Assembly: GCA_017305665.1 (NCBI GenBank)
Contig: JAFKKH010000012.1
Location: 1 to 64,000, forward strand
Length of the DNA stretch: 64,000 nt
From: Hyphomicrobiales bacterium
Lineage (GTDB): Bacteria; Pseudomonadota; Alphaproteobacteria; Rhizobiales; Xanthobacteraceae
Direction: 5' to 3'
Shown here one piece after another: positions 1-64,000 of the stretch. The position numbers were made by a program, and so were the translations under genes. Under the pieces are notes generated by a model. That model was not told the origin of the DNA, made no database searches, and worked only from the letters and a program-made list of their open reading frames with translations. How positions within the stretch are numbered: position 1 is the first letter of the stretch; each line of letters opens with the position of its first letter.

Positions 1-900
1 GAGATGTCGTCGTACCAGATCGATCTGACGCCGTCGCTCGATCCGAGCGTCGGCATCCTGCTCAACGTCAGCGAGGATCATCTCGATCGTCACGGCACTA
101 TCGAGAACTATGCCGCAGTGAAGGAGCGGCTGGTCGCGCGGGTGCAGCCGCAGGGTACTGCCATCATCGGCGTCGACGATATCTGGAGCCGCGCCGCAGC
201 GGACCGCATCGAGCAGTCCGGCAAGCGCGTGGTACGCGTCTCGGTGAAGCGGCCGCTGGCGGATGGCATCAGCGTCGATCGCGACATGATCGTACGCGCG
301 TCAGGTGGTGCCCGCGACGAGGTCGTTGATATTGGCGGCATCGGGTCGCTGCGCGGCCGCCACAACGCGCAGAATGCCGCCTGTGCCTCGGCGGCGGCGC
401 TGGCGCTCGGCGTCAGCCGTGACGTTCTGCAGAAGGGCCTGCGCAGCTTTCCTGGTCTCGCGCATCGCATGGAGCAAGTCGGCCGCAAGGCCAACGTGCT
501 ATTTGTCAACGACTCCAAGGGTACCAACGCCGACGCCACCGAGAAGGCGTTGTCGTCTTTCGCCGATATCTTCTGGATTGCTGGTGGCAAGCCGAAGAGC
601 GGTGGCATCACGTCGTTGGCCAACTACTTTCCGCGTATCCGCAAAGCCTATCTGATCGGCGAGGCGGCCAGGGACTTCGCCGCGACGCTCGATGGCAAGG
701 TGCCGTACGAAATCAGCGAAACATTGGATGCCGCGGTGCCTGTCGCTGCGCGCGATGCCGAGGCGTCGGGCTTGAGCGACGCCGTCGTGCTGCTGTCGCC
801 GGCCTGCGCCTCGTTCGACCAGTTCCGCAATTTCGAAATCCGTGGCGACCGGTTTCGCGAACTAGTGCGGGCGCTGCCGGGCGTGAAGCCGATGGGCTAA
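1..900 (+). CDS. murD: UDP-N-acetylmuramoylalanine--D-glutamate ligase, C-terminal part
   Basis: MurD adds D-glutamate to UDP-MurNAc-L-Ala in the cytoplasmic stage of peptidoglycan synthesis. The window opens inside the gene: the frame is open from base 1 and reads (E)[14 protein letters not shown], the conserved stretch after the central ATP-binding domain, so the start and the P-loop lie upstream. Visible Mur-ligase features are the DHLDRHGT segment, [10 protein letters not shown] (start of the C-terminal ligase domain), [11 protein letters not shown] and the tail [21 protein letters not shown]. About 299 residues remain of a protein that is usually about 460. It is the first visible gene of the murD-ftsW-murG-murC-murB run. 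The Met at base 4 is internal, not a start. Confidence 0.96.
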
Positions 901-980
901 TGCTGCTCACCCTCCCTGAGGTTAGGAGCAGTTCGTGACCGAACGGCACCGGTGCACTCCCGAAAACTTGTCCTGTTTCC

Positions 981-995
981 TTAACCGGCCGGTAA
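981..995. promoter_or_regulatory. Near-palindrome upstream of ftsW, possible CtrA-like site
   Basis: TTAACCGGCCGGTAA lies about 45 bases before the ftsW start. It can be read as TTAA-N7-GTAA, one mismatch from the alphaproteobacterial CtrA box TTAA-N7-TTAA, or simply as a 12-14 bp palindrome. CtrA control of division genes is known in alphaproteobacteria; binding here is inference. Confidence 0.3.
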
Positions 996-1040
996 CCACG
1001 ATGGGGGACCAATGGGTGATCTCCGCCCGCAGGACCCGTC

Positions 1041-2192
1041 ATGATTTCACGCGAACAACGTACGCCGCTCTCGGAATGGTGGTGGACCGTGGACCGGCCA
1101 CTATTGGCGGCCATGATCGTGCTGATGCTGACCGGCGTCGTGCTGTCGCTGGCGGCAAGTCCGTCGGTTGCGACCCGCATCGGACTCGATCCCTTCCACT
1201 TCTTTCATCGCCACGTGCTGTTCCTGATCCCGTCCGTCATCGTGATGGTTGGCGTGTCGTTCATGTCGCCGCGCCAGATCCGCCGCTCGGCGTTGATCAT
1301 GTTCGCATTGAGCATCGCGCTGATCCTGGCGACGCTTTGGCTCGGACCCGAGGTGAAGGGCGCCAAGCGCTGGATCACGATCATCGGCGTCAACATCCAG
1401 GCCTCGGAATCCGCAAAACCCGCCTTCGTGGTACTGGCGGCGTGGTTGTTCTCGGAGTCGGCGCGCAAGCCCGAGATGCCGGCGACCTCGATGGCGCTCG
1501 CGCTGCTGCTGGGACTCGTGACGCTGCTGGTGATGGAGCCGGACTTCGGCCAGACCATGCTGGTCCTGATGGTGTGGGGCGCGCTGTTCTTCATTGCCGG
1601 CATGCGCATCATCTGGGTATTCGGTCTCGCGGGCACCGCGGCGGCCGGATTGTTCGCGGCCTATATGCTGGTGCCGCACGTCGCGGTGCGCATCCAGCGC
1701 TTCATGGACCCGGCCTCGGGTGATACCTTCCAGGTCGATACCGCAATGGAAGCCTTCAGCAACGGCGGCTGGTTCGGCCTTGGCCCCGGCGAAGGCATCG
1801 CCAAGCGCAGCCTTCCGGACAGCCATACCGATTTCGTGTTCGCGGTCGGCGCCGAGGAATTCGGCATCATCATGTGCCTCGCGCTGGTGGCGCTGTTCAC
1901 CTTCATCGTGATCCGCACGCTGTCGCGCGCCTATGCGAGTGAGGACATGTTCTCGCGCTTCGCGGCGTCCGGTCTCGCCATCATGTTCGGCGTGCAGGCG
2001 GCGATCAACATGGCGGTCAACCTGCATCTGATTCCCGCCAAGGGCATGACGTTGCCGTTTATCTCCTATGGCGGTTCGTCGATGGTGTCATTGGCTTATG
2101 GCGTCGGCATGATGCTGGCCCTGACGCGGCAGCGGCCGCGGACCGAAATGGAATCGATCGGCGATGCCAATACCGCCGCGAGCTATGCCTGA
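1041..2192 (+). CDS. ftsW: Peptidoglycan glycosyltransferase FtsW (SEDS family)
   Basis: FtsW is the divisome SEDS glycosyltransferase that polymerises lipid II into septal glycan together with its cognate class B PBP. The 383-residue protein is almost wholly hydrophobic with about ten membrane segments. SEDS landmarks are visible: KGAKRWI near residue 107, MEPDFGQTM near 170, and the C-terminal HLIPAKGMTLPFISYGGSSM near 325-345. The length is normal. The ATG at 1041 follows a 140-base gap after murD that holds the palindrome at 981-995. The 3' end overlaps murG by 8 bases, indicating translational coupling. Confidence 0.97.
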   Translation: MISREQRTPLSEWWWTVDRPLLAAMIVLMLTGVVLSLAASPSVATRIGLDPFHFFHRHVLFLIPSVIVMVGVSFMSPRQIRRSALIMFALSIALILATLWLGPEVKGAKRWITIIGVNIQASESAKPAFVVLAAWLFSESARKPEMPATSMALALLLGLVTLLVMEPDFGQTMLVLMVWGALFFIAGMRIIWVFGLAGTAAAGLFAAYMLVPHVAVRIQRFMDPASGDTFQVDTAMEAFSNGGWFGLGPGEGIAKRSLPDSHTDFVFAVGAEEFGIIMCLALVALFTFIVIRTLSRAYASEDMFSRFAASGLAIMFGVQAAINMAVNLHLIPAKGMTLPFISYGGSSMVSLAYGVGMMLALTRQRPRTEMESIGDANTAASYA

Positions 2193-3285
2193 CAGTCCGC
2201 TCATCCTGCTCGCCGCCGGCGGCACCGGCGGACATCTGTTTCCCGCCGAGGCGCTCGGCGTCGAATTGATGAAGCGCGGTTTGCGCATTCGTCTCGTCAC
2301 CGACTCGCGTGCGTTGCGCTACAGCGGGCTGTTCTCGAAGGACATGACCGACGTGGTGCCGAGCGAGACGGTGCGCAGCAGATCGCCGCTGGCGCTGGCG
2401 CGCACCGGCCTGATGCTCGCAACCGGCACCGCTGTCGCATTCAATCTGATGCGGCGGCTGAAGCCCGCCGCCGTGGTCGGCTTCGGCGGCTATCCGACTT
2501 TGCCGCCACTGATGGCCGCGCGACTCGCCGGTATTCCGACCGTGATCCACGACGCCAACGCGGTGATGGGCCGCGCCAACCGTTTCCTGTCGAAGCGGGT
2601 CAGTGCCATCGCCACCTCGCTGCCGGGCGTGCTCGACAAGGAGCCGTCACTGGTCGGCAAGACCACCACGACCGGCACGCCGATGCGGCCCGCGATTCTC
2701 GCCGCCGCCGCGGTGCCGTTCGCGGCGCCCGGTCCGAACGATCCCTTCCGCGTGCTCGTGGTCGGGGGCAGTCAGGGCGCGCGGGTGATGAGCGACATCG
2801 TGCCGGGCGCTGTCGAAAAGCTGGAGCCGGCGTTGTGGCCGCGTCTCGTGCTGACCCAGCAGGTGCGCGACGAGGACATGGCGCGGGTGCGCGCCGTCTA
2901 TGATCGCCTCGACATCAAAGTAGAGCTTGCGCCGTTCTTTGCCGACCTGCCGGCGCGGCTGGCGGCGAGCCATGTGATCGTGTCGCGCTCCGGCGCCGGC
3001 ACCGTGGCCGAACTCGGCGCCATCGGCCGTCCGTCGATTCTGGTCCCGCTGCCCGGCGCGATCGATCAGGACCAGTTCGCCAATGCCGGCGTGCTGGCCG
3101 ATGTCGGCGGCGCAATCCGCATTGTGCAGACCGACTTCACGTCGGATCGCCTCGCGTCCGAATTGTCCGCGCTCGCAGCTGATCCCGCACGACTTGCGAC
3201 CATGGCCGCCGCAGCGCGCACCGTCGGCCGGCTCGATGCGGCGGAGCGGTTGGCGGATCTGGTGATGAAAGTTGCCAAAATCTAG
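2185..3285 (+). CDS. murG: UDP-GlcNAc--lipid I N-acetylglucosaminyltransferase MurG
   Basis: MurG transfers GlcNAc from UDP-GlcNAc to lipid I at the inner face of the membrane, producing lipid II, the substrate of FtsW. The 366-residue protein begins MPDSPLILLAAGGTGGHLFP, with the donor/acceptor glycine loop GGTGGH at residues 12-17, a second glycine-rich loop VGGSQGA near 194, and the C-terminal UDP-binding region SRSGAGTVAELGAIGRPSILVPLPGAIDQDQ. I chose ATG 2185, which overlaps the end of ftsW by 8 bases, over the in-frame ATG at 2164, because homologues start a few residues before LLAAGGTGGH. Confidence 0.97.
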   Translation: MPDSPLILLAAGGTGGHLFPAEALGVELMKRGLRIRLVTDSRALRYSGLFSKDMTDVVPSETVRSRSPLALARTGLMLATGTAVAFNLMRRLKPAAVVGFGGYPTLPPLMAARLAGIPTVIHDANAVMGRANRFLSKRVSAIATSLPGVLDKEPSLVGKTTTTGTPMRPAILAAAAVPFAAPGPNDPFRVLVVGGSQGARVMSDIVPGAVEKLEPALWPRLVLTQQVRDEDMARVRAVYDRLDIKVELAPFFADLPARLAASHVIVSRSGAGTVAELGAIGRPSILVPLPGAIDQDQFANAGVLADVGGAIRIVQTDFTSDRLASELSALAADPARLATMAAAARTVGRLDAAERLADLVMKVAKI

Positions 3286-3299
3286 CTGATTTTAGGCTT

Positions 3300-3333
3300 G
3301 TCATGCCCTGTGAAAGCGGGGCATCCAGTACGC
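3300..3333. repeat. Palindromic intergenic repeat, 'GGCATCCAG' type
   Basis: GTCATGCCCTGTGAAAGCGG followed by GGCATCCAGTACGC lies in the murG-murC gap. It pairs as ATGCCC..GGGCAT around GAAAG and belongs to the same family as the elements at 19246-19279 and 55818-55911. Confidence 0.6.
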
Positions 3334-3406
3334 GGCACGGGCCGTGAATCGGTGTCGTGCAGTACCGATCGCCCACCGTCGCGGGCGATGATCGCAAGGA
3401 ACAAAG

Positions 3407-4810
3407 ATGAGACTGCCGCGGGAAATCGGCCCCATCCACTTCGTCGGTATCGGCGGCATCGGCATGAGCGGCATCGCCGAGGTGCTGTGCAACCTCGGTT
3501 ATACCGTGCAGGGCTCGGACGCCTCCGAAGGCGCCAACGTGGTGCGGTTGCGCGACAAGGGCATCAAGGTCACGGTCGGCCACAAGGCTGAGAACGTGAC
3601 CGGCGCCGATGTGCTTGTTGTCTCCACCGCGATCAAACGCGACAACCCGGAACTGATGGCGGCGCGTGCGCAGCGCATTCCGGTGGTGCGCCGCGCAGAG
3701 ATGCTGGCGGAACTGATGCGGCTGAAGAGCTGCGTCGCCATCGCCGGTACCCACGGCAAGACCACAACGACATCGATGGTGGCGGCGCTGCTTGACGCCG
3801 GCGATTTCGATCCGACGGTTATCAACGGCGGCATCATCAACGCCTACGGCACCAACGCACGGCTCGGGGCGGGCGAGTGGATGGTGGTGGAAGCCGACGA
3901 GAGCGACGGCACGTTCCTGAAGCTGCCGACCGATGTCGCGATCGTCACCAACGTCGATCCCGAGCATCTCGATCACTTCAAGACCTTCGATGCCGTGCAG
4001 GATGCGTTCCGCTCCTTCGTGGAGAACGTCCCGTTCTATGGTTTTGCCGTGATGTGCACGGATCATCCCGTGGTGCAGACCATGGTCGGCCGCATCGAGG
4101 ATCGCCGCATCATCACCTACGGCCAAAATCCGCAAGCGGACGCGCGGCTGGTCGATCTCAAGGCTGCGAACGGCGGTTCGCAATTCCGCGTCGTGTTCCG
4201 CAACCGCAAGACCGACGACGCGCACGAGATTTCCGATCTGGTGCTGCCGATGCCGGGCCGCCACAACGCGCTCAATGCGACGGCGGCGGTCGCAGTCGCG
4301 CATGAGCTCGGCATTCCCGACGCGACTATCCGCAAGGCGCTGGCCGGTTTCGGCGGCGTCAAGCGCCGCTTCACCCGCACCGGCGAATGGAACGGCGTCA
4401 CCATCATCGACGACTATGGCCATCATCCGGTCGAGATCGCGGCGGTCCTCAGGGCGGCGCGGGAGTCCACACGCGGCAAAGTCATCGCGGTGGTGCAGCC
4501 GCATCGCTACACGCGCCTGCAATCGCTGTTCGAGGAATTCTGCACCTGCTTCAACGATGCCGACACCGTCGTGGTTGCGGACGTCTATCCGGCGGGCGAA
4601 GCGCCGATAGCGGGTGTCGACCGCGATCATTTCGTGCTCGGCCTGCGCGCGCATGGCCATCGCGAGGTGATTCCGCTGCAGGACTCAGCGTCGCTCGCGG
4701 GTGTCGTCGCCGGCATTGCAAAGCCCGGCGATTATGTGGTGTGCCTCGGCGCCGGCAACATCACCCAATGGGCTTACGCGCTGCCGGGCGAACTCAAGGC
4801 GCTGGGATGA
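3407..4810 (+). CDS. murC: UDP-N-acetylmuramate--L-alanine ligase MurC
   Basis: MurC couples ATP hydrolysis to addition of L-alanine to UDP-MurNAc, the first amino acid of the peptidoglycan stem. The 467-residue product has the N-terminal Rossmann-like UDP-binding motif [12 protein letters not shown] (residues 11-22), the ATP P-loop AGTHGKTTT (113-121), [19 protein letters not shown], and the C-terminal ligase domain with [10 protein letters not shown] and QPHRYTR. The length is normal. The stop overlaps the murB start by 4 bases (ATGA), so the two should be co-translated. A 121-base gap containing a small palindrome separates it from murG. Confidence 0.97.
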
Positions 4811-5736
4811 GTGCGGCCGCTTTTCCCGACATCACCGCAAAACTGAAATCGCAGATGCCCGAGTTGCGCGGACGGATGCTGGCGAACGAGCCGCTGGCGC
4901 CGCTCACCTGGTTTCGCGTTGGCGGCCCGGCGCAGGTGCTGTTCACGCCGGCGGATGAGAACGACCTCGCTTATTTCCTGCGACATCTTCCTGAAGAAAT
5001 TCCGATCTACTGCATCGGCGTCGGCTCCAACCTCATTGTCCGAGATCGCGGATTGCCTGGCGTGGTGATCCGGCTCGCGCCGCGGGGGTTCGGCGAGGTC
5101 ACAGCCGATGGCGATACGGTGCGCGCGGGCACCGCGGCGCTCGACAAGCGCGTCGCGGAAACAGCGGCCGCGGCCAATATCGGTGGCCTCGAATTCTATT
5201 TTGGCATTCCCGGCACCATCGGCGGCGCACTGCGCATGAACGCCGGCGCCAACGGCAGCGAGACCAAGGATGTGCTGGTCGAGGCGCGCGCGGTCAGCCG
5301 CCGTGGCGACAAGATGACGTTCGACAATGCCGGCATGAAGTTCACCTATCGCAACAGCGCGATCTATCCGTCCGTTATTTTTACCGGTGCGACATTCCGC
5401 GGCCGCATCGCGGAGCCGGAGGCGATCCGCGCGCGCATGAATGAAGTCCAGACCCACCGCGAGACGGTGCAGCCGATCCGCGAGAAGACCGGCGGTTCGA
5501 CGTTCAAGAATCCGCCGGGGCACAGCGCCTGGAAACTGATCGACGCCGCCGGGATGCGTGGTCATCGCGTCGGCGGCGCGCAGGTGTCTGAGATGCACTG
5601 TAATTTCCTGATCAACACCGGCGATGCCACCGCGCGCGACATCGAGACGCTCGGCGAAACGGTGCGCGAGCGCGTGAAAATGCACTCGGGTGTCGAACTG
5701 CAATGGGAAATCAAGCGGATTGGGTTGGAAGCATGA
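4807..5736 (+). CDS. murB: UDP-N-acetylenolpyruvoylglucosamine reductase MurB
   Basis: MurB is the FAD- and NADPH-dependent reductase that makes UDP-MurNAc. The 309-residue protein has the FAD-binding motif [10 protein letters not shown] (about residues 75-84), [18 protein letters not shown], the catalytic-serine segment YRNSAI near 180, and [21 protein letters not shown], which marks the compact type lacking the long C-terminal extension. The start ATG overlaps the murC stop. The same frame is open further upstream, but that part is antiparallel noise inside murC. The last codons run into a palindromic repeat (5732-5774): the TGA stop itself is inside the repeat. Confidence 0.96.
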
Positions 5737-5774
5737 TCCCGAAAAGTGGAAGCCGGTTTTCGGGTAAGATCATG
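5732..5774. repeat. Dispersed palindrome, CATGATC...GATCATG type
   Basis: The element runs CATGATCCCGAAAAGTGG ... GGTTTTCGGGTAAGATCATG. The arms CATGATC/GATCATG and CCGAAAA/TTTTCGG are complementary, giving an imperfect hairpin. I recognise this consensus as common between genes of Bradyrhizobium relatives. Here it overlaps the last codons and stop of murB and ends 25 bases before the ddl start. Confidence 0.75.
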
Positions 5775-5799
5775 CTCGATCAAAAATAGGGCAGCGCTC

Positions 5800-6789
5800 A
5801 TGCGCATCACGATTCTCTTTGGCGGCAGCAACAAGGAACGGCTCGTCTCGGTCGCGAGCGCGCAGGCGCTGCATCGCGCCTTGCCCGAGGCCGATCTCTG
5901 GTTCTGGGACGTGCGGGACGAGGTGCGCGACGTGCGTTCCGAGGCCTTGCTTGCACATGCGCGGCCCTTCGAGGACGAGTTCGTTCCCGGTGGGCCGAGC
6001 AAGCCGCTGGCGGAGGCGCTCGACCGCGCAAGGGATGAAGGCCGGGTGCTGGTGCTCGGCCTGCATGGTGGCCGCGCCGAGAATGGCGAGTTGCAGGCGA
6101 TGTGCGAACTGCGCGGCATTCCCTTCACGGGATCCGGCTCGGCCTCGTCGCATCTCGCGTTCGACAAGGTCACGGCCAAGCGTTTTGCGGCGCTTGCCGG
6201 CGTCGCGACGCCCGCGGGCGTGTTGCTTGCGGATATCGATCGCGCGTTCGCAGAACACGGCCGGCTGATCGCAAAGCCGGCGCGTGATGGATCGAGTTAC
6301 GGGCTGATCTTCGTCAATGCAAAGCAGGATCTGGTCGCGGTGCGCAATGCCGCGAAGACCGAGGACTACGTCATCGAGCCGTTCGTGTCCGGCATCGAGG
6401 CGACCTGCGGCGTACTGGAGCGCTCCGACGGCACGGTGGTCGCGCTGCCTCCGATCGAGATCGTGCCGGCAGAAGGCGCGTTCGACTACACCGCAAAGTA
6501 TCTGCTCAAATCCACCCAGGAGATTTGTCCGGGACGATTCACGCCTGCGGTCAGCGCGGCGATCATGGATCACGCCTTGCACGCGCACCGGGCGCTGTCG
6601 TGCCGCGGCTATTCCCGCACCGACTTCATCGTCACGGACAAGGGACCAGTCTACCTCGAGACCAACACTCTGCCGGGGCTGACTGCGGCCTCGCTCTATC
6701 CCAAGGCACTCCACGCGCAGGGCATCGGATTCGCGGATTTCCTGCGCGACCAGATCGTGCTGGCCGAAAAAGCTGTCCGTCCGGCCTGA
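5800..6789 (+). CDS. ddl: D-alanine--D-alanine ligase family protein
   Basis: An ATP-grasp ligase in the cell-wall cluster, expected to make the D-Ala-D-Ala dipeptide used by MurF. The start MRITILFGGSNKERLVS was chosen at 5800 because upstream codons belong to the repeat at 5732-5774. Family features are the N-terminal LFGG, LGLHGGRAENGELQ (Ddl consensus HGxxGEDGxLQ) near residue 85, GIPFTGSGSASSHLAFDK, GYSRTDFIV and the C-terminal metal-site segment LETNTLPGLT near 290. The sequence differs from textbook DdlB: HGGRAENG replaces HGxxGEDG, and the lid region is divergent. I infer Ddl function mainly from position and motif order. Length (329 residues) is slightly above E. coli DdlB. Confidence 0.85.
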   Translation: MRITILFGGSNKERLVSVASAQALHRALPEADLWFWDVRDEVRDVRSEALLAHARPFEDEFVPGGPSKPLAEALDRARDEGRVLVLGLHGGRAENGELQAMCELRGIPFTGSGSASSHLAFDKVTAKRFAALAGVATPAGVLLADIDRAFAEHGRLIAKPARDGSSYGLIFVNAKQDLVAVRNAAKTEDYVIEPFVSGIEATCGVLERSDGTVVALPPIEIVPAEGAFDYTAKYLLKSTQEICPGRFTPAVSAAIMDHALHAHRALSCRGYSRTDFIVTDKGPVYLETNTLPGLTAASLYPKALHAQGIGFADFLRDQIVLAEKAVRPA

Positions 6790-7123
6790 GGGAACCGCCA
6801 TAGGACGGAACCTGGTGGGAACCGCCCGGTTCCCCGCGAGGGTGAGTCCGAAACGCCGCAAAGCATTCTTTTATCGCATCAAAATACCCCCTGCCTGCAC
6901 TGCATTTACCTTTTGTTTACCAGGAAGCCCGAAGGTTAACGCCGGCGGCGCATGTGGCGCTTGGCTGCCGGGGGCGTGAGCTGTTGCGGATTTCCGCGTC
7001 GGCGACCCCATCGAGGGAACAGCGGACCTCTGCCAGAGGTCGACACCCGCCGGCATGACCAGGACGTCGGATGAGTCAGAGCCCGCAAAGTCATGCGGGG
7101 TAATCTTGTGACGAGCTCGTGCA
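6790..7123 (+). promoter_or_regulatory. ftsQ leader region with three perfect inverted repeats
   Basis: This 334-base gene-free stretch holds three hairpin-forming repeats: GGGAACCG/CGGTTCCC (6817-6834), GACCTCT-GCC-AGAGGTC (7025-7041) and CCCGCA-N6-TGCGGG (7082-7099), the last 24 bases before the ftsQ ATG. Between the first two is TTAC-CTTTTGT-TTAC (6906-6920), a TTAN-N7-TTAN arrangement reminiscent of a CtrA site, and a GTTAAC at 6935-6940. None is followed by a T-run, so they look more like regulatory or RNA-structure elements than terminators. Confidence 0.4.
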
Positions 7124-8137
7124 ATGGATGGTGGAGGACGCCTCGATCGGTCGCTGAGATCGCCGGGGTCCAGGTCTGAGATCAAGTCTGACCTGAAGGT
7201 CTCTGACCTGCTCAGGATGGCCGCCATCGGTGCGGGCATTTTGCTGCGCGAGCAGATCGCGAAGCTGAAGCGCGCTCGTGCCGAGCGCCTCGACGCACGC
7301 GCCAAGAATCCCAACCGTGCGATTGTCCTGCTCGAACGCCATGTTCCGCGCCGGCTCGGCACCGCGCTGACCTTGACAATTCTCGGCGGCAGCGCTGCGT
7401 TCGGTGTCATCAGGGGCGGGCACGCCGACGAGGCGATCACCGCCCTCAGTGACGCCCGCAACGCGCTCGCCAACGCGGCGGGTTTCCGCATCACCTCCGT
7501 CACCATCAACGGCCGCAAGCAGTTGACGCAGGACGAGGTGCTTGCGATCGGCGGCGTCAACGGCCGCTCCTCGCTGCTGTTCCTCGATCCGTCCACCGTG
7601 CGCGACAGCCTGAAGGCCAATCCCTGGATCGCGGATGCGACCGTGCTGAAGCTGTATCCCGGTGCGCTGCAGATCGACATTACCGAACGCAAGCCCTTCG
7701 CGCTCTGGCAGGAGCACGGCAAGCTCTCCGTGATTGCCGATGACGGCGCCGTGCTCGAACCCTACGTCACCCGCCACTTCGCCACGCTGCCGCTCGTGGT
7801 CGGCAAGGGGGCGGAAACCCGCGCCAAGGATTTCCTCGCGCTGGTCGCCAGGTATCCGGTGGTGAACAACCAACTCAAGGCGGCGATCTTCGTCGGCGAG
7901 CGGCGTTGGAATCTGCGGCTCAAGGATGGTCTCGACATCCGCCTGCCGGAAACCGACCCCGGCCGCGCGCTGGCGGAACTGGTGAAATACGACAACGAAG
8001 ACAAGCTGCTGTCGCGCGACATCACCGCCATCGACCTGCGGCTGCCCGATCGACTGACGGTGCGGCTCTCGGAAGATGCTGCCAAGGCGCGGGAAGAACA
8101 GTTCAAGAAGTCCAGTAAGAAGGCTGGCAGCGCATGA
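7124..8137 (+). CDS. ftsQ: Cell division protein FtsQ
   Basis: FtsQ is a bitopic inner-membrane divisome protein whose periplasmic POTRA and beta domains link early and late division proteins. The 337-residue product has a long basic cytoplasmic N-terminus, a hydrophobic segment near residues 84-105 (LGTALTLTILGGSAAFGVI), a POTRA domain beginning FRITSVTINGRKQLTQDEVLAIGG (about 123-146), and the conserved NPWIADATVLKLYPGALQIDITERKPFALW region near 166-200. The ATG at 7124 is the first plausible start. The 3' end overlaps ftsA by 4 bases (ATGA). The C-terminal tail is Lys/Ser/Ala-rich. Confidence 0.95.
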   Translation: MDGGGRLDRSLRSPGSRSEIKSDLKVSDLLRMAAIGAGILLREQIAKLKRARAERLDARAKNPNRAIVLLERHVPRRLGTALTLTILGGSAAFGVIRGGHADEAITALSDARNALANAAGFRITSVTINGRKQLTQDEVLAIGGVNGRSSLLFLDPSTVRDSLKANPWIADATVLKLYPGALQIDITERKPFALWQEHGKLSVIADDGAVLEPYVTRHFATLPLVVGKGAETRAKDFLALVARYPVVNNQLKAAIFVGERRWNLRLKDGLDIRLPETDPGRALAELVKYDNEDKLLSRDITAIDLRLPDRLTVRLSEDAAKAREEQFKKSSKKAGSA

Positions 8138-9453
8138 CCGGCCTTGATCGCAACCAGACTCCGAAGATGCGGCCGATGCAGCACAATCGCAGTGCGCTGG
8201 TCGCGTCGCTGGATATCGGTACCAGCAAGATCGCTTGCATGATCGCGCGGCTGAGGCCGAGCGCACCCAACGAAGCGCTGCGTGGGCGCACCCATGCGGT
8301 CGAACTAATCGGCTACAGCCAGATCCAGTCGCGCGGCATGAAGGCCGGCGCGGTGGCCGATCTCGTCCAGTGCGAGGAGTCGGTGCGTCAGGCCGTGTCG
8401 CTGGCCGAACGCATGGCCAAGGTGCGGGTCGAGTCCGTTCTGCTGCCGGTGTCGGCCGGGCGGCTCCAGGGTAACCTGGTCGAGGCCGTATCCGACATTC
8501 AGGGCGGCTCGGTCACGCCGTCCGATGTCAGCCGTCTCACCTCGGCCGGCATGCGCCACGCCACTGCTCCCGGACGCACCGTGCTCCATGCGCTGCCGGT
8601 TGGTTATTCGCTCGACGGTGTGAAGGGCGTTCGCGATCCCCGCGGGATGGTGGCGCGCCAGTTCGGCGTCGACATGAACGTCGTGACGACCGAAGCCACA
8701 GTCGCGAAAAATCTCATGCTGGCGGTCGAACGCTGCCATCTCACCGTCGAAGCGATGACAGCAAGCCCATATGTGGCCGGTCTGTCGGTTCTGACCGACG
8801 ATGAGGTCGATCTTGGCGCCGCTGTTGTCGAGATGGGAGCGGGGACAACGACGATTGCGATCTATTCGGCCGGCCGCTTCGTTCATGCGAGCGGCTTCGC
8901 CGTCGGCGGTCAACACGTCACGATGGATCTCGCGCGCGGTCTGGGCGCGTGCATTGCGGATGCCGAGCGAATCAAGACGTTATATGGCACGGTGCTGACG
9001 GGCGGCTCCGATGCGCGCGAGCTGATGACGGTGCCGGCCGCTGGAGACGACAGCGATGGACCTCAGGTCGTGTCGCGGGCGACGATCGCGAACATCGTCC
9101 GGCAGCGTGTCGAGGAGATCTTTGAAATGGTGAGGGACCGGCTCGCGGATTCTCCTTTTGCCGCCGAGCCGCGCGCGCGCGTCGTGCTGAGCGGCGGCGC
9201 ATCGCAACTCACCGGCGTTCCCGAACTCGCAAGCCGCATCCTCGGCCGCCAGGTTCGCATCGGTCGACCGCTTGGGTTCGGCCGGCTGCCGAGCGAGGCC
9301 AAGAGCGCATCGTTCGCGGTCCCGACCGGCCTGCTCGTGTACCCGCAATACGCACACCTTGAACACGTCGAACCGCGGCATACGCGGCAGCTCCGCACAG
9401 GAACGGACGGATATTTCGGAAAGGTCGGACGATGGCTCCGGGAGGGCTTCTGA
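8134..9453 (+). CDS. ftsA: Cell division protein FtsA, actin-like membrane tether of FtsZ
   Basis: FtsA is the actin-family ATPase that anchors FtsZ filaments to the membrane and recruits later division proteins. The 439-residue protein has the phosphate-1 motif VASLDIGTSKIACMI (residues 23-37), the subdomain 1C region SVLLPVSAGRLQGN, phosphate-2 GAAVVEMGAGTTTIAIYS near 230 and the adenosine motif VVLSGGASQLTGV near 350. The C-terminus YFGKVGRWLREGF matches the amphipathic membrane-targeting helix typical of FtsA. It starts within the ftsQ stop codon, and ftsZ follows after 96 bases. Confidence 0.97.
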   Translation: MTGLDRNQTPKMRPMQHNRSALVASLDIGTSKIACMIARLRPSAPNEALRGRTHAVELIGYSQIQSRGMKAGAVADLVQCEESVRQAVSLAERMAKVRVESVLLPVSAGRLQGNLVEAVSDIQGGSVTPSDVSRLTSAGMRHATAPGRTVLHALPVGYSLDGVKGVRDPRGMVARQFGVDMNVVTTEATVAKNLMLAVERCHLTVEAMTASPYVAGLSVLTDDEVDLGAAVVEMGAGTTTIAIYSAGRFVHASGFAVGGQHVTMDLARGLGACIADAERIKTLYGTVLTGGSDARELMTVPAAGDDSDGPQVVSRATIANIVRQRVEEIFEMVRDRLADSPFAAEPRARVVLSGGASQLTGVPELASRILGRQVRIGRPLGFGRLPSEAKSASFAVPTGLLVYPQYAHLEHVEPRHTRQLRTGTDGYFGKVGRWLREGF

Positions 9454-9549
9454 TGAATTTTCCGCTGATTTGCAGATTTCCCATCAACGCTCGTGGCCGG
9501 CGACCGCTGGCACAGACAGTGACACCGCGCGTGTAATCGAGAGGCAACC

Positions 9550-11361
9550 ATGACCATCAATCTGACCCCCCCTGATATCAATGAGCTGAAGCCTCGGATC
9601 ACCGTATTTGGCGTCGGCGGTGCTGGCGGCAACGCGGTCAACAACATGATCACGGCCGGATTGCAGGGCGTCGATTTCGTCGTCGCCAACACCGACGCAC
9701 AGGCGCTGACCATGTCGAAGGCGCAGCGCATCATTCAGATGGGCACGCAGGTCACCCAGGGTCTCGGCGCAGGCTCGCAGCCTGATGTCGGCGCCGCCGC
9801 GGCGCAGGAAGTCATCGACGAGATTCGCGATCATCTCTCGGGCGCGAACATGGTGTTCGTCACCGCCGGCATGGGCGGCGGCACCGGTACCGGCGCGGCA
9901 CCCGTGGTCGCGAAGGCCGCGCGTGAGATGGGGATCCTGACCGTCGGCGTCGTCACCAAGCCGTTCCATTTCGAAGGTCAGCGCCGCATGCGCACCGCCG
10001 ACTCCGGTATCGGCGAGCTGCACAAGGTGGTCGATACGCTGCTGATCATCCCGAACCAGAATCTGTTCCGGGTCGCCAACGAAAAGACCACCTTCGCCGA
10101 CGCGTTCGCGATGGCCGACCAGGTGCTTTATTCGGGCGTCGCCTGCATCACCGACCTGATGGTCAAGGAAGGCCTGATCAATCTCGACTTCGCCGACGTC
10201 CGCGCCGTGATGCGCGAAATGGGCAAGGCGATGATGGGCACCGGCGAAGCCTCCGGCGAGAAGCGTGCGCTCACCGCCGCCGAAGCCGCGATCGCCAACC
10301 CGCTGATCGACGACTCCTCGATGAAGGGGGCACGCGGCCTGCTGATCTCGATCACGGGCGGCAAGGACCTCACGCTGTTCGAGGTCGACGAGGCTGCAAC
10401 CCGCATTCGCGAGGAAGTCGATCAGGACGCCAACATCATCGTCGGCGCGACCTTCGATGAGAGCCTCGACGGCATCATTCGCGTGTCGGTGGTTGCCACT
10501 GGCATCGACCAGAGCACGATCGCGCGCAATGCCGCTACGCCGATGGCCACCGCGGCTCCCGCTGTTGCCACCACGGGCACACCCGACACCCGGCTGGCCG
10601 ATCTGACCGCGAAGCTCCGCGACGACAACAAGCGTCTCGCCGCCGGCCTTGCGCAGAAGGCAGCCGCCGAACAGGCGCGTCCCGCCCAGGCTGCGCCGGT
10701 CACGTCCGGCGTCCACGTCGAGCGCGCGGCACTCGCGGCGATTGCCGCGGCGGTCGCCGAACCGCTGCCGATGCAACCGGTCGCTCCGGTGTCGATGCAG
10801 TCCGCCGGGACCTACGGCGATGTGACGGTGCGTCCGATCGCGCAGCAGAAGCCGACGCTGTTCCCGGATCACGATTCGGCGCTGCGCGATGCGCACGAGC
10901 CGGCGCCGCCGGAGAACTTCATCCCGCAGCAGCCGGAACGTGCACCCGTTCGCGCCCCGCGCATGCCACGGATCGACGAATTGCCGATGCCGGCGCAGAA
11001 CGAACTCCGCCACGCGCGCGGCGAGGTTGAAGAGGAGCATCCGCAGAAGTCCCGCCTGTCGCTGCTGCAGCGGCTCGCCAATGTCGGCCTCGGCCGCCGC
11101 GACGAAGAGACCGAGCCGCCGATCGCGGCCCGCGCCTCCGGCCCGGCCATGGCCCCGCTGCCGGATCGCCGTCCGCAGCGCAGCGTTGCCGAGCAGATGG
11201 CCGCCAACGCAGCCAAGGAGCCGGTATCCGAGTATGCTCGCCGGCCTGCGCCGCAGCCGCAGGGGCTTGATTCCCACGGTCGTCCGGCTCCCGTTGCACC
11301 GGCGCCACAGGGGGACGATCATCTCGATATTCCGGCCTTCCTGCGCCGCCAGGCGAACTAG
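9550..11361 (+). CDS. ftsZ: Cell division GTPase FtsZ with long C-terminal linker
   Basis: FtsZ polymerises into the Z-ring that scaffolds division. The GTPase core occupies about residues 1-320: [13 protein letters not shown] (21-33), the tubulin signature GGGTGTG (109-115), and T7-loop residues [16 protein letters not shown]. After the core comes an unusually long (about 270 residues) Ala/Pro/Gln/Arg-rich linker, then the conserved C-terminal peptide DIPAFLRRQ near 593-601, which binds FtsA and other partners. At 603 residues it is far longer than E. coli FtsZ (383), but long linkers are known in Rhizobiales. A GAGAGG ribosome site lies 5 bases before the ATG. A terminator follows at 11389-11424. 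Confidence 0.98.
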
Positions 11362-11380
11362 TAATTGTTACAATTACGAC

Positions 11381-11389
11381 TGTGGATAA
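11381..11389 (-). promoter_or_regulatory. DnaA box TGTGGATAA between ftsZ and lpxC
   Basis: A perfect match to the DnaA box (TTATCCACA on the minus strand) abuts the ftsZ terminator. A single box can occur by chance; see the cluster at 23897-23995. Confidence 0.4.
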
Positions 11390-11424
11390 GTCCCGGCCCA
11401 AAACGCCGGGACTTTTCTTTTTGG
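11389..11424 (+). terminator. Rho-independent terminator after ftsZ
   Basis: Stem AGTCCCGG (11389-11396) and CCGGGACT (11406-11413) enclose a 9-base loop and are followed by TTTCTTTTT. It ends the ftsQAZ transcript 28 bases after the ftsZ stop and is one of the clearest intrinsic terminators in the window. Confidence 0.9.
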
Positions 11425-11722
11425 AAGAGCCATGGAAGGTTGCGGATCGCAGTTCGCGTGAGCAAGCTATTGATATTAATAAATTATTAATGCCGCAGGA
11501 TTTTTCTGCGCGCCCCGCTGACCAGCGGAGACCGAAGCCAATTTTGGTTAACGCGCGGCATGATTGCGGCGGAGATGGGGTAACAATCGGTAAAGAAGCG
11601 TGAGTTGGCGCGCTTTGTGGCAGCCGGTATGGTTTGTTCGTGACTTGGGGAATCGCGGGCCAATCGTCGCCCAAACCGGTCCGATCCGGCTTCGTGATGA
11701 GTCACATGTGGGCAGTTAATTG
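11425..11722. other. Gene-free spacer before lpxC
   Basis: No coding sequence is convincing here. The stretch includes an unusually AT-rich island around 11468-11493 (ATTAATAAATTATTAAT, nearly palindromic), a GTTAAC at 11547-11552, and GGTAACAATCGGTAA at about 11579-11593. It probably carries the lpxC promoter; I cannot place -35/-10 elements with confidence. Confidence 0.4.
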
Positions 11723-12679
11723 ATGAAATCCAGCCGCCAGACAACGCTTCGGTCGCAGGCCACCGTGACGGGTGTTGGCGTTCACTCTGGATTGCCGGTC
11801 AATCTGACCCTTGGGCCTGCGTCGGTCGACGCGGGTTTTATTTTTGTCCGCACTGGACCTGATGGCGCCGACCGGCAGGTGCGCGCGCTCGCGAAATCTG
11901 TGACCTCGACCGAATTCGCCACCGTGCTCGGCGATCAGCAGGGACCGCTCGTATCCACCGCCGAACATGTTCTGGCCGCGTTGCGCGGCATGGGCGTTGA
12001 TAACGCCACCATCGAAGTCGACGGATCTGAAGTGCCGATCATGGACGGCAGTGCAGGTCCGTTTGTCGCTGCGATTGAACAAGCCGGCATTGTCGAACAG
12101 TCCGCCGTCCGCCGCTTCATCGAAGTGTTGAAGCCGGTGCAAGTGAAGATGGGCGAGGCGGTTGGCGAGCTGCGCCCGTACGCCCGCGGCTTCCGGGTCG
12201 AGGTCGAAATCGATTTCGCCAATCCGGTGATCGGCCGCCAGAACTTCGCGATTGATCTTGGCCCCGAAGGCTTCCGCCGTGACGTCAGCCGCGCCCGCAC
12301 CTTCGGTTGCATGAATGATGTCGCCAAGCTCTGGAACGCGGGCTTCGCGCTCGGCGCGTCGCTCGAAAATTCGATGGTGTTCGACGACGAGCGTCTGCTG
12401 AACACCGAAGGCCTGCGCTATGCCGACGAGTGCGCGCGTCACAAGGTTCTCGACGCGATCGGCGATCTCGCGCTGGCGGGTCTGCCGCTGATCGGCGCCT
12501 ATCGCTCGGTGCGCGGCGGTCACAAGCTCAATCACGCCGTGCTCACGGCGCTGCTCGCCGACCGGACCGCCTGGCGGGTGGTCGAAGGCCAGCCGGCCAG
12601 GCGTCCACGCAGCCAGACCGAGGCGGTCGGCGCAATGGTGGGCGGAATGGTCGCGGCTTACAGCCCTGACGTGTCCTGA
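11723..12679 (+). CDS. lpxC: UDP-3-O-acyl-N-acetylglucosamine deacetylase LpxC
   Basis: LpxC is the zinc metalloamidase that catalyses the committed step of lipid A synthesis. The 318-residue protein carries the zinc ligands His82 (STAEHVLAAL), His240 and Asp244 (ARHKVLDAIGD) and the catalytic-acid His267 in GGHKLNH. The N-terminus begins MKSSRQTTLRSQATVTGVGVHSG, a typical LpxC opening. ATG 11723 was preferred to the TTG three bases upstream. It sits between ftsZ and bamD, in the same order as in other Rhizobiales, with its own spacer upstream. Confidence 0.97.
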   Translation: MKSSRQTTLRSQATVTGVGVHSGLPVNLTLGPASVDAGFIFVRTGPDGADRQVRALAKSVTSTEFATVLGDQQGPLVSTAEHVLAALRGMGVDNATIEVDGSEVPIMDGSAGPFVAAIEQAGIVEQSAVRRFIEVLKPVQVKMGEAVGELRPYARGFRVEVEIDFANPVIGRQNFAIDLGPEGFRRDVSRARTFGCMNDVAKLWNAGFALGASLENSMVFDDERLLNTEGLRYADECARHKVLDAIGDLALAGLPLIGAYRSVRGGHKLNHAVLTALLADRTAWRVVEGQPARRPRSQTEAVGAMVGGMVAAYSPDVS

Positions 12680-12980
12680 TCCGTCGGGCTCCAGATCTTC
12701 CACATTCGCGTTTTCCACATTCGCGTTTTTTAACCCGGATTTTCCAGGCCTATTGGATGATAGCGTCGACGGCAGCTCGGCTTCCGCGGAACCCATGCTG
12801 TCTTGATTGCCGCCTTAATCCCGGCGAAATACCTGCGTAGCTGGTTGGTTAACGGAGTTTTTTCAGCTAGAAACGAACTCGCGGTCGCACGGCAATGCGC
12901 CTCGGGTTCGGGTTGGTTCTGCCCCTGATTGTGCACGGGGCGAGCATCGGGCACCGCATCACGAACGTCAGGTTTCATCT
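12680..12980. other. Gene-free spacer between lpxC and bamD, with a 15-bp tandem duplication
   Basis: About 300 bases without a supported gene. It contains an exact tandem duplication of TTCCACATTCGCGTT (12698-12712 and 12713-12727) directly followed by a run of T and TTAACCC, and a GGTTGGTTAACGG segment near 12844-12856 that could be part of the bamD promoter. Confidence 0.5.
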
Positions 12981-13892
12981 ATGTTGGCAAAGCGTATGGC
13001 GCTCGGACTGAACGCGATGATGGATTGTGTCGCTTCCGACCGTCTTGGCCGAAAGTTGCGGCTCATCGCCGGTCTCGCGGTTCTGGCGACGACCCTGAGC
13101 GGCTGCGGCACCGGTGCGCTGTGGGACAAATTCCTGGCGAAGGATGAAAACACCTTCAGCGATCAACCGGCGGACAAGCTCTACAACGAGGGCTTGTTCC
13201 TGATGAACAACAACCACGACCTCAAGGCGGCGACCAAGAAGTTCGACGAGGTCGATCGCGAGCACCCCTATTCGGAATGGGCGCGGAAATCGCTGCTGAT
13301 GTCCGCCTACGCCTCCTATCAGGCCGGCGACTACGACACCTGCATCGGCTCCGCGTCGCGCTACGTCACGTTGCATCCCGGCAGTCCCGATGCCGCCTAC
13401 GCGCAGTACCTGATCGCCGCCTCGAACTATGACCAGATTCCGGATATCTCGCGCGATCAAGCGCGGACCGAGAAGGCGATGGCCTCGCTCGAGGAGGTGA
13501 TCCGCAAGTATCCGACCTCCGAATATGCCGGCCAGGCCAAGAAGAAGCTCGAAGGCGCGCGCGACCAGCTCGCCGGCAAGGAAATGGCGATCGGCCGTTA
13601 TTACATGGAGCGGCGCGACTACACCGGCGCCATCAACCGCTTCAAGACCGTCGTCACCCGCTATCAGACCACGCGGCATGTGGAGGAGGCGCTGGCGCGT
13701 CTCACCGAAGCCTATATGGCAATCGGAATCGTCGCCGAGGCGCAGACCGCCGCCGCGGTGCTCGGCCACAACTTCCCCGACAGCCGCTGGTACAAGGACG
13801 CCTATAAACTCGTGAAGTCGGGCGGCGTCGAGCCGAGCGAGAATCAGGGGTCGTGGATCAGCAAGGCCTTCAAGAAGATCGGGCTCGGCTAG
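12981..13892 (+). CDS. bamD: Outer membrane protein assembly factor BamD
   Basis: BamD is the essential TPR lipoprotein of the BAM complex, which inserts beta-barrel proteins into the outer membrane. The 303-residue product has an N-terminal signal segment ending in the lipobox TTLSGC, with lipidated Cys near residue 42, then TPR-like helices: DKLYNEGLFLMNNNHDLKAATKKFDEVDREHPYSEWARKSLLMSAYASYQAGDYDTCI and similar. The order lpxC-bamD-recN is conserved in Rhizobiales. The N-terminus is long for a lipoprotein signal; an internal start at MALGLNAMMD is possible. Confidence 0.95.
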   Translation: MLAKRMALGLNAMMDCVASDRLGRKLRLIAGLAVLATTLSGCGTGALWDKFLAKDENTFSDQPADKLYNEGLFLMNNNHDLKAATKKFDEVDREHPYSEWARKSLLMSAYASYQAGDYDTCIGSASRYVTLHPGSPDAAYAQYLIAASNYDQIPDISRDQARTEKAMASLEEVIRKYPTSEYAGQAKKKLEGARDQLAGKEMAIGRYYMERRDYTGAINRFKTVVTRYQTTRHVEEALARLTEAYMAIGIVAEAQTAAAVLGHNFPDSRWYKDAYKLVKSGGVEPSENQGSWISKAFKKIGLG

Positions 13893-13978
13893 TTTCCCGC
13901 CGGTCCGAATTTCGCTAGACTTCGCGCAACGCTTTCCAGCGACCCATCGACGATATCCCTGGCAGGAACCGGCCTCCC

Positions 13979-15664
13979 ATGCTTGCGCGCCTTTCGATCC
14001 GCGACATCGTCCTGATCGAGCGGCTCGATATCGAGTTCGCTTCCGGCCTTGCGGTGCTGACCGGCGAAACCGGCGCGGGAAAATCGATTCTGCTTGATGC
14101 TTTTGCGCTGGCGCTGGGCGGGCGCGGCGATGCCGGGCTGGTCCGCCACGGCGCGGAGCAGGGGCAGGTCACCGCCACCTTCGACATTCCGAAGAGCCAT
14201 CCGGCGGCCGCGATCCTCGCCGCCAACGACATCGAGGGCTCTATCTCCGAAGATTCGGGCGAGATGATCCTGCGCCGCGTGCAGCTCGCCGACGGCCGCA
14301 CCCGCGCCTTCATCAACGATCAGGCGATCAGCGTGCAGACGATGAAAGCGGTCGGCGCGGCACTGGTGGAAATCCATGGCCAGCACGACGAGCGCGCGCT
14401 GGTCGACGCCTCCACCCATCGCCGGCTGCTCGATGCCTTTGCCGGACTGGAGAAGGATGTCGCCGCGCTGGAGATGCTGTGGGACGCCCGTCGCACGGCG
14501 CGCGCGGCTCTCGACGATCACCGCGCCGGCATGGAGCGCGCGGCCCGCGAGGCCGACTATCTGCGTCACGCCTCCGACGAATTGAAGAAACTCGCGCCGC
14601 AGGACGGCGAGGAGACCACGCTCGCCGAGCGCCGCACCACGATGATGCAGGGCGAGAAGATCGCGGGCGATCTGCGCGAGGCGCAGGACGCCGTCAGCGG
14701 CAACAACTCGCCGGTGACGGTGCTCGCCGCGGCGGTGCGGCGGCTGGAGCGCCGTGCCGCGAGTTCGCCGCAACTGGTGGAGCCCGCGGTCAAGGCGATC
14801 GACATTGCGATCAATGCGCTGGAGGAGGCCGACCAGCATCTGGCCGCCGCGCTCACTGCTGCCGATTTCGATCCGGCCGAACTGGAGCGCATCGAGGAGC
14901 GGCTGTTCGCGCTGCGCGCCGCCTCGCGCAAATACGCCACGCCGGTGGATGGCCTCGCGGCGCTGGCTGCGAAATATGCCGCGGACGTTGCGCTGATCGA
15001 CGCCGGTGCCGACCGGCTCAAGATCCTGGAGAAGGATGCGACCGAAGCCGACAAGCGCTATGCGGCCGCGGCGCAAAAGCTGTCGGCGGCGCGGGTGAAA
15101 TCCGCCGAGAAACTCAACAAGGCCGTCAACGGCGAGCTCGCGCCGCTGAAGCTCGAGCGCGCGAAGTTCTCGACGCAGATCGACTCCGATCCGGAATCGC
15201 CGGGGCCGCAGGGCTTCGACCGTGTCGAGTTCTGGGTACAGACCAACCCCGGCACGCGGCCGGGGCCGCTGATGAAAGTCGCGTCCGGCGGCGAGCTGTC
15301 GCGCTTCCTGCTGGCGTTGAAGGTCGTGCTCTCGGACAAGGGTTCGGCGCCGACCCTGGTGTTCGACGAGATCGATACAGGTGTCGGCGGTGCGGTAGCC
15401 GATGCCATCGGCGCGCGGCTGGCGCGGCTCGCCGGCAAGGTGCAGGTGATGGCGGTGACCCATGCGCCGCAAGTCGCGGTGCGGGCCGATCAGCACCTGC
15501 TGATTTCAAAGGATGCGCTGGATCGCGGCAAGCGCGTCGCGACCCGCGTGGCGACATTGGCGAAGGATCACCGCCGCGAGGAGATCGCGCGGATGCTGGC
15601 CGGTGCGGAGATCACTGCCGAAGCCCGCGCCGCCGCTGACCGGCTGCTCAAGGCGGCGGGATGA
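13979..15664 (+). CDS. recN: DNA repair protein RecN (SMC-like ATPase)
   Basis: RecN acts early in double-strand break repair, bringing DNA together during RecA-dependent recombination. The 561-residue protein has the Walker A GETGAGKS at residues 29-36 followed by ILLDAFALALGGRG, a Q-loop/ABC region HGQHDERALVD, a central alpha-helical coiled-coil region (about 155-370), and the C-terminal ABC signature SGGELSRFLLALKVVL, Walker B PTLVFDEIDTGVGG and the H-loop VTHAPQVA. The length is normal. It is followed by palindromic repeats and a GIY-YIG gene instead of directly by ligA. Confidence 0.97.
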   Translation: MLARLSIRDIVLIERLDIEFASGLAVLTGETGAGKSILLDAFALALGGRGDAGLVRHGAEQGQVTATFDIPKSHPAAAILAANDIEGSISEDSGEMILRRVQLADGRTRAFINDQAISVQTMKAVGAALVEIHGQHDERALVDASTHRRLLDAFAGLEKDVAALEMLWDARRTARAALDDHRAGMERAAREADYLRHASDELKKLAPQDGEETTLAERRTTMMQGEKIAGDLREAQDAVSGNNSPVTVLAAAVRRLERRAASSPQLVEPAVKAIDIAINALEEADQHLAAALTAADFDPAELERIEERLFALRAASRKYATPVDGLAALAAKYAADVALIDAGADRLKILEKDATEADKRYAAAAQKLSAARVKSAEKLNKAVNGELAPLKLERAKFSTQIDSDPESPGPQGFDRVEFWVQTNPGTRPGPLMKVASGGELSRFLLALKVVLSDKGSAPTLVFDEIDTGVGGAVADAIGARLARLAGKVQVMAVTHAPQVAVRADQHLLISKDALDRGKRVATRVATLAKDHRREEIARMLAGAEITAEARAAADRLLKAAG

Positions 15665-15675
15665 TTGTTTTTTCC

Positions 15676-15718
15676 GTCATTCCGGGGCGCTCGCCCGCGG
15701 GCGAGCGAACCCGGAATC
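15676..15718. repeat. Palindromic repeat R1 (GTCATTCCGGGGCG ... CCCGGAATC)
   Basis: Arms GTCATTCCGGGGCG and GAACCCGGAATC enclose an almost perfect 18-base palindrome GCTCGCCCGCGGGCGAGC. It lies 11 bases after the recN stop. Same family as the repeats at 15796, 16170, 19168, 55136 and 55216. Confidence 0.85.
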
Positions 15719-15795
15719 TCGATATGGTTGCTCGCTGCCGCATATACGGCCTGGTTCCTGCGAGACCACCCCGGAATGACACGGTCGGTTCTTCA

Positions 15796-15831
15796 GTCAT
15801 TCCGGGGCGTGCGCAGGACGAACCCGGAATC
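15796..15831. repeat. Palindromic repeat R2, left border of the GIY-YIG unit
   Basis: GTCATTCCGGGGCGTGCGCA ... GAACCCGGAATC, same orientation as R1. An orphan half-arm CCCCGGAATGAC lies at about 15769-15780, between R1 and R2. R2 is in opposite orientation to R3, so the two frame the GIY-YIG gene as inverted repeats. Confidence 0.85.
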
Positions 15832-15863
15832 TTGACATTGTCGCGCGCGGACGTAGTCCCGCG

Positions 15864-16151
15864 TTACGGCGTGATGCTGTCGTACAGATCTATCCAGTCT
15901 GGATTTTCCGCCTCGACAAGCTCGATCTTCCAAGCGCGGCGCCACTTCTTGATCTCTTTCTCGCGAGAGATAGCAGCGACAGGATCATCGTAGACTTCAA
16001 ACCAGACCAGCTTCGCAATGTTGTAACGAGAGGTAAATCCGGGAACTGACTTGGTGCGATGCTCGTAGACTCGCCGTACAAGGTCATTGGTAACGCCGAT
16101 ATAGAGCGCGCCATCTTTCCTGCTCGCGAGGAGATAGACATAATAGGCCAT
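15864..16151 (-). CDS. Small stand-alone GIY-YIG family nuclease
   Basis: A 95-residue protein consisting only of a GIY-YIG (UvrC-type) nuclease domain: MAYYVYLLASRKDGALYIGV supplies the paired Tyr motifs (YVYLL and LYIGVT, residues 3-23), NDLVRRVYEHR carries the catalytic Arg, and E-rich EKEIKKWRRAWKIELVEAENPDW follows. Such proteins cut DNA, but the cellular role of this short family is not established. I chose the ATG at 16151 because homologues start M-x-x-Y-V-Y; the frame is open upstream through repeat R3. It is antisense to recN and ligA and separates these normally adjacent genes. Palindromic repeats flank it on both sides, which suggests a mobile or repeat-associated unit. Confidence 0.88.
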   Translation of the reverse strand: MAYYVYLLASRKDGALYIGVTNDLVRRVYEHRTKSVPGFTSRYNIAKLVWFEVYDDPVAAISREKEIKKWRRAWKIELVEAENPDWIDLYDSITP

Positions 16152-16169
16152 CGACGGGCTCCACAGCGA

Positions 16170-16209
16170 GATTCCGGGTTCGCGGGCTTTGCCCGCGCCC
16201 CGGAATGAC
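16170..16209. repeat. Palindromic repeat R3, right border of the GIY-YIG unit
   Basis: GATTCCGGGTTCGCGGGC-TTT-GCCCGCGCCCCGGAATGAC, opposite orientation to R1 and R2, with an internal hairpin GCGGGC/GCCCGC. It ends 16 bases before the ligA ATG. Confidence 0.85.
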
Positions 16210-16216
16210 CACGTAA

Positions 16217-18376
<2,160 letters not shown>

Positions 18377-18460
18377 GGAGCGCTTCGCGTGTTGTCGAGG
18401 CGCGACACCCATCGTGTTTTCGTGCGGGCGCTTTGTTAGCGCGCGAGATTCTACCGCCTC

Positions 18461-18594
18461 GTCATTCCGGATTGCGAGTTCATAGAACGAGCAAGTCCGG
18501 AATCCATAACCCCTGAGATTGCTTTTTGTTTGCTACATTGGCGCGGAGCGTATGGATTCCGGGCCCATCGCTGAGCGATGGCACGGAATGACGC
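18461..18594. repeat. Head-to-head pair of GTCATTCCGG palindromes after ligA
   Basis: Left unit: GTCATTCCGGATTGCGAG ... AAGTCCGGAATCCATAACCCC (about 18461-18510). Right unit, inverted: TATGGATTCCGGGCCC ... GGGAATGACG-like CACGGAATGACGCC (about 18550-18594). The inner arms GGAATCCATA and TATGGATTCC are also complementary, so the whole 134 bases could fold into one long structure, possibly ending the ligA transcript. Confidence 0.75.
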
Positions 18595-18607
18595 CTGTAG
18601 AAGTCCC

Positions 18608-19167
18608 GTTCATCAACATTAATTTGTGCCGCCGCTTATCCCCGGCCCCTCGACCTCGCTTATCCTGCGCGTGTCCTGTTCACGAGGGGCGCTTCTAGAG
18701 GCGTCGTGAAGTGGAGCAGGATGCGGCGTCCTGCGTGCGTGCCTCGCAAGCACAAGCTCGGGAGGTTGAAGGTCACCGCCCGGCCTCACTACGGGGGTCT
18801 GCCACAAGCTGGCTGGACGCGGTGCAGGTGAAGGCGAAGAAATTCGCCGGATGCGCGGGCCACAAAGCTCGCAGCCTGTACCCGGAAGCGCGGTCCCAAA
18901 ACCCAAAACCGCCGTGATGGAGCGCCGGAAGGCGTCGCCGCGGCCTCTGTTCTCCGCCGTTGCGGAGGCAAGCTGCGGAAACTGAACACAAGGTGCGCCA
19001 CCCGGCGCTCCGTCGCCCCTCATTGTTCGAGGGTGAGAGGTCGAAGATCAAAACTCGCAGCTTCGGCTCGCGAGGATAATGAGGCGTGGGCGACGAGCAA
19101 GCTCGCGCCGGGCTGTTTGACAATTGAATCAGAATTCGGCGCGCGGCAGCTCCGACACACTCCTAGC
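18608..19167 (+). repeat. Dispersed ~560-bp repeat, copy A
   Basis: This gene-free block matches 55256-55796 in inverted orientation. Shared segments include TTCATCAACATTAA at one end, CGCTTATCCCCGG, CCTGTTCACGAGGGGCGCTT, the hairpin GCAGGA-TGCGGCG-TCCTGC, ACGGGGGTCTGCCAC, CTGGCTGGACGCGGTGCAGG, CGGAAGCGCGGTCCC, GGAGCGCCGGAAGGCGTCG and CCCCTCATTGTTCGAGGG. Identity is high (my estimate, roughly 85 percent over the aligned blocks), with two variable patches. Long ORFs occur on both strands but frames shift between copies, so it does not look protein-coding. A boxA-like motif lies at 19111-19137. Confidence 0.8.
19111..19137 (+). promoter_or_regulatory. boxA-like sequence inside repeat copy A
   Basis: GGCTGTTTGACA followed by ATTGAATCAGAATTC resembles the rRNA antitermination boxA (E. 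coli TGCTCTTTAACA then ATTTATCAGA). The counterpart in copy B is GGCTGTTTGAAATGTGAATC on the minus strand at 55282-55309. Confidence 0.4.
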
Positions 19168-19203
19168 GTCATTCCGGGGCGTGCGAAGCACGAACCCGGA
19201 ATC
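19168..19203. repeat. GTCATTCCGGGGCG palindrome at the end of copy A
   Basis: GTCATTCCGGGGCGTGCG-AAG-CACGAACCCGGAATC, a clean hairpin of the R1-R3 family. The corresponding position of copy B also carries this palindrome (55216-55255), so it travels with the 560-bp repeat. Confidence 0.85.
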
Positions 19204-19245
19204 CATAACCGCCGTGACTGCTCTTGTCCGAAACATCAGCACAGG

Positions 19246-19279
19246 GAGTATGGATCCCCGCCTTCGCGGGGATAACGAC
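19246..19279. repeat. Hairpin repeat ATCCCCGC-CTTC-GCGGGGAT
   Basis: A perfect 8-bp stem around CTTC, downstream of the MFS gene 3' end on the opposite strand. Same family as 55879-55911. Confidence 0.75.
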
Positions 19280-19331
19280 TGGCGATGTTATCAAGCGCAA
19301 GGGTTACATCGTTTGGCTCGCGTGTCGCTCT

Positions 19332-20618
19332 CTATAACAACCCCGTTTCCTCTTCCTCGACCTGTTCGATCATCGCTTCGGTCGCGACGGTTGAATTGCG
19401 CGGCACGAGGAAGATCATCGTCGACGCACAGGCTATCGACAGCACAAGCAGGGCGATGTTGAGCGGCAGCGGTGTCGCGAAATGGCCGCCGAGCCAGGCG
19501 CCGAACTGCGAGCACAGCGAGCCAAAACCCATCTGCAAAAATCCCATCGCGCCGGACGCGGTGCCGGCGGCGGAGGGACGGATGCTGAGCGCGCCGGCGG
19601 CCGAGTTCGACATCACGAAGGCATTGGCGAACATGATCAGCATGTGCGTGATGAAGAGCCAGGACGGCACCTGGTTCAGGCCCGCAAATCCCCAGATGAC
19701 GTTGAGAGCTGCGCCGACGATCTGCAGCGCGAGGCCGAACCAGATCAGACGGTCGAGGGTGTGATGCGGCGCGAACCGCGCGCAGAACAGGTTGCCGATC
19801 AGATAGGCGATACCGGAGGTCGCAAACCACGCACCGTATTCGATGGTGGAGCGGCCCATCTGCGTGACCACCACATAGGGGCCAGCGCCGGCGAACACGA
19901 AGATGATCGCCGAGGCCAGCACCTGGCACAGCATGTAGCCGATGAAGGCGCGGCTCGCGAGCAGAACCTTGGCATCGCGGACAAAGCCGCTTTCAATGGC
20001 CGGATCGGCGCGGCGGCGGGTTTCGGGCAGTGCGATCGCGATGCCGGCGGCGATCAGGATGGCGGCGGCGGTGATCGCATAGAAGATGGTGCGCCAGCCG
20101 AAATTGTGTTCGAGCAGGCCGCCTGCCAGCGGGCTCAGCAGCTGCCCGATCATTAGCGCTGCGACCACGAGGCTGATCATGGCGCCGACCCGCTCGCGCG
20201 GATAGAGGTCGCGAATGATCGCGCGCGCGATCACCATGCCGCCGGCGCCGCCGAGGGCCTGGAAGAACCGCGCCACGATCAGTTGCGGCAGCGTTTGCGC
20301 AAAAATGCAGCCGACGCTGGCGACGATCATCAGGCCGATCCCCCAGAGCAGGACCGGGCGGCGGCCGTAGCGGTCCGACAGCGGCCCCATCAGAATCTGT
20401 GAGACGGCGAGGCCGACCATGTAGAGCGACACCGTCATCTGCGCGACCGAGATGTCGCGGCCGAACGTGTCGGCAAGCTCGGGCAGTGTCGGCACCAGCA
20501 TATATAGCGAGACCGGGGCAAGCCCGGTCATCAGCACCAGCAGCAGCAACACCGTGCGGGAAGGTGGTGTGGGCGCCGTAATGGCAATCGTCGAGGGTCT
20601 GCCGGTCACTCCGTGCAT
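19332..20618 (-). CDS. Bcr/CflA-family MFS drug efflux transporter
   Basis: A 12-TM major facilitator of the DHA1 Bcr/CflA type, which expels drugs or small metabolites by proton antiport. Visible landmarks: TM1 LLLLVLMTGLAPVSLYMLVPTLPELADTF, motif A GPLSDRYGRRPVLLWG (residues about 70-85), the ARAIIRDLY segment after TM4-5, and the C-terminal SNSAAGALSIRPSAAGTASGAMGFLQM region typical of Bcr. I took the ATG at 20618 (MHGVTGRPST); the frame is open 26 codons further upstream. The tail EQVEEEETGLL is acidic. It shares its orientation with the aminopeptidase upstream (134-base gap). Substrate unknown. Confidence 0.9.
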   Translation of the reverse strand: MHGVTGRPSTIAITAPTPPSRTVLLLLVLMTGLAPVSLYMLVPTLPELADTFGRDISVAQMTVSLYMVGLAVSQILMGPLSDRYGRRPVLLWGIGLMIVASVGCIFAQTLPQLIVARFFQALGGAGGMVIARAIIRDLYPRERVGAMISLVVAALMIGQLLSPLAGGLLEHNFGWRTIFYAITAAAILIAAGIAIALPETRRRADPAIESGFVRDAKVLLASRAFIGYMLCQVLASAIIFVFAGAGPYVVVTQMGRSTIEYGAWFATSGIAYLIGNLFCARFAPHHTLDRLIWFGLALQIVGAALNVIWGFAGLNQVPSWLFITHMLIMFANAFVMSNSAAGALSIRPSAAGTASGAMGFLQMGFGSLCSQFGAWLGGHFATPLPLNIALLVLSIACASTMIFLVPRNSTVATEAMIEQVEEEETGLL

Positions 20619-20752
20619 CAGCGTGATTGTCGGTTCCAATTCGATTACATGTTGTGAATCGACTGTAGCGAACCCGGCGCCGTGCAAAACGGCCATTTCG
20701 GAATGCGGCTATTCGCTCAGGGAGTGGTTCGGATTCACGACCGGCTGCGGAA

Positions 20753-22597
20753 CTAACCCGGCGCGTGGTCTTCCAGCGGCAGCGGCTCCGTCGCGGCGTC
20801 GAGCCAGACCTTCGTGGCTTCGTCAAGATGCGGCCGCACCTCGCGGCGGACGCGGGCGTGATAGTCGTTGAGCCACATCACTTCTTTCTTGCTGATGCGG
20901 CGGTCGATCAGGCGGCGGTCGATCGGCGCCAGCGTCAGGGTCTCGAACCCGTTCATCGGTTTCTCGGCACCGGGAATATCGATCGCCGTGACCAGTTCGA
21001 GGTTTTCAATCCGGATGCCGAACGCGTCGGTCTTGTAGTAGCCGGGTTCATTGGAGAGGATCATGCCGCGCTTCAGCGGCGTTGTGCCGAGTTTCGAGAT
21101 CCGCGCCGGGCCTTCGTGGACCGAAAGATAACTTCCGACACCGTGACCGGTGCCGTGTTCGAAGTCGACGCCGGCCTGCCAAAGGAATTGCCGCGCTAGC
21201 GTATCGAGCTGCGCGCCGGTGGTGCCGTCGGGAAATACCGCGCGGGCGATGGCGATGTGGCCGCGCAGCACGCGGGTGAAGCGGTCGCGCATCTCGTCGG
21301 TCGGTGTCCCGATGGCGATGGTGCGGGTGACATCGGTGGTGCCGTCCTCGTATTGCGCGCCGGAATCGATCAGCAGCAGATCGCCGGGCATGATGCGACG
21401 GTTGCTCTTGCGGGTGACACGATAGTGGACGATCGCGCCGTTCGGCCCGGTGCCGGCAATTGTCGGGAAGGAGACGTCCTTCAGCGCGCCGGTCTCGCGG
21501 CGGAAGGTTTCCAACGCCTCGACGGCATCGATTTCGGTGAGCGTGCCTTTCGGTGCCTCGCGATCGATCCAGGCGAGAAAGCGGGCCAGTGCCACCGCAT
21601 CACGCTGATGTGCGGAACGGGTGCCGCGGATCTCGGCGTCGTTCTTGACGGCCTTGAGCAGCGCCACGGGGTCGCTGCCGCGCACGGGCTTGCCTCCAGC
21701 GGACGCGATCAGGCGGGTCAGGGCATCGGCGGCGGTTGCGGTGTCGAGCGCGATCGATGCGCCGGTTGCGGCCAGTTCGGTCAGCGCAGGCGTGAGTGCA
21801 TCGGGCTCGCGCACATCGGCATTGCGTTCGAGATGATCGCGGCTCAAGTTCGAGAGCTTTCGATGATCGATAAAGATCGTGGGACGTCCGTCCTTCGGCA
21901 CCAGCGCGTAGGATAGCGGCAGCGGCGTATGCGACACATCGGCGCCGCGGATGTTGAAGGTCCACGCCACGGCGTGCGAGTCTGACAGCACCAATGCGTC
22001 GACGCCGAGTTTTGTCATCTCGGCGCGAATGCGCGAGAGTTTATCGGTTTCGGCTTCGCCTGCGAATGGCGCGCCATGAACCGTCACCGGGCCGAGCGGC
22101 GGCGCAGGTCGGTCGGTCCACACGCTGTCGACCGGATTGCTGTCGACCGCGATCAACTCAGCGCCGGCTTTGGCGCACGCCGCGGCGAGGCGTTCCGCCG
22201 CCGCCGACGTATGCAGCCATGGATCGAATCCGACGCGATCGCCTGCTGTGAGATGCTTGGTCAGCCAGCTTTCCGGTGGCGGTTCGATCAGCGACGCAAT
22301 TGTCCAGGCCTCGGTATCCACCTGCTTCGCGGCTTGCAGGGTGTAGCGACCGTCGACGAACAGGGCGGCGCCCTTCGCGAGTGCGATGGCGAGACCGGCC
22401 GAGCCAGTGAAGCCGGTGAGCCAGGCGAGACGCTCCTCGGAAGGCGCGACATATTCGTTTTGCTGCTGATCGGCGCGCGGAATCACGAATCCCGTCAGTT
22501 GCCGTCGCGTCAATTCCTCACGAAACGCGGCGAGACGTGCGGTCAGCGCGACGCCGCCTTCGGACTCCTCGAACGTCTGGAAATGGGCCTCGAACAT
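20753..22597 (-). CDS. Xaa-Pro aminopeptidase (M24B, aminopeptidase P family)
   Basis: A cytoplasmic metallopeptidase removing N-terminal residues that precede proline. The 614-residue length matches the long, eukaryote-like APP with two creatinase-like N-terminal domains (about 15-310) before the pita-bread catalytic domain. Metal ligands are visible in order: LLIDSGAQYEDGTTDVTRT (Asp pair near 425-436), HGTGHGVGSYLSVHEGP (His near 490), SNEPGYY (Glu near 520) and FETLTLAPIDRRLID (Glu near 560). The C-terminal extension WLNDYHARVRREVRPHL is also typical. The start MFEAHFQTFE is supported by family length. Symbol not assigned because pepP usually denotes the shorter enterobacterial enzyme. 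Confidence 0.94.
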   Translation of the reverse strand: MFEAHFQTFEESEGGVALTARLAAFREELTRRQLTGFVIPRADQQQNEYVAPSEERLAWLTGFTGSAGLAIALAKGAALFVDGRYTLQAAKQVDTEAWTIASLIEPPPESWLTKHLTAGDRVGFDPWLHTSAAAERLAAACAKAGAELIAVDSNPVDSVWTDRPAPPLGPVTVHGAPFAGEAETDKLSRIRAEMTKLGVDALVLSDSHAVAWTFNIRGADVSHTPLPLSYALVPKDGRPTIFIDHRKLSNLSRDHLERNADVREPDALTPALTELAATGASIALDTATAADALTRLIASAGGKPVRGSDPVALLKAVKNDAEIRGTRSAHQRDAVALARFLAWIDREAPKGTLTEIDAVEALETFRRETGALKDVSFPTIAGTGPNGAIVHYRVTRKSNRRIMPGDLLLIDSGAQYEDGTTDVTRTIAIGTPTDEMRDRFTRVLRGHIAIARAVFPDGTTGAQLDTLARQFLWQAGVDFEHGTGHGVGSYLSVHEGPARISKLGTTPLKRGMILSNEPGYYKTDAFGIRIENLELVTAIDIPGAEKPMNGFETLTLAPIDRRLIDRRISKKEVMWLNDYHARVRREVRPHLDEATKVWLDAATEPLPLEDHAPG

Positions 22598-22781
22598 CCT
22601 GATATCCTAAAGATCGTGGAATAGCCGCACAACATTGCAGCGTATCCGCTCAATTTGGCATAACTTATGCTACAAAATGCGGGGTAGCGTTCAACCGGCA
22701 GGAATGATTTGTTGCCAGAAACTGCTCTCAAGTGCTTGCGGGGGAAATGTCAGGAGTGCCTCACCGACGAGGGGATGCACG

Positions 22782-22970
22782 ATGGCTGCTTTTATGTTCG
22801 AGAAGATTTCTTCATCGGCTCACTGTGAGCCGCCTCCTGCTGCGCCCGAAACCAGACCATCCGGCGTTCTTGTGAAGATGCTCGACCGTTTGCCCCGAAT
22901 TCGCGCACGGAAAAACAGAGGCCGGATCAAGCGCAACGAAAGCAACGGCGCGCCATCAGCACAGGACTAG
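22782..22970 (+). CDS. Small basic hypothetical protein, 62 residues
   Basis: The reading frame MAAFMFEKISSSAHCEPPP... ends IKRNESNGAPSAQD. A good ribosome site GAGGGG (22769-22774) lies 7 bases before ATG 22782. The C-terminal half is Arg/Lys-rich (MLDRLPRIRARKNRGRIKR), suggesting nucleic-acid or membrane-surface contact; no known domain is recognised. It runs against prmA, whose stop is one base after this stop, and divergently from the aminopeptidase. I do not know a function. The open frame extends upstream but the ribosome site favours 22782. It could still be a chance ORF. Confidence 0.5.
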   Translation: MAAFMFEKISSSAHCEPPPAAPETRPSGVLVKMLDRLPRIRARKNRGRIKRNESNGAPSAQD

Positions 22971-22971
22971 A

Positions 22972-23868
22972 TCAGCGGCGGTTCTGCATCAGCAGGCTGC
23001 ACCATCCGTCAATCCGGATTTGCCGGATCAGCACGAGTCCCTGCGTGCGATAGGTGCCGATCACGCTACGCGTTTGATGCGGCAACAGGCCTGACAGGAT
23101 CACCATGGCTTCCGGCGCAAGGTGCGCCGCCATCGGCGGGGCGAGTTGCCGCAACGGATTGGCCAGAATATTCGCCATCACCAGATCGAACGGCGCGCGC
23201 AGGCGGAATTGCGGCGCTGAGAATCCGGTCGCGCAGATCGAAATGACGAGATTGCCGACCTCGTTGAGCACGGCATTTTCCCGCGCCACGGTCGCCGAGC
23301 GCGGGTCGATGTCGCTGGCGAGAACCTTGCGGCGCAATGCCTTGGCGGCTGCGATGGCGAGAACGCCGGTACCGGCGCCGAGGTCGAGAACGCGCCGCGG
23401 CATCTTGCTGCGCAGAACCTGATCGAGCAGCAGCAGGCAACCGCGCGTGGTGCCGTGATGCCCGGTGCCGAATGCCAGCGCGGCTTCGATCTCGATGCCG
23501 AGCTTGTTCGGCGGCACATGCGCCCGGTCGTGCTGACCGTGGACGATGAAGCGTCCGGCGGCGACCGGGACCAGTCCTTCGAGGCTGGCCTTGACCCAGT
23601 CCTTGGCGGCGATGGTGTCGAACACGATCGTTTGCGCGACGTCATCGCTAGCCGCCTGTGCGACCAGCGACTTGATACGCCCCTGATCCGGCGCTTCAGC
23701 GAAGTGCACGGTGACGTCCCAGCGGCCGTCGGGGCGTTCGAATGCGGCGACGGCCGCTTCGCCGTCCTCCAGGCACTCGGTAAGAAGATCGGTGACCCGC
23801 CGCGCGGTCTGCTCGTCGCCGATGGCGAAGGTGGCGCGGCTGGTCGCGGGCGTCAGGGTGTCGGTCAT
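22972..23868 (-). CDS. prmA: Ribosomal protein L11 methyltransferase PrmA
   Basis: PrmA trimethylates lysines and the N-terminus of ribosomal protein L11 using S-adenosylmethionine. The 298-residue protein has an N-terminal substrate-recognition domain and a class I methyltransferase domain: ALAFGTGHHGTTRGCLLLLD (about 128-147), motif I RRVLDLGAGTGVLAIAAAK, DIDPRSATVARENAVLNE, and the post-II motif FDLVMANILANPLRQLAP (NI-L-NP is PrmA-specific). ATG 23868 (MTDTLTPATS) was chosen over a longer frame. Its 5' side faces a DnaA-box cluster (23897-23995). Confidence 0.95.
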   Translation of the reverse strand: MTDTLTPATSRATFAIGDEQTARRVTDLLTECLEDGEAAVAAFERPDGRWDVTVHFAEAPDQGRIKSLVAQAASDDVAQTIVFDTIAAKDWVKASLEGLVPVAAGRFIVHGQHDRAHVPPNKLGIEIEAALAFGTGHHGTTRGCLLLLDQVLRSKMPRRVLDLGAGTGVLAIAAAKALRRKVLASDIDPRSATVARENAVLNEVGNLVISICATGFSAPQFRLRAPFDLVMANILANPLRQLAPPMAAHLAPEAMVILSGLLPHQTRSVIGTYRTQGLVLIRQIRIDGWCSLLMQNRR

Positions 23869-23896
23869 TGGAATCCGGGGGCAAAAAGGCTGGCTG

Positions 23897-23995
23897 CTAT
23901 CCACAAATGATCGCGCGGTCATACCGGGATTCCGGGCCGGCTCCTACATGGTTTTTGCAGGGCTTTTCCACTCCATTATCCACAGGTTATCCACA
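23897..23995. promoter_or_regulatory. DnaA-box cluster
   Basis: Two perfect DnaA boxes TTATCCACA at 23976-23984 and 23987-23995, 11 bases apart, plus the 8/9 match CTATCCACA at 23897-23905, all in the same orientation. A 6-bp inverted repeat ACCCAC/GTGGGT (24001-24026) follows. The cluster lies between the divergent prmA and the small ORF at 24177, so it may be a DnaA-regulated promoter or DnaA-titration site; I see no AT-rich unwinding element to support an origin. Confidence 0.6.
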
Positions 23996-24052
23996 GAGAT
24001 ACCCACGACTTTTCCTCCATGTGGGTCGGTGATTTCACGAGCCAAATAAGGG

Positions 24053-24157
24053 GCTTGGGGTCAAAGCTACGGTTAATCCCCGGTAACATCCGTGTTCAAA
24101 TCGTGCCGAAATCGCGGCGAGGCTTTTAGAGATTTATCGCTACGGATGTCCCCAAGC
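24053..24157 (+). other. Leader of the small membrane ORF with long-range inverted repeat
   Basis: GCTTGGGG (24053-24060) is complementary to CCCCAAGC (24150-24157), 20 bases before ATG 24177. Together with DnaA boxes upstream this 308-base gene-free region looks regulatory. Confidence 0.35.
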
Positions 24158-24176
24158 AGAATGCGGGGGCGTCTCA

Positions 24177-24323
24177 ATGGACTCTCAGGGCATCGATCAG
24201 ATCGGGCCAACCGGAAGCACGTCCGGGATCGTGGCCGAAGACATCATATGGGCCTTCGGCATCAGTGTTGCGGTGCTCGGTTTGGTGCCGGTGATGGCGA
24301 TCTATGTGTTGCTGATCGCCTGA
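24177..24323 (+). CDS. Small single-pass membrane protein, 48 residues
   Basis: MDSQGIDQIGPTGSTSG (polar, Gly/Ser-rich) is followed by IVAEDIIWAFGISVAVLG and LVPVMAIYVLLIA, one long or two short membrane segments ending right at the stop. A GGGGG stretch lies 7 to 8 bases before the ATG. Nothing identifies a function. It ends 4 bases before the stop of the oppositely oriented oxidoreductase. The strongly amphipathic-free hydrophobic C-terminus is unlikely to arise by chance in this GC-rich context, but coding status needs conservation evidence. Confidence 0.5.
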   Translation: MDSQGIDQIGPTGSTSGIVAEDIIWAFGISVAVLGLVPVMAIYVLLIA

Positions 24324-24327
24324 GCAG

Positions 24328-25935
24328 CTAGCCGCGGGCGAATAAAGCACGGTGGTCCCGCAGGATGGTCCGCGCCGCGTTGTGGCCGGGTGCGCCGGTC
24401 ACGCCGCCGCCGGGATGTGCGCCGGATCCGCAATGGTAGAGACCTTTCAGCGGCCCGCGGTAGTCGGCGTGGCCGAGCATGGGCCTCGCCGAAAACAACT
24501 GGTTCAGCGTCAGTGCGCCGTGAAAGATGTCGCCGCCGAGCAGGCCGAATTCGCGCTCGAGATCGAGCGGCGTGAGAACTTGCCGGCCGATGACGCTCGC
24601 CGCGAAGCCCGGCGCGTACCGGTCGACCGTCGCGATCATGAGATCGGCAACCTCATCGCGATGCGCGTCCCAGGAAGTCTCATCAGGTAACTGCGGCGCG
24701 ACATGCTGGCAAAACAGGCTCGCGACGTGTTGGCCCGATGGCGCCAGCGAGTCATCGAGCACGGACGGAATCAGCATCTCGACCACCGGTTCGCGACTCC
24801 AGCCAAACTGGCGCGCGTCCTGCCAGGCACGATCCATGTAACCGAGGCCGGGCGCGATGATGATGCCGGCGCTGAGATGGTCGCCGATGCCGGGCAGGGC
24901 GGAAAACGAGGGAAGGGCGGAGAGTGCCACGTTCATCCGGAATGTGCCGGAGCCGTTGCGCCAGTTTGTGATGCGGTTGAGAAAGGTCGGCGGCAGCGCC
25001 TCGGCCGGGAGCAGCCGCGTGTAAAGCAGCTTTGGGTTGACGTTCGCGGCGACGTATTTGGCGCGAACGGTGCGCCCATCATCGAGGATGACTCCTGCCG
25101 CGCGGCCGCGCTCGACGATGACCTCGCGCACGCCGGCGTCTGTTTCGATCTCGACGCCGTGCGCGCGTGCCGCGGCAGCCATCGCCTGGGTGATTGCGCC
25201 CATGCCGCCGATGGCATGACCCCACACACCCTTCTTGCCGTTCACTTCTCCAAAAGCGTGATGCAGCATCACGTAGGCCGAACCCGCGGCATAGGGACTG
25301 GCATAGTTGCCGACGATGGCATCGAATCCGAACAACGCCTTGACCAGGTCGGTTTCGAACCGCTCGTCCAGCATTTCGCCGGCCGATCGCGTGAACAGGT
25401 CGAGCAGGCTGCGCTGCTGCTCCAGCGACAGGCCGCGAAGGATGCCCGCGGTGCCGATGGCATTGACAACCTCGCGAGCCGCGTTGAGGCCAAACCCCTC
25501 CCCAAGGTTCGGCGGTGCGCGCAGCACGAATTGCCGGATCACGTCGGCAATGCCTTCGAGTTCCTGCATGAAGCCGCCGATTTCGGCAGCATCGCGTTCG
25601 CTCAATGTCGCGACAGACGTTTGGGTGCGGCCTTTGCCGGTGAGAAGATAGCGGCCATCGGGCGCGGGCAGAAAGTTCTGCGCGCGGCGTTCGACGATCC
25701 GCAGGCCATGATCGTGCAGGCGTAGATCGGCGATCACCTTGGGGTTGAGCAGGCTGACCGTGTAGGCCGCGACAGAATTGCGGAAACCGGGGTGGAATTC
25801 CTCCGTGACGGCCGCGCCGCCCACCACCTTGCGCCGTTCCACGACCTTGACCCGCAAGCCACCCATCGCGAGGTAGGCCGCGCAGGTGAGGCCGTTATGG
25901 CCTGCGCCGATGATGACGACGTCGGTATCCGGCAT
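24328..25935 (-). CDS. Phytoene desaturase-like FAD-dependent oxidoreductase
   Basis: A 535-residue flavoprotein of the amine-oxidase/phytoene-dehydrogenase superfamily, closest in architecture to PYROXD2-type proteins. The N-terminal dinucleotide-binding motif DVVIIGAGHNGLTCAAYLAMGG with VVERRKVVGGAAVTEE covers about residues 4-45; the C-terminal FAD motif GLYHCGSGAHPGGGVTGAPGHNAARTIL lies near 500-527. The middle carries IGGMGAITQAMAAAARAHGVEIETDAGV, typical of the family. No carotenoid genes are nearby, so carotenoid desaturation is doubtful; substrate unknown. ATG 25935 (MPDTDVVIIG) gives a standard N-terminus. Confidence 0.88.
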   Translation of the reverse strand: MPDTDVVIIGAGHNGLTCAAYLAMGGLRVKVVERRKVVGGAAVTEEFHPGFRNSVAAYTVSLLNPKVIADLRLHDHGLRIVERRAQNFLPAPDGRYLLTGKGRTQTSVATLSERDAAEIGGFMQELEGIADVIRQFVLRAPPNLGEGFGLNAAREVVNAIGTAGILRGLSLEQQRSLLDLFTRSAGEMLDERFETDLVKALFGFDAIVGNYASPYAAGSAYVMLHHAFGEVNGKKGVWGHAIGGMGAITQAMAAAARAHGVEIETDAGVREVIVERGRAAGVILDDGRTVRAKYVAANVNPKLLYTRLLPAEALPPTFLNRITNWRNGSGTFRMNVALSALPSFSALPGIGDHLSAGIIIAPGLGYMDRAWQDARQFGWSREPVVEMLIPSVLDDSLAPSGQHVASLFCQHVAPQLPDETSWDAHRDEVADLMIATVDRYAPGFAASVIGRQVLTPLDLEREFGLLGGDIFHGALTLNQLFSARPMLGHADYRGPLKGLYHCGSGAHPGGGVTGAPGHNAARTILRDHRALFARG

Positions 25936-26144
25936 GGTCCGTTTCAATGATCTGGCGCGCCGTTTCGTTCGGCTGCCGTTCAGTTTCGGAAGCGCCCTTT
26001 ATCGGAAACGATCATGAACGGCACAAGGGCAGGGATGGTCGATTTTGACAGGTGGCCTCCGTATTGCCGGTGTCGCAGGCGTATGATCCTGTTTGCCATT
26101 ATCGCGTACCTCGCCGGCTTGTCCGGCCTGCAGCCGGAGCCTTC

Positions 26145-28418
26145 ATGACGACGCCATCCCACGAAGCGGGTTCGCGCACTGGTTCCCGCAACAGGCTTGT
26201 CCTGGTTGTTTATACGGCCGCGATTTTCACCAGCGCCCTGTTGCTGTTTTCGGTGCAACCGCTGTTCACGAAAATGGTGCTGCCCCGGTTGGGCGGTTCG
26301 CCGGCGGTGTGGTCGGTGGCGATGGTGTTTTTCCAGTCGCTGCTGCTCGGCGGCTATGCCTATGCGCATTATCTGATGAAGCTGCGCAATCGCGCCTTAC
26401 CCGTGGCGATTCATTTGGCATTGCTGGTTGTTGCGATGCTGACCCTGCCGCTGTCGATCGCGAGCGGCTGGGGCGAGCCGCCATCCAGCGGCTATGCGTT
26501 CTGGCTGCTGGCGCTGTTCGCTGTGTCGATTGGGCTGCCATTCGTCGCGCTGGCTGCGAACAATCCGCTGCTGCAGGCGTGGTTCGTCCGCACCGGGCAT
26601 CCCGACGGTCCCGATCCATACTTTCTTTATGCCTCGTCGAACATCGGCAGCTTCCTTGCACTGCTGTCCTATCCGGTGCTGCTCGAGCCGATGTTGACCT
26701 TGCGCGCACAGAACCTGCTGTGGACCGGAGGCTATGGTCTCTTGATCGTGCTGATCGCGGGCTGCGGCGTGTTGCTGCTGCGGTCTCCACCCATCGCAAT
26801 CGCAGTTGCGGCGAGCGACGCGGAACGTCCAGCACCGGCATGGACGCAACGTCTCCGCTGGATTTTTCTGGCCGCGGTGCCGTCCGGTCTGTTGATCGCG
26901 GTCACGGCGCATATTTCGACCGATGTCGCCGCCGCTCCCTTGCTTTGGGTATTGCCGCTGTCGCTGTATCTGCTGACGTGGGTGCTGGTGTTCCAGTCGC
27001 GTCCGCTGCTGCCGCATCGATGGATGCTGGCGCTGCAACCGCTCGCGATTGCTGGCGTCATCATTCTGTTGGCGGTCGGTGGTGAGCAGAACCTGCTGCT
27101 GACGCTCGGCGGTCATCAGCTCTGCTTCTTCGTGATTGCCATGTCCTGTCACGGCGAGCTTGCGCGCACACGCCCGGCCTCGCGCTATCTCACAGGCTTT
27201 TACGTTGCGTTGTCGTTTGGCGGTATGGTCGGCGGCCTGTTCGCGGGGCTGATTGCGCCGTTCACGTTCTCATGGATCGCGGAATACCCGATCCTCATCG
27301 CGCTGGCCGCGTTGTGCCGTCCGCCGCGCGATGAGTTGTGGCCGTTGTGGAGCCGCTGGTACTGGCCGGTCCTCGCGGTGGTCGCCGTCGCCATGGTGGC
27401 GCCGGCCTATTCCGGCGGAACGCTGCTGTCGTGGCTCGACGGCCATCGGGTGTGGGTGATCGGCGCGGTCGCGGTGTTGGCCGCATTGATCGCGCTGGTT
27501 CGGTTGAACCGCTGGAAGGTCGCAGCGACCGTCGTGTTGGCGCTGGCTATGATCCGTATCTATCCAGCCGACGATGGCCGGGTCGAAACCGTCCGCAGTT
27601 TCTTCGGCGTCCACAAGATCGTTGTGACGCCGAGCGGACAATACCACGTGCTGATGCACGGCACCACGATCCACGGCGCCGAGCGCGTGCTCAACAACGA
27701 TGGCACGCCGATCAGCGGACGGCCCGAGCCGATCTCCTACTATCACCGGGATGGCGGCATCGGGCAGGCGATTGCGGCCGTTCGCGCGCGCAAGGGCGGC
27801 CCGATCCGCGTTGCCGTGATCGGCCTCGGCTCGGGGACGCTGACCTGCGCCTCCCAGCCGGGTGAAAACTGGAGATTTTTCGAGATCGACCAGTCCATGG
27901 TCGATACCGCCAAGGATCCGAAGTATTTCACCTTCATCCGGAATTGCGAGCCGAACCTGAAGCCGGTGATTGGCGATGCACGGCTGACTTTCGCGCGGGA
28001 GCCGGATCAGACCTACGATCTGATAATCGTCGACGCATATTCATCGGATGCGATCCCGATTCATCTCGCGACCATGGAGGCGATGAAGATCTACAAGGAT
28101 AAGCTCGCGCCGCACGGCGCGGTCGTGATGCATGTCTCGAACCGGCACCTCGAACTTGCCAGCGTGGTGGTCGGCATTGCCGATGCCAACGGCCTCAAAA
28201 GCTGGGTTTACAACGAGGATTCCGGCCGTGATGACGAATACATCTTCGCAACCAACGTGGTGGTATCAGCACGGGATGACGCCGATGTCGGCGCGCTGGC
28301 ATCGTCGGACAAATGGGCGCTGACCGATCCGACGAAAGGTCAGCGTGTCTGGACCGACGACTATTCCAACATTCTCGGCGCAGTCTGGCGGCGGCTGAGG
28401 GACGGCGAGGACCAGTAG
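26145..28418 (+). CDS. Multi-pass membrane protein fused to a spermidine synthase-like domain
   Basis: A 757-residue two-part protein. Residues about 20-430 hold some twelve hydrophobic segments (LVVYTAAIFTSALLLFSVQPLFTKMVLPRLGGSPAVWSVAMVFFQ at the start). Residues about 470-740 form a spermidine-synthase/methyltransferase-like domain: SYYHRDGGIGQA, VAVIGLGSGTL with the nucleotide loop near 558-565, FFEIDQSMVDTAKDP, and YDLIIVDAYSSDAIPIHLATMEAMKIYKDKLAPHGAVVMHVSN. This fused family is widespread but uncharacterised; aminopropyl transfer is not demonstrated and a role in membrane-substrate modification is possible. A GGAG lies 6 bases before ATG 26145. It ends 3 bases before the stop of the L,D-transpeptidase on the other strand. 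Confidence 0.88.
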   Translation: MTTPSHEAGSRTGSRNRLVLVVYTAAIFTSALLLFSVQPLFTKMVLPRLGGSPAVWSVAMVFFQSLLLGGYAYAHYLMKLRNRALPVAIHLALLVVAMLTLPLSIASGWGEPPSSGYAFWLLALFAVSIGLPFVALAANNPLLQAWFVRTGHPDGPDPYFLYASSNIGSFLALLSYPVLLEPMLTLRAQNLLWTGGYGLLIVLIAGCGVLLLRSPPIAIAVAASDAERPAPAWTQRLRWIFLAAVPSGLLIAVTAHISTDVAAAPLLWVLPLSLYLLTWVLVFQSRPLLPHRWMLALQPLAIAGVIILLAVGGEQNLLLTLGGHQLCFFVIAMSCHGELARTRPASRYLTGFYVALSFGGMVGGLFAGLIAPFTFSWIAEYPILIALAALCRPPRDELWPLWSRWYWPVLAVVAVAMVAPAYSGGTLLSWLDGHRVWVIGAVAVLAALIALVRLNRWKVAATVVLALAMIRIYPADDGRVETVRSFFGVHKIVVTPSGQYHVLMHGTTIHGAERVLNNDGTPISGRPEPISYYHRDGGIGQAIAAVRARKGGPIRVAVIGLGSGTLTCASQPGENWRFFEIDQSMVDTAKDPKYFTFIRNCEPNLKPVIGDARLTFAREPDQTYDLIIVDAYSSDAIPIHLATMEAMKIYKDKLAPHGAVVMHVSNRHLELASVVVGIADANGLKSWVYNEDSGRDDEYIFATNVVVSARDDADVGALASSDKWALTDPTKGQRVWTDDYSNILGAVWRRLRDGEDQ

Positions 28419-28421
28419 CGA

Positions 28422-29246
28422 TCAGTCGTCGGAGTCCATGAACAGACCGCGCGGCTGATACGGCCGCGGCGCGTAGACCTGCGGCTGGTAGGGCTGCGCC
28501 TGATAGGACTGATCGTAGCTGTATCCAGGCTGACCGCCATAGTATTGGCGCTGCTGCGGGACGTTCTGCGCGTCATAGAGACGGCGATAGCCGCGCGGCG
28601 CAGGATAGATTTGTGCGTTGGAGCTGCCGTCGGCCGGATAGATGTATCCATCATCGCCGCGAACCGTAGCCTGCGGCTGCTGGGCGGGGGTAATCCGCTG
28701 CGGCGTCAGGTCGACCGGGTTTCCGGCAGCATCGTAGGACGGATAGCCTGGCGCCGGGTTGCGGCGGGCGACATCCACATTGCGCTTGCCGCGCGGATTG
28801 CGCGCCAGCGCGACGCGCGACGATCCCGTCAGCGTGACGGTGGTATTGAGGACGCCTTCTTTCTTCACGAGGTCGAACAGCGTGGTGGCGTTGGCGCGGG
28901 AGATGCGCACGCAACCGTGCGAGACTGGAACGCCAAGGCTGCCCTCGGAGAAAGTGCCGTGGATCGCGTGCCCGACCTTGGTGAAGAAGATCGAATGCGG
29001 CATCGGCGCGTCGTCGAACTCCTTGGAGAAATGGTCGGCTTCCATGCGGAAGGTACGGAAGCTGCCATTGGGCGTCTCGTGGGAGGGATTGCCGGTGGAG
29101 ACGGGCCACTGATAGCGCTCGACGCCGTCAACGGAGACGGTCATCTGCTGATTGTCCTTGTCGACGAGAATCGACACCTTGGCCTGAGCGACGCTGCTGG
29201 CAGCGAGAAACATCAGTCCGGTGATCGGAAATAGGAACGTGCGCAT
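28422..29246 (-). CDS. L,D-transpeptidase (YkuD/ErfK family), exported
   Basis: A periplasmic enzyme that forms 3-3 peptidoglycan crosslinks or attaches proteins to peptidoglycan. The 274-residue precursor has a signal peptide (MRTFLFPITGLMFLAASSVAQA, cleavage near 22) and a YkuD domain with the catalytic signature HGTFSEGSLGVPVSHGCVRI (His96, His110, Cys112). The C-terminal 100 residues are rich in Gln, Tyr and Pro (QQRQYYGGQPGYSYDQSY and repeats), a low-complexity tail seen in other rhizobial L,D-transpeptidases. ATG 29246 was chosen because it directly precedes the signal peptide. It is convergent with the fused spermidine-synthase gene. Confidence 0.93.
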   Translation of the reverse strand: MRTFLFPITGLMFLAASSVAQAKVSILVDKDNQQMTVSVDGVERYQWPVSTGNPSHETPNGSFRTFRMEADHFSKEFDDAPMPHSIFFTKVGHAIHGTFSEGSLGVPVSHGCVRISRANATTLFDLVKKEGVLNTTVTLTGSSRVALARNPRGKRNVDVARRNPAPGYPSYDAAGNPVDLTPQRITPAQQPQATVRGDDGYIYPADGSSNAQIYPAPRGYRRLYDAQNVPQQRQYYGGQPGYSYDQSYQAQPYQPQVYAPRPYQPRGLFMDSDD

Positions 29247-29432
29247 TTTACCTCGGCCTCGCGTGCCACCTGCCGTCCCCTTTTCGATATATGCGCTCAA
29301 AACGGGTCTGCTTCCAGTAGCGGATTCTTGCCATCGTTAATTCGTGAAGCGGCATAACCAAGGCCGAGGCAGGGCCAAAAACCGCACGAGGGGCAGGTTT
29401 TTGTAGCCGGGCGTCGTCGAGGTTGTGATCGC

Positions 29433-29457
29433 GGAACTTTTCGGGGACGATCACGTT
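29433..29457 (+). promoter_or_regulatory. EcfG-type general stress promoter GGAAC-N16-CGTT
   Basis: GGAAC (29433-29437), a 16-base spacer and CGTT (29454-29457) match the alphaproteobacterial EcfG consensus GGAAC-N16/17-CGTT. It lies 63 bases before ATG 29520 in the same orientation. Confidence 0.6.
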
Positions 29458-29519
29458 ATGCTTACCTTCATTATTCCAGAGAGGGCCCGGCCGTGGCCAA
29501 CGCAGCAGAGGACAGACAG

Positions 29520-29852
29520 ATGAAGATCAGAACCATGACGTCGCCGAGAAACGCTTCCCTCCGGTTACGCTTCGCAGCAGCGGCGGCAGCGTTGGCTCTG
29601 TTCTCCATTCCCCATCTGGCGCACGCACAAGGCGTCATCGGTGGTATGGAGCGCGGCGGCCATCAGGGTGCCCGCGAAGGCAATCGGGCGGCTGGTCCGG
29701 TCGGTGGTGTAATCGGGGGTGCCATCGGCGCCGGTGTTGGCGGGGCCGTTGGCGGCGTAAAGGGGGTGCTCGGCATTCCGGATCGCGGGCCTCGCCGCGG
29801 TCATCGTTGCCGCGGCTACTGGCGGCACGGCCATTTCCACTGCTATCGATAG
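29520..29852 (+). CDS. Small exported glycine-rich protein
   Basis: A 110-residue product with an N-terminal signal peptide (basic MKIRTMTSPRNASLRLRF, hydrophobic AAAAAALALFSIPHLAHA, cleavage before QGVIGG). The mature part is a glycine zipper-like stretch (GPVGGVIGGAIGAGVGGAVGGVKGVLG) followed by a His/Arg/Cys-rich end RGHRCRGYWRHGHFHCYR with two cysteines. Similar small exported proteins are common in Bradyrhizobium relatives but have no assigned function. A GAGG precedes the ATG by 8 bases, and an EcfG-like promoter lies upstream, suggesting stress induction. Confidence 0.75.
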   Translation: MKIRTMTSPRNASLRLRFAAAAAALALFSIPHLAHAQGVIGGMERGGHQGAREGNRAAGPVGGVIGGAIGAGVGGAVGGVKGVLGIPDRGPRRGHRCRGYWRHGHFHCYR

Positions 29853-29929
29853 CGATATCGATCAGGCGATCCAGCGCGGCCTCGGTTAAACCGGTGCCGT
29901 GCTGTTCGCTGTGACCGGTTCGACGCCGC

Positions 29930-30691
29930 TCAGTTCTTCAGCCGGTATCCGGTCTTGAAGATCCACCACACGATACCCATGCAGATCGCGAGGAAGCCGA
30001 GCGTCATGCCGATGCTCACGGCCACGCTGACGTCTGCGATTTCGTAGAAACTCCAGCGGAAGCCGCTGATGAGGTAGACTACCGGATTGAACAGCGCGAC
30101 GGTTTGCCAGCCGGATGGCAGCATGCTGATCGAATAGAAGCTGCCTCCGAGAAACGTCAGCGGCGTGATGATCAGCAGTGGGATCATCTGGAGTTTTTCG
30201 AATCCGTCCGCCCAGATGCCGATGATGAAGCCGAACAGGCTGAACGTCACAGATGTCAGGATCAGGAAGATCAGCATCCAGATCGGATGATGAATGTGCA
30301 GCGGCACGAACAAGCCGGCAGTGGCCAGGATGATCAGGCCGACGATGATGGATTTGGTCGCTGCCGCGCCGACGTAACCCAGCACAATCTCGACATAGGA
30401 TACCGGTGCGGACAGGATTTCGTAGATCGTGCCGACGAACTTCGGAAAATAGATGCCGAACGAGGCATTGGTGATGCTTTGTGTGAGCACCGACAGCATC
30501 ACGAGGCCGGGTACGATGAAGGTGCCATAGCTGACGCCTTCAACCTGGGTGATGCGCGAGCCGATCGCCGATCCGAAGACGACGAAATACAGCGACGTCG
30601 AGACCACAGGCGAGACGACGCTCTGCAACAGCGTGCGAAACGTGCGCGACATCTCGAATTTGTAGATCGCCCGGACTGCCCTGAAGTTCAT
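29930..30691 (-). CDS. ABC-2 type exporter permease (YadH-like)
   Basis: The membrane subunit of an ABC exporter: 253 residues with six hydrophobic segments and the ABC-2 pattern [43 protein letters not shown] near 56-100 and [36 protein letters not shown] near 178-213, closely resembling E. coli YadH. The start is one base after the stop of the ATPase gene, so the two form one operon (ATPase first). Substrate unknown; related systems include nodulation-factor exporter NodIJ and uncharacterised YadGH. Confidence 0.93.
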
Positions 30692-30692
30692 G

Positions 30693-31613
<921 letters not shown>

Positions 31614-31761
31614 GCGGGGATTCAGATGTGAGAGAGACCGATACTTCGAACTAAAGACGACCGAAACGGCTGTTGTCCGACATATCCGGCAAATAAATTG
31701 CGGCACAGGTACATAGGGATGGATTCCGTCGCCGCAACCCGCGCGGTGGCCGGCGGCGGAT

Positions 31762-34305
31762 CTAGACCCGCTCCACAAAGCTATCGACCACCTTTTTCTC
31801 TCCGGCCTTATCGAAGGTGATGGTCAGCTTGTTACCGTCAATTTTTGTCACCAGTCCGTAGCCGAATTTCTGGTGAAAAACCCGGTCGCCCAGGGAGAAG
31901 TCGGAAGACGTCCCGGTGGATTTGGCGACCAGTTCGCCTTCGATCGTCAACGGTGCGCGTTTCGTCCGCGAGCCGCCAGCATTGTAGGGCGTGCCGGCTT
32001 CGTTGAACCCGCCGCGCCCGCGATTGGCCTGCGCGCGCTGCCAGCCCGGTGTGGCATAGCTCGATCCGAACGAGTCGAGATTGTCGAAGCGCGACGCGCC
32101 ATAACCGCCGGCTCCACCCCAGCCCGAACCACCCTTGGATTCGGTGATCTCGACGTTATGAGCGGGCAGTTCATCGAGGAAGCGGGAGGGGATGGTCGTC
32201 GACCATGACCCGTGAATGCGCCGGTTCGTGGCAAAATAGAGCTTGGCGCGGCGGCGGGCCCGCGTCAGCCCGACATGGGCGAGGCGGCGTTCCTCCTCGA
32301 GACCGGCGCGTCCCTGTTCGTCCAGCGCGCGCTGGTGCGGAAACAGGCCTTCCTCCCAGCCGGGGAGAAACACGTTGTCGAATTCGAGCCCCTTGGCGGA
32401 ATGCAGCGTCATGACGGAGACGGCATCCTCATCAGGGCCGCCGTCGCGGTCCATCACCAGCGAGATGTGTTCAAGGAAACCTTGCAGGTTCTCGAATTCC
32501 TCCATGGAGCGTACAAGCTCCTTCAGGTTTTCGAGCCGGCCCGCGGCATCAGCGGAGCGGTCCTTCTGCCACATCTCGGTATAACCGCTCTCGTCGAGGA
32601 CGATCTCGGCGAGCTCGGTGTGTGGCATGATTTCGCGTTGCGCGCGCCAGCGATCGAAATTGTCGAGCAGGCCGCGCAACGATCCGCGTGCCTTCGGTTT
32701 CAATTCGTCGGTTTCGACGACAGCGCGCGCCGCCTCAGTGAGCGGAATTCGCCGCTTGCGCGCGATGTCGTGCAGCATCTGAACCGTCGCGTCGCCGAGA
32801 CCGCGCTTTGGCACATTGACGATACGCTCGAAGGCGAGATCGTCGGCGGGCGAATTGATCAGCCGCAGATAGGCCAGCGCGTCGCGGATTTCGGCACGCT
32901 CGTAGAAGCGCGGGCCACCGATCACGCGATAGGGCAGGCCGAGAGTGACGAAGCGGTCCTCGAACTCGCGCATCTGAAACGAGGCGCGGACCAGGATCGC
33001 AATCTCGTTGAGCCTGTTGCCTGCGCGCTGCAGCTGCTCGATTTCTTCGCCGATCGCGCGGGCTTCCTCTTCGGAATCCCATGCACCGGTGACGGTCACC
33101 TTCTCGCCGTCCTCGTCCTCGGTGCGCAGCGTCTTGCCGAGTCGGCCTTCATTGTGTGCGATCAGGTGCGAAGCAGCGGCAAGGATGTGTCCGGTGGAGC
33201 GATAGTTGCGTTCGAGCCGGATCACCTTGGCGCCGGGAAAATCGTGCTCAAAGCGCAGGATGTTATCGACCTCCGCACCGCGCCAGCCATAGATCGACTG
33301 GTCGTCGTCGCCGACGCAGCAGATGTTCTTGGGACGGGCCTTTGGTGTGATCGCTGGCTCGACAGGTGATGTTCGCTCTTCCGCTTCGCTTGCTGCGGCG
33401 ACGGGATGGCCGAACGTATCAGCAAGATCATAGCCTTGCTCTCTATCCTGTGCAGGGGGAGAGGTGGTTTGCAGGCCACTGCTTGGCTGGGGTGTCTGCG
33501 ACAAGAGCCGCAGCCAAAGATATTGCGCGACGTTGGTGTCCTGATATTCGTCCACCAGGATGAACTTGAAGCGCTGCTGATATTGCCGCAGCACGTCAGG
33601 ATGCTCGCGGAAGATGCGGATGTTTTCCAGCAGCAGGTCGCCGAAATCGGAGGCGTTGAGAATTTTCAACCGCTCCTGATAGGCAGCATAGAGCTTGCCG
33701 CCACGACCGTTGCCGAATACGGCAGCTTCGCCAGACGGGACCTGCGAGGGCGTCAGCCCGCGATTCTTCCAACCATCGATCAGCCCGGCCAGCATCCGCG
33801 CCGGCCAGCGCTTGTCGTCGATATTGTCGGCCTGAAGCAATTGCTTCAGCAGGCGGATCTGATCGTCCACATCGAGCACGGTGAAGTTGGACTTGAGCTG
33901 CACGAGCTCGGCATGGACCCGCAGAATCCGGCCGCCGATGGAGTGGAAGGTGCCGAGCCATGGCATGCCCTCCACGGCCTGGCCGAGCATCTGGCCGAGT
34001 CGATGCTTCATCTCGCGCGCGGCCTTGTTGGTGAAAGTCACCGACAGGATTTCGCCGGGACGGGCGCGGCCCTGGCTCAGGATATGCGCGATCCGCGTCG
34101 TCAGCACGCGGGTCTTGCCGGTACCCGCGCCGGCCAGCACCAGAACCGGACCATCCAGCGTCTCCACAGCCTCACGCTGTTCGGGGTTTAGGCCGGCCAG
34201 ATATTGCGGACCACCGGCTGCTGCACGGGCGCGCGCGGCAATTCCGCCAGCCGCTGGCCGGTGCTCGGGAACGTCACGATGGATCACTCGGTTCGGTTCA
34301 GTCAT
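31762..34305 (-). CDS. uvrD: UvrD/PcrA-type DNA helicase with an extra internal insertion
   Basis: A superfamily 1A 3'-5' helicase for nucleotide excision and mismatch repair. The 847-residue protein shows motif I AGAGTGKT (58-65), Ia [10 protein letters not shown], motif [10 protein letters not shown] (251-258), motif [15 protein letters not shown] (332-343), motif [11 protein letters not shown], motif [13 protein letters not shown] and motif [10 protein letters not shown]. The C-terminus holds a Tudor-like module [26 protein letters not shown]. Between motifs II and III lies a ~55-residue Pro/Ser/Glu-rich segment (about 270-325) with no counterpart in E. coli UvrD or PcrA. The gene is on the minus strand, 148 bases before the ABC operon. 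Confidence 0.94.
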
Positions 34306-34582
34306 GCGAATCGTTTCTACCCCACGATGGCATTGCGGGGAGATGAAGGGGAGCCTTCATAGCAGGATCGGGAGGGTATATAGGGGCCGACCGCGCAGTT
34401 CGCACCGCTTTTCCCACGCCTGACCTGCACTGCGATTCCCGCCGCAATGCGCGGTTTTGTTCCGTAAAACAGGCGATTTTTCAGGACTTTCGGCCCGGCG
34501 GCCGGAAGGAACTTCTGTTCCGGCGATGGATTGTTCTCTCAGTCAGGGCGCGGTTGCCGCGTCGAGAACGGAGATAGGCACT

Positions 34583-34756
34583 ATGTTGAGCTGGGTTGTG
34601 ACATTCCTGATCATCGCGCTGATCGCAGGCGTGCTGGGATTTGGCGGTATTGCCGGCGCGTCGATCGAGATTGCCAAGATCATCTTTTTTGTCGCCCTCA
34701 TCCTGTTTCTGGTGTCCGCGGTGGTCGGACTGGCGCGCGGGAGGACCCGCATATAG
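34583..34756 (+). CDS. DUF1328 small membrane protein
   Basis: A 57-residue protein with two transmembrane helices, [20 protein letters not shown] and [23 protein letters not shown], separated by a Gly/Ala loop and ending RGRTRI. This is the DUF1328 (YtjA) pattern. Such proteins are often stress-inducible, but function is not known. A GGAG lies about 10 bases before the ATG. It is convergent with the thioesterase gene, 6 bases apart. The frame is open upstream, but the family starts at MLSW. Confidence 0.88.
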
Positions 34757-34762
34757 CGCCGG

Positions 34763-35284
34763 CTAGCGCGATTTCGAGGGCATCGTGATCTTCCGGCCAA
34801 TGCCCTCGGGTCTCGCAACGGCGTTGTGCAGGTCAAGCACGTGCTGGATGCGGGTACGAATGTCAGCCGGGAAGGGGGCGACCTTGCGGGCGGCCATGTC
34901 GATATGAATCGTCATGTTCTCGGAGGTTGCCGAAACCCATCCTTCGGTGGCGTGGCGCAGTTCTTCAAAGGTATGCAGACGTTTTTCGTCGGCGGCGACC
35001 AGCAAAACCGCAACCTGCACGGGGTCGCCGAAGTGAATTTCCCTGAGGTAGCGCACATGGCATTCGGCCGTGAATGTCGAGCCGCTGCGCGCTTTCATGT
35101 ATTCAGGGCCGATTCCCAGTTCCAGCCAGAACTGATCGATCGCCCGGTCGAACAGGACGTTATAGTAGGCCATGTTGAGATGGCCATTGTAGTCGATCCA
35201 TTGCGGCTCGATCTGCATGATCGCGGATTTGAACGGGCTTGCATCGCCTGACCGGTCTGCGCTGGCCGCAGGTATCGTCATCAT
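34763..35284 (-). CDS. Thioesterase (hot-dog fold), acyl-CoA hydrolase family
   Basis: A 173-residue hot-dog protein of the 4HBT type. The signature WIDYNGHLNMAYYNVLFDRAIDQFW (residues 29-53) contains the catalytic-Asp motif D-x-N-G-H-x-N, and REIHFGDPVQV follows. The TFEELRHATEGWVSATSE segment and the tail are typical of the carnitine-operon thioesterases and FcbC-like enzymes. Two adjacent in-frame ATGs (35284 and 35281) are possible starts; AAGGA lies immediately upstream. It is divergent from the FAD dehydrogenase gene, 78 bases apart. Substrate unknown. Confidence 0.88.
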   Translation of the reverse strand: MMTIPAASADRSGDASPFKSAIMQIEPQWIDYNGHLNMAYYNVLFDRAIDQFWLELGIGPEYMKARSGSTFTAECHVRYLREIHFGDPVQVAVLLVAADEKRLHTFEELRHATEGWVSATSENMTIHIDMAARKVAPFPADIRTRIQHVLDLHNAVARPEGIGRKITMPSKSR

Positions 35285-35362
35285 TCCTTGCCTCTTGTTT
35301 GTCCGGTCCCTTGACCGGTTTTGCGTCCTTTGCCACGGTCCGCTCCAACTGGAGAAGCGATC

Positions 35363-36781
35363 GTGGGCGTGACAAAAGCCAATACACTCAAACGGCCCGA
35401 GCCGAAGGCGCTGGCCACCACCATAGAAGCGCTCACCGCGCGGTTCGGCAATCGGCTCGTGACGTCGCAGGCGGTGCGCGAGCAGCATGGCCATACGACG
35501 ACATGGCTCGAAAACCAGCCGCCGGACGCCGTAGTCATGGCGCAGGAGACGTCCGACATCCAAGACGTCGTGCGGATTTGTGCCGCGAACCGCGTGCCGG
35601 TGATCGCGTTCGGCACGGGGACCTCCCTCGAAGGGCAGGTCAATGCGCCGGCCGGTGGAATCTGCATCGATCTGCGGGACATGAACAGCATTCTGGCGGT
35701 TCATCCCGAGGACCTCGACTGTGTCATCCAGCCGGGCATCACCCGTAAACTTCTGAACGAGCAGTTGCGCGATCAGGGCGTGTTTTTCCCGATCGACCCG
35801 GGTGCGGACGCCTCCCTGGGCGGCATGGCCTCGACCCGGGCGTCCGGCACCAACGCGGTGCGTTACGGCACCATGCGCGACAACGTCCTGGCGCTGAAGG
35901 TTGTGCGCGCGGACGGTGAAATCATCACGACGGGCACGCGTGCGAAGAAATCGTCTGCCGGTTACGACCTGACCCATCTGTTCGTCGGTGCCGAGGGCAC
36001 GCTCGGCATCATTTCCGAACTGACGATCAAGCTGCGCGGTATCCCCGAAGTCATCGCCGCGGCCGCCTGTTCCTTCAAGACGGTGGAAGGCGCCTGCAAT
36101 GCCGTGATCCTGGCGATTCAGACCGGAATTCCGGTGGCGCGGATCGAACTCTTGAATGCCGCGCAAGTGCGGGCGTGCAATGCGTACTCAAAGCTATCTT
36201 TGCCGGAAACGCCGCTGCTGCTGCTCGAATTCCACGGCAGCGAGAATGATGTCGCCGAGCAGTCGAGGAATTTCAGGGACATCGCCCAGGAATGCGGTGG
36301 TGGAGATTTCAGTTGGACCACCAAGCCGGAGGATCGCACCAAGCTCTGGCAGGCACGACACGATGCCTATTGGTCGGTGAAAGCTTTGCGTCCGGGCGCT
36401 GGGGTTGTTGCCACCGACGTTTGCGTTCCGATTTCGCGGTTGGCCGACTGCGTCACCGAAACCGAGGACGATCTCAAGCGTCTCAATCTGCTGTCGCCCA
36501 TCGTCGGCCACGTCGGGGACGGCAACTTCCACTGCTCGCTGCTCTGCGACGTTGACGATCCCGATGAAATGGCGCGGGGTGAGGAATTCATGCACCGGCT
36601 TGTGGAGCGTGCACAGGGCATGGGCGGCACCTGTACCGGCGAACACGGCATCGGTCAGGGCAAGCAGAAATACCTCAAATCGGAATTGGGTGCAGAGGCG
36701 ATCGATGCGATGCGGGCGCTCAAGAAGGCGTTCGATCCCGATAACATTCTCAATCCGGGAAAAATTATTCCATCGGCCTGA
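35363..36781 (+). CDS. FAD-linked D-2-hydroxyacid (D-lactate/glycolate) dehydrogenase
   Basis: A 472-residue flavoprotein of the GlcD/D-lactate dehydrogenase (cytochrome) family, oxidising a D-2-hydroxyacid and passing electrons to the respiratory chain. The PCMH-type FAD domain includes VPVIAFGTGTSLEGQVNAP (about 77-95), CVIQPGITRKLLNEQL, and FPIDPGADASLGGMASTRASGTNAVRYGTM (about 148-177). The C-terminal FAD-oxidase domain has HVGDGNFHCSL and GEHGIGQGKQKYL, both conserved substrate or metal residues. GTG 35363 follows GGAGAAG by about 6 bases and gives the family N-terminus. An MFS carrier gene follows 232 bases downstream in the same direction. Confidence 0.9.
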   Translation: MGVTKANTLKRPEPKALATTIEALTARFGNRLVTSQAVREQHGHTTTWLENQPPDAVVMAQETSDIQDVVRICAANRVPVIAFGTGTSLEGQVNAPAGGICIDLRDMNSILAVHPEDLDCVIQPGITRKLLNEQLRDQGVFFPIDPGADASLGGMASTRASGTNAVRYGTMRDNVLALKVVRADGEIITTGTRAKKSSAGYDLTHLFVGAEGTLGIISELTIKLRGIPEVIAAAACSFKTVEGACNAVILAIQTGIPVARIELLNAAQVRACNAYSKLSLPETPLLLLEFHGSENDVAEQSRNFRDIAQECGGGDFSWTTKPEDRTKLWQARHDAYWSVKALRPGAGVVATDVCVPISRLADCVTETEDDLKRLNLLSPIVGHVGDGNFHCSLLCDVDDPDEMARGEEFMHRLVERAQGMGGTCTGEHGIGQGKQKYLKSELGAEAIDAMRALKKAFDPDNILNPGKIIPSA

Positions 36782-37013
36782 TACCACGCGGTTTCATTTC
36801 TCTATGGAGAGTGACCGCCGCGGCGCATTTCGATCTCAGGCTGTCGCGGGCGCGTTGTTTTGGATTGTCTTGAAGGCCTGACTTTCCAACCTCGGATTGA
36901 GGTCAGGGAGGTGGCGCCAGGTGGCGCTACCGGAAATTGTATGGTTTGCTGCCTCGCCCGACGCTTGCTGTTCAGCGATAGGGTGTCGGGATTTCATTTC
37001 AAAGCAGGCATTC

Positions 37014-38312
37014 ATGCGCCTCCGGTTTTTCTACGGCTGGGTCATCGTAGCCGTCACGTTTGTGACCATGGCGATCGGCGTCAACGCGCGCACGTCCTTT
37101 TCGCTGCTGTTTCCGCCCATCATCGACGAATTTCATTGGGAGCGTGGCGTTACCGCAGGAGCGTTTTCCTTTGGATTCTTGGTCTCGGGAATTATGAGCC
37201 CCCTGATGGGGCGAATGATGGATCGCTTCGGTCCGCGTTCGGTTATGGAACTTGGTGTCGTGCTTATGGCAGGGGGGCTGCTGCTCGCGCCTCTGACCAC
37301 ACAGCCATGGCATCTGTATCTGACGATTGGTGTTCTGGTTGGCGGCGGCAGCATCTGCCTCGGCTACTCCGGACAATCGCTGTTTCTGCCCAACTGGTTC
37401 GTGCGGCGGCGGGGACTGGCCATCGGCATCGCGTTCGCGGGCGTCGGCATCGGCTCGATCGTGTTGTTGCCGTGGGTGCAGCACCTGATCGAGCAGGCCG
37501 GATGGCGGACCGCATGCTGGGTACTGGGCCTCATCGTTCTTTTTGTACTTGGCCCGATCAACCTGCTGCTGCGCAAGCGGCCGGAGGATATGGGACTTGA
37601 GCCGGACGGAGATCACGTGCACGCTACGGCCTCGGCTCCGGTGTCGAACGTCGTCGATCCCGTCTGGACGGCCATCGACTGGACACTGACGCGTGCGATG
37701 CGAACGTCGCGTTTCTGGTGGCTCGCGCTCGGGTTGTTCTGCGGCCTGTACGACTGGTACGCGGTTCAGGTGCATCAAACGAAGTACCTGGTGGAAATCG
37801 GCTTCAGCCCGACCGTCGCGGCCTGGGCGCTCGGCATCGTGAGCCTCCTCGGAATTCCCGGCCAGATCTGGCTCGGTCATCTGTCCGATCGCATCGGGCG
37901 GGAGTGGATATGGACCATCAGCGGGCTGGGGTTCACGATCTGCTTCGCGGCCTTGATCGCGCTCGATCGCTATCCCTCGCTGGTGCTCGTCTACGTCATG
38001 ATCACCGCGCAGGGCTTACTCGGCTATGGCGTCACGTCCATCATGGGCCCCGTCGTCGCGGAAATTTTTCAGGGCAAGCATTTTGGCAGCATTTTTGGCA
38101 CGATCATGCTGGCCGCGTTGGCAGGCGGCGCCGCAGGTCCGTGGCTGACGGGCGTTCTGCACGACCACTACGGCAACTACGACCTTGCATTTCTCATTGG
38201 AATTGGAGTCAGCATCATCGGTGCAGTCACGATCTGGCTGGCATCACCGGGGAAGGTGCGGGCGGTTGCCGGGCAATTGCATCGCGCCCATGCGCAAGCT
38301 GCTGCGGAGTAG
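37014..38312 (+). CDS. MFS transporter, oxalate/formate antiporter-like (monocarboxylate group)
   Basis: A 432-residue 12-TM major facilitator. The N-terminus MRLRFFYGWVIVAVTFVTMAIGVNARTSFSLLFPPIIDEFHW fits the OFA/MCT group, as do the loop MGRMMDRFGPRSVMELGVV (motif A-like) and NWFVRRRGLAIGIAFAGVGIGSIV, with its R-R-R-G-L-A pattern. A second loop in the other half reads GHLSDRIGREWIWTISG. Such carriers move small organic acids. Being co-directional with a D-2-hydroxyacid dehydrogenase, it may import that substrate; this is inference. The stop is 6 bases from the TetR stop on the opposite strand. ATG 37014 is chosen at the family start. Confidence 0.88.
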   Translation: MRLRFFYGWVIVAVTFVTMAIGVNARTSFSLLFPPIIDEFHWERGVTAGAFSFGFLVSGIMSPLMGRMMDRFGPRSVMELGVVLMAGGLLLAPLTTQPWHLYLTIGVLVGGGSICLGYSGQSLFLPNWFVRRRGLAIGIAFAGVGIGSIVLLPWVQHLIEQAGWRTACWVLGLIVLFVLGPINLLLRKRPEDMGLEPDGDHVHATASAPVSNVVDPVWTAIDWTLTRAMRTSRFWWLALGLFCGLYDWYAVQVHQTKYLVEIGFSPTVAAWALGIVSLLGIPGQIWLGHLSDRIGREWIWTISGLGFTICFAALIALDRYPSLVLVYVMITAQGLLGYGVTSIMGPVVAEIFQGKHFGSIFGTIMLAALAGGAAGPWLTGVLHDHYGNYDLAFLIGIGVSIIGAVTIWLASPGKVRAVAGQLHRAHAQAAAE

Positions 38313-38318
38313 CCGCAG

Positions 38319-38930
38319 TTAAGCCGGCGAAATTCCCATTGCCCGTTGCAGATCGGTGATCGCACGCAGGAAGCTGTCCTGCGGCGTGGTCTCGGGATCG
38401 ATCAGGCGGTGCAGGCGGAAGCCGTCCTCCAGCGCCAGCACGATTGCGCCGGTCCATTCCGGATTGAGTGCGCCATTCCGGCCGGATTTCTTCAGCGCTG
38501 TTCTGACGATGTCGGCCACCAGCTTGCGCCGTGCGCGCAGCCGTTTGGCGAGTTCCGGCCGCCGCTTTTCAGCGCGTGCCACGAACAGGATCATCTCCAT
38601 GTGCAGGAGGGGAGAGCGGCCAAGCGGATCCTGTCGGCTGCGGTCGGCGGTCCTGAGCGCCTCGAGGAAATCACCGAGGTTGTTGTGTTGCGCTAGCAGG
38701 TCGAGATTGCGCCGGATCGAGTGCTCGACGTGATCCTCGAGCATGGCGATAATCAATTCGTCCTTGCTCTTGAAGTTCGAATAGAACGCGCCGCGTGTGA
38801 AGCCGGCTGCGGCCGCGATGGTCTCGATGCTGGCGCCGCCGATTCCTTGGTCCTCGAATACCTGCGCGGCCGCCTCGAACAGCTTTTCGCAGGTGTCGTC
38901 CCGTGTCGGTCTGGTTCGAACCCTTGACAT
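38319..38930 (-). CDS. TetR/AcrR family transcriptional regulator
   Basis: A 203-residue regulator: a TetR N-terminal helix-turn-helix (EKLFEAAAQVFEDQGIGGASIETIAAAAGFTRGAFYSNFKSKDELI, about residues 15-60) and an all-helical ligand-binding C-terminal domain with no recognisable ligand motif. It is divergent from a cytochrome P450 gene, and the 154-base gap contains a 28-bp palindrome (38953-38980), the likely operator. I infer that it represses itself and the P450 gene and responds to a P450 substrate or product. Confidence 0.92.
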   Translation of the reverse strand: MSRVRTRPTRDDTCEKLFEAAAQVFEDQGIGGASIETIAAAAGFTRGAFYSNFKSKDELIIAMLEDHVEHSIRRNLDLLAQHNNLGDFLEALRTADRSRQDPLGRSPLLHMEMILFVARAEKRRPELAKRLRARRKLVADIVRTALKKSGRNGALNPEWTGAIVLALEDGFRLHRLIDPETTPQDSFLRAITDLQRAMGISPA

Positions 38931-38952
38931 CCGCGCATTTTAGGGCAGGATG

Positions 38953-38980
38953 CAACTCGATACAATAGTGTATTGAGTTG
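38953..38980. promoter_or_regulatory. Palindromic operator between TetR gene and cytochrome P450 gene
   Basis: Half-sites CAACTCGATACA and TGTATTGAGTTG flank AATAG-type centre ATAG; 11 of 12 arm bases pair. It sits 23 bases upstream of the TetR start and 104 bases upstream of the P450 ATG, where a TetR dimer could cover divergent promoters. Confidence 0.75.
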
Positions 38981-39084
38981 TATTGGACCAATGAGAGGAT
39001 CCGGCCGAACCGGTCAGGTCCTGAGGATGACACCAAAGCGTGCCGTTGTTGCAGTATCGGCGCGGCAACCGGACGAGGATCGCC

Positions 39085-40317
39085 ATGAACGAGCATCTTC
39101 AGGCTGCGAAGGCCGAACCGCTGTTCAATCCGCTGTCGCCGGATTTCATCCGCAATCCCTATCCGTTCTATGAACGGCTGCGAACCCTCGATCCGATGCA
39201 CCAGACGCCGCTCGGGCCGTATGTCGCGAGCCGGCATGCCGAGGCCAGTCTGGTGTTGCGTGACAAGCGCTTCGGCAAGGACTACGAGGATCGGACGGTC
39301 CGCCGCTACGGGCCGAAGATCATGGAAGAGCCGGTGTTCCGCAGCATGGGGCACTGGATGCTGCAGCAGGATCCGCCGGATCACATGCGTCTGCGCGGTC
39401 TGGTGGTCAAGGCGTTCACGGCCCGCCGGGTCGAGGATATGCGCCCGCGCATTCAGCAGATCGTTGATGAAACACTGGACCGGATCATTCCCCAGGGGCG
39501 AATGGACCTGATCGAGGATTTCGCGTTCCGCCTTCCGGTTACGATCATCTGCGACATGCTCGGCATCCCCGAGGAGCACCGCGAGCGCTTTTACACCAAC
39601 GCGCGCGCTGACGGCCGCCTGCTCGATCCGGTGCCGCTGTCGCCCGCCGAGATCAAGGCAGCGAATGAGGGCAACCTGGCCGCGCAGGGCTATTTCCAGG
39701 AATTGTTCGAACTGCGCCGCCGTAACCCCGGCGACGACCTCACGACCCAATTGGTGCAGGCGGAGGAGGATGGCTCGAAACTCACCAATGAGGAACTCAC
39801 CGCCAACATCATCCTGCTGTTCGGCGCGGGGCATGAAACGACGGTTAATCTGATTGGCAATGGGATTCTCGCGCTTTATCGCAACCCTGACCAACTGGCG
39901 TTGCTCAGGGCGAAGCCGGACCTGATGACCAACGCCATCGAGGAATTCCTGCGTTACGATTCTTCCGTGCAGATGACCGGCCGCACTGCGCTCGAAGACA
40001 TCGAAGATCTCGGCGGCAAGCGGATTCCGAAGGGCGAGAGTGTTCTCTGTCTGCTCGGCTCCGCCAACCACGATCCGGCAGTCTATCCGGATCGGCCTGC
40101 TCGGCTCGACATCACGCGTCCCAATGTGAAGCCGCTCTCGTTCGGTGGCGGCATCCATTTCTGTCTGGGCGCTCAACTGGCGCGCATCGAAGCCGAAATT
40201 GCGATCGCGACCCTGCTGCGGCGGCTTCCGAACCTTCGGCTCGATAACGTCGAGAACCCGGAATGGCGGCCGACATTCGTGCTGCGAGGCCTGAAGAGCT
40301 TGCCTGCAAGCTGGTAG
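39085..40317 (+). CDS. Cytochrome P450 monooxygenase
   Basis: A 410-residue soluble bacterial P450 that inserts oxygen into an unknown substrate. Landmarks are the I-helix oxygen-binding AGHETT (248-253), the ExxR motif EEFLR (286-290), GRTALEDIEDLGGKRIPKGESV and the heme loop FGGGIHFCLGAQLAR with the axial Cys360. The sequence HWMLQQDPPDHMRLRGLVVKAF matches the C-helix HT/R region of class I P450s. A GAGG lies 7 bases before ATG 39085; the earlier in-frame ATG has no such site. No ferredoxin or reductase gene is adjacent. Control by the divergent TetR gene through the palindrome at 38953-38980 is probable. Confidence 0.95.
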   Translation: MNEHLQAAKAEPLFNPLSPDFIRNPYPFYERLRTLDPMHQTPLGPYVASRHAEASLVLRDKRFGKDYEDRTVRRYGPKIMEEPVFRSMGHWMLQQDPPDHMRLRGLVVKAFTARRVEDMRPRIQQIVDETLDRIIPQGRMDLIEDFAFRLPVTIICDMLGIPEEHRERFYTNARADGRLLDPVPLSPAEIKAANEGNLAAQGYFQELFELRRRNPGDDLTTQLVQAEEDGSKLTNEELTANIILLFGAGHETTVNLIGNGILALYRNPDQLALLRAKPDLMTNAIEEFLRYDSSVQMTGRTALEDIEDLGGKRIPKGESVLCLLGSANHDPAVYPDRPARLDITRPNVKPLSFGGGIHFCLGAQLARIEAEIAIATLLRRLPNLRLDNVENPEWRPTFVLRGLKSLPASW

Positions 40318-40518
40318 CCTTCGGGGTACCAGTTCCGCCCATCTGGCTGTGACTTCGCCACAGTTGGTATTATATTAGAGCCGTTTCGGCGCTCGCTTCG
40401 GTGTAGCCTTCGCCGGCTCGGGACCGATGCGGCATTCTGGCTATGGCTCGGTTGCGATCTCCCGGTGTCATACTGAAGCAGGATTCGATCTTGCCGGAAC
40501 GGTTCAAGGGGAGACACC

Positions 40519-43500
40519 GTGCAGACGACGCTGCTCGGCTTGGCTATCACATTTATTGTTGCGCTCATCGCCGCGCTGATCGGGCCGTATTTCATCGACT
40601 GGAATCGCTTCCGGCCGCAGTTTGAAACCGAGGCGGCGCGGGTGATCGGCGCGCCGGTGCGGGTGGAGGGCGCGCTCGACGCACGGCTGCTGCCATCGCC
40701 CTCGTTGCGGTTGCGCTCGGTCGTGGTCGGAGGAGCGAACGATCCCGGCAAGGTGCGCGCCGACAACCTCGCCGTCGAATTCAGTCTTGGGTCGCTGATG
40801 CGTGGCGAGTGGCGAGCGACCGAGTTGACCATCAACGGCATCTCGCTCGATCTCGGTCTCGATACACGTGGTCGGATCGACTGGCCGCTGTCGTCGCGGT
40901 CGCTCAACTTGAGTTCGCTTTCGATTGATCGGCTCAATCTGACGGGGCGTGTCGCGCTTCACGACGCGGCGAGCCGTAGCACGCTCGAACTGAACGACAT
41001 CGCATTCAGCGGTGATGTCCGCGCGCTCGGCACATCCGTCCGCGGCGACGGCAATTTCGTCGTCTCGGGGACGCGTTATCCGTTCCGGATATCGTCCGGT
41101 CAGGCCGGTGACAGCAATGCCAGCCGTGTCCATCTCACGATCGATCCCGGATCGCGTGCACCATCCATCGATGTCGATGGCTTGCTGGCATTCAATGCGC
41201 GGGTGCCGCGCTTCAACGGTGTTGTCACCCTCGCGGGACCGGCAGGATCCGGCGAAGGGCAGAGGCCGTGGCGTTTGTTGGCCAAGGTCAAGGCCGATCC
41301 CAATACAGCGCAACTCGATCAAATCGATGCAAGTTATGGCGCAAGCGACGCCATGCTGAAGCTCGCAGGGACTGGCGATATCCATTTCGGTGCAACGCCG
41401 CGCCTTCGCATGGCACTGTCCGCTCGTCAGCTCGATGCCGATCGCTTGCTTGCCAAGGATCCGGATTCACCCACGCAGATATTGCCGGCGTTAAGGAGTC
41501 TGCTCAGTAAAATTCCAGGCCCGCCGTTGGCAACCGATGTCGAACTCAGCGCCGATCAGATCATGCTGGGCGGTCGCCCGATCCAGAAATTCGCCGCAGA
41601 CCTAAACGGCGACGCCGCGGCATGGACAATTGCCCGGCTGGAATTCAGCGCCCCTGGCACGACACGGGTCGCTGCCAGTGGACAGATCGCGCAGTCCGCA
41701 CCGTCTGAGAATTTCCACGGCGTATTCGACGTGGAGTCGTCGGATCCCGATACGTTCGTTGCCTGGCTGTCGGGTCGCAACGACGTCGCTTCCCGGAGCC
41801 AGAAACCGTTGCGCCTGCGTGGCAGCCTACGTGTCGACCCGAACCAGGTGATCGTCGACCAGATGAAGGCCGATATCGACGGTGGCAGCGTCCAGGGACG
41901 CCTGGCCTTCGTTCGTGCCAAGGCCGGCAAGGGCACGCGGACTGAAGCCGACCTCAAAGCCGATCGCCTCGATCTCGATGCTGCTGCTGTCCTGGTGCGT
42001 GCGCTCGCGGGTCCGCAAGGGGACTGGCCCGATGAAGGGCGAATTTCGTTGAGTGTCGATCGCGCCATTTCGGCGGGGCAGGAGTTGCATCCGTTCGTCG
42101 CCAAGCTGTCGTATGATCCAAAGGCGATCACGCTGGAGCAACTGAAGGTCGGCCGGTCAGGCGGACTCAACGTGGATGGCGCCGGCGCGTTCGACCGCAT
42201 CAATGCGACCGGCAAACTGTTCTTGAATACGACTTCGGATTCTGTGGCGCAGTTGACCAGCCTCATTGCGCCCGTCGCGCCAGCGGTCGCCGCGCGTCTG
42301 GAGGCCATGCCCAGTGTCGCGGGGCCAGCACGGGTCAATATCGCGCTCAACGTGGATAAAAATCCTTCCGACAAAAACAAGGCCGATGCGAACGCAAAGC
42401 TGGATGTTGATCTGCCGCAACTGAAAGGTGTCCTGTCGATGACTGCCGCGCCTCTGCTTGCGGACGTGCGCGCCGCCAATCTTGATGCATTGGCACGGAG
42501 TACGCTGACGGTTCAGGCGAAAGTTTCAGCCAAGCGGGGTGATGCCTTGCCGGCCTTGCTGGGCGTCGATCACGTCATCATGGTCCATGATGGTCCTGTT
42601 CTGGTGGATGGCGAGGCCACCGGCGGCTGGCATGTTCCGATCCAGTTGAAAGCAAAACTGTCCGGAGCGGACCTGGATGCCGAGGTGAAGGGCACGCTGG
42701 AGCCATGGTCGCCGACACGAAAGGCCGATCTCAGTCTGGCGGTGCATCGGGTCGACCTTGGGCCGCTGCTGCACCTCAAGCCGTCCGACTCCCGCGCGCA
42801 AAACATCAGCCTGTCCTCTCACGTCACGCTCGCGGGCGACAAGCTCACCTTCAGTAATCTCGACAGCACGGTCGGCGGAACCCGGATGCGAGGACGTGTT
42901 GCGGTGGATCTTGGCGCGGAAAATGCCGTCGAAGGTGCGGTCGGAATGGATACGCTCGACCTTGCGCCGGCCTTTGTCTTCGCAGCCGGCGCTGCGGGGC
43001 ATGATCCAAATGAGCCGTTGGGCGGCGGCTTGCTGAATGGATGGCGCGGTCAACTCACGTTCCAGGCTTTGCGAGGAGTGCTGCCAGGCGGTATCGAACT
43101 GCAGCCTTTCAGCGGCATCGTGAAAAGCGACGGCCAGTCTCTGACCTTCGATGCGATGAAGGGAAAGGTTGGCGGTGGCGATGTCGCGTCACGCGTCAAC
43201 CTGCGGCAGTCCGCTGACGGAGTGGCCCTGAGTGCAAATGTTCAATTCAAGAACGTGGATGGCTCGGCACTCCACTACGCTGCGTTGTCCATGCCCGCAG
43301 GACGCGTGTCTGCGCAGATGACCTTGGCGAGTCAGGGCCGCAGCGCTTCTGCGCTGATCGGCGCGCTCTCCGGCAACGGGCTGGTCTCACTCGAGCGTAC
43401 GCGGATCCCCGGGTTGGATCCGCACATGTTCGATGTTGCGATCAGCGCGAGCGATGGCGGGAAGACGCCCAATGACGACAAGTTGCGACAGGTCGTTCTG

Positions 43501-44184
43501 CAGTCATTGTCTGGGAACCCGTTGCCCGTTGCGTCGGCGCAAATTCCGTTCAACGTGAGGGATGGCCGTTTGCGCGTCGGTGTGACGACTCTCGAAGGTG
43601 AGGGGGCTCAAGCCATCGTCTCCGGCGGTTATGACATCGCGGCCGATCAAGTCGATATCCGCGCTGGCCTGGCGTCTACTTCGGTCGGCTCAACCAACAA
43701 TCGTCCGGAAGTGCAGATGTTTGTGGTCGGACCGCCCAACGCCCTCAGTCGGTCGGTTGACGTGACGGCGCTGTCCTCCTGGCTTTCGGTGCGGGCGATC
43801 GATCGCGAAACCCGGCGGCTCGACGCGATCGAGCATGGCATAGCGCCTTTACCTGCACCGCATTCCGCTACACCTGCGCCGACGACAGCCTCACTGCCGC
43901 CGGCACCAAAGCCGGACGTTTCGATCAAGCCCGAACAGGGTAATAGCGCGTCGCCTGGCGGTGTCCCCGTTCCGAACCACGATCCGCGGCGCTCTCCGTC
44001 CAAGGCGGCCGCGCCGTCACATCCGCCGGCCGCGCCGCAAGCTTCCAATGTACCCGCGCCGTCGGTAGCACCGTTGCCGGCACCGGTGGAGATACGGCCG
44101 GCGCCTGGTCCAAAGCCGGTGCGCCCGCGGCCGCCGCTGGTGTTGACGCCGCCGGCGCCGAGTCCGTCGCGTCCCGCGTTTTAA
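40519..44184 (+). CDS. AsmA family protein, 1221 residues
   Basis: A large inner-membrane-anchored periplasmic protein of the AsmA/TamB-like superfamily, implicated in outer-membrane lipid homeostasis. Residues 1-24 are one membrane segment (MQTTLLGLAITFIVALIAALIG) followed by YFIDWNRFRPQFETEAARVIGAPVRVEGALDARLLPSPSLRL, the classic AsmA opening. The long body is beta-rich repeats, and an AsmA_2-like C-terminal region (EGAQAIVSGGYDIAADQVDIRAGL) precedes a ~110-residue Pro/Ala-rich tail. The start is GTG 40519 after AAGGGGAG. It is convergent with the ribbon-helix-helix gene, 1 base apart. Confidence 0.9.
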   Translation: MQTTLLGLAITFIVALIAALIGPYFIDWNRFRPQFETEAARVIGAPVRVEGALDARLLPSPSLRLRSVVVGGANDPGKVRADNLAVEFSLGSLMRGEWRATELTINGISLDLGLDTRGRIDWPLSSRSLNLSSLSIDRLNLTGRVALHDAASRSTLELNDIAFSGDVRALGTSVRGDGNFVVSGTRYPFRISSGQAGDSNASRVHLTIDPGSRAPSIDVDGLLAFNARVPRFNGVVTLAGPAGSGEGQRPWRLLAKVKADPNTAQLDQIDASYGASDAMLKLAGTGDIHFGATPRLRMALSARQLDADRLLAKDPDSPTQILPALRSLLSKIPGPPLATDVELSADQIMLGGRPIQKFAADLNGDAAAWTIARLEFSAPGTTRVAASGQIAQSAPSENFHGVFDVESSDPDTFVAWLSGRNDVASRSQKPLRLRGSLRVDPNQVIVDQMKADIDGGSVQGRLAFVRAKAGKGTRTEADLKADRLDLDAAAVLVRALAGPQGDWPDEGRISLSVDRAISAGQELHPFVAKLSYDPKAITLEQLKVGRSGGLNVDGAGAFDRINATGKLFLNTTSDSVAQLTSLIAPVAPAVAARLEAMPSVAGPARVNIALNVDKNPSDKNKADANAKLDVDLPQLKGVLSMTAAPLLADVRAANLDALARSTLTVQAKVSAKRGDALPALLGVDHVIMVHDGPVLVDGEATGGWHVPIQLKAKLSGADLDAEVKGTLEPWSPTRKADLSLAVHRVDLGPLLHLKPSDSRAQNISLSSHVTLAGDKLTFSNLDSTVGGTRMRGRVAVDLGAENAVEGAVGMDTLDLAPAFVFAAGAAGHDPNEPLGGGLLNGWRGQLTFQALRGVLPGGIELQPFSGIVKSDGQSLTFDAMKGKVGGGDVASRVNLRQSADGVALSANVQFKNVDGSALHYAALSMPAGRVSAQMTLASQGRSASALIGALSGNGLVSLERTRIPGLDPHMFDVAISASDGGKTPNDDKLRQVVLQSLSGNPLPVASAQIPFNVRDGRLRVGVTTLEGEGAQAIVSGGYDIAADQVDIRAGLASTSVGSTNNRPEVQMFVVGPPNALSRSVDVTALSSWLSVRAIDRETRRLDAIEHGIAPLPAPHSATPAPTTASLPPAPKPDVSIKPEQGNSASPGGVPVPNHDPRRSPSKAAAPSHPPAAPQASNVPAPSVAPLPAPVEIRPAPGPKPVRPRPPLVLTPPAPSPSRPAF

Positions 44185-44185
44185 T

Positions 44186-44515
44186 TCATTCAGGACCGAG
44201 CGGTGCGAACCGCGGCGATGTCGTTTGCCGCTCACCGATGAACATCGTGCTCACCGCACGCGTACGGAAATGTTCAAGGACGAACAGCCGGATCGCCGAG
44301 GACAGATTGTTGGTTCTGCGATCGTTGTCGATCGACGCGATTTGCGTTGAGACCGTCATGCCACGCCGTGTCGCGATATCCTTCAGGCTCGTCCAGAAAG
44401 CATCCTCGAGACTCACGCTGGTCTTGTGGCCGCCAACGACGACAGAGCGTTTGACGACAGCATATTCACGTGGATATCCGGATTCGCTGCGATCGCGGCA
44501 TTGGTCGCTTTGCAT
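44186..44515 (-). CDS. Ribbon-helix-helix domain protein (RHH_4-like), paralogue 1
   Basis: A 109-residue protein whose core VVKRSVVVGGHKTSVSLEDAFWTSLKDIATRRGMTVSTQIASIDNDRRTNNLSSAIRLFVLEHFR matches the RHH_4 ribbon-helix-helix domain common in Rhizobiales. Such folds bind DNA as dimers; a target is unknown. It is a paralogue of the gene at 44819-45073 (about 60 percent identical in the core, my estimate), so this is a local duplication. An N-terminal extension of about 20 residues and a C-terminal tail SPRFAPLGPE are specific to this copy. A GTG at the VVKRS position could be the true start. Confidence 0.75.
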   Translation of the reverse strand: MQSDQCRDRSESGYPREYAVVKRSVVVGGHKTSVSLEDAFWTSLKDIATRRGMTVSTQIASIDNDRRTNNLSSAIRLFVLEHFRTRAVSTMFIGERQTTSPRFAPLGPE

Positions 44516-44818
44516 GACGTAACTCCATCTGCTGTTCCGGCAAACGTCATCGTTCGCCCACGATGAGATCTCACCGGACGGCTGGTTCGGTCTTGAACTT
44601 CGGTATCGGCGTTACAGACGACCGATCTGCGCGTTGCTGATGTGCAGGTGTGTCTGCGGTCTCAGCTCCCGATCGGCGCCGTGACGCATCATCGAGGGCA
44701 CAGGTACATAGTAGCTGAAATGTTTCGGCGCCGATATTCGGGAAACAACCTAAGCCCGGCTCAGGATCATGATGCCGAGGTGCGCAGACATACGGATAGA
44801 TTGCCGCGAGCGCGTGCG
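44516..44818. other. Gene-free spacer between the two RHH genes
   Basis: About 300 bases with no supported gene. The plus-strand open frame beginning 44642 is the shadow of the RHH gene. I see no terminator; it presumably holds the promoter of the 44186-44515 gene on the minus strand. Confidence 0.35.
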
Positions 44819-45073
44819 TTAACTCGCGCTGGCGCTACCGTCGGGTCCCGCCGCGACAGCGCGACTTCGGAAATAGTCCAGGACAAACAGACGAATCGCC
44901 GAGGACAGGTTGCCCTGCTGGCGCTTGCTGTCGATCTCCCCGACCAGTTCAGACAAGGTCATATCGCGAAGACCCGATATTTCCTTCATTCCGCTCCAGA
45001 ACGCTTCTTCGAGGCTCACGCTGGTCTTGTGACCGGCCACCACGATGGATCGTTTCACGACTGGCGACTTCAT
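44819..45073 (-). CDS. Ribbon-helix-helix domain protein (RHH_4-like), paralogue 2
   Basis: An 84-residue DNA-binding candidate: MKSPVVKRSIVVAGHKTSVSLEEAFWSGMKEISGLRDMTLSELVGEIDSKRQQGNLSSAIRLFVLDYFRSRA. This is the usual length and start for the family. The start overlaps the stop of the DUF4169 gene by 4 bases, so the pair is translationally coupled. The association of DUF4169 and RHH_4 with sspB and fumC is recurrent in Rhizobiales as far as I recall. A regulatory role for the neighbours is unproven. Confidence 0.85.
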   Translation of the reverse strand: MKSPVVKRSIVVAGHKTSVSLEEAFWSGMKEISGLRDMTLSELVGEIDSKRQQGNLSSAIRLFVLDYFRSRAVAAGPDGSASAS

Positions 45074-45258
45074 GGTGTGTCCTCGCCGTCGATACGGTGT
45101 TGATCGAGCAAACGGGTCTCCCGCATGGTGCGTTGTTCGACGAGATCGCGCTCGGCCTTGCTACGGCCAAAGCGCGCGCGATTGGCGACGGCGATATCCG
45201 CCTTCCGCTCGCGCTCGGCGCGCTTCCTGCGCTTGTTCAGATTGATGAGCTCCCCCAT
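45070..45258 (-). CDS. DUF4169 protein
   Basis: A 62-residue basic protein, MGELINLNKRRKRAERERKADIAVANRARFGRSKAERDLVEQRT..., matching DUF4169, whose members are short, helical and Arg/Lys-rich. ATG 45258 gives the family start MGELINLN; a longer frame is open upstream. It overlaps the RHH_4 gene (ATGA). Function unknown; the charged helical sequence suggests RNA or DNA contact. The 290-base spacer to fumC shows no other gene. Confidence 0.85.
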   Translation of the reverse strand: MGELINLNKRRKRAERERKADIAVANRARFGRSKAERDLVEQRTMRETRLLDQHRIDGEDTP

Positions 45259-45550
45259 ACCGGTCGCCGCTACCTCGAGCGCTGCGTGTGCGCGACGTTG
45301 TGGGGGGATGGGATTGAGAGACTGCACACGGGCTTCATGAGCTCGGTTAGCATCGGGAAAAATTCCATCTGCCTGTGAAGGTCAAAAACACATTCCGCTC
45401 TGCGAAAGCGGCTATTCTTTGTGCTGTATCATGACGCACCGCAACAGTGGTAGCAAATATTCTCTAAGTCCTTAGATGATATGAGTTATAACTATTTCCG
45501 ACCGGCTGGTCTTTGGAATGCCAAGGCTTTCGTGGCGCAGCAAATTGCGC

Positions 45551-46966
45551 CTAGCCAGGCTGGGTCATCCTGTCTGGCCGGACCAGCCTGTCGAACTCCG
45601 CAGCCGTGACGAAACCGAGCCTCAGGGCCTCCTCCTTCAACGTGGTTCCATTGGCGTGCGCGGCTTTGGCCACCTTTGCAGCGTTATCGTAACCGATCTT
45701 CGGCGCGAGCGCCGTGACCAGCATCAGCGAGCGCTGCATGAGTTCGCGTATACGCTTCTCGTCGGCACGAATGCCGTCGACGCAGTGCTCGGTGAAGGAA
45801 CGCACGACATCGGCCAGCAATTGTATGGAATTGATCATACAATATGCCAGAACAGGTTTGTAGACGTTGAGTTCGAAATGCCCCTGGCTGCCGGCGACCG
45901 TGACGGTCGTCTGGTTCCCGAACACCTGGCAGCAAACCATGGTCATGGCTTCACACTGAGTCGGGTTGACTTTGCCGGGCATGATCGACGACCCCGGCTC
46001 GTTTTCCGGGAGGATCAATTCACCGAGGCCCGAGCGGGGTCCTGAGCCGAGCAAGCGAATATCGTTGGCGATCTTGAACAGGGCCGTGGCAACCGAATTG
46101 ATTGCTCCGTGAACGAAGACATAGGCGTCATTCGAGGCCAGTGCTTCAAACTTGTTGGGCGCACTCGTGAACGGCAGCTTCGCAATCGCCGCGGCATGTT
46201 TTGCAAACAGCCTTGCGAACTTTGGTTTTGAATTCAGCCCGGTGCCGACGGCGGTTCCGCCTTGCGCCAGCGGATAGAGATCCTTGATCGCCGTACGAAG
46301 CCGCGCGAGACCGCTCTCGACCTGGGCCGCGTATCCCGAAAACTCCTGACCGAGCGTCAGAGGTGTGGCGTCCTGGGTATGAGTCCGACCGATCTTGACG
46401 ATGCGGGCGAACGCCTTCTCCTTTTTGCGCAGCGCCTTGAGAAGAACGGTCATGGCGGGAATCAGGTCCGAGGCAATGCCTTGGGCCGCCGCGATATGCA
46501 TCGCTGTAGGGAACGAGTCGTTCGACGACTGGCTCATGTTGACGTGGTCGTTGGGATGAACGGGTTTCTTGGCGCCGAGTTCTCCGCCGAGCAGTTCGTT
46601 GGCACGGTTGGCGATCACCTCGTTCAGATTCATGTTGGTCTGCGTGCCGGACCCGGTCTGCCACACGACCAGCGGAAAATGATCGTCGAGCTTGCCTTCG
46701 ATGACTTCGCGCGCTGCACGGATGATGGCGGTGGCGCGCCGCTGATCGAGTAGTCCCAGTTGGCGATTGGTTTGTGCCGCCGCGAGCTTGACGATACCGA
46801 GTGCCCGGACCACCGGCATCGGCATGCGATCGTGTCCGATGCGGAAATTCTGTTGGCTCCGTTCGGTCTGAGCGCCCCAATAGCGATCCGCCTGAACTTC
46901 GATGGGCCCAAAGCTGTCGGTTTCGGTGCGGGTCGCCGTTCGGATTTTGCGCGCTGACGGAGCCAT
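45551..46966 (-). CDS. fumC: Fumarate hydratase class II (fumarase C)
   Basis: The iron-independent TCA-cycle enzyme that interconverts fumarate and malate; a homotetramer. The 471-residue protein has the family motifs [28 protein letters not shown] (14-39), [22 protein letters not shown] (about 101-122), [23 protein letters not shown] (136-158) with the B-site, [20 protein letters not shown], and the signature [15 protein letters not shown] near 323. Length and motif order are standard. It lies 84 bases after sspB and is probably co-transcribed with it. Confidence 0.97.
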
Positions 46967-47050
46967 GGATTCCAGTCCGTTGGATTGAGGTGTGTTGAAC
47001 AGCCGAGGCTGGCCCGCGGCGGTGGGATGCTTCAGTCGATGTCGTGCAAC

Positions 47051-47569
47051 CTACTTCTTGCGGAAGCGGTCCAGCCTGACGACCTCGGCACCTTCGCTGG
47101 GCTTGGCAGGTTCATCAACAGGTTCGGGGGCGACTGGCTGGGCCGGAGCCGCCGGAGCGGTCACTGCGGACGGCGAAGGCACGGCTGGCAGATTGGTCGA
47201 AGACGCATCGGTTTCCCCGGATTCGAATTGCAGACCGAATTGCACCGACGGATCGAAGAAACTCTTGATCGCGCTGAAGGGAACGACGAGACGCTCGGGA
47301 ATGCCGCCGAACGACAGGCCGACTTCGAAACGATCGTCGGCGACGATCAAATCCCAGAACTGGTGCTGGAGGATGATGGTCATTTCCTCCGGATACTGGG
47401 CCAGGAGCCGCGGCGAAATCTTTACGCCGTCCGCCTTCGACAGGAATGTGATGAAGAAGTGATGCTCACCCGGCAGCCCATGCTCGGCGGCGTCCGTCAG
47501 CACCTGGCGTAGAACGCCGCGCAACGCATCGCGCGCGAGCACATCGTATCGGATCAGATCGGTTGCCAT
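47051..47569 (-). CDS. sspB: ClpXP adaptor SspB (alphaproteobacterial type)
   Basis: SspB binds the ssrA degradation tag and hands tagged proteins to ClpXP. The 172-residue product has the tag-binding beta-sandwich domain at about 5-105 (MATDLIRYDVLARDALRGVLRQVL, GLPGEHHFFITF, QYPEEMTIILQHQFWDLIV, GGIPERLVVPFSAIKSFFDPSVQFGLQF), a flexible Pro/Ala linker, and a C-terminal ClpX-binding motif EVVRLDRFRKK at 162-172. The start is ATG 47569. The ssrA gene lies just upstream on the same strand, and fumC follows. Confidence 0.95.
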   Translation of the reverse strand: MATDLIRYDVLARDALRGVLRQVLTDAAEHGLPGEHHFFITFLSKADGVKISPRLLAQYPEEMTIILQHQFWDLIVADDRFEVGLSFGGIPERLVVPFSAIKSFFDPSVQFGLQFESGETDASSTNLPAVPSPSAVTAPAAPAQPVAPEPVDEPAKPSEGAEVVRLDRFRKK

Positions 47570-47744
47570 CAGTTGATCTCGCTGGTTTTGCCGGATCGCG
47601 TACGAAGCTGGCCTGCGAGCGTCCGCAGCCCGACTCGTACCGTTTTGATGATGCTACTCCCGCACCCTTGCCAGGTCAGTAGCCGTTGTGCCGGATCAAT
47701 GAAATTCTCGCCGCTGTCGGTCGACAGGTGGCTCGCGGGGAGAA

Positions 47745-48081
47745 GTGGAGGCTTCTGTTGCCAGGTGCCTCCGAACCCCGCCTAACGGAGCTTAACCCGT
47801 TAGGACTTCAGAGTGGTCTTTCAAACTGCGTTACGCAGCCTGAGCAACCGGAGCATAGTTGTCGTTTGCAACTATTGCATAGCCCGATAACGGCGGAACA
47901 ATACCGGGAAAAAGCGAGCCCTTTACGCCCTCGTCGATCCTGTTTCGCCCCCGCCGGAACCCGTCGTCCCATGGCGATGATCCATGGTCAGAATTGGGTT
48001 CTGGTGGAGGCGCCGGGTACTGCCCCCGGGTCCGAATGGTTTATTGCGACGGCCATTTATTTCCATAGCCGGCGAACCGGC
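47745..48081 (-). ncRNA. ssrA: Transfer-messenger RNA, circularly permuted (two-piece)
   Basis: The minus strand encodes a tmRNA in the permuted alphaproteobacterial order: acceptor piece first, then coding piece. The acceptor piece (about 48002-48081) starts with hairpin GCCGG-TTCG-CCGGC and ends GGCGCCTCCACCA, with CCA encoded (ending at 48002). After a ~49-base intervening spacer (47953-48001), the coding piece begins GGGGGCGAAACAGG at 47952; its 5' GGGGGCG pairs with CGCCTCC of the acceptor with the G-U wobble expected for alanine. The tag frame GCA..GCG-TAA at 47833-47871 encodes ANDNYAPVAQAA. The 3' end forms hairpins TAACGG-CCGTTA and GGAGGC-GCCTCC near 47747-47790. Boundaries of the mature ends are approximate. 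It rescues stalled ribosomes; product tags are delivered by the neighbouring SspB. Confidence 0.95.
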
Positions 48082-48253
48082 ATCCTCAATATAGTCTGCA
48101 AAGGTTGAGGAAAAAAGGGTATCGAATCGGTCCATTTGGCCCCGGATAGCCGCCAAGCCATGCGAGGCCCCGTTCCCGATGCCTTTCATCTTGCATGTGT
48201 GAAATTCCGCAAAAATGGTTGGCCCGGTGAAGCCGCCGAACTAAGTCTCGGTC

Positions 48254-48856
48254 ATGTCACCGGATTCGCCGCCCGCAACCGTTGTCGTCCCGAATAGCCA
48301 GACGGCGGCTGCGCCCGGCTTGCTCGAATTGTTCATGGCCTTCGCCAAGATGTCGCTGGCCGGTTTCGGCGGGGTTTTGGTGTTTGCGCGCCGGGCGATT
48401 GTCGACAGGTACCGCTGGATGACGGCGGACGAATTCAATGAAACCTTTGCGCTCTGCCACTTTCTGCCGGGCCCGAACATCGTCAATCTCGCCGTCGTAT
48501 TCGGATCCCGTATTCGCGGCCTGGCCGGCAGCGTTGCGGCGTTCACCGGATTGGTGGCGCCGCCGTTCCTGATCGTCACGTGCCTCGCCATGATCTATGC
48601 CCGCTACGGCGACGTGCCGGTGCTGCGGCGGATTCTCGACGGTGTCTCCTGCGCCGCCGCAGGGTTGCTGCTGGCTGTCACCCTGCGCATGATGCTGCCG
48701 CTGTTGAAGCAGCGTGATCCAATCGCGCTTGTGGTGCTGGTCGCGGTTTTCGTGGCGGTCGGCCTGCTGCGCTGGCCGTTGCCGCAGGTGCTCATCGTGG
48801 CTGTACCTGCAAGCCTGATGGTGGTCTGGCTCGGTCGCAACCGGGTTGTGTCATGA
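48254..48856 (+). CDS. Chromate transporter, N-terminal half type
   Basis: A 200-residue short-chain CHR protein with six hydrophobic segments. It contains LLELFMAFAKMSLAGFGGVLVFARR (with the FGG motif) near 21-45 and ALCHFLPGPNIVNLAVVFGSRIRG near 65-88, the CHR duplication's P-G-P-N motif. Paired short CHR proteins form a functional chromate or sulfate-type carrier. The stop overlaps the next gene by 4 bases (ATGA). The upstream ssrA gene is divergent. Chromate is the known substrate of the family, but other anions are possible. Confidence 0.87.
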   Translation: MSPDSPPATVVVPNSQTAAAPGLLELFMAFAKMSLAGFGGVLVFARRAIVDRYRWMTADEFNETFALCHFLPGPNIVNLAVVFGSRIRGLAGSVAAFTGLVAPPFLIVTCLAMIYARYGDVPVLRRILDGVSCAAAGLLLAVTLRMMLPLLKQRDPIALVVLVAVFVAVGLLRWPLPQVLIVAVPASLMVVWLGRNRVVS

Positions 48857-49383
48857 TCCTTGTTGGCAGCCTGCTCAGCATTGCACTGACATTCGGCGCG
48901 TTGTCATTATTTGCCGTCGGCGGTGCCGCTGCTGCAATTCCCGAAATTCATCGCCTTGCAGTAGACGTCAATCACTGGATGACGGACACCCAGTTCGCTG
49001 ATGCCTATGCGATCTCGCAACTGTCGCCGGGTCCCAACGTCCTGATCGTTTCGCTGGTCGGCTACAAGGTTGCAGGTATCCTTGGTGCGCTGGTCGCGAC
49101 GGTGGCGATGTGCGGGCCGACCGCCGCGCTGTCTTTCACTGTCAGCCGAATCTTGCATCATGCCGGCAGTTCGCCGTGGCCCGCGCTGATTCAGAAGGCG
49201 TTGGTTCCCGTCTCGATTGGATTGATGGCGGCGAGCGGCCTCGTGATCGCCATGACCGCCGACCGGACGATGGTCAGTGCGGCTGTCACAATTGTCGCGG
49301 CCGGAGTGGCTTTTGCGACGCGGCTCAATCCTCTGTGGCTGCTGGTCGCCGGCGGGTTCCTGGGATTCGCCGGCCTGACTTGA
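48853..49383 (+). CDS. Chromate transporter, C-terminal half type
   Basis: The 176-residue partner of the preceding gene. ALSLFAVGGAAAAIPEIHR matches the F-G-G region and YAISQLSPGPNVLIVSLVGYKVAGILGALV the P-G-P-N motif. It carries five to six hydrophobic segments, and the inverted topology between the two halves is typical for short CHR pairs. The gene overlaps its partner (ATGA) and is followed by thyA after 118 bases. Confidence 0.88.
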   Translation: MILVGSLLSIALTFGALSLFAVGGAAAAIPEIHRLAVDVNHWMTDTQFADAYAISQLSPGPNVLIVSLVGYKVAGILGALVATVAMCGPTAALSFTVSRILHHAGSSPWPALIQKALVPVSIGLMAASGLVIAMTADRTMVSAAVTIVAAGVAFATRLNPLWLLVAGGFLGFAGLT

Positions 49384-49501
49384 GGGCGCGCGGAAGAGTG
49401 CCCATTTTTCGGGGTATAAGCGCGAGCGAGCGTGAATCGTTGCTGTCGGGGCGACCGACCGGACGCTAAATTCACCCGCTCCTGAGGCAAGCCGCAACAC
49501 C

Positions 49502-50296
49502 ATGAACCAGTATCACGATCTGCTCGAACGGATTCTCAGCGACGGCGCGGAAAAGCACGACCGCACCGGCACCGGAACGCTGTCGATCTTCGGGCATCAG
49601 ATGCGCTTCAATCTCGCGTCTGGATTCCCGATGCTGACCACCAAGAAGCTGCCGCTCAAATCGATCGTGCATGAGCTGCTGTGGTTTCTCAAAGGCGAAA
49701 CCAACATCAAGTACCTCAAGGACAACGGCGTCACGATCTGGGATGAGTGGGCGGATGCCAATGGCGATCTCGGTCCGGTCTACGGTTCGCAATGGCGCTC
49801 ATGGCCAGCGCCCGATGGCCGCAGCATCGATCAGATCTCCAACGTCGTGGAGATGATCAAGCGCAATCCGGATTCCCGCCGGTTGATCGTCAGTGCGTGG
49901 AACCCGGCCGATGTCGACAAGATGGCGCTGCCGCCGTGCCATTGCCTGTTCCAGTTCTATGTGGCCAACGGCAAGTTGTCGTGTCAGCTCTATCAGCGTT
50001 CCGCGGATGTGTTCCTCGGCGTGCCGTTCAACATTGCGTCCTATGCGTTGCTGACGATGATGGTCGCGCAGGTGACCGGCCTGAAGCCCGGCGACTTCGT
50101 GCACAGCCTTGGCGATGCGCACCTCTATTCGAACCATCTGGAGCAGGCGCGGCTTCAGCTGACGCGACCGACGCGTCCGTTGCCGACGATGACGATCAAT
50201 CCCGCGGTGAAGGATATTTTTGCCTTCCGCTATGAGGATTTCAAACTCGAGAATTACGATCCGCATCCACACATCAAGGCCGAGGTCGCGGTGTGA
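49502..50296 (+). CDS. thyA: Thymidylate synthase ThyA
   Basis: ThyA converts dUMP to dTMP using methylenetetrahydrofolate, generating dihydrofolate. The 264-residue protein has the catalytic Cys146 in [31 protein letters not shown] at the N-terminus (20-38), the phosphate-binding [23 protein letters not shown] (residues 159-183), and [14 protein letters not shown]. The length equals that of E. coli ThyA. Its stop overlaps the folA GTG start, so dihydrofolate production and recycling are translationally linked. Confidence 0.98.
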
Positions 50297-50829
50297 CCGC
50301 GACTGCGGCTGCTCATCTCGACGTCGTCCTGATCGTCGCCGTGGCAAAGAACGGCGCGATCGGCGCTGCCAACGGCATTCCGTGGCGGCTGAAAGCCGAT
50401 CAGCAGCGTCTCAAGGCGATGACCATGGGCAAGCCCATCGTGATGGGGCGCAAGACCTTCATTTCGTTGCGCCGTCCGCTCCCGGGACGAACGAATATCG
50501 TCATCACACGCGATCCGAATTTTTCCGCGGCAGGGGCCGTGGTGACGCGGTCGCTCGCGGACGCCCTTGTCGTTGCCAAAGGAGATGCGCTGCGGCGTTT
50601 CGCCACTGAGATCGCAGTGATCGGCGGTGCCGAGATTTACGCCGCATCGATGCCGCTGGCGGATCGACTCGAGGTGACGGAAGTTCACGTTGAGGTCGAC
50701 GGCGACACGTTTTTCCCGGCCATCGACCCGTCGGTCTGGCAGGAAACGGCCCGTAGCCGGAATAAGGCGACCGCCGATGACACTGCCGACTATTCTTATG
50801 TGACATATCGCCGTCTGGCGCCGCATTAA
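50293..50829 (+). CDS. folA: Dihydrofolate reductase
   Basis: The enzyme reduces the dihydrofolate released by ThyA to tetrahydrofolate. The 178-residue product has [46 protein letters not shown] (about 14-60), with catalytic-region Asp in [18 protein letters not shown], and [33 protein letters not shown]. The start is GTG 50293, overlapping the thyA stop (GTGA). It is slightly longer at the N-terminus than E. coli FolA. The C-terminal RRLAPH is poorly conserved. Confidence 0.95.
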
Positions 50830-50986
50830 CCGCATTCCCTGATGTTTACATTGACAATTACCGGTTCGGGCATAGCTCCTTGCAGCCAACAAGCCGCGTT
50901 GTAAGGGTCGTAAGCGTCCCCTATAAAGCCGTCGGACAGAGCGAGGCGGGGTTTGAAAGCCCGGGCCTGCGCGAAGGAGATTGTTG

Positions 50987-52153
50987 ATGCCGTGGAAGAA
51001 TCAAGGCGGAGGTCCGTGGAGCTCAGGCCCGAAAGGGCCGTGGGGTTCCGGTCCGCAGCCGACTGGGCCGAGGCCGCCTGATCTTGAGGATCTGCTGCGC
51101 CGCGGACAGGATCGCCTTCAGCAGATGCTGCCCGGCGGATATTTCAGCGGCATGGGCATCGCGCTGATTCTGATCGGCGCGCTGGCAATCTGGGGGCTGT
51201 CTGGTTTCTTCCGCGTGCAGCCTGACGAACTCGGCGTGGTGCTGCGGTTCGGCAAGCACGTTCGCGACGTCGGTCCCGGTCTGCGCTATCATCTGCCGTA
51301 TCCCATCGAAACCGTGCTGCTGCCAAAGGCATTGCGCGTCTCCACGGTCAACATCGGCATGACGCTGATCGACGATCCCGCCCGTCGCGGCCGCACGATG
51401 CGCGACGTGCCGGAAGAAAGTCTGATGCTGACCGGTGACGAAAACATCGTCGATGTCGACTTCACCGTGTTGTGGCGGATCAAGCCCGACGGCGTCGGCG
51501 ACTATCTCTTCAACATCCAGAATCCGGAAGGCACCGTCAAAGCAGTCGCAGAAAGTGCGATGCGCGAAGTGGTCGGCCGTGGTGAAATTCAGCCGATCCT
51601 TACCGGTGCGCGCACCACCATCGAGCAGAACGTCCAGACGTTGATGCAGAAGACTCTCGACAAATACAATTCCGGCATTCTCATCCAGCAGGTGCAGATG
51701 CAGAAAGTCGATCCGCCGGCCCAGGTGATCGATTCATTCCGCGACGTGCAGGCGGCGCGTGCCGACCTTGAGCGTCTGCAGAACGAAGCCCAGACCTACG
51801 CCAACCGCGTGCTGCCCGACGCACGAGGCCGCGCCGCGCAGATCGTTCAGGTGGCCGAAGGTTACAAGGAACAGGCGATCGCCGAGGCCAAGGGCCAGAG
51901 CGCGCGCTTCCTGAAGGTCTACGACGAATACAAGAAGGCGCCGGGTGTCACGCGCGAGCGCATCTACCTCGAGACGATGGAAAAGATTCTGGGTCAATCC
52001 GATAAGCTTATCTACGACGGCGGTCCGTCGCAGGGCGTCGTGCCGTATCTGCCATTGAGCGAGTTGACGACGCGCCGCGCCCCGCCAGCGACAACGACCC
52101 AGTCGCACCCGCAGAGCACACCGTCGCATCCGCAGAGTGGGAGCACCCGATGA
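50987..52153 (+). CDS. hflK: FtsH protease modulator HflK (SPFH/band 7)
   Basis: HflK with HflC forms a periplasm-facing SPFH cage around the FtsH protease and tunes its activity. The 388-residue protein has a Gly/Pro-rich N-terminus (PWKNQGGGPWSSGPKGPWG), one membrane segment near 55-75 (MGIALILIGALAIWGLSGFF), then the band 7 domain from RVQPDELGVVLRFGK to about residue 290 with a coiled-coil AARADLERLQNEAQTYANRVLPDARG. AAGGAG lies 7 bases before ATG 50987. The stop overlaps the hflC start (ATGA). Confidence 0.95.
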   Translation: MPWKNQGGGPWSSGPKGPWGSGPQPTGPRPPDLEDLLRRGQDRLQQMLPGGYFSGMGIALILIGALAIWGLSGFFRVQPDELGVVLRFGKHVRDVGPGLRYHLPYPIETVLLPKALRVSTVNIGMTLIDDPARRGRTMRDVPEESLMLTGDENIVDVDFTVLWRIKPDGVGDYLFNIQNPEGTVKAVAESAMREVVGRGEIQPILTGARTTIEQNVQTLMQKTLDKYNSGILIQQVQMQKVDPPAQVIDSFRDVQAARADLERLQNEAQTYANRVLPDARGRAAQIVQVAEGYKEQAIAEAKGQSARFLKVYDEYKKAPGVTRERIYLETMEKILGQSDKLIYDGGPSQGVVPYLPLSELTTRRAPPATTTQSHPQSTPSHPQSGSTR

Positions 52154-53064
52154 GAGGCGTTTCAGGTATCGTCGCGCTGATCCTGCTGATCGTCGTCGTG
52201 ATCATTGGCTATAGCAGCATCTTCACCGTTCGCCAGACCGAACAGGTGCTGGTGGTGCGTCTCGGTGAGCCCGTGCACGTCGTCACCGACCCCGGTCTCC
52301 ATTTCAAGGCGCCGTTCATCGATACGGTGATCAGCATCGACAAGCGCATTCTCGATCTCGAGAACCCCTCGCAGGAGGTCATCGCTTCTGACCAGAAGCG
52401 ACTCGTGGTGGATGCCTTTGCGCGTTACCGTATCAAGAACGCACTGCAGTTCTACCAGCGCGTCGGCACGATCCAGGCCGCCAACATCCAGTTGACCACT
52501 CTGCTCAACGCCGCGCTGCGCCGTGTGCTCGGCGAGGTCACCTTCATCCAGGTCGTGCGCGACGAGCGTGAACTGCTGATGGCCCGCATCCGCGAGCAGC
52601 TCGACAAGGAGGCCGATGGCTACGGCATCCAGGTGGTCGATGTCCGCATCCGTCGCGCCGATCTGCCCGAGCAGAACAGTCAGGCGGTGTATCAGCGCAT
52701 GCAGACCGAGCGGCAGCGCGAGGCGGCCGAGTTCCGCGCCCAGGGTGGTCAGAAGGCGCAGGAGATTCGCTCGAAGGCCGACCGCGAGGCGACCGTGATC
52801 GTTGCGGATGCCAACTCGAAGGCCGAACAGATCCGCGGTGAGGGTGACGCCGAGCGCAACCGCCTGTTCGCCGAGGCTTACAACAAGGATCCGAACTTCT
52901 TCGCGTTCTATCGTTCGATGACGGCATACGAGAACGGACTGAAAGGCAATGACACCCGCTTCCTGCTGAAGCCGGATTCCGACTTCTTCCGCTATTTCGG
53001 AAGCCCGAACGGCGGTACGCCGCCGGCGCCGCTACCCGCGGCCGGGGCGGCGCCGAAGCCCTAA
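52150..53064 (+). CDS. hflC: FtsH protease modulator HflC (SPFH/band 7)
   Basis: The partner of HflK. The 304-residue protein starts with a membrane segment, GIVALILLIVVVIIGYSSIF, then the SPFH domain TVRQTEQVLVVRLGEPVHVVTDPGLHFKAPFIDTVISIDKRILDLENPSQEV and a coiled-coil QREAAEFRAQGGQKAQEIRSKADREATVIVADANSKAEQIRGEGDAERNRLFAEAYN. The ATG overlaps the hflK stop. The next genes (DUF2065, degP) extend the quality-control group. Confidence 0.96.
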   Translation: MRGVSGIVALILLIVVVIIGYSSIFTVRQTEQVLVVRLGEPVHVVTDPGLHFKAPFIDTVISIDKRILDLENPSQEVIASDQKRLVVDAFARYRIKNALQFYQRVGTIQAANIQLTTLLNAALRRVLGEVTFIQVVRDERELLMARIREQLDKEADGYGIQVVDVRIRRADLPEQNSQAVYQRMQTERQREAAEFRAQGGQKAQEIRSKADREATVIVADANSKAEQIRGEGDAERNRLFAEAYNKDPNFFAFYRSMTAYENGLKGNDTRFLLKPDSDFFRYFGSPNGGTPPAPLPAAGAAPKP

Positions 53065-53224
53065 AGGTCCGTTCGCGGGCGGAGGGGGCGCGCGCCGGAC
53101 AGCGTTGCGCGCTGGCGGCGTGGACTTATTCGCGATCCCGCACTATCAGGGGTGAGCCCGTCGCATGCGGCCGACCCAACCGGTCGCGTCTGAAAAACCG
53201 CGACGTCGAGGGAGACGCCGTCCG

Positions 53225-53425
53225 ATGAGGTCCATTGCCTTCGCCGATTTCCTCATCGGTCTTGGTATTCTTTTTATGGTCGAAGGCATCCTGTTTGCGG
53301 CTGCGCCGGAGTGGATGCGCAAAGCCATGAAAAGCGCGCTGGCGACCCCGGACAATGTGTTGCGGGGAGTCGGACTTGGCTCGGCGGTGGTCGGCCTGTT
53401 CCTCGTTTGGCTGGTTCGGCACTGA
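53225..53425 (+). CDS. DUF2065 small membrane protein
   Basis: A 66-residue protein, MRSIAFADFLIGLGILFMVEGILFAAAPEWMRKAMKSALATPDNVLRGVGLGSAVVGLFLVWLVRH, with two transmembrane helices and the DUF2065 pattern (A-x-P-x-x-x-R near residues 25-32). These genes sit next to hflKC in many proteobacteria, so a link to HflKC or FtsH function is plausible but not shown. ATG 53225 was chosen as the usual start; a longer frame is open upstream. degP follows 182 bases downstream. Confidence 0.87.
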   Translation: MRSIAFADFLIGLGILFMVEGILFAAAPEWMRKAMKSALATPDNVLRGVGLGSAVVGLFLVWLVRH

Positions 53426-53607
53426 GCGCGGTTGCGTTTGAAAATTCCTCGCCTCGGCAACGGCATCGTGAGCGGCAACGCCAGCTTTTTGCCGCAATCA
53501 GACGCGCTGATGACAGCTGGCGGCCCCGGCTCTCCGGTGCTTGCGTGGCGCCCTCGTTCAGGCGCACTGTGCCGCCCGACAATTCTTCTCCAGGAGAGAT
53601 TCGAGAT

Positions 53608-55104
53608 ATGACCGGAGCGATCCCCGTGTTGAACCTTCGCCGGCGTTCCCTGCTGGCCGCGCTTTGCATCGGCGCCGCGACTGCCATGATGTCCGCGCCG
53701 GCCTTCGCGCGTGGTCCGGAGGGCATCGCCGATGTCGCCGAGAAGGTGATCGACGCCGTCGTCAACATCTCGACGACCCAGACGGTGGAAGCCAAGGGTG
53801 GCGATTCCGAAGGCCGCCGCGCGATTCCGCAATTGCCGCCGGGCTCGCCGTTCGAGGAATTCTTTGACGACTTCTTCAAGAATCGCCGTGGCGGCAAGGG
53901 TGGCGGCCTGCAGCCGCACAAGACCAACTCGCTCGGCTCGGGCTTCATCATCGATCCGTCGGGCATCGTGGTGACGAACAACCACGTCATCGCCGATTCC
54001 GACGAGATCAACGTGATCCTGAACGACGGCACCAAGGTGAAGGCCGAGATCGTCGGCGTCGACAAGAAGACCGACCTCGCGGTGCTGAAGTTCAAGCCGC
54101 CGCATCCGCTGACTGCCGTGAAATTCGGTGACTCCGACAAGCTGCGGCTCGGCGAATGGGTGATCGCGATCGGCAACCCGTTCAGCCTCGGCGGCACCGT
54201 CACTGCCGGCATCGTCTCGGCGCGCAACCGTGACATCAACAACGGCCCCTACGACAGCTACATCCAGACCGACGCCGCCATCAACCGTGGCAACTCCGGT
54301 GGTCCGCTCTTCAATCTCGATGGCGAGGTCGTGGGCGTGAACACGCTGATCATCTCGCCGTCAGGCGGCTCGATCGGCATCGGCTTCGCGGTACCGTCGA
54401 AGACGGTCGCGGGTGTCGTTGATCAGTTGCGCCAGTTCGGCGAACTGCGCCGCGGCTGGCTCGGTGTCCGCATCCAGCAGGTCACCGACGAGATCGCCGA
54501 CAGCCTCAACGTCAAGCCGGCACGCGGCGCGCTGGTTGCGGGCGTCGAGGACAAGGGCCCGGCCAAGCCCGCCGGCATCGAGCCGGGCGATGTCATCGTC
54601 ACCTTCGACGGCAAGGACATCAAGGAGCCGAAGGATCTGTCGCGCATCGTCGCCGATACGGCCGTCGGCAAGACCGTCGATGTCGTGATCATCCGCAAGG
54701 GCAAGGAAGAGACCAAGAAGGTGACGCTCGGTCGGCTCGACGACAGCGAAAAGGCCACGCCCGCGTCGATCAAGACCAAGCCCGAGGTGGAAGAAAAGCC
54801 CGTGACGCAGAAGGCGCTCGGTCTCGATCTTGCTGCGCTGAGCAAGGATCTGCGCGCGCGCTACAAGATCAAGGACAGCGTCAAGGGCGTCGTCATCACC
54901 GACGTTGAATCGGACTCCGACGCAGCCGAGAAGCGGCTCAGCGCCGGCGACGTGATCGTCGAGGTGGCCCAGGAGGCCGTCGGCAGCGCCTCTGACATCC
55001 GCAACCGCATCGACAAGCTGAAGAAGGACGGCAAGAAGTCCGTGTTGCTGATGGTTGCGAACGGCAACGGCGAATTGCGGTTCGTGGCACTGAGCTTGAA
55101 GTAA
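53608..55104 (+). CDS. degP: Periplasmic serine protease DegP/MucD (HtrA family, two PDZ domains)
   Basis: DegP-type proteases degrade or hold misfolded periplasmic proteins. The 498-residue precursor has a signal peptide (LRRRSLLAALCIGAATAMMSAPAFA, cleavage near 34), a trypsin-like domain with the triad His126 (VTNNHVIAD), Asp156 (KKTDLAVLKF) and Ser230 (NRGNSGGPLF), and two PDZ domains beginning LGVRIQQVTDEIAD (near 290) and LGLDLAALSKDLRAR (near 405). ATG 53608 has GGAG-GA upstream. The operon order hflK-hflC-DUF2065-degP suggests coordinated control of membrane and periplasmic protein quality. It ends at a block of palindromes. Confidence 0.95.
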   Translation: MTGAIPVLNLRRRSLLAALCIGAATAMMSAPAFARGPEGIADVAEKVIDAVVNISTTQTVEAKGGDSEGRRAIPQLPPGSPFEEFFDDFFKNRRGGKGGGLQPHKTNSLGSGFIIDPSGIVVTNNHVIADSDEINVILNDGTKVKAEIVGVDKKTDLAVLKFKPPHPLTAVKFGDSDKLRLGEWVIAIGNPFSLGGTVTAGIVSARNRDINNGPYDSYIQTDAAINRGNSGGPLFNLDGEVVGVNTLIISPSGGSIGIGFAVPSKTVAGVVDQLRQFGELRRGWLGVRIQQVTDEIADSLNVKPARGALVAGVEDKGPAKPAGIEPGDVIVTFDGKDIKEPKDLSRIVADTAVGKTVDVVIIRKGKEETKKVTLGRLDDSEKATPASIKTKPEVEEKPVTQKALGLDLAALSKDLRARYKIKDSVKGVVITDVESDSDAAEKRLSAGDVIVEVAQEAVGSASDIRNRIDKLKKDGKKSVLLMVANGNGELRFVALSLK

Positions 55105-55135
55105 ACTCCTTGCCGGCGCAGCTATCCTTACTTTC

Positions 55136-55199
55136 GTCATTCCGGACGTCGCGAGGCGACGAACGCTTGCGTTCGCGCCGATAGCGGCGATCCGGAATC
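55136..55199. repeat. GTCATTCCGG palindrome after degP
   Basis: GTCATTCCGGACGTCGCGAGG ... GCGATCCGGAATC. The 64-base element lies 32 bases after the degP stop and could act as a transcript end. Same family as R1-R3. Confidence 0.8.
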
Positions 55200-55215
55200 T
55201 TGCAATCATTTTCGA

Positions 55216-55255
55216 GATTCCGGGTTCGCTCGCAAAAGCTCGCGCCCCGGAATGA
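55216..55255. repeat. GATTCCGGG...CCCGGAATGAC palindrome, inverted orientation
   Basis: GATTCCGGGTTCGCTCGCA-AAAG-CTCGCGCCCCGGAATGAC. Forms the end of repeat copy B, equivalent to 19168-19203 at the end of copy A. Confidence 0.85.
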
Positions 55256-55796
55256 CGCTGAGAGCGTGTCGGCGCCGCGCTCCAATTCCGATTCACATTT
55301 CAAACAGCCAAGCATCGTTGGTCCCGCGCGCGAATGCGCCGGGTTGTGCTTTCGGTTCTCGCCCCTCGAACAATGAGGGGTGATGGAGCGCCGAGAGGCG
55401 CACCTTGAACTTTCAGTTTCCGCAGCATGCTCGTCCGAAACGGCGGAGAGCAGAGGCCGCGGCGACGCCTTCCGGCGCTCCATCCCGGCGGTTTTGGGTT
55501 TCGGGACCGCGCTTCCGGGTGCAGGTGCGCGCCAACTAACGGCCCGCCATCCCAGTGGTTTCCCACTGTTCGCCTGCACCGCGTCCAGCCAGCTCGTGGC
55601 AGACCCCCGTAGTGGGGCCGGGCGGTGGCCTAAAACCTCCCGGACGCGTGCTTGCGAGGCACGACGCGCAGGACGCCGCATCCTGCTCCACTTCCGAACG
55701 CCCTCGAGAAGCGCCCCTCGTGAACAGGACGCGTGCAGCATAAGCGAGGTCCGGAGACCGGGGATAAGCGAAGCTACGATTTAATGTTGATGAACA
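55256..55796 (-). repeat. Dispersed ~560-bp repeat, copy B (inverted)
   Basis: The reverse complement aligns with copy A (18608-19167) from TTCATCAACATTAA through GCTTATCCCCGG, CCTGTTCACGAGGGGCGCTTCT, GAAGTGGAGCAGGATGCGGC, CTACGGGGGTCTGCC, CTGGCTGGACGCGGTGCAGG, CGGAAGCGCGGTCCC and CCCCTCATTGTTCGAGGG to GGCTGTTTGA and the palindrome. Differences are concentrated in a patch near the middle. Within the 889-base gap between degP and serB I see no supported gene; plus-strand ORFs here share only fragments with those of copy A. Confidence 0.8.
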
Positions 55797-55817
55797 ACGG
55801 CGCTGTATCACGGCCAG

Positions 55818-55911
55818 GTCATACCCGCGAAAGCGGGTATCCAGTACGCCGCAGCTTTCTGCTCTCGCTCGCCGTTTTGGACTACTGGGTCCCCGCCTTC
55901 GCGGGGACGAC
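55818..55911. repeat. Hairpin repeats ATACCCGC-GAAA-GCGGGTAT and GTCCCCGC-CTTC-GCGGGGAC
   Basis: Two head-to-head members of the family seen at 3300 and 19246: GTCATACCCGCGAAAGCGGG... (55818-55847) and GGGTCCCCGCCTTCGCGGGGAC (55887-55908). Confidence 0.75.
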
Positions 55912-55993
55912 GCTATCGTCGCGCTTTACGGTCTTAAATACGCTTGCTTGCTAATTCGTTGGCTGGTTGTGGCTCGCGCAACGAGTCAGCGTT

Positions 55994-56887
55994 CTAATCC
56001 GCAACAAACTCGTCGCGATGGTAGCCCTGCGCGTAGAGCAACGCGGTGAGGTCGCCGTAGTCGATCCGGGCGGCCGCGGCCGCCGCGACCGCCGGCTTGG
56101 CATGGTAGGCGACGCCGAGGCCCGCCTGCTGAATCATGCCCAGATCGTTGGCGCCGTCGCCGACCACAAGTGTATCGAGATTGTCGAGATCGAAGGCTTC
56201 GCGCAATTCGGTCAGCGTTGCGAGTTTCGTTTCGCGGCCGACGATCGGCTCTGCCACCGTGCCGGAAAATTTTCCGTCCGCGACGTCAAGCGTGTTGGCG
56301 CGGTTTTCCTGGAACCCGATCGTCGCGGCTACCGCGTTGGTGAATACGGTGAAACCACCGGAGATCAGGCAGGTGTAGGCGCCATTGGCGCGCATGGTCA
56401 TCACCAGTTCACGGCCGCCGGGTGTTGGCGTGATGCGCTTCGCCAGCACTTCGTCGACCACAGTAACAGAAAGTCCCTTCAACAGCGCGACGCGCTCGCG
56501 CAGCGCTGGCTCGAAGGCGATCTCGCCCCGCATCGCGCGCTCGGTGATGGCGGCGACGTGGGCTTTGAGGCCGGCGAAGTCAGCGAGCTCGTCGATGCAT
56601 TCCTGACCGATCATGGTGGAGTCCATGTCGGCGAGGAACAGCTTCTTGCGGCGGTCAAGCCGCGGCTGCACAACGATATCGATCGGCAGATCCTCACGCG
56701 CCGCCTGCAGGCGTTGCACGATCGCGGCAATGGGTTCATCGCTCTCAAAGGGAATGTCGGCCGCGACCTCGTCCCAGAGCCAGTGCGCCGAGCCTGCGTT
56801 GCGAAGAATTGCGCGCGCGCCGTCCACCACCGTGCTATCGAGCGCAGGATTATTCGGATTGCAGATCAGCGTGGCGACGAGCGACAT
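55994..56887 (-). CDS. serB: Phosphoserine phosphatase SerB
   Basis: SerB catalyses the last step of serine synthesis. The 297-residue protein contains the HAD-family nucleophile motif DMDSTM (Asp87/Asp89) in [24 protein letters not shown], motif II SGGFT, motif [17 protein letters not shown] near 246, and an N-terminal ACT-like domain of about 80 residues ([19 protein letters not shown]). ATG 56887 is supported by homologue length. Its start codon overlaps that of miaA on the other strand. Confidence 0.94.
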
Positions 56888-57860
56888 GAGCAGGGCAAAC
56901 CTCGAGGAGGCGGCAGATGCCGTGCTTATCGCAGGGCCGACCGCCAGCGGCAAGTCGGCGCTGGCGTTGGCGCTCGCAGAACGGACCGGCGGCGTCGTCA
57001 TCAATACCGACTCGATGCAGGTCTATCGCGACCTTCGCATCATCACGGCGCGGCCGACGCCGGACGAAGAGGCACGCGTGCCGCACCGGCTCTACGGTCA
57101 CGTCGATGCGAGCGTGAACTGCTCTGCCGGGATGTGGGTGACCGATGCTGCGGCCGCGTTCGCCGAGGCGCGTACGCAAGGTCGCCTGCCGATCTTTGCC
57201 GGCGGTTCCGGGCTCTATTTCAAGGCGCTCACGCGGGGGCTTTCCGCGGTGCCGACGATCCCGCCTGAGGTGCGTGAGGATGTGCGTGCGCGGCTCGAAC
57301 GCGACGGCGTCGAGGCGCTGCACGCAACTCTCGCGCGTCGCGATCCGGAAGCCGCGGAGCGGCTGAAGCCGCGCGACCGCACGCGTGTCGCCCGCGCGCT
57401 CGAAGTGATCGAGGCCACAGGCCGCTCGCTGACCGACTGGCATCGCGACGGCTTGCCCCCGCTGCTGCCGCCCGATCGGGTGAAGGCGGTGTTTCTCGCA
57501 CCCGATCGCGAAGCGGTCTATGCGCGGATCGATGCACGCTTCGGCGTCATGCTGCAGGCCGGCGCGCTGGAGGAGGTGAGGGCGCTGGCCGAGCGCGGGC
57601 TCGATCCGCTGTTGCCGGCCATGAAGGCCCATGGCGTGCCAGCCCTGATCCGACATCTGCGCGGTGAGATTTCGCTGGAGCAGGCGGCCGAGATCGGCCG
57701 CGCCGACACACGCCACTATGCCAAGCGGCAGTTCACATGGTTTCGGCATCAACTGCCGGAGTTTCAGTGGGTGGCGCCGGAGGTGGCAGAACAGCTGGTT
57801 ATGCAAAAAAGCGGCGTCATCCTGAGGTGCGAGCCATCTCCGGCGAGCCTCGAAGGATGA
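56886..57860 (+). CDS. miaA: tRNA dimethylallyltransferase MiaA
   Basis: MiaA isopentenylates A37 of tRNAs that read UNN codons. The 324-residue protein has the P-loop GPTASGKS (17-24), the DMAPP/tRNA region [22 protein letters not shown] (about 40-60), [17 protein letters not shown] (about 101-117), and [41 protein letters not shown] near 255-295. The last 15 codons ([16 protein letters not shown] region) lie inside a dispersed repeat (57816-57919), so the C-terminus appears to be repeat-derived. The start ATG overlaps the serB start codon. The tRNA function is well supported; the tail is not conserved. Confidence 0.94.
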
Positions 57861-57919
57861 TGGAGGCGGGCCGAGACCATCCTTCGAGACGCGCGCCAAG
57901 GCGCGCTCCTCAGGATGAC
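57816..57919. repeat. Inverted repeat GTCATCCTGAGG ... CCTCAGGATGAC at the miaA 3' end
   Basis: Arms GTCATCCTGAGGTGCGAGCC and GCGCGCTCCTCAGGATGAC, with internal CCTCGAAGGATG/CATCCTTCGAG. The element starts 44 bases before the miaA stop codon and provides the end of the coding frame; the repeat type is common in the genus group. Confidence 0.8.
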
Positions 57920-57978
57920 GGTCACGTTTTTATGCTCGCCAAATCGCCGGAACGGGCTATATTTGCCCGTAAATCAGG

Positions 57979-58007
57979 TTGACCGCGGCGAATCGTCCTT
58001 CTATAAC
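57979..58007 (+). promoter_or_regulatory. Sigma70-like promoter of the ilv operon
   Basis: TTGACC (57979-57984), a 17-base spacer and TATAAC (58002-58007), one mismatch each from the consensus TTGACA/TATAAT. It is 32 bases upstream of the leader-peptide ATG, giving a likely transcription start near 58013. Confidence 0.75.
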
Positions 58008-58038
58008 CGCGCAACCTTTGGGAAGTCTGAGTCACGTG

Positions 58039-58104
58039 ATGCGCAACATTATTACCAAACTCGTACTTATTATCGTACCCTGGAGCACTGCCCGGGACGG
58101 CTAA
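58039..58104 (+). CDS. ilv leader peptide (attenuation)
   Basis: A 21-residue ORF from ATG 58039 to TAA 58102-58104, starting MRNIITKLVLIIVPWS. Of residues 4 to 13, eight are Ile, Leu or Val, as expected for a leader peptide whose translation senses branched-chain aminoacyl-tRNA. The promoter lies just upstream and a terminator hairpin downstream, so it is a classical attenuation arrangement ahead of ilvB. Segment CACTGCC (58086-58092) can pair with GGCGGTG (58121-58127), an alternative fold that would affect the terminator. Confidence 0.85.
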   Translation: MRNIITKLVLIIVPWSTARDG

Positions 58105-58132
58105 GGCCGTTTACTTCCAAGGCGGTGCACCG

Positions 58133-58159
58133 GGGCCCTTCAGAGGCCCTTTTTTTATT
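58133..58159 (+). terminator. Attenuator terminator of the ilv leader
   Basis: GGGCC (58133-58137) pairs with GGCCC (58145-58149) around CTTCAGA and is followed by seven T (58150-58156). It lies 58 bases before ilvB. A modest 5-bp G+C stem is compatible with regulated termination. Confidence 0.8.
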
Positions 58160-58216
58160 CCTGCAACAGACGACCACGACCAGAAAGCCAGCGCGACCTG
58201 CGCACCGGAGCCGACC

Positions 58217-60007
<1,791 letters not shown>

Positions 60008-60036
60008 GATGACGTTCGATCGGAACTACGGCGCTT

Positions 60037-60158
60037 CCTCACCTCTTCCCGCGTGCGGGGAGAGGTCGGATGGCGCAAATGACATCCGGGTGAGGGGGCG
60101 CGTTGCTTTCGCAAGGCCTCTCACCCCAGCCCTCTCCCCGCACGCGGGGCGAGGGAGC
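60037..60158. repeat. Inverted repeat in the ilvB-ilvN gap
   Basis: Two head-to-head elements: CTCACCTCTTCCCGCGTGCGGGGAGAGG (60038-60066) and CTCTCACCCCAGCCCTCTCCCCGCACGCGGGGCGAGGG (60118-60154). The GCGTGCGG/CCGCACGC arms pair. It sits inside an operon, so it must allow read-through or mark a processing site. Confidence 0.75.
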
Positions 60159-60202
60159 CTTCAGCAATCGCGGCGGCTTTTCCGCCATCAAAGAGCAAGC
60201 CA

Positions 60203-60745
60203 ATGAACCAGCCCGCTTCCGCCTACTTCCTCGAAGAGCGTCACGACCCGAACGAGACCCACACGCTCTCGGTGCTGGTCGCCAACGAACCCGGCGTGCT
60301 CGCGCGGGTGATCGGACTGTTCTCCGGCCGCGGCTACAACATCGAAAGCCTCACGGTGTCGGAGACCGAGAGTCAGAAGCACGTCTCGCGCATCACCATC
60401 GTGACTACGGGCACGCCGATGGTGATCCAGCAGATCAAGCATCAGCTCGACCGCATGATCCCGGTGTTCCACGTGGTCGACATGACGCTGACCGGCCGCT
60501 CCATCGAACGCGAACTCGCGATGGTCAAGGTGCGCGGCGGCGGCGACAACCGCGTCGAGGCGCTGCGGCTCGCGGATGCATTCCGCGCTCGCGTGATCGA
60601 CGCCACCACGGAAAGCTTTGTGTTCGAGATCACGGGCAACTCGCAAAAGATCAGCCAGTTCATCGACCTGATGCGGCCGCTCGGCCTGGTCGAGGTGTCG
60701 CGGACCGGTGTCGCAGCGATCGGGCGTGGACCGGAAGGGATGTGA
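60203..60745 (+). CDS. ilvN: Acetolactate synthase small (regulatory) subunit
   Basis: The regulatory subunit that stimulates IlvB and confers valine feedback inhibition. The 180-residue protein has an N-terminal ACT domain (HTLSVLVANEPGVLARVIGLFSGRGYNIESLTVSETESQKHVSRITIV, about residues 20-68) and a second regulatory domain containing RVEALRLADAFRARVIDATTESFVFEITGNSQKISQFIDLMRPLG. It follows ilvB after the inverted repeat at 60037-60158, and the methyltransferase gene follows after 4 bases. Also called ilvH in some annotations. Confidence 0.95.
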   Translation: MNQPASAYFLEERHDPNETHTLSVLVANEPGVLARVIGLFSGRGYNIESLTVSETESQKHVSRITIVTTGTPMVIQQIKHQLDRMIPVFHVVDMTLTGRSIERELAMVKVRGGGDNRVEALRLADAFRARVIDATTESFVFEITGNSQKISQFIDLMRPLGLVEVSRTGVAAIGRGPEGM

Positions 60746-60749
60746 CATC

Positions 60750-61451
60750 ATGTTGGCGCGCGACTGGTTCTACAGCGAACGCGGACGGATCGGGCTGGAT
60801 GCGCTGGTCGCCGCGCGCTCGGCGATCTACGATCACGACGGCAGCGGCAGCCGCGCCCGCGCAACCCTGACCAAACTCGGCGTGCAGGCCGGCTGGCGGA
60901 TCGCCGACATCGGTTGCGGGCAGGGCACGCTGGCTTGCGAGGCGGCGAAGATGGGCGCCCAGGTGGACGCGGTCGATATCGCGCCGGCCATGCTGGCATT
61001 GGCCGAAATCCAGGCGCGCGACAGCAGGGTATCGCTCAAGACGCAATCGGCAGGCCTGCTCAGCTTCAACTTCGCACCCGACACGTTTGATCTCATCGTC
61101 AGCGAATTCACGCTGCACCACCTGCCGGATTTCTGGAAGGCGGTGGCGCTGTCGCGCATGTTCCGTGCGCTCAAGCCCGGCGGCCGGCTGTTTCTCCGCG
61201 ACATCGTGTTCGTCAGCGTGCCTGATGGCGCCGAGCGCGATATCGGGCAATGGGCCGACTTCAACATCAAGAACCACGATTTCCCGCGCGAGGACGTCGC
61301 CAACCACATGCGCGACGAGCATTCGACCTTCGGCTGGGTGATCGAGCGCATGTTGACCGATGTCGGCTTCACGCTGGCGTCGGCGGATTACCATGCACCG
61401 CTGCATGGCACCTACCTCTGCCGCAAGCCCGACGCCGCCGGAATGCAATGA
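60750..61451 (+). CDS. Class I SAM-dependent methyltransferase
   Basis: A 233-residue methyltransferase with motif I WRIADIGCGQGTLACEAAKMG (about 47-67), motif II VDAVDIAPAMLALAEIQA, motif post-I FDLIVSEFTLHHLPDFWKA, and KPGGRLFLRDIVFVSVPDG. This is the UbiE/Methyltransf_11-type fold. The start codon follows the ilvN stop by 4 bases, indicating co-transcription with the ilv genes. The substrate is unknown; its role in branched-chain amino acid metabolism is not evident. Confidence 0.85.
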   Translation: MLARDWFYSERGRIGLDALVAARSAIYDHDGSGSRARATLTKLGVQAGWRIADIGCGQGTLACEAAKMGAQVDAVDIAPAMLALAEIQARDSRVSLKTQSAGLLSFNFAPDTFDLIVSEFTLHHLPDFWKAVALSRMFRALKPGGRLFLRDIVFVSVPDGAERDIGQWADFNIKNHDFPREDVANHMRDEHSTFGWVIERMLTDVGFTLASADYHAPLHGTYLCRKPDAAGMQ

Positions 61452-61455
61452 CATA

Positions 61456-62337
61456 ATGACATCAAGGGACATTCTGATCGCGATTGGCGTCGCTGTGATC
61501 TGGGGGCTTGGTTTCATCGCGAGCCGCCTTGCGCTCGACGAATTGTCGCCGACCTTGATGACGGCGCTGCGCTTCGCCATCGCGGCGATTCCGTGCCTGT
61601 TCGTGCGGCGCCCGAAGGTGTCGTGGCGGCTTTTGATCGCGACCAGTCTGTCGCTGTTCCTGTTGCAGTTCCTGGCACAGGCCTATGCCATCGCCCATGA
61701 TGTGCCGGTCGGCCTGACCAGCGTCGTGGTGCAAAGCCAGGCGCTGTTCACGATCGCGTTTGCCGCGCTCGCATTCAGTGAAATCCCGACCCGGTGGCAG
61801 ATCGTCGGCATCGCCGTCGCGGCCGTGGGCCTGCTGATGATCTGCGGCACGGTGGGCTATGACTTCAGCGTTGGCGCGTTCGCGGTGCTGATGACGTGCC
61901 CGATCACCTTCGCCGTCGGCAACCTGCTGCTGCGGAAGGCGCAGGGCGTGCCGATGTTCGAGCTGTTCGCATGGCTGTGCCTCGTCTCCGCACTGCCGCT
62001 GCTCGTTCTGGTGCCACTGGTCGACGGGATCGGACCTGCGTGGCATTCGCTGATCCATCTGTCGCTCACTGGCATCATCAGCATCTTCTGCATCGGCGCG
62101 ATCACCACCAGTCTCGCCTATTGGCTGTGGGGCCGGCTGCTGCGCGATTATCCGGCGGCGCAGGTGGTGCCATTCGCGCTGCTGGTGCCGTTCATCGGTT
62201 CGGGTGCATCGGCCGTGGTGTTCGGCGAGCGGTTCGGGCCGCTGCGCATGGCCGGAATGCTGACGGTGGTTTGTGGCATCGCCGTCATGCTGCTGCTCGG
62301 CCGTCCGCGCGCGCCGGTCCTTGTCGAGGGCTCGTGA
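61456..62337 (+). CDS. EamA/DMT superfamily transporter
   Basis: A 293-residue protein with ten transmembrane helices arranged as two EamA repeats: IAIGVAVIWGLGFIASRLALDELSPTLMTALRFAIAAIPCLF at the start and a second half with SLTGIISIFCIGAITTSLAYWLWGRLLRDYPAAQVVPFALLVPFIGSGASAVVFGE. The pattern resembles amino-acid and metabolite exporters such as EamA/YdeD. It lies 4 bases after the methyltransferase gene, and its TGA is overlapped by the next ATG, so it is translationally coupled to the LysE gene. Confidence 0.87.
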   Translation: MTSRDILIAIGVAVIWGLGFIASRLALDELSPTLMTALRFAIAAIPCLFVRRPKVSWRLLIATSLSLFLLQFLAQAYAIAHDVPVGLTSVVVQSQALFTIAFAALAFSEIPTRWQIVGIAVAAVGLLMICGTVGYDFSVGAFAVLMTCPITFAVGNLLLRKAQGVPMFELFAWLCLVSALPLLVLVPLVDGIGPAWHSLIHLSLTGIISIFCIGAITTSLAYWLWGRLLRDYPAAQVVPFALLVPFIGSGASAVVFGERFGPLRMAGMLTVVCGIAVMLLLGRPRAPVLVEGS

Positions 62338-62942
62338 TGATGTCGCATCAGCTCCTGCTCGCTTTCATCGTCTTTGCCGTCGTGATGTTTTTCACGCCGG
62401 GCCCGAACAACATCATGCTGCTCACGTCGGGCCTGAATTTCGGCTTCCGGCGGACGCTGCCGCATCTGGCCGGCGTGGTGTTCGGCTTTGCGTTCATGAT
62501 CGCCGTCAGCGGACTGGGTCTCGGCGCGGTGTTCACGGCCTATCCGCTGTTGCAGACCGTGTTGAAATATGCCGGCGCCGCGTACCTGATTTATCTTGCG
62601 GTCGCGATTGCGCTCTCCGGTCCGCCGACCCCCGGCGCGACGGAGCGACGGCGGCCGATGACGTTTTTCGGCGCGGCGCTGTTTCAGTGGATCAACGTCA
62701 AGGGCTGGGTGATGGTGATCGGCACCATCACGGCCTATGCCGCGATCGCAAGCTATCCCTGGAACATTCTGCTGCAGGTCGCGGTGTCGCTGCTGATCGG
62801 CTGGGTCTCGTGCGCGGCGTGGGTTCTGTGCGGGACGTCGCTGCAATCGCTGGTGAAATCGCCCGTCGTGGTCAGGGCCTTCAATATCGTCATGGCGCTC
62901 TTGTTGCTGGCGTCGCTGTACCCGGTTCTGGTCGAGCTATGA
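62337..62942 (+). CDS. LysE/RhtB family amino-acid exporter
   Basis: A 201-residue exporter with about six hydrophobic segments. FFTPGPNNIMLLTSGLNFGFRRTLPHLAGVVFGF is the LysE/RhtB signature (G-P-N motif near residue 20), followed by LKYAGAAYLIYLAVAIAL. Members export lysine, threonine, homoserine or branched-chain amino acids. The start ATG (followed by a second ATG) overlaps the EamA stop. Its location among ilv genes makes a branched-chain amino acid substrate plausible, but this is inference. Confidence 0.9.
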   Translation: MMSHQLLLAFIVFAVVMFFTPGPNNIMLLTSGLNFGFRRTLPHLAGVVFGFAFMIAVSGLGLGAVFTAYPLLQTVLKYAGAAYLIYLAVAIALSGPPTPGATERRRPMTFFGAALFQWINVKGWVMVIGTITAYAAIASYPWNILLQVAVSLLIGWVSCAAWVLCGTSLQSLVKSPVVVRAFNIVMALLLLASLYPVLVEL

Positions 62943-63002
62943 GGCCCCCGCACAGCCCAAAAACGCGGCTGCGGGCTTGTTTCGTGCCGCCAGCCGCCCT
63001 AG

Positions 63003-64000
<998 letters not shown>

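Follow-up and report, generated by a model that had tools for sequence, protein, structure and literature searches.

A stand-alone GIY-YIG nuclease gene framed by CGTC-type REP palindromes: a RAYT-like pairing suggested by comparison across genomes

Comparison across genomes gives good support to a RAYT-like pairing between a small stand-alone GIY-YIG nuclease gene, found here between recN and ligA in a Hyphomicrobiales genome, and the CGTC-type REP palindromes that frame it. From these comparisons the gene and the palindromes are almost certainly a cognate pair. The first-pass annotation had proposed that GIY-YIG genes could play the RAYT-like part; the framing of homologous genes, a palindrome type that follows the protein, a copy number that follows the gene, and the doublets found elsewhere all speak for this proposal. 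A recent, genome-specific insertion at the recN-ligA junction is not supported.

The gene, its palindromes and the recN-ligA junction

Three related palindromes (R1, R2 and R3) had been described around a single GIY-YIG gene of 95 residues, with R2 and R3 inverted and sharing a perfect 14-bp end, and all of these features were located again in the window, the 64,000-nucleotide stretch of DNA analysed here (Table 1). R1 and R3 also share a perfect end, of 15 bp. The full units are built as GTC + ATTCCGGG + loop + CCCGGAAT + CTC/CTT, and folding them as hairpins with RNA parameters gave -34.2 (R1), -16.3 (R2), and -28.9 kcal/mol (R3). Together with the half unit at 15764-15780, R1 makes an outward-headed pair of about 105 bp, as in the doublets seen genome-wide.

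Table 1. Coordinates of the gene, its neighbours and the REP units in the window
Feature	Position	Strand	Basis or remark
recN, left neighbour of the GIY-YIG gene	13979..15664	+	TIGR00634, 477.5 bits
R1, CGTC-type REP unit	15676..15721	+	GTC head, ATTCCGGG stem, long loop, CTC tail
Half REP unit	15764..15780	-	Absent from the first-pass list; detector gave no full unit there
R2, CGTC-type REP unit	15796..15834	+	One inner frame of the gene
Stand-alone GIY-YIG nuclease gene, 95 aa	15864..16151	-	ORF and Pfam PF01541
R3, CGTC-type REP unit	16167..16209	-	Inverted; other inner frame of the gene
ligA, right neighbour of the GIY-YIG gene	16217..18376	+	NF005932, 881.2 bits; start codon approximate
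Outward-headed REP doublet after ligA	18461..18592		Units 18461-18507 (+) and 18552-18592 (-)
Type-1 REP	19168..19206	+	
Type-1 REP	55213..55256	-	

The 95-residue protein matches Pfam GIY-YIG (PF01541) at 58.8 bits, its one Pfam domain. A Pfam search of the 5.03-Mb genome that contains the window returned two GIY-YIG loci, this gene and a 701-residue open frame that, judged by its length, is taken as uvrC. Across 34 relatives of the protein 20 columns are invariant, including Y6, Y17, R27, H31, E64, and N83, residues that we take to be of the catalytic type. With dN/dS of 0.09-0.29 in eight pairs of relatives, the predicted nuclease is, by these alignments, conserved and under purifying selection. 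Structure prediction gave a GIY-YIG fold with high confidence (pLDDT 92.9), and the closest structures were those of UPF0213 and Slx1. UPF0213/YhbQ-type GIY-YIG proteins (PDB 1zg2, 1ywl) were the top solved-structure matches by sequence, and 1zg2 was ranked first by Foldseek as well. E. coli YhbQ is a distant relative (29% identity), and in the one E. coli genome viewed the surroundings of yhbQ are without such palindromes. The homologue in N. gonorrhoeae is 53% identical to the window protein and is surrounded by GTCATTCCCGCG palindromes; these are in any case frequent in that region, with 10 more in the 6.3 kb read.

The palindrome family recurs elsewhere in the window, as had been noted, the exact head 14-mer GTCATTCCGGGGCG of this type (type 1) occurring five times in the window; the 5.03-Mb genome holds 50 copies of it versus 1 of a reversed control. 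When up to three mismatches were allowed, the window showed no excess (21 versus 16.3 expected, with 19 of 100 shuffles reaching 21), so that only exact or palindrome-aware counts are informative. In the window's genome, 29 type-1 loci were viewed (L003-L031). Thirteen of them are outward-headed pairs, usually of two dissimilar units, and in 11 of these 13 the heads lie 95-102 bp apart. The doublets are mostly heterodimers in which the loop of one unit starts with GGGGCG and that of its partner with GGGATGC or GGGACAC. At 55818-55911 the window holds an outward doublet of another CGTC type (GTCATACCCGCGAAAGCGGGTATCCAG / GTCGTCCCCGCGAAGGCGGGGACCCAG); as a single stand-alone GIY-YIG gene was found in the genome, this doublet is either an orphan type or an old relic. 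A profile search of the window's genome for the Y1 transposase (PF01797) at E 0.001 gave no match.

The window palindromes appear to fit the CGTC REP superfamily, with the heads of R2 and R3 and the tails fitting less well. The relevant passages of Di Nocera et al. (2013; PMC3733652) define CGTC-1 by an 8-bp stem with A-T pairs at positions 1 and 2, a CGTC head that is often TGTC or CCTC, and a short, mostly CCA tail, with loops that are variable in Bradyrhizobium; they also equate Neisseria CGTC-1 with dRS3. R1, R2, and R3 carry an 8-bp stem, ATTCCGGG/CCCGGAAT, with AT first, and loops that vary like those of Bradyrhizobium CGTC-1, and the window type has the copy number and dimers of the superfamily as those passages present it (50 exact 14-mers; outward doublets at 13 of 29 loci). 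The heads are CGTC in R1, AGTC in R2, and GGTC in R3, with GTC constant. The tails in the window are CTC or CTT, and most of the genome copies listed end in CCA; the published passages likewise give CCA for most, not all. The consensus of Br-REP2 of Bradyrhizobium, as set out in the relevant part of Hahn et al. (2016; PMC5082802), matches the window units. In the same passages of Di Nocera et al. (2013; PMC3733652), CGTC REPs have no association with transposase genes and are apparently without a dedicated transposase, whereas here a GIY-YIG gene is their recurrent associate.

The statement of the first-pass annotation that recN and ligA are normally adjacent is correct for six of eight congeners, in which the two genes directly adjoin and no remnant was seen between them. 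Across the family, the same gene occupies the junction in 11 genomes of six genera (G000, which is the window's genome, G002, G013, G017, G020, G057, G060, G073, G091, G105, and G109), in G020 in the opposite orientation. G004 has a 205-bp recN-ligA spacer without the gene. Viewed from RecN, 24 of 30 loci had ligA within reach and 5 of these 24 had the gene in between; viewed from the gene, 9 of 140 GIY-YIG loci were flanked by both recN and ligA. The occurrence in 11 genomes of six genera speaks against a recent insertion specific to the window's genome and indicates a locus that is old or recurrently occupied. By this distribution, the cassette of gene and palindromes has either stayed in the recN-ligA gap for a long time or come to occupy it repeatedly; RAYT genes are likewise stably resident. 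In one congener (L224, G002:C199) the gene copy at recN-ligA has decayed, with inverted type-1 REPs still framing it.

Framing, palindrome type and copy number across genomes

A protein search blind to repeats found relatives in 91 of the 119 genomes of the family, each of these 91 giving 1 to 9 matches. Going down the ranked list, 60 regions were picked, the majority 20 kb long, and these contain 62 homologous loci. Type-1 palindromes alone lay on both sides of 20 of these 62 loci and of 2 of 750 control ORFs from the same regions. Many loci carry other CGTC types, and broader measures were therefore applied. An inverted-repeat score between flanks, which uses no REP definition, had a median of 34.5 at the loci versus 14 in 798 controls, and 37 of the 62 loci exceeded the control 99th percentile, some high scores being due to repeats other than REPs (e.g., L083, L119, L126). 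Under a general grammar of CGTC-type units, outward, inverted, and no more than 250 bp from the gene, 42 of 62 loci were framed on both sides, versus 6 of 750 ORFs and 0 of 142 small ORFs (Fisher p 2.5e-48, although p-values here overstate independence because loci and genomes are related). A REP on either side was present at 51 of 62 loci, 100 of 750 ORFs, and 10 of 142 small ORFs.

The same grammar was applied to a named set unused in writing it, taken from a species collection in which 591 relatives were confirmed and ranked by protein similarity. In these best 80 of 591, both-side framing was seen at 49 of 80 loci versus 5 of 335 ORFs and 1 of 73 small ORFs, and a REP on either side at 67 of 80 versus 36 of 335 and 7 of 73. 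In both sets palindromes stand beside GIY-YIG genes far more often than beside control ORFs, so that the check proposed in the first-pass annotation is passed comfortably. By record title, many being metagenome bins, the two-sided cases come from alpha-, beta-, gamma-, and deltaproteobacteria, Omnitrophota, Parcubacteria, Uhrbacteria, Moraniibacteriota, and Chloroflexi; in a case titled Armatimonadetes the right unit is doubtful, and one titled Nitrospirae is one-sided. With a relaxed grammar, both sides were framed at 46 of 62 family loci versus 23 of 759 control ORFs and at 59 of 81 loci of the named set (77 loci once three repeats are removed) versus 9 of 314; such framing was also seen at 12 of 20 additional family loci and, for plasmid records, at 9 of 11 loci. 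Of the 62 family loci, 20 are not framed on both sides under the strict grammar and 16 are not under the relaxed one, and 7 have nothing on either side.

In Rhizobium sp. K1/93 (L270), a plasmid-borne GIY-YIG homologue has no framing palindromes by either detector and is possibly an exception or a domesticated copy. On plasmid p1 of Planktothrix agardhii (L275), the GIY-YIG gene has a type IIL restriction enzyme gene as one neighbour and DISARM drmA as the other. The GTCATTCTGAG...AGAATCTC repeats on its two sides escaped the detectors and are possibly a cyanobacterial type.

The type of palindrome follows the gene that it frames. Between the left and the right unit of each of the 42 two-sided family loci, a mean of 1.12 of 13 nt differ, versus 3.47 when shuffled (minimum of 2000 shuffles, 2.62), and at 23 of these loci the two are identical over the 13 bases. 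REP distance correlates with protein distance (Mantel r 0.53, 0 of 5000 permutations), and 13 of 16 same-genome paralogue pairs have different REP signatures, G073 being a genome with such paralogues; host relatedness is left in for all these figures. L078 and L084 each hold two genes in one region, each within its own REP type. Flank types were mixed in a check of type-2 repeats, for which some of the genomes had been selected by their high counts.

Copy number, in turn, goes with the gene. Across the 119 family genomes, the median number of type-1 head 14-mers was 120 in the 18 with an identified type-1-flanked gene (a REP on at least one side) and 3 in the other 101, whose genes were examined in part; at least 40 copies were present in 14 of these 18 and in 14 of the 101 without an identified one. 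Two genomes with a type-1-flanked gene, G017 and G038, have only two copies, and G090, in which a type-1-framed gene was seen later, has 33. Grouping by protein similarity alone and subtracting the two flanking copies gave medians of 59 and 3 (24 versus 95 genomes, p 1.4e-5), and 28 genomes had no protein match, the 20 of them that were listed having a median of 0. Within the window's genus, five genomes were counted, with 50 copies in G000, 8 in G005, and none in G006, G007, and G008. Away from the gene in the family regions, 48 of 63 outward pairs within 1 kb were spaced 60-140 bp, versus 3 of 17 inward pairs. Clean presence or absence of single doublets between related genomes was not obtained, as the intergenic DNA is too diverged.

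Gain or loss of whole cassettes could be followed at two sites. The suf operon of Azospirillum lipoferum 4B carries the gene between sufB and sufC, with a REP doublet on each side, while eleven further Azospirillum records among those listed span both sides of sufB-sufC with about 490-590 bp less DNA. In the six of these that were read (A. ramasamyi, oryzae, B510, argentinense, thermophilum, and brasilense) there is no gene at sufB-sufC, and by eye no CGTC REP in the gap, B510 having another inverted repeat. The most economical reading is that the cassette was gained in A. lipoferum. On pSymB of S. meliloti Ak57 (L279 2668-3470), an intact cassette stands beside a fragment copy between gltA and lpxB, and Sinorhizobium sp. 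K101, with flanks 95-96% identical, has a head-to-head fused palindrome in place of the cassette. This presence and absence may represent a gain or a loss. The tandem in S. meliloti Ak57 consists of a REP, a C-terminal GIY-YIG gene fragment, and a REP adjoining the intact copy. No target-site duplication was seen at the cassette sites compared.

A proposed mechanism and its alternatives

A REP type that tracks the protein, a copy number that tracks the gene, and non-autonomous doublets are as expected for a RAYT/REPIN-like pair. In the mechanism proposed here, the nuclease would recognise its own palindrome, most likely as a hairpin in single-stranded DNA, and would cut it; repair or replication at the cut would then place copies of REP doublets elsewhere and, on rare occasions, do the same with the whole REP-gene-REP cassette. 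Non-autonomous copies of the palindrome are spread over the genome, with the window cassette resident in the recN-ligA gap. It is likely that the nuclease acts on its own palindrome. Whether this action also drives the spread of the palindromes is nearly balanced, with a slight lean toward its doing so, and a modest preference can be given to the reading that the pair works like a REPtron with a GIY-YIG nuclease replacing the HUH tyrosine transposase. A more general proposal has somewhat less than an even chance: CGTC REPs would descend, as non-autonomous copies, from a second type of REPtron, present in many phyla, whose GIY-YIG nuclease recognises the hairpin, drives its copying, and coevolves with it. 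Counted against the proposed mechanism are the 14 of 101 genomes with at least 40 copies and no identified type-1-flanked gene, the mere two copies in G017 and G038, and the doublet of another CGTC type at 55818-55911 in a genome with one stand-alone GIY-YIG gene found. The family loci that lack both-side framing, the mixed flanks of the type-2 repeats, and the target-site duplications and clean single-doublet differences that did not turn up count against it as well.

That the nuclease acts on the palindrome is a step shared with two alternatives. According to one, which is unlikely, the nuclease acts on the palindromes without spreading them, cutting single-stranded DNA (incoming or lagging-strand) and so tuning DNA uptake or recombination, and the palindromes serve as markers that something else maintains or spreads. 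The role of Ssn in Neisseria is reportedly close to this. The gonococcal homologue among its GTCATTCCCGCG palindromes would suit such an activity, though they are dense in that region anyway, as would a protein that is under purifying selection and can keep the same site in several genera, in the manner of a resident function; the equation of Neisseria CGTC-1 with dRS3 in the relevant passages of Di Nocera et al. (2013; PMC3733652) points the same way. By itself, however, this account does not predict the link between copy number and gene, the narrow size range of the doublets, or the apparent cassette gain in A. lipoferum.

Homing is less probable still, and would require that a free-standing endonuclease cuts pre-existing REPs and is copied into them, the REPs being spread by something else. 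GIY-YIG domains are typical of homing enzymes, and at the site that holds REP-gene-REP in S. meliloti Ak57, Sinorhizobium sp. K101, which lacks the gene there, retains a single fused palindrome. Yet REP counts go with the gene, a Y1 transposase was not found in the window's genome, and a pre-existing REP is not evident by eye at the six empty Azospirillum sites, none of which has one of CGTC type (B510 has its other inverted repeat). Coincidence, in which REPs are common in intergenic gaps and some merely fall near the gene, is very improbable. REPs are indeed frequent enough to lie on at least one side of 100 of 750 ordinary ORFs, or of 208 of 759 with the relaxed detector, but both-side framing is 24- to 85-fold commoner at the homologous loci than at control ORFs, depending on set and detector, and REP type follows the protein. 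Framing controls and type tracking together contradict coincidence, unless the control ORFs, which came from a simple caller, are grossly unrepresentative.

Relation to known systems

REPs are among the common short repeats of bacteria, and a partner enzyme is known for the GTAG class. For the CGTC class none had been found as of 2013, according to the relevant passages of Di Nocera et al. (2013; PMC3733652). A small nuclease framed by a matching palindrome in several phyla is the likely missing partner of CGTC REPs. The loci also offer a large natural set of nuclease-palindrome pairs, the specificity of which could be read from the genome, and, if the Ssn work is as reported, would tie a biochemically known enzyme family to the REP problem.

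The closest likeness is to the REPtron/RAYT system, in which, as here, a gene is framed by inverted cognate REPs, outward doublets occur elsewhere, and the REP type is gene-specific; the doublets share the anatomy of the REPINs of that system. The window system differs in having a GIY-YIG domain rather than the HUH Y1 tyrosine transposase (PF01797), and its REPs have GTC (CGTC-type) heads whereas those of REPtrons are GTAG-headed. Lacking both the Y1 domain and the GTAG head, it falls outside the REPtrons proper. It may differ as well in gene number, since relatives of the window gene can have several copies (the 1 to 9 matches noted above). GIY-YIG homing endonucleases cut an allele that lacks their gene and are copied into it; for the cassettes compared here, presence and absence were seen.

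A 2025 paper is said to describe Ssn as single-strand-specific GIY-YIG nucleases, with a cognate repeat (NTS) in Neisseria and many homologues that have cognate sequences of their own. The window protein resembles them in being small, stand-alone, and single-domain (95 aa), in its identity to the Neisseria homologue, and in having, by association, a repeated cognate sequence in its genome. It is probably an Ssn-type enzyme, given its 53% identity to the gonococcal homologue and the GTCATTCCCGCG palindromes around the latter. Ssn nucleases reportedly cleave DNA site-specifically and only when it is single-stranded. Compared with that paper, the connection with CGTC REPs, the doublets, the covariation, and the residence at recN-ligA appear to be new.
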